DNA of 24,057 bases from IMG/VR virus record IMGVR_UViG_3300037882_000300, positions 1-24,057 of that record. The stretch is one strand, 5' to 3'. How positions within the stretch are numbered: position 1 is the stretch's first letter; each line of letters begins with the position of its first letter. The translations under genes were made by a program, and so were the position numbers. Below are positions 1-24,057 of the stretch, one piece after another. The DNA is from a virus. The notes below the pieces were generated by a model. That model made no database searches. It had not been told where the DNA came from and saw only the letters and a program-made list of their open reading frames with translations.

Positions 1-525
1 ATCACCAGCGAACTGCAAAGCAATCAAGTCGCAACGGATGCCGTTGCCATGCTTGTTCACTTGCAACCAAGGCTTGATCGCAGCGTTGACACGGCAACCA
101 CCGTACATCTTGCGAGTCAGTTGTTGGTAGGCCATGGTGTTGCTTGGATCAATCGGTTGACCGTCAGCTTGGATGATCTGAGGCTGTGTGTCGCGGCCAG
201 CAGTGATGAAAGCGTGACCAGCATAACCATCGTAAGGTTGAAAGGTTTTCTTGTTGACTTTTTCCTCACCAAGACCAAAGCAGCGCAGCTTGCGATCCGC
301 TTGGATCATTTGCATCACGGTGTTGGTGTGCTCCAACCACTTCTCTTGAGCCATAGCAGCGTAGCGTTGCATGAACTGTTGCAGACCAGCGTGGTCTTTA
401 GGCATGATGAACTCGCAGTTGTAGCTGATGCGTTCTTTACCTGTTGCTTCGTTCACTTGCTTCTGCGGTTCAGCGATGTGAGGGAAAGACAAACGGACAT
501 TTGACAAAAAGATGATTTCGGACAT
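1..525 (-). CDS. DUF2815 ssDNA-binding protein (3' end outside window)
   Basis: This leftward gene starts at 525 (M-S-E-I-I-F-L-S-N-V-R-L-S-F-P) and stays open for 175 codons to the left edge, so the C-terminus is missing. The first strand 'FLSNVRLSFPHIAEP', 'GKERISYNCEFIMPKDH' and the late 'YGGCRVNAAIKPWLQVNKHGNGIR' match what I know of DUF2815. That family includes the OB-fold single-stranded-DNA-binding protein of phage Enc34. The role would be coating ssDNA during replication or recombination in the cytoplasm. It lies 19 bases downstream of the DUF2800 gene, and the two families commonly pair in phage genomes. The family call is from memory of motifs; no profile search was run. Confidence 0.85.
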   Translation of the reverse strand, partial: MSEIIFLSNVRLSFPHIAEPQKQVNEATGKERISYNCEFIMPKDHAGLQQFMQRYAAMAQEKWLEHTNTVMQMIQADRKLRCFGLGEEKVNKKTFQPYDGYAGHAFITAGRDTQPQIIQADGQPIDPSNTMAYQQLTRKMYGGCRVNAAIKPWLQVNKHGNGIRCDLIALQFAGD

Positions 526-544
526 TTCAATTACTCCAGTTGAT

Positions 545-1843
545 TTACGATAACCACGCAGGCAGGGCTTCTGCTTGCGTTTCAATTGCGCTGAACATAG
601 GTGCAGCATTCAGAACCACAGCAGGCCGTGAATCTGATTCGGGGGCGACAGTTAGCTTACCTGCCATCTTCACAACGTACTCAGTCTCCAGTGTTTTAAG
701 CTGGCGCTCAGTCAGTTGCTTCGTTGAGCCATCTCGCTTGGTCCAAGTTAGCTTTTCAGCCTTGGCAGGAGTGACGAGTTTGGTTTCCCAAACACTACCT
801 TTGGGGATGCCCATCTTGGTCAGCTTGTCGGCAATCTGATCCTCTGGCAACGCCCACGCGCGGCTACCGCGACCATTGACGAGTTTGATACCAGGGATTG
901 ATTGACCGAGCTGCAATCGACGCAGAGCTTCCGCTTCCACGGCTTCAAGTAGTTGACGCATCAGGGGTGCAGCTTCCATGATCTGACGGATCTGTTGATC
1001 GTCCATGGTGCTGGGGTCTTTGTTCGCAGCTTGTTGTGCGACATCGAACGGCTGGGCTGGGGTAGCCTGCACGGGTTGAAACATTACACCGACTCCTTCC
1101 ATTACGTTACTTGCAAGAGCAGAACAGCTACCCTTGGCTTTGCAAAACTTACATTGACTTTCACCCGCTTTAAGTGGTGCATCAGGTGCATCGGTAGCGT
1201 GAGCTTCGACGATCATGTTACCAAGTTTACTCAGGATTTCGATAACTTCCACCTCGTGCGATGAAATTGCTTTCATACCTTTGATGGTCAGCTTGGGCTG
1301 GATGATCGTCATGCGCACGCGCTTCCACGGGTACACAGCGTTCACGGGCAACTTGCAACTGGCCAACGCACCCATGGCGTACTGCTCCAGTTGTGGGTTG
1401 TCCTTAGCGCCCACGATGCCCATGCCATCCTTGTAGTCGATGATCTCAAGCACGTCAGTGCCACGGATTTGAACGTCCACAGTGCCTGACATGTCCTTGC
1501 GGCCAATCAGGTGCTCAGGATCAACCTTAGTCTCGGCAATCACCTCACACAAGCCGCTTTGTTCAGCGACACGTTGCTTGATGTAGTCGGTGGCCACCTT
1601 GACACGGGCGGCACGGTCTTTGTCAACCGTGAACACACCCTCATGGTCACTCAGTGTCTCACCAACTGTAGTGAGAGGGTCTTTGTCCTCACCGATACAG
1701 TATTCCAGCAGCGTATGGCTATGAGTGCCATCGGCAGCAGCAGGACCACTTTTATCGGGGTACTTAGCTTCCTCTCGAATAGACCCAGGGCACAGCATCC
1801 AACGATGCCGTTTGCTGGGTGACAGTTGTGCGTGATCGCTCAT
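545..1843 (-). CDS. DUF2800 RecB/Cas4-like PD-(D/E)XK nuclease
   Basis: This is a 432-residue protein. The N-terminal 'LSPSKRHRWMLCPGSIREE' (about 7-25) and 'GTHSHTLLEYC' (39-49) are typical of DUF2800. A PD-(D/E)XK core is visible: 'GTVDVQI' (120-126), 'EIIDYKDGMG' (133-142, candidate catalytic D136 and K138) and 'QLEQYAMGAL' (151-160, the Q-x3-Y motif). One early cysteine (C18) and a late trio C231-x2-C234-x5-C240 reproduce the four-cysteine spacing of AddB/Cas4-type Fe-S nucleases, so a 4Fe-4S cluster is likely. The inferred role is DNA end processing for recombination, beside the DUF2815 ssDNA-binding protein. The stop of the upstream gene is two bases before the ATG, so the pair is probably co-translated. 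Confidence 0.9.
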   Translation of the reverse strand: MSDHAQLSPSKRHRWMLCPGSIREEAKYPDKSGPAAADGTHSHTLLEYCIGEDKDPLTTVGETLSDHEGVFTVDKDRAARVKVATDYIKQRVAEQSGLCEVIAETKVDPEHLIGRKDMSGTVDVQIRGTDVLEIIDYKDGMGIVGAKDNPQLEQYAMGALASCKLPVNAVYPWKRVRMTIIQPKLTIKGMKAISSHEVEVIEILSKLGNMIVEAHATDAPDAPLKAGESQCKFCKAKGSCSALASNVMEGVGVMFQPVQATPAQPFDVAQQAANKDPSTMDDQQIRQIMEAAPLMRQLLEAVEAEALRRLQLGQSIPGIKLVNGRGSRAWALPEDQIADKLTKMGIPKGSVWETKLVTPAKAEKLTWTKRDGSTKQLTERQLKTLETEYVVKMAGKLTVAPESDSRPAVVLNAAPMFSAIETQAEALPAWLS

Positions 1844-1845
1844 GC

Positions 1846-2310
1846 TTAGGCTTTCAAGGCTTCCACACCAGCGTGCAACTGTGCATAGTGCTCAGGCTTC
1901 ACGTCATTGATGTTCTGATAACCCATGCTAGTCAGCACGCCTTGGATCTGTTGACCCTTGTCAGCACCGAGTGCCTTGTAAGCACCCATCACGTATTCCA
2001 ACAAACCTTTAGGATCATTGAACGGTGCGCCAGAAGCAGGTGCAGCCACGGGTGCTGGTGCTACGAATGTAGGAGCAGCAGGCATTGCAACAGGAGCAGC
2101 AGGCATTGCAACAGGAGCAGCCACGGGTGCGGCAACTGGTGCTGGGGTAGCAACGGTAACAGTTACAGGAGCTGCCACAGGTGCGGGTGCAGCTACAGGA
2201 GCAGGAGCTTGCGCAACAGGGGCAGCAGGTGCTACATTGATGCCTTCAATTTTGGCGGTCAGTGCAATAACAGCAGCAGCGAGGTTTTTGATTTCAGTTT
2301 CCAGTGACAT
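1846..2310 (-). CDS. Ala/Pro-linker phage protein with N-terminal coil
   Basis: The chosen start at 2310 (M-S-L-E-T-E-I-K-N-L) has AAGGA eight bases upstream, giving 154 residues. The longer frame starting at 2361 has no such site and would overlap the upstream gene more deeply. Residues about 2-22 form a heptad-like helix (LETEIKNLAAAVIALTAKIEG). A low-complexity Ala/Pro/Val linker covers about 27-90. A compact C-terminal helical domain starts at about 96 (FNDPKGLLEYVMGAYKALGA) and ends in 'EHYAQLHAGVEALKA'. Proteins of this layout are common beside phage ssDNA-binding or recombination genes, but I know of no proven function. The linker is encoded by near-exact tandem repeats. Confidence 0.75.
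   Translation of the reverse strand: MSLETEIKNLAAAVIALTAKIEGINVAPAAPVAQAPAPVAAPAPVAAPVTVTVATPAPVAAPVAAPVAMPAAPVAMPAAPTFVAPAPVAAPASGAPFNDPKGLLEYVMGAYKALGADKGQQIQGVLTSMGYQNINDVKPEHYAQLHAGVEALKA
2071..2121. repeat. 21-bp in-frame tandem repeat in Ala/Pro linker
   Basis: A 21-base unit beginning AGGAGCAGCAGG occupies 2071-2091 and is repeated exactly at 2092-2112. A partial third copy (AGGAGCAGC) runs to 2121. On the coding (minus) strand it encodes a repeated seven-residue unit of the type MPAAPVA. Because the unit is a multiple of three, copy-number change would alter linker length without a frameshift. Confidence 0.85.
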
Positions 2311-2494
2311 ATAACGATTCCTTACGGTTTGCGGGAGGTTGAATTGTGAGGCGGTCATCATTGAACGCCTCTACTATTTCACGGAGCACTTCGGACGGGT
2401 TACCGTGCTTCTGTGCCTTGGTGTGAAATTTGGTTCGCGTCTTGTCAGTCACACGGACTACAAGGAACGCTGATTTGAGCTTGGTAGTTGCCAT
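2294..2494 (-). CDS. ribbon-helix-helix DNA-binding protein, putative autoregulator
   Basis: The start chosen at 2494 (M-A-T-T-K-L-K-S-A-F) gives 66 residues; an upstream TTG at 2554 would lie inside the promoter and is not credible. The fold reads as ribbon-helix-helix: a basic N-terminus and strand 'KSAFLVVRV' (about 7-15), helix 1 'TDKTRTKFHTKAQKHG' (16-31), then 'NPSEVLREIVEAFNDDRL' (32-49) with the turn and helix 2. Arc/MetJ-type proteins of this size bind operators as dimers. It is the first gene of the leftward block, about 24 bases after the predicted transcription start, with no clear Shine-Dalgarno site. It overlaps the next gene by 17 bases. Autoregulation is inferred from its position. 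Confidence 0.65.
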   Translation of the reverse strand: MATTKLKSAFLVVRVTDKTRTKFHTKAQKHGNPSEVLREIVEAFNDDRLTIQPPANRKESLYVTGN

Positions 2495-2515
2495 AATCAA
2501 AATAAATTTGGTTTC

Positions 2516-2556
2516 GTTGCACAAAGTATAACAGCATCTGATACACTTGCGCAAAC
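2516..2556. promoter_or_regulatory. imperfect inverted repeat over promoter, candidate operator
   Basis: Bases 2516-2534 and the reverse complement of 2538-2556 agree at 13 of 19 positions around a 3-base centre. The shared blocks are GTT, AAGT and CAG. The element covers both hexamers of the leftward promoter. The adjacent ribbon-helix-helix protein is the obvious candidate ligand, but this is inference. Confidence 0.35.
2525..2554 (-). promoter_or_regulatory. sigma70-like promoter for leftward recombination block
   Basis: Read on the minus strand, TTGCGC (2554-2549) and TATACT (2530-2525) are separated by 18 bases. A TG one base before the -10 makes an extended -10 (TGTTATACT). A start near 2518 would give a leader of about 24 bases before the ribbon-helix-helix gene. 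Confidence 0.5.
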
Positions 2557-2587
2557 AAATTCAAAAATATTTTTCAAGAGGGTGAAA

Positions 2588-2725
2588 ATGAACTGCAAAC
2601 ACCGCTGGCACGAGTTCCCTGTACCCAAGCACCTTGTGACCAAGATGGTCTACCTGTGTGTAAGGTGCAACCAAATGCGATTCGTACCAGAAAAGAAAAG
2701 CCCTGACCTTGTGAGTCAGGGCTAA
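2588..2725 (+). CDS. small zinc-ribbon-like phage peptide (45 aa)
   Basis: This short rightward gene has AGAGGG seven bases or fewer before its ATG and ends at a TAA at 2723. It begins M-N-C-K-H-R-W-H-E-F, and a second pair reads 'YLCVRCNQMRF'. Cys3, His5 (or His8), Cys24 and Cys27 make a plausible single zinc site. The CKH-x-W start followed by C-x2-C is a common layout of tiny phage zinc-ribbon proteins. Its last ten codons are built from one half of a strong hairpin (2699-2723), so the C-terminal sequence may be constrained by RNA structure more than by protein function. It heads the rightward primase operon. The function is unknown. Confidence 0.6.
   Translation: MNCKHRWHEFPVPKHLVTKMVYLCVRCNQMRFVPEKKSPDLVSQG
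2691..2723 (-). terminator. hairpin with T-rich tail on minus strand
   Basis: AGCCCTGAC (2699-2707) and GTCAGGGCT (2715-2723) form a perfect 9-bp stem with a 7-base loop. On the minus strand the stem is followed by TTTTCTTTTC (2700-2691), so it reads as an intrinsic terminator for leftward transcripts. On the plus strand it is followed by AAAAGAGG and would not terminate in the usual way. Confidence 0.5.
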
Positions 2726-2739
2726 AAGAGGAACCAAAC

Positions 2740-2778
2740 ATGAACATGACAACTGCATTGTCAGAACGGATTATATGA
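2740..2778 (+). CDS. 12-aa leader peptide coupled to primase gene
   Basis: An ATG at 2740 has an excellent Shine-Dalgarno site (AGAGGA, 2727-2732, seven bases away). It encodes MNMTTALSERII and ends at TGA 2776-2778. That stop overlaps the primase ATG (2775) as ATGA. The primase ATG itself has only a weak upstream site, so ribosomes probably load at 2740 and reinitiate. The peptide may have no function beyond coupling. Some risk remains that it is coincidental. Confidence 0.5.
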   Translation: MNMTTALSERII

Positions 2779-5258
2779 GTGCATTGCCAACAGTACAACA
2801 ACACCCTGCATCAGTGGATGCCTACATTCGCCATGGCTTCTCACTGGTCCCCATCCCACAGGGAACCAAGGGACCACGCACCGCTGGTTGGAACATCAAG
2901 GCCAACGCCATCAAGTCGCAGGCTGACCTGCCCCAAGGCTGGGGTATCGGCTTGGCCCATGCTTACAGTGGCACGATGGCCTTTGATATCGACGAGTGGG
3001 ACACCACCGCCATGGTGCTCGGGCTGCAAGGGATCAACCTAAAATCGCTTTACGATGCCAACGATGCTGTCATCGTAGACTCTGGCCGCGCGGGGCACGG
3101 TAAGCTGCTCTACAAGATGCCACTGGGTATGGCGCTGCCGTCCAAAAAGATCATCATCAACGGCATCACTGCTTACGAGCTGCGCTGTGCCACGGCCAAC
3201 GGGTTGACGGTGCAGGACGTGCTGCCCCCATCTATCCACCCTGACACCAAGCAGCCCTATCGCTGGGCAGGTAAGGGTCACTGGATGCGCCTGCCAGAGC
3301 TGCCACAGTCCCTGTTAGACTTGTGGCATGGTCTTCTTGAGCAGGACAAGGTGCGCACGCTTGCCACGGGCGATGGTATCGATGCGTCATGGGACGAGAT
3401 CCGTTCAGCCATCGAGTCGATCAGTCCTGACTGTTCCCGTGAAGAATGGGTCAACGTGGGCATGGCACTGCACTGGGCAGGCACGCACACCAACCAGCTA
3501 GACCAAGCCCTGCATCTGTGGGACGAGTGGTCCAAGCCATCGAACAAGTACCCCAGCGAGAAAGAGATCATCAACCAGTGGGTCAGCTTCAAGTCAGACA
3601 AGGCTACCGCTGTCAAGCTGGGCACGTTGTTCCACATCGCCAAACAACACGGATGGTCACGCCCACCCGTTGACGCTGCATCGCTGTTCGCGGCAGTTGG
3701 CCAAGCTGCACCCATGACCCCTGTCAACGTGACTGCTGGCATCCGTCCACCCGCGCCAGAGATGAACATGGACCTGTGGCCGCACATCCTTAAAACCCGC
3801 GCCAATGAGATCGCTGAAAGCGTGGGCTGTGATCCACTGGTCCCACTGTTCTCAGGCATGGCCGCTGTCTGTGGTGCGATTGACGCACGCACACGCTTGG
3901 AGCTGATGTCGGGCTTCCAAGTGCCACCAGTGCTGTGGCTGATGACCCTCGGTGACCCAGCCGATAAGAAGTCGCCAGGCTCACGCCCCATGATGTCACC
4001 ACTCAAGAGCATCGAAGCTGAGGACCGTCCACGCTTTGCCAAAGAGATGCTGGACTGGGAGGGTAAAGAGGCTGCACACGCATCGTCGAAAAAGGCTTTC
4101 CTTGAGTTCTCTGCATCGACTGAGGCCATGTTGTCGGGTGACCAAGCGCCCACGGTGGCAGAGTTGCCAAAGCAGCCTGTGCCTTTGAAAATCACAGTGT
4201 CGGACATCACGAGTCAGAAGCTCGTGCGCTCGGCTGCTGACCGTCCCCGTGGCCTGCTGTGCTACCTCGACGAGATGAACTCATGGGTTAAGAAGCTGAC
4301 AGACCGCACCAGTGGCGAAGATCGTTCGGCTTGGGTGGTGTCTTATGAGTCTGAACCGTATGAGATGGACCGTGTGGGCGCTGGGTCCATTCATGCTGAC
4401 AACCTCGCTGTGAGCATCTATGGCAACATCCAACCCGCAGTGTTCAAAGCCAACCTGCAAGCACTGGCATCGGACGGCCTGCTGCAACGCTTCATACCCG
4501 CCATTTTGCGCAGCAACAAGACGAAGCTAGGCCACCCTATCCCCGAGTACCTGACAGCCGCTGCTGCATGGGAGAACACGCTTCGATTGACCTGTGCGCT
4601 CCCACCACAGACCTACAAGCTGTCACCCGATGCGTTCAAGGTCTACCGTGAGTTCCAAGCATGGTACGAGGAGTCCAAGCAAGACGAACGCCTGCTGATG
4701 TCCAATGACACGTTTATGACCGCATTCGGTAAGCTAGAGGGCACTGCTGGCCGATTGATTCTCATGTTCCATATCATCGAGTCACCGTTTAGCCTGACAG
4801 TCGATGTCAACATCGTCAACCGAGTGATCGAGTTGATCAAGTCGTACATCATTCCAGCGTATCGCTATGCCTTGGGTGAAGTGGCAGGTGTTGATACCTT
4901 TGATCAGTGGGTAGCCGATCACATGATCCACCACTTTGATAAAGGTCAAATCACCCTGTCTGAGTTGAAACGCAGCGCACGTCGAAGCCTTGACGGTAAG
5001 ACCATCTGGACTCAAGACCAAATGGTGCTCAGTGCCATGGCCACCTTGGAGCAGGCTGGCTGGGTGATTCGCTTGGATGACGGTACGAAAGAGCATCAGC
5101 ACCATGCAGAGTGGGCTATCAATCCGTCACTGGGTGAACAGTTCAAGGATCACCGTAAGAAGGTCATTGCAGCGCGTCAGCGACTGGCAGAGCAGCGATG
5201 GTCTAACTCAGACAAACCGAAACCCAAGGTCAAAGGGTACGAGTTGCTGGAGGAATGA
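2775..5258 (+). CDS. primase-polymerase / DUF3987 helicase-like replication protein
   Basis: This 827-residue protein has three parts. Residues about 15-190 are a bifunctional primase-polymerase (archaeo-eukaryotic primase) domain: 'GFSLVPIPQGTKGP' (21-34), the metal-binding D-x-D in 'AFDIDEWD' (D71, D73), 'DSGRAGHGKLLY' (102-113) and 'LPPSIHPDTKQPYRW' (150-164). Residues about 205-272 match a PriCT-2 primase C-terminal module. From about 333 on is a DUF3987-type ATPase-like region. Its P-loop position reads G-D-P-A-D-K-K-S (393-400), lacking the usual second glycine. Walker B is 'LLCYLDEM' (D499, E500), and 'DGLLQRFIP' (568-576) resembles the arginine-finger segment. The protein would prime and possibly unwind phage DNA. 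It is preceded by a coupled leader peptide and followed directly by a terminator. Confidence 0.9.
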   Translation: MSALPTVQQHPASVDAYIRHGFSLVPIPQGTKGPRTAGWNIKANAIKSQADLPQGWGIGLAHAYSGTMAFDIDEWDTTAMVLGLQGINLKSLYDANDAVIVDSGRAGHGKLLYKMPLGMALPSKKIIINGITAYELRCATANGLTVQDVLPPSIHPDTKQPYRWAGKGHWMRLPELPQSLLDLWHGLLEQDKVRTLATGDGIDASWDEIRSAIESISPDCSREEWVNVGMALHWAGTHTNQLDQALHLWDEWSKPSNKYPSEKEIINQWVSFKSDKATAVKLGTLFHIAKQHGWSRPPVDAASLFAAVGQAAPMTPVNVTAGIRPPAPEMNMDLWPHILKTRANEIAESVGCDPLVPLFSGMAAVCGAIDARTRLELMSGFQVPPVLWLMTLGDPADKKSPGSRPMMSPLKSIEAEDRPRFAKEMLDWEGKEAAHASSKKAFLEFSASTEAMLSGDQAPTVAELPKQPVPLKITVSDITSQKLVRSAADRPRGLLCYLDEMNSWVKKLTDRTSGEDRSAWVVSYESEPYEMDRVGAGSIHADNLAVSIYGNIQPAVFKANLQALASDGLLQRFIPAILRSNKTKLGHPIPEYLTAAAAWENTLRLTCALPPQTYKLSPDAFKVYREFQAWYEESKQDERLLMSNDTFMTAFGKLEGTAGRLILMFHIIESPFSLTVDVNIVNRVIELIKSYIIPAYRYALGEVAGVDTFDQWVADHMIHHFDKGQITLSELKRSARRSLDGKTIWTQDQMVLSAMATLEQAGWVIRLDDGTKEHQHHAEWAINPSLGEQFKDHRKKVIAARQRLAEQRWSNSDKPKPKVKGYELLEE

Positions 5259-5285
5259 AAAAAGGGAGCATCTGGCTCCCTTTTT
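5259..5285. terminator. bidirectional intrinsic terminator between convergent operons
   Basis: AAAAAGGGAGC (5259-5269) and GCTCCCTTTTT (5275-5285) form an 11-bp stem around a 5-base loop, with a T run on both strands. It starts on the base after the primase stop codon and ends six bases before the stop of the converging early operon, so it serves both. Confidence 0.85.
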
Positions 5286-5291
5286 CTTTAC

Positions 5292-5591
5292 CTACTTGGT
5301 TAATGATTTTTCTAATCGTTCTCGCGTTACGCCGTCAAGCGCCATTCCGCAACAGTTACACCACCAAATATCAATGTTTTCTGGAGTTTGGTCTTTTACA
5401 AAAGCAACCCACCCTTCAACCATGTTATCTACTAGATATGCTTTTTGGTTCCATACCCATCCGATTCGTCGATAGCCGTCTTTGTCATCTTTATCCCACA
5501 AAGGGATTGGTCTATGCCACCATCGCAAATGAATGACTCTAAATCTTGAATCAAACTTCATTCGGTCTGAACGCTTTAATTTAAAGAACAT
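5292..5591 (-). CDS. hypothetical phage protein, Trp-rich (99 aa)
   Basis: This is the last gene of the leftward early operon. AAGGA precedes the ATG at 5591 with suitable spacing, and the start overlaps the end of the upstream gene by 11 bases. The protein begins M-F-F-K-L-K-R-S-D and is rich in tryptophan and aromatics ('IHLRWWHRPIPLWDKDD', 'RRIGWVWNQKAYLV', 'IDIWWCNCCGMALDG'). The C-x-C-C cluster near residue 80 could bind metal, but no second ligand pair is obvious. No signal peptide or membrane span. I do not recognise the family. Its place in the early operon suggests a host-takeover or accessory role, which is only inference. Confidence 0.75.
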   Translation of the reverse strand: MFFKLKRSDRMKFDSRFRVIHLRWWHRPIPLWDKDDKDGYRRIGWVWNQKAYLVDNMVEGWVAFVKDQTPENIDIWWCNCCGMALDGVTRERLEKSLTK

Positions 5592-5778
5592 TGTTTTTCC
5601 TTTTTAACACATCTTGTACATTTTTAATCAATAGGTGAGGCCACTCATACCAATCGGTATGCTCAAGTAAATCATTAGCTTCATCATCCGTCAGATCAAC
5701 CCATTCACGGTTAACGACCCGATTGAGGTCCGATGCTTTAATCCACAGCTCACCATTAATTTCTTTTGCTGGAATCAT
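5581..5778 (-). CDS. hypothetical early phage protein (65 aa)
   Basis: The start at 5778 overlaps the stop of the upstream gene by four bases (ATGA), so translation is coupled. The sequence begins M-I-P-A-K-E-I-N-G-E-L-W-I. A central 'VDLTDDEANDLLEHTDWYEW' recalls the 'GLTDEEI' segments of many small phage proteins. It ends in a basic helix 'LLIKNVQDVLKRKNNVL'. No catalytic or metal-binding pattern is visible. The family is not recognised. Confidence 0.75.
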   Translation of the reverse strand: MIPAKEINGELWIKASDLNRVVNREWVDLTDDEANDLLEHTDWYEWPHLLIKNVQDVLKRKNNVL

Positions 5779-6215
5779 GCAGCCTCCCGTTTCAACTTAG
5801 GTAATGGAGCCCAGTGAGTGTAAAAAGTCTCTTTACCGTGATAGCTGCCATACATAGCCACCCCACCCTGTCCGAGTAGTTGCACCTTAGCACCACGGGG
5901 GCAGGTGGCTATGGGTTGCCAAAAGTAGTTATGGTCCACGGCGGCTGTGCCTGTGCTGTCGAGTTGTGGTGTGGTGTAGAGAGGCGTGTGAGGAGGATTC
6001 CAGTCAGGCCAAAGCTCATGCTTATAGATGTCACCCGCTGCGTCTATCCACGCCACAGGCTCACCCTGCTCTTGCTTGGCTAGTGCTTCTTCTAACTTTG
6101 GAATCATGGCTTGTGCAATACGCTGCGCATTTGCGCCGTTTGTCCATGAATCGTAAGTTTCGTTTGCTATTTCTTTAAACGCCTCAAGCCCCAGCTTTAA
6201 TGCTTCTTTACTCAT
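5775..6215 (-). CDS. DUF551-like phage protein
   Basis: This is a 146-residue protein. Residues 1-50 are helical ('EALKLGLEAFKEIANETYD', 'LEEALAKQEQGEPVAWID'). That segment, ending in EQGEPVAW, recurs as an N-terminal module in many phage accessory proteins. The C-terminal part ('FWQPIATCPRGAKVQLLG' to 'YTHWAPLPKLKRE') has the W-x-P-I ... T-H-W-x-P-L-P frame of DUF551. The function of DUF551 is unknown. It couples by ATGA to its neighbour on each side. Confidence 0.8.
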   Translation of the reverse strand: MSKEALKLGLEAFKEIANETYDSWTNGANAQRIAQAMIPKLEEALAKQEQGEPVAWIDAAGDIYKHELWPDWNPPHTPLYTTPQLDSTGTAAVDHNYFWQPIATCPRGAKVQLLGQGGVAMYGSYHGKETFYTHWAPLPKLKREAA

Positions 6216-6307
6216 AGCGGGGCATCCTCAAAGTTGTCAGGGTTAAACCGTGGCACACGGGTGCCTTGGTCCTTGGGGTTGGGGAATGGGGGAAAGGGCC
6301 AACTCAT
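6212..6307 (-). CDS. 31-aa proline-rich early peptide
   Basis: This small gene fills the exact space between its neighbours. Its ATG (6307) overlaps the upstream stop as ATGA, and its own stop overlaps the ATG at 6215 in the same way. It begins MSWPFPPFPNPKDQGTR and ends 'FNPDNFEDAPL'. Short peptides starting M-S-W-P-F with prolines occur in other phages, in my recollection. The two-sided 4-base overlaps are the main argument that it is translated. The function is unknown. Confidence 0.6.
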   Translation of the reverse strand: MSWPFPPFPNPKDQGTRVPRFNPDNFEDAPL

Positions 6308-6498
6308 TCCTTGATCCCTCCAATGTGCATAGAGAAGCTGGCGCGTGTGTCAGGCTCAAAGGGAAACTCTTGGATCAGGGTCACGGCACGATCTGCTGCA
6401 CCGTTCCAACCATTCAAGAACACCAGCCAAGCGGCATCACTGGTGGCCAAACCCATGTCTCTAAAGAGTCGTTCAAATTCAAGGCGTGCGGGGGTCAT
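6304..6498 (-). CDS. hypothetical early phage protein (64 aa)
   Basis: This gene is coupled by ATGA overlaps on both sides. It begins 'MTPARLEFERLFRDMG' and has a helix-turn-helix-like rhythm ('RLFRDMGLATSDAAWLVFLNGWNGAADRAV') without a convincing DNA-binding match. Small phage proteins with 'W..W' spacing and an 'FxxWF/W' core are common in early operons. No membrane span or metal site. The family is not recognised. Confidence 0.75.
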   Translation of the reverse strand: MTPARLEFERLFRDMGLATSDAAWLVFLNGWNGAADRAVTLIQEFPFEPDTRASFSMHIGGIKE

Positions 6499-6683
6499 TG
6501 TGTATTCTCCTTGGCTTCCAAGATTACAGATTTAGCATTTGCAATGCGACACCCGCCATCGTTCACATCATCCAGAAAATGTGATTGACAGTAACCATGA
6601 TGATCAAGGCGGCAAGGTTCATCATTGACCTCAACTAACTCAACAAGGCAGTCGAGTAGCTTGGTGAATAATCCATTGTTCAT
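6495..6683 (-). CDS. hypothetical early phage protein (62 aa)
   Basis: The start at 6683 (M-N-N-G-L-F-T-K-L-L) is chosen over the longer frame from 6794. AAGGA sits seven bases upstream, and the ATG overlaps the stop of a separate 43-residue gene as ATGA. The protein is acidic ('LVELVEVNDEP') with three cysteines and three histidines in 'CRLDHHGYCQSHFLDDVNDGGC', a possible metal site. The function is unknown. It couples by ATGA to the next gene. Confidence 0.7.
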   Translation of the reverse strand: MNNGLFTKLLDCLVELVEVNDEPCRLDHHGYCQSHFLDDVNDGGCRIANAKSVILEAKENTQ

Positions 6684-6811
6684 TTTGTTTCCTTCGATTG
6701 TGTTGAGCAGTGGATATGCACCCACCGTTTGTAGCCGTCGATCTCGATTAGCCTGCTGCCCTGCATCGTGCGAGGTAGTTGGCATAGGGCGCATAGTTTG
6801 ACTGGGTTCAT
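6680..6811 (-). CDS. 43-aa zinc-finger-like peptide
   Basis: This small gene is bounded by ATGA overlaps at both ends (start 6811, stop within 6680-6683). It begins MNPVKLCALCQLPRTM and continues 'EIDGYKRWVHIHC'. Cys7-x2-Cys10 and His35-x-His37/Cys38 make a C2-HC type zinc site in a very small protein. Such peptides are frequent in phage early operons and may bind nucleic acid or host enzymes, but no target is evident. A longer competing frame on the same strand lacks a ribosome binding site. Confidence 0.65.
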   Translation of the reverse strand: MNPVKLCALCQLPRTMQGSRLIEIDGYKRWVHIHCSTQSKETK

Positions 6812-7080
6812 GGTTCGTCTACCTCCTTGTCATCTCTGCAACCACAGTCGTCGCACTGCCAGTATTGCCAATGCGCTTGGGTATACATGGGGCCAGTGCA
6901 GCTTGGGCACGATGGTTCGTCGTCATCTATGGCATCCCTGAGGCATTCGATGCATGAGCAATGACCAGTGCCACAGTTTTGGGGTAATTTGGGTTTACCG
7001 AATATGCGATCCATCCCCTCGGCAAACGCTTTGTGGTTTGTTGGGCGCATGGTGTCGCCTTTGCCTGCTTCATGGGTCAT
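6808..7080 (-). CDS. GKGDT-RPT motif protein with C-terminal zinc ribbon
   Basis: This 90-residue protein has an N-terminal 'GKGDTMRPTNHKAFAEGMD' then RIFGK, the signature of a small phage family (GKGDxxRP...FxxxxDxIFG). Here it is followed by cysteine pairs 'CGTGHCSCIECL', 'CPSC' and 'CDDCGC', enough for one or two zinc sites. The usual family members are short, so this looks like a fusion with a zinc ribbon. The start at 7080 overlaps the XRE gene stop as ATGA; an internal ATG at 7050 is the alternative. The function is unknown. Confidence 0.75.
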   Translation of the reverse strand: MTHEAGKGDTMRPTNHKAFAEGMDRIFGKPKLPQNCGTGHCSCIECLRDAIDDDEPSCPSCTGPMYTQAHWQYWQCDDCGCRDDKEVDEP

Positions 7081-7343
7081 GGCTTCCCTTTTGGTAAAAA
7101 GTAATCATGTATCGCGGGGGCTATGGTTTCCAGTGAGCCCATTACATCGAGCAGGCGAACGGCAACCGCTGGAGGTGTACGTTCACCCGATTGCCACTTG
7201 ATGTAGGTATGCACGGAGACACCTAGATAGTCGGCGGCTTGGGTGTTGGTTAATTTGAGTCGTTCCCTCAGTGCTGCAATGCGTGCAGAGGCTGGAGGAA
7301 TGGGGGGTTTTAGGCGTGTTTGTTCAGTCATAAGGGGTTGCAT
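7077..7343 (-). CDS. XRE-family helix-turn-helix regulator
   Basis: This is an 88-residue protein. Residues about 21-66 are a clear XRE/Cro-type helix-turn-helix: 'RIAALRERLKLTNTQAADYL', then 'GVSVHTYIKWQSGERTPPAV' and 'AVRLLDVMGSL'. The recognition helix is within 'SVHTYIKWQSGE'. ATG 7343 and ATG 7331 (M-T-E-Q-T-R) are both possible, and neither has a good ribosome site. It sits mid-operon among early genes, so its level would follow early transcription. It is a candidate ligand for the ACCCAWTGGGT operators upstream of this operon, which is inference only. Confidence 0.8.
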   Translation of the reverse strand: MQPLMTEQTRLKPPIPPASARIAALRERLKLTNTQAADYLGVSVHTYIKWQSGERTPPAVAVRLLDVMGSLETIAPAIHDYFLPKGKP

Positions 7344-7364
7344 AGGGTTGAGGGTTAGAGGGGC

Positions 7365-7424
7365 TCAAAAGCCCATTAATTCTGAGATTAGGGCGGCAAT
7401 GATGCACGCGACGATGATGGTCAT
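7365..7424 (-). CDS. 19-aa hydrophobic peptide, possible membrane span
   Basis: MTIIVACIIAALISELMGF is encoded between two larger genes. Its ATG (7424) overlaps the upstream stop as ATGA, the same coupling used throughout the operon. It is almost entirely hydrophobic and long enough for one membrane span. A small hairpin (GGGCT/AGCCC, 7361-7374) lies over its stop codon. No homologue is known to me. The overlap supports translation, but a 19-codon frame may be chance. Confidence 0.4.
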   Translation of the reverse strand: MTIIVACIIAALISELMGF

Positions 7425-7612
7425 GCTCTAGCACTCCCACGGTACTCAGCGCGGCCACGTTCGATAAGCTCCCGAGCGTCTGCTAAGTCTCGCCCTTGTT
7501 CACTCGATAACATGGCGCGGATCTTTTGAGCCTCTGCGCGTGCGCTGTCTATGCCTTGGGCTTTCTCATAACGTCGCCCGGCTTCGATGTAGGCGTGTTC
7601 GGTGTGGTTCAT
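7421..7612 (-). CDS. hypothetical early phage protein (63 aa)
   Basis: A basic, highly helical protein begins 'MNHTEHAYIEAGRRYEKAQG' and ends 'DARELIERGRAEYRGSARA'. The 'A-R-x-L-I-E-R-G-R-x-E-Y-R' tail occurs in small phage proteins of unknown function. It is coupled by ATGA to the genes on both sides. No metal site or membrane span. Confidence 0.7.
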   Translation of the reverse strand: MNHTEHAYIEAGRRYEKAQGIDSARAEAQKIRAMLSSEQGRDLADARELIERGRAEYRGSARA

Positions 7613-7800
7613 GGTGTCCCCTTGATTCGTTTAATGATGGTTTCAATAGTCAACGGGCTGTCAATCATGCCGCAACCGTCAAGAATCACACGGGTAAGGG
7701 TGTCGCCGTCATAGGTCACTGGGTACATCATGACGATGTGCGAAGGGTTGACCGTGTAGACAGTTTCCCCGTTGTCTTGAATTTCGATAAACGTGGTCAT
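7609..7800 (-). CDS. hypothetical early phage protein, beta-rich (63 aa)
   Basis: The sequence 'MTTFIEIQDNGETVYTVNP' then 'HIVMMYPVTYDGDTLTRVIL' alternates short strands and ends in a helix 'SPLTIETIIKRIKG'. The strand pattern with a terminal helix is reminiscent of small FlbD-like or SH3-like proteins, a weak resemblance only. ATGA overlaps on both sides place it firmly in the operon. The function is unknown. Confidence 0.7.
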   Translation of the reverse strand: MTTFIEIQDNGETVYTVNPSHIVMMYPVTYDGDTLTRVILDGCGMIDSPLTIETIIKRIKGTP

Positions 7801-7979
7801 GGTTTCATTGTCCTTTTGAGTCGTTCGATTTGGATGCGCACGGCATCAGCTTGCGCCGCGTACCCTTTGCGCAGGGTGTCACTGTGCCTGATAAAGTTTG
7901 CGGCTTGATCGTTTAGCCAGATTAAGCGGCCTTCTAAGATTTGCAATTGTTTGATCGGGGGCAGTTCTTCCAGGTTCAT
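7797..7979 (-). CDS. hypothetical helical early protein (60 aa)
   Basis: The start at 7979 (M-N-L-E-E-L-P-P-I-K-Q) overlaps the upstream stop as ATGA and is preferred to the longer frame beginning at 8036. The protein is a helical hairpin: 'IKQLQILEGRLIWLNDQAAN' then 'YAAQADAVRIQIERLKRTMK', with heptad hydrophobics suggesting a coiled coil. No known family is recognised. Confidence 0.7.
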   Translation of the reverse strand: MNLEELPPIKQLQILEGRLIWLNDQAANFIRHSDTLRKGYAAQADAVRIQIERLKRTMKP

Positions 7980-8311
7980 GGGTGTAACTCCTTGGGGATG
8001 TCCACGGTATCGCCTAGCTTTGATGCAACGTAGCACCGCATAGCGGCTTCGAGTGGTGTTGTGCCTTTGATCCAGTTAATACCACCCATGCTGCATTCCC
8101 ACGATAAACCATGAGGGCGTAACAGTAACAATTCACGCTCAATAATTGGGCCACCTTGCGCCCAGTTGGTTGAATATCGGCGGGTGGTTGGGGTTACCTC
8201 CCATTTTGTTGTATTGCGCTTTTCATTAGGTTGCACATAGTGACCCAATGTGTTCTCACATTTAGCCACCGCCCAGTCAAGCGCGGCACCAGTTAATTCT
8301 GCGGTTTTCAT
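7976..8311 (-). CDS. NinX-like protein (DUF2591)
   Basis: This is a 111-residue protein with the DUF2591 frame: 'MKTAELTGAALDWAVAKCEN' at the start, 'YSTNWAQGGPIIERE' in the middle and 'TPLEAAMRCYVASKLGDTV' near the end. The family includes NinX of lambdoid phages; its biochemical role is not established. It is coupled by ATGA on both sides. Confidence 0.87.
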   Translation of the reverse strand: MKTAELTGAALDWAVAKCENTLGHYVQPNEKRNTTKWEVTPTTRRYSTNWAQGGPIIERELLLLRPHGLSWECSMGGINWIKGTTPLEAAMRCYVASKLGDTVDIPKELHP

Positions 8312-8655
8312 ACGTCAAGCCCTTTAGTCAAACAGATTTGATTCACGCCATTAGCCCAAACGGTGTGCCGTTCATAAGTGATTGCACCCTTAGCGGCTAG
8401 AAACGCGGCTTCGTCAACCTCCACGACTTCGGGGCCATCTTCTAGGTCGTAGTCGATTGCAAAGTATCGAACGGGGATGGTGGCATCTTCAATCTTTAGC
8501 TCAAAATCGTCGCGCTGATCTTCTAACTGATCTTCGAGTGTGTCGCGTTCACGTTCAGCATCGTCTAATTGACCCAGTAGAGTTGCAGTCTCTGTGAAGC
8601 CCTCAGCGTATGCAAGGCGCTCGCGTTCTTCTGTGGTCATTGTTTGAATGTTCAT
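8308..8655 (-). CDS. hypothetical protein with acidic coiled coil (115 aa)
   Basis: AAGGA lies nine bases before the ATG at 8655. Residues about 25-58 ('LLGQLDDAERERDTLEDQLE', 'DQRDDFELKIEDA') are a charged coiled coil. The C-terminal half ('IPVRYFAIDYDLEDGPEVVE' and 'HTVWANGVNQICLTKGLDV') looks like a small beta domain. No family is recognised. It ends with an ATGA overlap to the NinX-like gene. Confidence 0.75.
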   Translation of the reverse strand: MNIQTMTTEERERLAYAEGFTETATLLGQLDDAERERDTLEDQLEDQRDDFELKIEDATIPVRYFAIDYDLEDGPEVVEVDEAAFLAAKGAITYERHTVWANGVNQICLTKGLDV

Positions 8656-8660
8656 TTTGT

Positions 8661-8855
8661 TTAGTCCTTTGCGAATGAGGCTTTGAATTGTTTAGAGGGG
8701 TAACGGGCGACAGCACCCGCAACGGCATCACGACACGTTTTATAGGCGTTAGTGCTCCATGCGTACACGGGGTCACCTTCGCGCAATTGGTAAACGTGGA
8801 TCTTGCGACGATAGACGGGGCCAAAATGCGCGGTGTCAATTACTGGGTTTCTCAT
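8661..8855 (-). CDS. hypothetical early phage protein (64 aa)
   Basis: A small basic protein begins 'MRNPVIDTAHFGPVYRRKIH' and continues 'YQLREGDPVYAWSTNAYKTC', ending 'AVARYPSKQFKASFAKD'. The 'YAWSTNAYKTCRDAV' stretch is a feature I have seen in small phage proteins, but I cannot name a family. It is coupled by ATGA to the upstream gene and is five bases from the next start. Confidence 0.75.
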   Translation of the reverse strand: MRNPVIDTAHFGPVYRRKIHVYQLREGDPVYAWSTNAYKTCRDAVAGAVARYPSKQFKASFAKD

Positions 8856-9166
8856 GCGGACACCTTTAACGGTTGATCGTTTAAGAGAATCACGCCCTTA
8901 CATCGGCGCACATTAGCACCCAAAGCGCGGAGGCGTGATAACGTGGTGTTCGTGCCCCATTGGTTAAGTGTGCGAATGTTTACGGCAACGGTTTGATCGT
9001 TGTGCCAGTAGTCGGCAATGTGGTTGCCGTGTAGGTAAATTTCCGATCTACCGCCGAAAGGGTTTCCCGTTTCACTGGGTGACAGATAGAAGACCGCCAT
9101 ATTTGCACAGCGCCAGTCTTTGCGTGCTTTTACGGCTTCGAGTGTTTGTTGTTCGATCTTGCGCAT
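8852..9166 (-). CDS. DUF8033-like early phage protein
   Basis: The start at 9166 (M-R-K-I-E-Q-Q-T-L-E-A-V) is preferred over the frame from 9202 because AAGGGG sits seven bases upstream. The 104 residues have the layout of a common phage family: a basic N-terminal helix 'MRKIEQQTLEAVKARKDWRC', a 'YLHGNHIADYW' strand, 'TLNQWGTNTTLSRLRALGA' and a short C-terminal tail. I associate this with DUF8033, of unknown function. It couples by ATGA to the next gene. Confidence 0.7.
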   Translation of the reverse strand: MRKIEQQTLEAVKARKDWRCANMAVFYLSPSETGNPFGGRSEIYLHGNHIADYWHNDQTVAVNIRTLNQWGTNTTLSRLRALGANVRRCKGVILLNDQPLKVSA

Positions 9167-9176
9167 GGTGTACCCC

Positions 9177-9503
9177 TTAAAAGTTACGATAAACAAAGCC
9201 ACCTTCTACAGCACCAACCAACGCGCCTTCGTCTTCTAGGTACTCGCGCACGGTTTCCTCTTTTTCGTCGTCGTCTTCGCAGTTGTCCAAGTCGATGCGA
9301 TAGTTGTCGGCAATGTTTTGCCAACTGTCTTCGCTAAAGTCACAACAGAGGGCGATAACGTCCAATTCCAACTCAGTGCCCGTGTCGTCTTCGTATTGTT
9401 CAAGATAGTCCCAAAGCACCCCAAGCCCTTGGAGTGAGAAGTTTTGAGGGCGCAAGTTTGTAAAAGCGTCTTGAAATTCTGAAAAGCCAACAGTTTGTTT
9501 CAT
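9177..9503 (-). CDS. strongly acidic early phage protein (108 aa)
   Basis: AAAGGA precedes the ATG at 9503. The protein begins 'MKQTVGFSEFQDAFTNLRPQ'. Its core is 'LWDYLEQYEDDTGTELELDV' then 'IALCCDFSE', and later comes a run 'DNCEDDDEKEETVREYLEDE'. By eye about 28 of 108 residues are Asp or Glu against about six Lys/Arg. The 'F-x-x-A-F ... LELDVIALCCDFSE' frame belongs to a widespread small phage family of unknown role. Strong acidity allows a DNA-mimic role, but no such function is shown by the sequence. Confidence 0.8.
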   Translation of the reverse strand: MKQTVGFSEFQDAFTNLRPQNFSLQGLGVLWDYLEQYEDDTGTELELDVIALCCDFSEDSWQNIADNYRIDLDNCEDDDEKEETVREYLEDEGALVGAVEGGFVYRNF

Positions 9504-9535
9504 GGTTTAGTTTCCTTTGAGTTACGGGTTACGGG

Positions 9536-9694
9536 TTAAGCGGGGACAAACAAAACGCCGTTATAAGCGAGAAGACAGACTGCGAGCAATGCACCCAGCA
9601 CAGCGCCACAAACGTATTCATAAAAGCCCGTTTTATATGGGGCACGGTTCGCGGGTTCAATTGCCAAATGTTGAGCGTGGTTAGAGTGTTTCAT
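9536..9694 (-). CDS. 52-aa single-span membrane peptide
   Basis: The gene runs from ATG 9694 (AAAGG upstream) to TAA 9536-9538. A soluble N-terminal tail with histidines (MKHSNHAQHLAIEPANRAPY) is followed by a hydrophobic segment 'YVCGAVLGALLAVCLLAYNG' (about 24-43) and a short tail 'VLFVPA'. It fits neatly between flanking genes with no overlap. One span with the charged part first suggests an inner-membrane peptide. The function is unknown; a holin-like or superinfection role is conceivable but unsupported. Confidence 0.6.
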   Translation of the reverse strand: MKHSNHAQHLAIEPANRAPYKTGFYEYVCGAVLGALLAVCLLAYNGVLFVPA

Positions 9695-9706
9695 GTGGTT
9701 AGCCTT

Positions 9707-9955
9707 TTACAGTGGTTTAACAATTGAGCGGAGCGCGGTATCAACGTGCGAATCGTTCATGTATGAATAAAGCGTGTCGCAGATAAAGCGAGTGCAACTT
9801 TCGGAGTTGTTAGCGTTTCCGCTGAAATAGGTCAAGTCCCAGCGATACCGTTTATCCGTCAAACCTTTGGCTTTGTATTCGGCGCGGCGTTCGATTGTGT
9901 CAAGGGGTTCAATCAATGATTGAAGTTGTGCAAAGTGCGCGGGTGTGATTTTCAT
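9707..9955 (-). CDS. hypothetical first gene of early operon (82 aa)
   Basis: The start at 9955 (M-K-I-T-P-A-H-F-A-Q-L-Q) has AAAGG seven bases upstream and lies about 46 bases after the predicted transcription start. The longer frame from 10123 runs through the promoter and is rejected. The protein has 'LIEPLDTIERRAEYKAKGLT', 'KRYRWDLTY' and the tail 'SYMNDSHVDTALRSIVKPL', a frame shared by a widespread phage family of unknown function. As the first early gene it would be expressed earliest and most strongly. Confidence 0.77.
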   Translation of the reverse strand: MKITPAHFAQLQSLIEPLDTIERRAEYKAKGLTDKRYRWDLTYFSGNANNSESCTRFICDTLYSYMNDSHVDTALRSIVKPL

Positions 9956-10007
9956 TAGGTAGCCTTTCGAGTGTTTACAGTTACGGGTTTTGTTTGTCAC
10001 GGGAATT

Positions 10008-10035
10008 ATTATAACCCATTGGGTCAAGGTGTCAA
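10008..10035 (-). promoter_or_regulatory. consensus sigma70 promoter of leftward early operon
   Basis: On the minus strand TTGACA (10035-10030) and TATAAT (10013-10008) are both perfect consensus hexamers, 16 bases apart. The 11-base palindrome ACCCAATGGGT (10024-10014) lies in the spacer and abuts the -10. A start near 10001 gives a leader of about 46 bases to the first early gene. A protein bound to the palindrome would block RNA polymerase. Confidence 0.87.
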
Positions 10036-10515
10036 CAAAATCATTTCTATCACGGAATACACCCTGATAGTTAAAAACTAACCCAATGGGGTCTACTGTT
10101 TCCAGTGTAGCACACTGTGACAATTGTGACCAGTTTAGGGGGGTAGAGAAATCGGGATTCTCGGATTAAATGTGCTTTTTAAAAAGTCGTAAAAAACATT
10201 CTCTCGCGCGCACGCGTGGGGCTTTTTGTCACAGGTTGCCTAAAAAACGGGCACTTTGACCCAATGGGCACAGACCCAGCGGGTTAGCACTAACCCAATG
10301 GACACAATGACCCAATGGGCACAGTCACCCATTGGATGCATGGATTCCGTGACCCACTGGGTTCAGTTCATGCGCTGGATGCCGTGACCCACTGGGTGCA
10401 GGGAATTTCGGGTTTTCGGATTGAGGGGGTGGGTGGGGCCGAGCGCCATCGGGTCACGGTAACGGAGGACTCAGATGAAATTTTTTATTTTATTTAACCC
10501 TAGAACCCATTGGGT
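10014..10515. repeat. array of ACCCA-W-TGGGT palindromes
   Basis: Exact or near copies of the 11-base palindrome occur at 10014-10024 (perfect), 10081-10091, 10259-10269, 10274-10284, 10293-10303, 10310-10320, 10327-10337, 10352-10362, 10387-10397 and 10505-10515 (perfect). Degenerate copies are possible at 10370-10380 and 10444-10454. TGACCCAATGGGCACAG is repeated exactly at 10257-10273 and 10308-10324, and CCGTGACCCACTGGGT at 10347-10362 and 10382-10397. Repeated operators or replication iterons are the two likely readings. Confidence 0.85.
10036..10474. other. gene-free control region between divergent operons
   Basis: No supported gene lies here. Besides the palindrome array it holds CAGTGT-AGC-ACACTG (10103-10117), the perfect 12-base palindrome CTTTTTAAAAAG (10175-10186) within an A/T-rich stretch (about 10165-10200), and CACGCGTG (10211-10218) inside a run of alternating CG. 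These elements are consistent with a combined regulatory region and replication origin. No good rightward promoter was recognised. Confidence 0.6.
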
Positions 10516-10531
10516 CAGTTATCCTCATTGA
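10475..10531 (+). CDS. 18-aa leader peptide candidate before packaging genes
   Basis: GGAGGA (10464-10469) sits six bases before ATG 10475, the best ribosome site in this region. The frame MKFFILFNPRTHWVSYPH ends with TGA at 10529-10531. A perfect copy of the palindrome (10505-10515) lies within it. It is 56 bases upstream of the small terminase start, which has no clear ribosome site. It may be a leader peptide for the late operon or a chance frame. No homologue is known to me. Confidence 0.35.
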   Translation: MKFFILFNPRTHWVSYPH

Positions 10532-10587
10532 TACCATTTATTCACTTGTTACACGTCATCAGCAAGTTGTGATAGCATCGGGCCACT

Positions 10588-11172
10588 ATGGAACACACAT
10601 CCACAGGCACAACTGTCACAGCAGGCCCACAATTCAGCGACACTCTCTTAAACTCGAACGCTCCCGAAGTGCCCGAGTGGTTAAGTGCGCCCACACCCGA
10701 GATCCCAGCGATCCGTGAAGCGACACCCACAAACCGAGAGATCATGTATATGCAGTTCGAGTACATGTTTGATCATGTGCTAGAAGAACTCGCTGGGGGC
10801 AAGACAATCAAACACACCCTTGACAAAGACCCTCGTGGTTACGAGTCGGCCACGTATATCCATTGGATCAAGAAAGACCCGATGCGCACGAGCCGCTATG
10901 AGAACGCCCAACTATTGTTTGCAGAGCAGCTTGGCGCTGAGATCATTGAGATCTCGGACGCGGAGGACTCAGCAGAAGATGTCCAGCGTTCTAAACTGCG
11001 GATTGACAGTCGCAAGTGGCTCATGGGCGTTTACAACAAGAAACGCTACGGTGAGACAAAAACTATCGAGATGGGTGGGTCGATAAGTATTATTGATGCT
11101 CTCAGTGCAGCACAGGCGCGAGTGATAGAGGGTGAAGTGATTGATGTGACACCTCGACTGGAGAATGAGTGA
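10588..11172 (+). CDS. terS: terminase small subunit
   Basis: This is a 194-residue protein. It begins M-E-H-T-S-T-G-T-T-V with a disordered Thr/Pro-rich N-terminus (to about 50). A helical DNA-recognition region follows ('EYMFDHVLEELAGGKTIKHT' through 'SATYIHWIKKDPMRTSRYEN'). It ends in the oligomerisation part ('AEDVQRSKLRIDSRKWLMGV', 'NKKRYGE', 'SIIDALSAAQARV'). The 'KLRIDSRKWLMGVYNKKRYGE' stretch is typical of Sf6/P22-like small terminases. It recognises phage DNA and loads the large subunit at the packaging site. It opens the late operon directly upstream of two coupled small genes and the large subunit. Confidence 0.85.
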   Translation: MEHTSTGTTVTAGPQFSDTLLNSNAPEVPEWLSAPTPEIPAIREATPTNREIMYMQFEYMFDHVLEELAGGKTIKHTLDKDPRGYESATYIHWIKKDPMRTSRYENAQLLFAEQLGAEIIEISDAEDSAEDVQRSKLRIDSRKWLMGVYNKKRYGETKTIEMGGSISIIDALSAAQARVIEGEVIDVTPRLENE

Positions 11173-11396
11173 TGACACAGACTGACATTTTTGATGCAGC
11201 TATGCAATCTCATTTGGATGTTTATGCACTTGGACGGGACAGGTCTCATTTCATATATCGACTTGAAGCCTTTGCCAAACTCGTGGCTGCCAAGGAGCGT
11301 GAGGCGTGTGCAAAGGTGTGCATTGATGAAACTATGGGCTGTGAGCCGATTGCTTATACGTTGGCAGAATCAATCCGAGCAAGAGGTAAATCATAA
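11172..11396 (+). CDS. hypothetical small phage protein between terminase genes
   Basis: The ATG at 11172 overlaps the small terminase stop by one base (TGATG); a GTG three bases earlier is possible. The 74 residues begin 'MTQTDIFDAAMQSHLDVYAL' and contain 'AFAKLVAAKEREACAKVC' and the tail 'AYTLAESIRARGKS'. The 'AAKEREACAKVC ... A-x-x-I-R-A-R-G' frame is common in small phage proteins of unknown role. It ends one base into the next frame (TAATG). Confidence 0.75.
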   Translation: MTQTDIFDAAMQSHLDVYALGRDRSHFIYRLEAFAKLVAAKEREACAKVCIDETMGCEPIAYTLAESIRARGKS

Positions 11397-11467
11397 TGTT
11401 TAGGCTCCTAATCATCGTGGTGTTTTTAATCGTCGTGACTTTTGTTGCCGACCTGATATTGGACTGA
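11396..11467 (+). CDS. 23-aa single-span membrane peptide
   Basis: The start ATG 11396 shares a base with the preceding stop (TAATG), and its TGA (11465-11467) lies one base before the large terminase ATG. It begins MFRLLIIVVFLIVVTFVADL: one Arg, then an unbroken hydrophobic stretch long enough for one span, then an acidic end. Tight packing on both sides supports translation. It may be a small membrane protein or only a spacer that carries ribosomes to the terminase gene. Confidence 0.5.
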   Translation: MFRLLIIVVFLIVVTFVADLILD

Positions 11468-11468
11468 C

Positions 11469-13001
11469 ATGCAGAAGCTCAAATACTCGCCCGAAGATGA
11501 ACAGATCCTGATGTCCCAGCTCTGGAGTCCCCAGCTTGCTGATGACCCTGAGAGCTTCGTACTGTTCTGTTTCCCGTGGGGCGTGGAGAACACTCCACTG
11601 GCCAAGTTCAAAGGTCCACGGAAGTGGCAACGCGAGATCCTGCGTGAGATCCGTGACCACTTGAAGGCCAACCGTGGTGAGCTCGACATGGACGCGCTGC
11701 GTGCTGCGGTGAGCTCAGGTCGTGGTATTGGTAAGTCTGCGCTGGTGTCGTGGCTGATCCTTTGGATGCTGTCAACCCGTATTGGATCGTCAGTCATCGT
11801 GTCGGCCAACAGCGAGAACCAGTTGCGCACGGTCACATGGGGTGAACTCACCAAGTGGTCCACCATGTCTATCAACAGTCACTGGTGGGAAGTGTCGGCT
11901 ACTAAACTCGTACCTGCCACATGGTTGACCGAGTTGGTCGAGCGTGACTTGAAGAAGGGTACTCGTTACTGGGCCGCTGAGGGTAAGCTGTGGAGTGAAG
12001 AAAACCCCGACTCGTATGCGGGTGTCCACAATCACGATGGCATGATGGTGATCTTTGATGAAGCATCAGGTATTCCCGATGGCATCTGGTCCGTGGCCGC
12101 TGGCTTCTTTACAGAGAAGATCCTAGATCGCTATTGGTTCGCGTTCAGTAACCCACGTCGAAACACAGGCTACTTCTATGAGGCAGTCGAAGGTAGCAAG
12201 CGGGACTTTTGGAAATCGAAGATCATTGACGCACGCACAGTCGAAGGCACTGACCAAGCGGTGTATGACCAGATCATCGCGGAATACGGTGAAGACTCCA
12301 TTCAAGCCCGAGTCGAGGTCTATGGTGAGTTCCCTGCTGCTGGTGAAGATCAGTTCATCTCACCCGTGACCGTGGAGGATGCGTTCAAGCGCGACAAGTA
12401 CAAAGATGCAACAGCGCCTGTCGTTGTTGGCGTTGACCCCGCGCGTGGCGGTATGGACAGCACCGTGATTGTGGTGCGACAGGGTCGTGACATCGTGGCC
12501 ATCAAACGGTTCAAAGGTGACGACACCATGACCACCGTGGGTAACGTGATCGACGCGATTGAAGAATACAAGCCTGCGCTGACCGTGATCGACGAGGGTG
12601 GCTTGGGCTACGGCATCCTTGACAGATTGACTGAGCAGCGGTACAAAGTGCGCGGGGTGAACTTCGGTTGGAAAGCCAAGAACCCCGTGATGTGGCAGAA
12701 CAAGCGTTCCGAGATGTGGGGTGCGATGCGCGACTGGTTAAAGACCGCCGCGATCCCACGGGACCGTCAGTTGAAGGCTGACCTTGTTGGCCCAACACGT
12801 AAGTTCAATTCGTCTGGAGCCATTGTGCTTGAGAGTAAAAAAGAAATGAAGGCCCGTGGTCTGGCATCCCCCGATGCTGCTGATGCACTGGCCGTCACGT
12901 TTGCGTACCCCGTGGCTTCTCGGAGCTACAATGTTAAACAAGCGCCCCGACGAGCCTACGAAGGCGGTGGCGGCGTATCATCATCATGGATGGGAAGTTA
13001 A
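11469..13001 (+). CDS. terL: terminase large subunit (packaging ATPase/nuclease)
   Basis: This is a 510-residue protein. The N-terminal ATPase has Walker A 'SSGRGIGKSA' (82-91), Walker B 'VIFDEA' (194-199) and the coupling segment 'FSNPRRNTG' (226-234). The C-terminal RNase H-like nuclease shows metal-binding Asp323 in 'VGVDPARGGMD', Asp375 in 'VIDEGGLGYG' and Asp469/472 in 'PDAADALAVTFA'. It docks on the portal, pumps DNA into the procapsid and cuts the concatemer. The start at 11469 follows the upstream stop by one base. Length and motif order are complete, so it appears intact. Confidence 0.95.
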   Translation: MQKLKYSPEDEQILMSQLWSPQLADDPESFVLFCFPWGVENTPLAKFKGPRKWQREILREIRDHLKANRGELDMDALRAAVSSGRGIGKSALVSWLILWMLSTRIGSSVIVSANSENQLRTVTWGELTKWSTMSINSHWWEVSATKLVPATWLTELVERDLKKGTRYWAAEGKLWSEENPDSYAGVHNHDGMMVIFDEASGIPDGIWSVAAGFFTEKILDRYWFAFSNPRRNTGYFYEAVEGSKRDFWKSKIIDARTVEGTDQAVYDQIIAEYGEDSIQARVEVYGEFPAAGEDQFISPVTVEDAFKRDKYKDATAPVVVGVDPARGGMDSTVIVVRQGRDIVAIKRFKGDDTMTTVGNVIDAIEEYKPALTVIDEGGLGYGILDRLTEQRYKVRGVNFGWKAKNPVMWQNKRSEMWGAMRDWLKTAAIPRDRQLKADLVGPTRKFNSSGAIVLESKKEMKARGLASPDAADALAVTFAYPVASRSYNVKQAPRRAYEGGGGVSSSWMGS

Positions 13002-13241
13002 ATGAGTCTCAACGCAATGCAGAACTGCTTGATCATCGAACCCGATGTCGAAAAGCATGAGCTGTTTATCATTCCACCAGGCGACAAGTCCGAGACAGGT
13101 ATCGTCCGTGCAGCGGGTCCAGATTGCAAAGAACTCAAAGTTGGCGATCACGTATACTTTGGTGTCGGGCAAGAATTTAAGCACGAAGGCAAGGATTATG
13201 TTGTCATTCGTGAACCCCACGTCTTAGGAGTTTTGGAATGA
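13002..13241 (+). CDS. GroES-like co-chaperonin (Cpn10)
   Basis: This 79-residue protein starts directly after the terminase stop. It has the Cpn10 order: an early strand 'NCLIIEPDVE', a mobile-loop-like segment with a hydrophobic triplet F22-I23-I24 in 'HELFIIPPGDKSETG', then 'GIVRAAGP', 'KELKVGDHVYFGVGQEFKHE' and the terminal 'YVVIREPHVLGVLE' (GroES has 'VKVGDIVIF' and 'LIMSESDILAIVE'). It is shorter than GroES (97 residues) but has both conserved ends. It probably replaces or modifies host GroES to fold virion proteins, as T4 gp31 does. It overlaps the portal start as ATGA. Confidence 0.8.
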   Translation: MSLNAMQNCLIIEPDVEKHELFIIPPGDKSETGIVRAAGPDCKELKVGDHVYFGVGQEFKHEGKDYVVIREPHVLGVLE

Positions 13242-15442
13242 CTGACGTAACAGGAATGGTGGCCGCAGGTAATGTGGCCAACGGCGGTGGTAAGAAGAAC
13301 GGTAGTCAAGACGTTCTAGCACTCGCACGCTCTCGCATGAACATGGCCATTGGCGCACTGTCTGAGTCCCGTGAAAACGAGATCGACGACTTGCGTTTCT
13401 ATGCTGGTTCCCCCGACAACCAGTGGCAATGGCCTGCTGACGTACTGGCCACCCGTGGCGCGGTGCAGGGTCAGACCATCAATTCGCGTCCCTGTTTGAC
13501 CATCAACAAGCTGCCACAGCACGTTCACCAAGTCACAAACGACATGCGTCAGAATCGCCCAGGCGCTAAGGTCATCCCAGTGGACGACAAAGCTGATGTC
13601 AAGGTCGCTGAGATCTTCAACGGCATGATTCGTCATATCGAGTACATCTCTGATGCTGACGTGGCCTACGACACCGCTTGCGAGAACCAAGTTGCCTACG
13701 GTGAAGGTTATTTCCGTCTGTTGACGGACTACTGCAACCCTGATTCTTTCGAGCAAGACATCAAAATTGGGCGTATTCGCAACAGTTTTAGCGTCTACAT
13801 GGACCCTGCGATCCAAGATCCCACAGGTGCTGATGCCAAGTGGTGTTTTGTCACAGAAGACATCGAAAAAGACGAATTTCACCGTTTGTACCCGAATGCA
13901 GCGCCTATTACGACCTTGCAATCACTCGGCATAGGTGACCAAAACCTGACTCAGTGGCTTAACGAGAACACAATCCGTATCGCTGACTACTACTACATCG
14001 ACTACGACACCAAAACTCTCCATTTGTACCCTGGTAACGTGACAGCTTATGATGGTTCGCGTGAAGACAAGGCGTACAAACAGATGTACGGCGCTCCCAA
14101 AAAGACCCGCCGCGTCCAGATCCCAGTGGTCAAGTATTGCAAGATCAACGGTTACGAGATTTTGGAAGAAAACGTGTGGGCTGGTCAGTGGATTCCAGTG
14201 ATTCGTGTGATCGGTAACGAGTTTGAAGTCGATGGTCGCTTGTACGTGTCTGGCTTGGTGCGCAACGCCAAAGATGCCCAGCGTATGTATAACTACTGGG
14301 TGTCTCAAGAAGCCGAGATGCTGGCATTGGCCCCCAAAGCTCCATTCATCGGTTACGGTGGTCAGTTTGAAGGCTACGAAGACAAGTGGAAGACAGCTAA
14401 CACGTCCAATTGGCCGTATTTGGAGGTCAATCCTGACGTTACAGACGGCTCAGGTAACATTCTTCCACTGCCACAACGCGCACAGCCTCCAATGGCCTCT
14501 AGTGGCCTCCTGCAAGCCAAATCGGGCGCTGCTGAGGACATCAAGTCCACCACTGGTCAATACAACGCGTCACTTGGCATGGGTTCCAACGAGCGTTCTG
14601 GCAAGGCTATTTTGGCCCGTCAGAAAGAAGGCGATGTTGGCACTTACCACTACGGTGATAACTTGTCCCGCGCTGTGCGTCACGTTGCTCGTCAATTGGT
14701 TGATTTGATCCCCAAAATCTACGACACAGAACGTATTGCACGCATCATCGGTGAAGATGGTGAGACACAAATGGTCAAGATCAATCCTGAGCAGCAGGAA
14801 CCTGTCAAAGAAATCCGCGATATGGAGAATCCTGACATTGTGATCGAGAAGATCTACAACCCAGGTGTGGGTAAATATGACGTGGTGGCCGCTACAGGTC
14901 CAGGTTACGCAACCAAGCGCCAAGAGGCTTTGGAAGCCATGGCTCAGTTGCTCCAAGGCAACCCTGACCTCTGGAAAGTCGCTGGTGACCTGTTCGTCAA
15001 GAACATGGATTGGCCAGGCGCTCAAGAGATGGCTAAACGATTCGCTAAAACCATTGATCCCAAGATCATGGAAGACAACGACAAATCACCCGCGCTGCAA
15101 GCCGCTGAACAGCAAATGCAAGCCATGGGTCAAGAGATGGAAAACATGCACAGAATGCTCCAAAACGTCAACCAATCGGTTGAAGTGCAAGAGCAAAAGC
15201 GCAAGGATTTTGAAGCTCAGGTCAAGGCATACGATGCTGAAACCAAGCGCATGGCTGCGATGCAAGCAGGTATGTCGGCTGAACAGGTCCAAGATATTGT
15301 GATGGGTACAGTTCACGGCATGATCACATCTGGTGATTTGCTGGCCGAGATGCCTGGTCAAGACCTCGACATTGGTCCAGAAATGATGCCTGAGCAGATG
15401 GAACAACAACCCATGATGCCACCAGAAGGAATGCCACAATGA
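13238..15442 (+). CDS. P22-like portal protein
   Basis: This 734-residue protein is close to the 725 of P22 gp1. The N-terminal third has the P22-portal frame 'ENEIDDLRFYAGSPDNQWQW' (about 46-65), 'SRPCLTINKLPQHVHQVTND' (83-102) and 'MRQNRPGAKVIPVDD'. Later 'ACENQVAYGEGYFRLLTDY' and 'FSVYMDPAIQDPTGADA' follow, and a mid-domain contains 'NERSGKAILARQKEGD'. Residues about 615-690 are a Gln/Met-rich coiled coil, corresponding to the C-terminal barrel. As a dodecamer it forms the vertex for DNA entry, terminase docking and tail attachment. The start overlaps the GroES-like gene as ATGA. Confidence 0.93.
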   Translation: MTDVTGMVAAGNVANGGGKKNGSQDVLALARSRMNMAIGALSESRENEIDDLRFYAGSPDNQWQWPADVLATRGAVQGQTINSRPCLTINKLPQHVHQVTNDMRQNRPGAKVIPVDDKADVKVAEIFNGMIRHIEYISDADVAYDTACENQVAYGEGYFRLLTDYCNPDSFEQDIKIGRIRNSFSVYMDPAIQDPTGADAKWCFVTEDIEKDEFHRLYPNAAPITTLQSLGIGDQNLTQWLNENTIRIADYYYIDYDTKTLHLYPGNVTAYDGSREDKAYKQMYGAPKKTRRVQIPVVKYCKINGYEILEENVWAGQWIPVIRVIGNEFEVDGRLYVSGLVRNAKDAQRMYNYWVSQEAEMLALAPKAPFIGYGGQFEGYEDKWKTANTSNWPYLEVNPDVTDGSGNILPLPQRAQPPMASSGLLQAKSGAAEDIKSTTGQYNASLGMGSNERSGKAILARQKEGDVGTYHYGDNLSRAVRHVARQLVDLIPKIYDTERIARIIGEDGETQMVKINPEQQEPVKEIRDMENPDIVIEKIYNPGVGKYDVVAATGPGYATKRQEALEAMAQLLQGNPDLWKVAGDLFVKNMDWPGAQEMAKRFAKTIDPKIMEDNDKSPALQAAEQQMQAMGQEMENMHRMLQNVNQSVEVQEQKRKDFEAQVKAYDAETKRMAAMQAGMSAEQVQDIVMGTVHGMITSGDLLAEMPGQDLDIGPEMMPEQMEQQPMMPPEGMPQ

Positions 15443-15801
15443 ACGCTTCACAATTCGTAGGTCAACTGTTCTTGGGTCGCAACGTGGCCCATTCAGTTCA
15501 CCTCAACACTCGCAGCTACAGCAAACACAAGGCGCTGGGTCACTTCTATGAAGATGTGATCGAGTTGGCCGACAAGTTTGCCGAAGCCTATCAAGGCCGT
15601 CATGGTCTAATCGGCCCAATCGCTATCCCAGCATCGAAGAAAACCACCAATATCGTTGAGTTCCTGCAAGGACAGCTTGATGAAATTGAAAAAGGTCGCT
15701 ACGATGTATGTGAGAAAACAGACACACCGATCCAAAACATCATTGATGAAATCGTCGGCTTGTACTTGTCCACAATCTACAAACTTCGCTTTTTAGCATA
15801 A
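15439..15801 (+). CDS. DUF5856-like helical protein
   Basis: This 120-residue protein begins 'MNASQFVGQLFLGRNVAHSV' with 'HLNTRSYSKHKALGHFYEDV' and 'ADKFAEAYQGRHGLIGP'. These segments match what I recall of DUF5856, a family seen in many environmental phages. The predicted fold is a four-helix bundle with several His residues in the first two helices, somewhat ferritin/Dps-like. No function is proven. The ATG overlaps the portal stop (ATGA), so it is co-translated with head proteins. Confidence 0.7.
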   Translation: MNASQFVGQLFLGRNVAHSVHLNTRSYSKHKALGHFYEDVIELADKFAEAYQGRHGLIGPIAIPASKKTTNIVEFLQGQLDEIEKGRYDVCEKTDTPIQNIIDEIVGLYLSTIYKLRFLA

Positions 15802-15809
15802 GGAAAATC

Positions 15810-16076
15810 ATGGCTTATTACAAACAAGGTAGTGCAGACGACCAAGTAAAAATTGGTGGCGGTAAGTTCTACGGCATCTTTATTTCCAGCACAACCAGTG
15901 GCACGTTTGCCCTGTACGACAGCGCAACAGCAAGCACCAGCGATCCAAAAATCGTGAACACTGTGACTGTCACTGCTGGTACACAATATGTCAGCTTTCC
16001 ACAAGGTTTGTGGTTTAGCAAAGGTTTGTATATTGATGTGGCCAACACCATTCAATACACAATTTGTTACGAGTAA
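15810..16076 (+). CDS. small beta-rich virion protein (88 aa)
   Basis: TAAGGA precedes the ATG. The sequence is entirely short strands: 'KIGGGKFYGIFISSTTSGTF', 'ALYDSATASTSD', 'TVTVTAGTQYVSFPQGLWFS' and 'GLYIDVANTIQYTICYE'. This jelly-roll-like pattern with Gly/Thr/Ser is common in small phage decoration or head-associated proteins. It has one Cys near the end and no signal peptide. The location between portal and scaffold supports a structural role, but I cannot name it. Confidence 0.7.
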   Translation: MAYYKQGSADDQVKIGGGKFYGIFISSTTSGTFALYDSATASTSDPKIVNTVTVTAGTQYVSFPQGLWFSKGLYIDVANTIQYTICYE

Positions 16077-16127
16077 TATTTGCTCACAACCGTACTGGCG
16101 CGGCACACCAGGGAATCTTAGGATTCA

Positions 16128-16913
16128 ATGAAAATGACTGATGAAGTCCAAGCAGTAGTAGCGGAAGTTGCACCCGCGCCAGAACTGGAAGCCACAGCAG
16201 CTCCAGCCTCTGATGCCCCAACGCTGGAAGTACCTGCGGAAGCAGCCAAGACCTTCACACAAGAAGAACTTGATGCGGCCATTGGTAAACGCCTTGCACG
16301 AGAGCAACGTAAATGGGAACGAGAACAAGCACAGAAACGAGTGGAAGCACCCGTTACTGCACCAGTAGCTCTCCCGCCTGTTGACCAATTCGAGTCTCCA
16401 CAAGCCTATGCGGAAGCACTGGCCGAACAGAAGGCTCACGAGTTGATCAGCAAGAGGGAACAAGCGAAAGCGCAAGCTGAGGTTCTTGAGAACTATCACG
16501 ACAAGGAAGAACAAGCTCGGGACAAGTACGACGACTTTGAACAAGTTGCCTACAACCCCAACTTGCGAATCACTGATGTGATGGCTCAAACGATTCAATC
16601 TTCGGACATTGGTCCCGATGTAGCTTACTACCTCGGTGCAAATCCCAAAGAAGCAGATCGCATTGCCCGTTTGTCACCTTTCATGCAAGCAAAAGAGATC
16701 GGTGTGATCGAGGCCAAGTTGGTTAATAATCCACCTGTCAAAAAGACAACGTCTGCACCTGCACCAATTTCACCTGTAAGCGCACGAAGCACTGGTTCTC
16801 CAGCTTATGACACTACTGATCCACGGTCTACCAAGACCATGAGTGCATCAGAGTGGATTGAGGCCGAACGCGCCCGTCAGATGAAACGACTGCAATCGCA
16901 GGCAACTCGCTAA
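16128..16913 (+). CDS. scaffolding protein
   Basis: This is a 261-residue protein. Residues 1-40 are acidic and Ala/Pro-rich. Residues 42-70 form a helix 'TQEELDAAIGKRLAREQRKW', and 85-150 a long charged helical region ('SPQAYAEALAEQKAHELISK', 'REQAKAQAEVLENYHDKEEQ'). After a Pro/Ser linker the C-terminus is basic ('WIEAERARQMKRLQSQATR'). High helix content, low complexity and position just before the coat gene mark it as the scaffold that guides procapsid assembly and then exits. AGGA lies five bases before the start. In P22 the basic C-terminal end binds coat, and the same is likely here. Confidence 0.85.
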   Translation: MKMTDEVQAVVAEVAPAPELEATAAPASDAPTLEVPAEAAKTFTQEELDAAIGKRLAREQRKWEREQAQKRVEAPVTAPVALPPVDQFESPQAYAEALAEQKAHELISKREQAKAQAEVLENYHDKEEQARDKYDDFEQVAYNPNLRITDVMAQTIQSSDIGPDVAYYLGANPKEADRIARLSPFMQAKEIGVIEAKLVNNPPVKKTTSAPAPISPVSARSTGSPAYDTTDPRSTKTMSASEWIEAERARQMKRLQSQATR

Positions 16914-16934
16914 CTTTCTTCAAGGACTTTTTAA

Positions 16935-18143
16935 ATGTCAAACAGCATCTTAACCATTGACATGATCACCCGCAAATCGCTGGAGATCTTGGAAAACAAC
17001 CTCGTGTTGACACGTAACGTGAACCGCCAGTACGACGACAGCTTCGCTGTTGAAGGCGCAAAAATCGGTTCTACACTGCGTATTCGCTTGCCCGACCGCG
17101 CTTTGGTCACTGACGGTGCAGCCTTGCAAGTGCAAGACGACAACGAACAGTACACCACTTTGACTGTCAACAACCAAAAGCACATCGGTGTCAACTTCAC
17201 ATCTGCTGAATTGACCATGCAATTGGACGACTTCGCAGAGCGCGTGTTGAAACCACGTATCAGCCAATTGGCATCGTCTATCGACGCTGACGTGGCTAAC
17301 GCATACAAAGGCATCGGCAACTCAGTCGGCACTCCTGGTACTACTCCTGCTACTTCTTTGGTCTTGTTGCAAGCTCAACAAAAACTGAACGAAAACGCAG
17401 CGACTATGTCTCCACGTTACGCTACCGTGAACCCTGCTGCTAACGCTGGCTTGGTTGAAGGCTTGAAAGGTCTGTTCAACCCAACAGACACTATCAGCAA
17501 GCAATTCAAGAACGGCATGATGGGCACTGGCGTGTTGGGCTTTGACGAGATCAACATGTCTCAATCTATCAAGCAGTTCACAACTGGCTCTCGTGGTGCT
17601 ACTGGCGCTACTACTTCTGCTGCAGTGACTAGCGAAGGTGCAACCACCATCGCTATCACTGGTGGTGGTAACGCTGGTACTGTCAAGATCGGTGACGTGT
17701 TCACTGTGGCCGACTGCTACGCTGTCAACCCACAAACTCGTGAATCCACTGGTTCTTTGTTCCAGTTCGTCGCTACTGCTGACGTGACATTGGGTTCAAG
17801 TGGCGAAGGTAACATCACTGTTGCCCCAATCTACTCTGCAACTAACGCTTTGGCTACCGTGAACAGCTTGCCTGCCACTGGTAAGGCCATCGTGTTCGTG
17901 GGTGCAGCATCTACTCAGTACGCTCAAAACTTGGTGTACCACAAAGATGCGATCACCTTCGCTACTGCCGACTTGCTGTTGCCACAAGGTGTGGACATGG
18001 CCAGCCGTGCTGTTCACAACGGCATCAGCTTGCGCGTGGTTCGCCAGTACGACATCAACAACGACCGTATGCCTTGCCGTATCGACGTGTTGTATGGCTA
18101 CAGCACCATCCGTCCACAAATGGGCGTTCGCATGTGGGGCTAA
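16935..18143 (+). CDS. P22-like major capsid (coat) protein
   Basis: This 402-residue protein has the P22-coat (gp5-like) frame. It begins 'SNSILTIDMITRKSLEILEN', then 'RQYDDSFAVEGAKIGSTLRI', 'RLPDRALVTDGAALQVQD', and 'NAYKGIGNSVGTPGT'. An inserted domain about residues 215-335 ('TSEGATTIAITGGGNAGTVK' to 'IGDVFTVADCYAVNPQTRES') corresponds to the P22 I-domain. The C-terminus is 'RVVRQYDINNDRMPCRIDVL', then 'YGYSTIRPQMGVRMWG'. It forms the HK97-fold shell. CAAGGA precedes the start. Codon use differs from the primase and terminase genes: Leu is mostly TTG, with frequent ACT and TCT, as expected of a very highly expressed gene. Confidence 0.93.
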   Translation: MSNSILTIDMITRKSLEILENNLVLTRNVNRQYDDSFAVEGAKIGSTLRIRLPDRALVTDGAALQVQDDNEQYTTLTVNNQKHIGVNFTSAELTMQLDDFAERVLKPRISQLASSIDADVANAYKGIGNSVGTPGTTPATSLVLLQAQQKLNENAATMSPRYATVNPAANAGLVEGLKGLFNPTDTISKQFKNGMMGTGVLGFDEINMSQSIKQFTTGSRGATGATTSAAVTSEGATTIAITGGGNAGTVKIGDVFTVADCYAVNPQTRESTGSLFQFVATADVTLGSSGEGNITVAPIYSATNALATVNSLPATGKAIVFVGAASTQYAQNLVYHKDAITFATADLLLPQGVDMASRAVHNGISLRVVRQYDINNDRMPCRIDVLYGYSTIRPQMGVRMWG

Positions 18144-18145
18144 AC

Positions 18146-18176
18146 TGAAATGGGGCTTCGGCCCCTTTCATTGTTT
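18146..18176 (+). terminator. UUCG-loop terminator after coat gene
   Basis: GGGGC-TTCG-GCCCC (18152-18165) is extended by TGAAA/TTTCA with one unpaired T, and T-rich sequence follows. It begins two bases after the coat stop. It may only partially terminate, lowering expression of downstream genes relative to coat. Confidence 0.75.
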
Positions 18177-18202
18177 TCAAATCTTTTTTAAGGAAATTTA
18201 TC

Positions 18203-18613
18203 ATGGCACTTCCAAACGGCGCAGGCGGTTACCAAGTTGGTGACGGCAACCTGAACGAACTCGTAATCGGCTACATGGGCGCTCCCGCCACAGCCACTTC
18301 TACAGCAACTCTGACTGTTGCTCAAGCTACCGCTGGTATCTTGCTCGGCTCTCCTGGTTCTAGCGCAGCTAGCTACACTTTGCCCACCGTGGCATCGTTG
18401 GAAGCAGTTGTGTCTAGCGCCAAAGTTGGTAGCACCTTTGACCTGTCTGTCATCAACGTTGACGGTTCTGGTTCAGGTGTGATCACTTTGGTGGCTGGTA
18501 CAGGTTGGACCTTGGTTGGTCTGGCTACTGTGGCAGCTACTGCTGGTACAGCCCAATCATTCCGCGCCCGTAAAACAGGTGACGGTACTTGGTCTTTGTA
18601 TCGCATTGCCTAA
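18203..18613 (+). CDS. head decoration or fibre-type protein
   Basis: This is a 136-residue protein with AAGGAAAT before its start. It begins 'MALPNGAGGYQVGDGNLNEL'. The rest is beta-rich and Gly/Thr/Ser/Ala-rich, ending in 'SGVITLVAGTGWTLVGLATV' and 'TAQSFRARKTGDGTWSLYRI'. This C-terminal frame (V-I-T-L ... F-R-x-R-K-T-G ... W-x-L-Y-R) recurs in decoration and head-fibre proteins of several phages. It is set apart by a hairpin terminator on each side, so its expression is separated from its neighbours. The exact role on the capsid is inferred. Confidence 0.75.
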   Translation: MALPNGAGGYQVGDGNLNELVIGYMGAPATATSTATLTVAQATAGILLGSPGSSAASYTLPTVASLEAVVSSAKVGSTFDLSVINVDGSGSGVITLVAGTGWTLVGLATVAATAGTAQSFRARKTGDGTWSLYRIA

Positions 18614-18617
18614 GTCT

Positions 18618-18643
18618 AAATGGGGGCTTCGGCCCCCATTTTT
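18618..18643 (+). terminator. UUCG-loop terminator after decoration gene
   Basis: AAATGGGGGC (18618-18627) and GCCCCCATTT (18632-18641) form a perfect 10-bp stem around TTCG, followed by T's. The T tract runs straight into the AAAGGA ribosome site of the next gene, so readthrough must supply downstream expression or another promoter exists. Confidence 0.85.
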
Positions 18644-18654
18644 AAAGGAACATC

Positions 18655-18975
18655 ATGGCAAACTCTAAACCTGTCGGAATTGCGTTTGAAGACCCAATGC
18701 TTGACGGCGCGACGATTGGTAGTTCTGGTGGTACTGCTGGTTTTTTTGGCACATCTCCAGTAACAAAAGCCACAGCGTTGACAACAAAATTAACGCAACT
18801 TAACGCTAAACTGCCTGTGTCGGCAGATTATGTGATTGCGGATCTTACGCAAACATTACCATTTGGTTTTGTGTCTGCTAACGAAGGTCAAACCGTATTA
18901 ACGGTCATCATTAACTTGCAAAAACGTGTAGATGAACTTGAAACTCGTTTGCAAAATTACGGACTATTGGGATAA
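18655..18975 (+). CDS. minor virion protein with C-terminal coil (106 aa)
   Basis: AAAGGA precedes the start. The N-terminal half ('GIAFEDPMLDGATIGSSGGT') and 'GFFGTSPVTKATALTTKLTQ' recur in small phage structural or fibre-base proteins. The end ('TVLTVIINLQKRVDELETRL', residues about 80-101) is a heptad coiled coil that likely trimerises. The layout suggests a short fibre or head-attached spike. The family name is uncertain. Confidence 0.75.
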   Translation: MANSKPVGIAFEDPMLDGATIGSSGGTAGFFGTSPVTKATALTTKLTQLNAKLPVSADYVIADLTQTLPFGFVSANEGQTVLTVIINLQKRVDELETRLQNYGLLG

Positions 18976-18977
18976 AT

Positions 18978-19226
18978 ATGGCAGTTATTTACATGAAACA
19001 TGAGATCCATGGTGCGAAAGTTGCAACCATGGAAGCAGAAGCAGTCGCAGACGAGAAAAACGGCTGGGTGCGATATACTCACGACACGCCCTCCGAAGTA
19101 GTGGAAGAAGCGGCTCCTAAAAAGGAAGTGAAACCACGCGCCCGTAAGGTCGCTGAACCAGAACAACCCGCAGCCGACAAAGTGCCTAACTTTTTAGCAC
19201 CCGCTGCCGAATCCGCAGGAGCTTAA
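18978..19226 (+). CDS. small phage head protein (82 aa)
   Basis: The start follows the preceding stop by two bases. It begins 'MAVIYMKHEIHGAKVATMEA' and 'EAVADEKNGWVRYTHDTP', a frame common in phage head operons, where the conserved part ends near 'GWxRYTPDTP'. From residue 40 it is a charged Ala/Pro/Glu/Lys tail ('EEAAPKKEVKPRARKVAEPE') and is probably disordered. The known relatives have no proven role; head completion is a common guess. Confidence 0.75.
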   Translation: MAVIYMKHEIHGAKVATMEAEAVADEKNGWVRYTHDTPSEVVEEAAPKKEVKPRARKVAEPEQPAADKVPNFLAPAAESAGA

Positions 19227-19228
19227 TC

Positions 19229-19945
19229 ATGACGACATACACCGCTGGCGATCAAATCAATCGTGCGTTGCGATTGCTCGGTGTGTTGGCTGAGGGTGAG
19301 ACACCTTCGGCTGCTATGTCGCAAGACGGTCTGATGTCTTTAAATCAGATGATCGACTCGTGGAACACTGAACGACTATCAGTGTTCTGCACTCAGGACC
19401 AAGTGTTCACTTGGCCTGCTGGTGAGTACATCCAAACACTCGGCCCGTCAGGTGACTTTGTGGGTAATCGCCCCGTGTTATTTGATGATGCCACTTATTT
19501 CCGTGATCCTGGTACGAACGTGTCGTTCGGTATCAAGTTCATTAACCAGCAACAGTATGACGGTATTGCAGTAAAGACTGTGACATCGACATACCCTCAA
19601 GTGATCTTTGTGAACATGGGATTCCCTGATGTCACAATGAGCATTTACCCACGTCCCACTCGGGATTTGGAGTGGCACTTTGTGTCCGTGCAAGAGCTGG
19701 ATCAGCCAGCCACATTGGTTACAGAGCTGCATTTCCCGCCAGGCTACATGCGTGCCTTTGCCTACAACTTGGCAATGGAGATGGCCCCTGAATATGGTAT
19801 TGAACCAACTCAGCAAGTCACTCGAATTGCTATGACCTCCAAGCGCAACTTAAAACGCATCAACAACCCTGACGATGTGATGTCGATGCCTTATGCAATT
19901 GTGGCCACCCGTCAACGCTACAACATCTACGCTGGTAACTACTGA
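19229..19945 (+). CDS. P22 gp4-like tail accessory/adaptor protein
   Basis: This 238-residue protein is longer than P22 gp4 (166). It begins 'MTTYTAGDQINRALRLLGVL' with 'MSLNQMIDSWNTERLSVFC' and 'FTWPAGEYIQTLGPSGDF'. Later segments are 'MGFPDVTMSIYPRPTRDLEW' and 'HFPPGYMRAFAYNLAMEMAP'. These mark the gp4-type head-tail adaptor that binds beneath the portal after packaging, sealing DNA and providing the gp10 platform. GCAGGA precedes the start. It ends one base into the next gene (TGATG), the same order as in P22. Confidence 0.85.
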   Translation: MTTYTAGDQINRALRLLGVLAEGETPSAAMSQDGLMSLNQMIDSWNTERLSVFCTQDQVFTWPAGEYIQTLGPSGDFVGNRPVLFDDATYFRDPGTNVSFGIKFINQQQYDGIAVKTVTSTYPQVIFVNMGFPDVTMSIYPRPTRDLEWHFVSVQELDQPATLVTELHFPPGYMRAFAYNLAMEMAPEYGIEPTQQVTRIAMTSKRNLKRINNPDDVMSMPYAIVATRQRYNIYAGNY

Positions 19946-21390
19946 TGAAGTCACCCATTCTCGGTTCCTCTTATGTGGCACGCAGCGTCAACGCTGCCGA
20001 CAACCGCATGGTCAACTTGTACCCCGAGATGGTTCCCGAGGGTGGCAAGGAAGCAGCATTTTTAACCCGTTGTCCAGGTCTTCGCCGCCTTGTTGAAGTT
20101 GGCGAGGGTCCAGTGCGCGGCCTGTGGCGACTTGGTAGTTACTTGTATGTTGTCTCAGGCAACATTTTCTATCGAGTAAACCCCATCGGTACAACTACTC
20201 GATACAAAATTCGCGAAATTGGTACTGTGACAGGCACTGGTCCCGTGTCTATGTCGGACAACGGCACACAGATTTTTATTGCTTGCAACCCTGATGGATT
20301 CATCTACAACGCCAACACAGAAGTGTTTGCGCAGATCACAGATCCTGATTTTCCAGGTGCTGTGACCGTGGGTTACCTTGATGGCTACTTTGTGTTCAAT
20401 GAACCAAACAGCTCTCGTGTATGGGTGACATCATTGTTTGATGGCCTGTCTGTCGATCCACTTGACTTTGCCAGCGCCGAGGGTAACCCTGACGGTTTGG
20501 TGTCGTTGATTGTTGACCACCGTGAAGCATGGTTGTTTGGTACTAACTCAATCGAGGTTTGGTATGACGCAGCTCTCCCTGACTTCCCGTTACAGCGCAT
20601 CCAAGGCGCTTTTAACGAAATTGGTTGCGCTGCCCCTTACTCGGTTGCCAAACTCGATAACGGTCTGTTCTGGCTCGGTTCTGATGACCGTGGGCGTGGT
20701 ATTGTTTATCGCGCTAACGGCTACACAGGAACTCGTGTGTCAACTCATGCAGTTGAATGGCAAATTCAAGAGTATGGTGACATCTCTGATGCCATTGGTT
20801 ACACGTATCAACAAGACGGTCACGCTTTCTATGTGTTGATCTTTCCAACTGCTGAAACCACATGGGTTTACGATGTGGCGACTCAGGTTTGGCATGAGCG
20901 TGCTGGTTGGGACAATGGTGCTTTTGTGCGTCACCGTTCAAATTGTCAAGTAGTTTACAACGATGAAATCATCGTGGGCGACTTTGAAAACGGTAACATC
21001 TACGCATTTGACTTGAATGATTACTCAGACAACGGTGACATTCAGAAGTGGTTGCGTTCATGGCGTGCCTTACCGCCTGGTCAGAACAACCTCAAGCGAT
21101 CATCTCAACACAACTTGCAAATCGACTGTGAAGCTGGTGTGGGTACGAACACGGGTCAAGGTAGCGATCCTCAAATGATGATGCGTTGGTCTGATGATGG
21201 TGGTCATACTTGGTCTAATGAGAAGTGGCTACCTATCGGCAAGATTGGTGAGTATTTCCGCAGAGTAATTTATCGCCGCCTTGGGATGACATTGAAGCTG
21301 CGTGATCGTGTGTATGAGATTTCAGGCACAGATCCTGTAAAAATCACTATCATGGGTGCTGAACTGTACGTGACACCTACCAATGCCTGA
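19945..21390 (+). CDS. P22 gp10-like packaged DNA stabilisation protein
   Basis: This 481-residue protein is close to P22 gp10 (472). The start '[20 protein letters not shown]' plus '[20 protein letters not shown]' and '[20 protein letters not shown]' matches the family. The middle and C-terminal parts ('[20 protein letters not shown]', '[20 protein letters not shown]', '[20 protein letters not shown]') show the repeated beta-propeller-like blades. It forms the hexameric nozzle under the gp4 ring and retains packaged DNA. Its start shares a base with the previous stop (TGATG), indicating coupling. Confidence 0.9.
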
Positions 21391-22837
21391 TCAACAGAAC
21401 ATAACCAACATACCATCAAACCGTGTGGATTTTATTGATCCTCGCACGGGTTTAGTCTCGCGTGAGTGGTATCGGTTTTTTCTAAACCTGTTTAATCTGG
21501 CAGGCGCTGGTGGTAACCAGATCAGTCTAGACGAAATGCAGATTGGTCCACCACCGATTGAAAGCACTGGTTCTGGTGGCGGTGGTACGGGTACAGTGAC
21601 TTCTGTTGCAATGTCTGTACCCACGGGACTCGATGTTACGGGTAGCCCTATTACCACATCGGGCACACTTGCTGTGTCGTATGCCGCAGGTTACGCGATC
21701 CCAACCACAGCAAAACAGACAGAGTGGGACACAGCGTATACCGACCGACTCAAATGGGACGGTGGTGCTACTGGTTTGGTTGCGGCTACAGGTCGAACAT
21801 CGCTAGGTGGTACAACAGTCGGACAAAACTTTTTTACGCTGACTAACCCCAGCGCAATCACGTTTGTTCAGATCAACGCTGACAACAGCATCACCACAAT
21901 GGATGCACCCACGTTCCGTACAGCGATTGGTGCGGGTACTGGTGGCGGTTCCGTCACATCGGTGGGTACTGCTGGTACTGTCAGCGGGTTAACCTTGACA
22001 GGTGGACCCATCACTTCGTCTGGCACGGTTACATTGGGTGGTACGCTTGCTGTCAACCCGTCGGACTTTGCTTCTCAAACAGCTAATACGTTTTTGGCTG
22101 CACCCAATGGTTCAAGTGGTACACCCACGTTCCGCGCAGTTGTAGCTGCCGACATCCCCACGCTCAATCAGAACACCACAGGAACGGCATCAAACGTCAC
22201 GGGTACTGTGGCTATTGCCAACGGTGGTACAGGGGCTACAACGGCTGCTGCAGCACTGTCAAACCTTGGTGCTTACCCTGCCAGCAACCCGAGTGGTTAC
22301 ACAAGCAACACAGGTACTGTCACATCGGTGGGTGGTACAGGTACGGTCAACGGCATCACGTTGACGGGTTCAGTCACATCTTCTGGCAACCTGACTCTTG
22401 GTGGCACACTGAGTGGTGTGGACTTGGCAACTCAGGTCACTGGAAACTTACCAGTTACCAACCTAAACAGCGGTACAGGTGCGTCATCATCGACTTATTG
22501 GCGTGGTGATGGTACATGGGCAACCGTGGTGTCTGGTGCGTCTATCACAAACGACACAACGACAGCTACACCCGTCTACCCGTTGTTTGCAGCAGCCACC
22601 AGTGGTACACCAACAACAATCTACACCAGCAACGCCAAATACCTATACACCCCAAGCACGGGCGATTTGGCAGCACCTGCACATGTGTCCAGCAACGGTA
22701 TTCAGGTGAACGCCAACACCGTTGCTACAAGCTATACTATCCCCACGGGAAGCAACGGGTTGTCGGCTGGTCCCGTTAGCGTGAACAGTGGTATCACTGT
22801 CACCATTCCTTCTGGTTCAACTTGGGTTATCGTATGA
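21383..22837 (+). CDS. tail fibre protein with Gly/Thr-rich repeats
   Basis: This is a 484-residue protein overlapping the gp10-like gene by eight bases. The N-terminus ('[20 protein letters not shown]', about 13-32, then FLNLFNL) is the attachment module seen in many phage tail proteins. Three repeats of the 'TVTSV...G-L-T-L-T-G...S-G-T-L' type lie at about 70-99, 188-224 and 311-346. Residues about 274-298 hold the tail-fibre motif '[17 protein letters not shown]'. Beta-rich Thr/Ser/Gly sequence continues to the tail '[20 protein letters not shown]'. It probably trimerises and contacts the host surface. No chaperone or enzyme domain is visible. Confidence 0.85.
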
Positions 22838-23175
22838 CCGTCACCGCACGCAATCTGGTTCCTGCAAAGATCGTTGAGGACACTCAAACGACTCAGTACA
22901 TCGTGTCTAGCAACATCACGGCTACGATCATCGACAAGTTCACTGCAACCAATTTCAGCGGTTCGACTGCCACAATTAGCGTCAACCTTGTCACTGGATC
23001 AGACACTGCAGGTAACCAGAACTTGATCACCAAGACCAAAAGCCTGGCTGCATCCGAGGTTTACACGTTCCCTGAGTTGGTGGGTCAGATCTTGCCGAAC
23101 ACAGCGTTCATCTCTACAATTGCAAGCACGGCGAATGCCATAAATATCCGCGTCAGCGGTCGGGAGATTTCATAA
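22834..23175 (+). CDS. small beta-rich tail-associated protein (113 aa)
   Basis: The start at 22834 overlaps the fibre stop as ATGA; the TTG at 22822 is rejected. It begins '[20 protein letters not shown]' with '[20 protein letters not shown]', '[20 protein letters not shown]' and '[20 protein letters not shown]', ending '[11 protein letters not shown]'. The pattern (A-R-N-L-V-P-A-K ... IIDKFTATN ... VGQ-I-L) recurs in small proteins after phage fibre genes, probably in a tip or fibre-attachment role. It ends one base into the next gene (TAATG). Confidence 0.75.
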
Positions 23176-24057
23176 TGGGATGGTTATCAAACTTTGTAAG
23201 TAATCCTGTCGGTACGACTTTAGGAACTGTGGATAAAGTTGTCGATAAGGTCGGCAGTGTAGGTCAGTCCGTTATCGACAAAGTCAAAGACAATCCTTTG
23301 GAAGCCGCCGCACTTGTCGCGGCGGGGTATTACTATTATCCTGAAATTAGTGCATGGGTGGACGAAGCTGGAACTGCTCTTGCGGGCACTGTTGCAGGCG
23401 CATCGGCGGGGACAACCGCTGCCAGTTTAGGCGCGGGTGCTCTTACTGCATTAAAAGCAGGTGCTGGCGCGTTAAGTGACTACGCTCTCCCCGCCGCTAT
23501 TACTGCCAGCGCATTGACTGGTGCAAATGCAGCCAAAGAAGCTGCGGCTACTCAAGCCGCCGCCGCTGATCGTGCAAACGAGCTTGCCTACAAAATGTAT
23601 GGTGAGCAAAAAGCACTCCAAGAACCTTATCGTACTGCTGGTGTAACTGCACAGAATCGTCTGATGGATGTGCTCGGTTTGAGCGGTAACACTCGTGCTG
23701 CTGATTACGGTAGTGCCAATAAAAACTTCGCTCCGAGTGATCTGACTACAGACCCCAGTTATCAGTTTCGTTTGAACGAGGGGTTGAAAGCTCTTGATCG
23801 TCAAGCTGCTGCGCGTGGTGGTTTGATCTCAGGTGGTGCAATCAAAGCTGCTCAAGAGTACGGTCAGCAGTCAGCATCGCAGGAATACCAAAACGCGTTC
23901 AATCGTTATCAAACCAATCGTTCGAACTTATTGCAACCTTTGGGTAACTTGGTCACAACTGGTCAAAATGCTGCGGCTAACACAGGTGCTGCTGCGGGTA
24001 ACTATAGCGCGACAGCGGGTAACAATTTAACCAGTGGTGCAGCAGCAACTGCCGCAG
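23175..24057 (+). CDS. DNA-transfer/ejection protein, 3' end outside window
   Basis: The frame opens at ATG 23175 (TAATG overlap) and remains open for 294 codons to the window edge. It begins '[20 protein letters not shown]'. An Ala/Gly-rich hydrophobic segment follows ('LAGTVAGASAGTTAASLGAG', about 68-87). From about 170 comes 'DPSYQFRLNEGLKALDRQAA', 'ARGGLISGGAIKAAQEYGQQ' and 'ASQEYQNAFNRYQTNRSNLL'. That last frame is characteristic of phage internal DNA-transfer/ejection proteins analogous to P22 gp7/gp20/gp16. They are packaged in the head and injected to help DNA cross the envelope. The C-terminus is not visible, so completeness is unknown. Confidence 0.8.
   Translation, partial: MGWLSNFVSNPVGTTLGTVDKVVDKVGSVGQSVIDKVKDNPLEAAALVAAGYYYYPEISAWVDEAGTALAGTVAGASAGTTAASLGAGALTALKAGAGALSDYALPAAITASALTGANAAKEAAATQAAAADRANELAYKMYGEQKALQEPYRTAGVTAQNRLMDVLGLSGNTRAADYGSANKNFAPSDLTTDPSYQFRLNEGLKALDRQAAARGGLISGGAIKAAQEYGQQSASQEYQNAFNRYQTNRSNLLQPLGNLVTTGQNAAANTGAAAGNYSATAGNNLTSGAAATAA

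Follow-up and report, generated by a model that had tools for sequence, protein, structure and literature searches.

A palindrome array between divergent early and terminase genes of podovirus-like phages: a proposed XRE operator set for an early-to-late switch

Introduction

In phage phi29, the early/late switch is run by protein p4 from inverted repeats that lie between oppositely directed early and late promoters (PMC3100819), and in phage GIL01 late genes are turned on by the LexA-like activator gp6 (PMC6182141). Among the lambdoid CI/Cro regulators (434, 933W), a site beside the -35 element can activate and a site over the promoter represses, with residue 6 of the recognition helix placed at the operator. 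In the 933W repressor this residue, K46, contacts an operator G in the tested model, and the K46A variant loses specific binding (PMC3317979). The antitoxin MqsA binds AACCT-N3-AGGTT (PMC4894380).

Here we describe a palindrome array in the window, which is a whole 24,057-base IMG/VR record and a fragment of a podovirus-like phage. On balance we consider it probable, judging by sequence evidence, that the array is the operator set of an XRE regulator (7077-7343) that runs the early-to-late switch. We know of no transcription programme for these uncultivated podovirus-like phages.

The closest parallel is p4: there an early phage protein acts at inverted repeats between divergent promoters, repressing early transcription and activating a weak late promoter, and the same is proposed here. 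Unlike p4, the regulator here is of the XRE/HTH_3 type, with Pfam and PHROG scans giving XRE-type families only, and its sites are 11-bp palindromes in 8-10 copies, with no p6-like partner identified. By this analogy, the best reading is a switch that would work like that of p4, run by a protein that is not a p4 family member. With the lambdoid regulators the XRE protein shares an HTH whose recognition-helix residue 6 would lie at the operator, and a similar dependence on site placement is proposed. However, its 88 aa hold the HTH domain only, with no CI-type C-terminal oligomerisation/autocleavage domain, no lysogeny genes were identified, and the operator is a 4-3-4 palindrome in one array rather than paired three-site operators. 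The closest solved HTH is MqsA by sequence (E 2e-4) and HigA2 by fold, and the half-site spacing of the MqsA operator is the same as here, although its half-site ends in T and ours in C. Unlike these antitoxins, the XRE protein is a free-standing phage regulator, and a Pfam search of ten early ORFs around its gene gave no match to a toxin family. Aca2 and Aca10 are likewise small phage HTH proteins that repress their own operon, as proposed here, and are weak fold matches; in contrast to their case, the array reaches the late genes, no anti-CRISPR operon was identified in scans with general protein-family libraries, and the match to Aca2_YdiL (15.9 bits) falls below the cutoff of 23.8. GIL01 gp6 resembles the proposed regulator as a small repressor-family phage protein that turns on a late promoter, but it belongs to the LexA family, its site overlaps the -35 element, and its phage is temperate, with no array between divergent operons.

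Results

The window carries a replication module marked by primase/DUF3987, Cas4-like DUF2800 and Enc34-type ssDNA-binding genes, and the array separates its leftward early genes from the rightward terminase and virion genes. Searches of the window gave no RNA family in Rfam and no tRNA. The genes that matter for the argument are as follows.

5292-9955, minus strand: early operon of small genes, a close-packed run of leftward ORFs that includes the XRE gene
7077-7343, minus strand: XRE/HTH_3 regulator of 88 aa (Pfam HTH_3), the putative array-binding protein
10588-11172, plus strand: terS, Sf6-like small terminase (Pfam Sf6_terminase, E 5e-16; PHROG small terminase), the first late gene
11469-13001: terL, following terS

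Between these operons, nine copies of the palindrome ACCCRNYGGGT, each deviating from it at one position at most, and a weaker tenth copy lie in the 502 bp of 10014-10515.

10014, 10081, 10259, 10274, 10310, 10327, 10352, 10387 and 10505: starts of the copies with at most one mismatch
10293: start of the tenth, weaker copy
10014-10024: operator copy 1, a perfect ACCCATTGGGT, filling the spacer of the early promoter PE and abutting its -10 element
10081-10091: operator copy 2, ACCCAATGGGG
10259-10397: central operator cluster, with copies at 10259, 10274, 10293, 10310, 10327, 10352 and 10387
10505-10515: last operator copy, a perfect ACCCATTGGGT that follows an AT-rich tract and starts 83 bp upstream of the terS ATG

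The sequence-only reading had described nine to ten or more palindromes in about 500 bases between early and late operons, with perfect first and last copies and flanking extensions identical over 17 and 16 bases. This description was confirmed, and both identical pairs were recovered: TGACCCAATGGGCACAG, from 10257 and 10308, and CCGTGACCCACTGGGT, from 10347 and 10382. Its motif, ACCCA-W-TGGGT, stood as a palindrome array, though not in that exact form, since the site architecture is better described as a 4-3-4 palindrome, ACCC-RNY-GGGT. With up to two mismatches, ACCCAWTGGGT was found 22 times in the window against 6.2 expected, a number reached in none of 100 shuffles. The densest 502 bp contained nine copies with at most one mismatch, compared with a maximum of two in 60 dinucleotide shuffles of the window, and the remaining matches are isolated and mostly inside coding DNA. 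Among the papers searched, the four that contain ACCCATTGGGT do not concern phages, and the operator and its regulator family appear to be undescribed so far.

Searching IMG/VR with TerL, TerS and XRE yielded more than 200 related loci, some of them sharing a contig, and the palindrome cluster was present in most loci that include the region upstream of terS. Dozens of related contigs carry the array at the equivalent place between divergent early and terminase genes, and in most relatives the central cluster has four to eight copies. Across whole records, the motif occurs mainly upstream of terS, with few stray copies elsewhere. The motif is thus neither equally frequent elsewhere nor lacking at the orthologous place, and this concentration and conservation support the earlier suggestion that a dedicated phage protein binds the array. 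Five TerL relatives (G010 and G012-G015) have no ACCC copy; one of them, G012, carries a switched motif instead, while the other four also lack XRE, the ribbon-helix-helix (RHH) protein and this TerS, apart from a short TerS fragment in G010. G009 is without XRE, RHH and this TerS and has one stray motif copy but no array, and MW202483 is without array, XRE and RHH and retains a TerS fragment at most. Eight copies are present in an annotated relative, DSL-LC05 (OR003940, Dishui Lake), whose XRE homologue is named 'repressor protein C'; this phage is predicted to be virulent, and the paper that describes it is silent on promoters and operators (PMC10611076). A genome-contig scan for a host returned only metagenome-binned fragments and distant prophages, and no host was found.

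Promoters were sought as sigma70 consensus matches, and a single promoter-like site was found in 9500-10800.

10008-10035, minus strand: PE, leftward early promoter, with -35 TTGACA (10035-10030), a 16-nt spacer and -10 TATAAT (10013-10008)

PE matches the consensus at 12 of 12 positions, its equivalent is kept in relatives, and the early operon can be inferred to be transcribed from it. A palindrome lies within the PE spacer in 34 of 83 distinct relatives, exactly abutting the -10 element in 32 of them, and abuts the -35 element instead in 12 more. Taken together, 46 of the 83 have a site overlapping or abutting the leftward promoter, whereas 18 control palindromes were so placed in 0 to 2 contigs; some matches are expected for the control AGCC, because AGCC is the switched motif. 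The other 37 showed no strong PE with a site, in part because the contig ended, or the search reached its 1300-nt limit, too soon. The exact composite TTGACA-N5-ACCCRNYGGGT-TANAAT occurs in 58 IMG/VR contigs, and even where the promoter copy lies ~1100-1280 bp from terS (G001, G016, G018 and G026), it still fills the spacer. From this placement we think it likely that XRE represses PE through copy 1.

On the late side, a different arrangement was found.

10573-10578, plus strand: putative late -10 element, TAGCAT in TGTGATAGCAT, 9 nt before the terS ATG, with a weak -35

The TAGCAT-like element or a variant of it is kept ~9-10 nt before the ATG in aligned relatives despite a variable linker. 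The late start site was placed by a guess from this alignment, and the late mRNA is probably near-leaderless. For most of 43 distinct linkers, the distance from the start of the last site to the terS ATG is 52-55, 62-65, 72-75 or 83 bp, with no lengths between these classes, while the linker sequence itself varies freely. The outliers measure 88-119 bp, and in several of these (95-107) an additional site, 33 bp farther downstream, rejoins the series. This phasing gave a Rayleigh R of 0.70 at 10.5 bp, with a best period of 10.6 bp, and none of 4000-5000 jittered linker sets was as high, kinship among contigs being ignored in this comparison. Copy 2 and the central cluster are also helically quantised across relatives (R=0.58), whereas phasing is weaker between cluster and last site (R=0.37) and slight within the cluster (R=0.16). 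Most of the early promoters found score 11-12 of 12, most of the late ones 7-9 even when fitted optimally, and such weak scores are expected if the late promoter is activated. Activation of the late promoter by XRE is therefore moderately probable on this sequence pattern, and looping or face-specific repression also fits the helical phasing. Neither the filling of the early promoter spacer by copy 1 nor the helical phasing of the last copy to the terminase promoter was mentioned in the sequence-only reading.

A further conserved element lies between copy 2 and the central cluster.

10092-10258: core of conserved length, consisting of TGTGACAA, an AT-rich part, a GC hairpin (10202-10221) and TTGTCACA

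In an alignment of 39 relatives, the AT-rich part holds GGATTCT-like repeats and the hairpin is an inverted repeat. The core has no Rfam match, and RNAalifold on this alignment gave no common structure. It could be the site of a second regulator or an origin.

The XRE gene lies within the leftward operon of PE, and the sites lie between PE and terS. Its product matches Pfam HTH_3 (PF01381) at 28.0 bits against a cutoff of 23, with the DSL-LC05 homologue below it at 14.3 bits. The AlphaFold2 model (pLDDT 88) has helices at 18-29, 33-40, 44-52, 59-74 and 76-80, a predicted five-helix lambda-repressor-like fold with an exposed recognition helix, and comparison of it with the PDB brought up mainly XRE domains, at modest E-values of 2.6e-3 at best. 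K49, homologous to K46 of the 933W repressor, is the sixth residue of the modelled recognition helix, 44-52.

This residue covaries with the operator. In G012, whose TerL is 85% identical and which encodes XRE, the region repeats AGCCANTGGCT, and the recognition helix reads RHW where others have RKW or IKW. Contigs with K at residue 49 have ACCC..GGGT operators in 88 of 89 cases, and those with H or N have AGCC..GGCT operators in 9 of 10, a covariation with a Fisher value of 1.5e-7 on distinct HTH segments (contig kinship ignored). Of the N-type contigs, L296 is only marginally GGCT, and L225 has a further operator variant, ATCCATTGACT, which recurs at 16-bp intervals on the minus strand, ~130 bp ahead of terS, its final copy being 65 bp from the ATG. 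The phages with switched specificity keep the phase of the last site, at 65, 64 and 53 bp. H and N types form two separate clades, with H next to G016, a K-type phage, and N at another place in the tree. This tree uses few alignment columns and is unresolved in part; according to it, the specificity would have changed at least twice, and the switch rests on these two clades. The sequence-only reading had left open whether XRE or the RHH protein (2294-2494) reads the array. The covariation of specificity points to XRE, which is the best-supported candidate and very probably binds the array.

Discussion

From the array, its conservation, the promoter overlap, the phasing and the covariation, all of which are read directly from the DNA, we infer binding, repression, activation and a threshold role as follows. 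XRE would be produced from the strong promoter PE and, as it accumulates, would occupy the ACCC-RNY-GGGT palindromes. Bound to copy 1, inside PE, it would block RNA polymerase and turn off the early operon including its own gene. Bound to the phased copy upstream of terS, it would contact RNA polymerase from one face of the helix and raise transcription from the late promoter, which is weak and probably near-leaderless. Cooperative loading of XRE and the setting of the threshold would probably fall to the central cluster. In its most complete form, with one array read by an undescribed XRE family that represses at a core promoter and activates in a helix-face-dependent manner, under a twice-evolved code (K to GGGT, H/N to GGCT), this proposal is tentative, falling somewhat short of an even chance.

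The main rival is that XRE is a repressor only. As an autorepressor of the Cro or Aca kind, it would keep PE and also the late promoter silent, or both through looping, and late transcription would wait for another factor to start it; the phasing would then mirror loop geometry. Copy 1 sits at a classic repression position, the phasing of copy 2 to the cluster suits looping, and the fold neighbours include the autorepressors Aca2, HigA2 and P22 C2. However, phasing is strongest to the terS start and weaker between cluster and last site, and polymerase contact is therefore favoured over a pure loop. In addition, the late promoter is weak, and its site keeps clear of the -35 region on the upstream side, whereas the early site lies in or abuts a core promoter. 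We thus regard repression alone as unlikely, though worth serious consideration. That array and core serve mainly as a replication origin, with iteron-like repeats and XRE as origin-binding protein, would agree with the AT-rich and GC-hairpin parts between TGTGACAA and TTGTCACA and with the repeats on their flanks. It is nonetheless improbable, as the outer sites track the promoters rather than the core, no signature of an origin was identified, with GC skew set aside because the strand switch would confound it, and a Pfam search of XRE gave no initiator domain.

Two other candidate readers fare worse than an origin-binding protein. All whole records tested that carry the array also encode the RHH protein, but the strand with which it would touch DNA, TKFLTVRL, does not differ between the switched G012 and the unswitched G004 and G006, and on this ground the protein was rejected as the array reader, a role we consider very improbable. 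Pac sites usually lie directly upstream of terS, where the array is found, and the array-bearing phages share this TerS family, as would suit a packaging (pac/cos) site read by the small terminase. Yet the sites lie in core promoters, filling the spacer even ~1100-1280 bp from terS, and the operator changes together with XRE residue 49, so that packaging is the most improbable reading of all.

If the proposed XRE switch is correct, it would provide a transcription programme for a large group of uncultivated podovirus-like phages, of a known kind but with an operator and regulator family that look new. It would also be a case in which the specificity of an XRE regulator has switched twice in nature, with a recognition code readable from metagenome sequences in a large family of freshwater viruses of bacteria. 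The natural spacing series (53, 63, 73 and 83 bp) would probe the placement of an activator against RNA polymerase, and with one protein and two promoters the whole switch is directly testable.

Several minor features of the window were also observed. The RHH gene strictly co-occurs with that of XRE and is the better conserved of the two; its product perhaps binds TGTGACA elements. The primase gene (2775-5258) is directed against the early and Cas4-like genes, as it is in every array-bearing relative tested, which creates a second divergent promoter region, 2554-2775, beside the RHH gene and without ACCC sites. In the early operon, 7976-8311 strongly matches P22 NinX (E 1.9e-19). Finally, low-complexity tandem units of 21 and 42 bp occupy 2071-2204, within an Ala/Pro/Val-rich gene (1846-2361).
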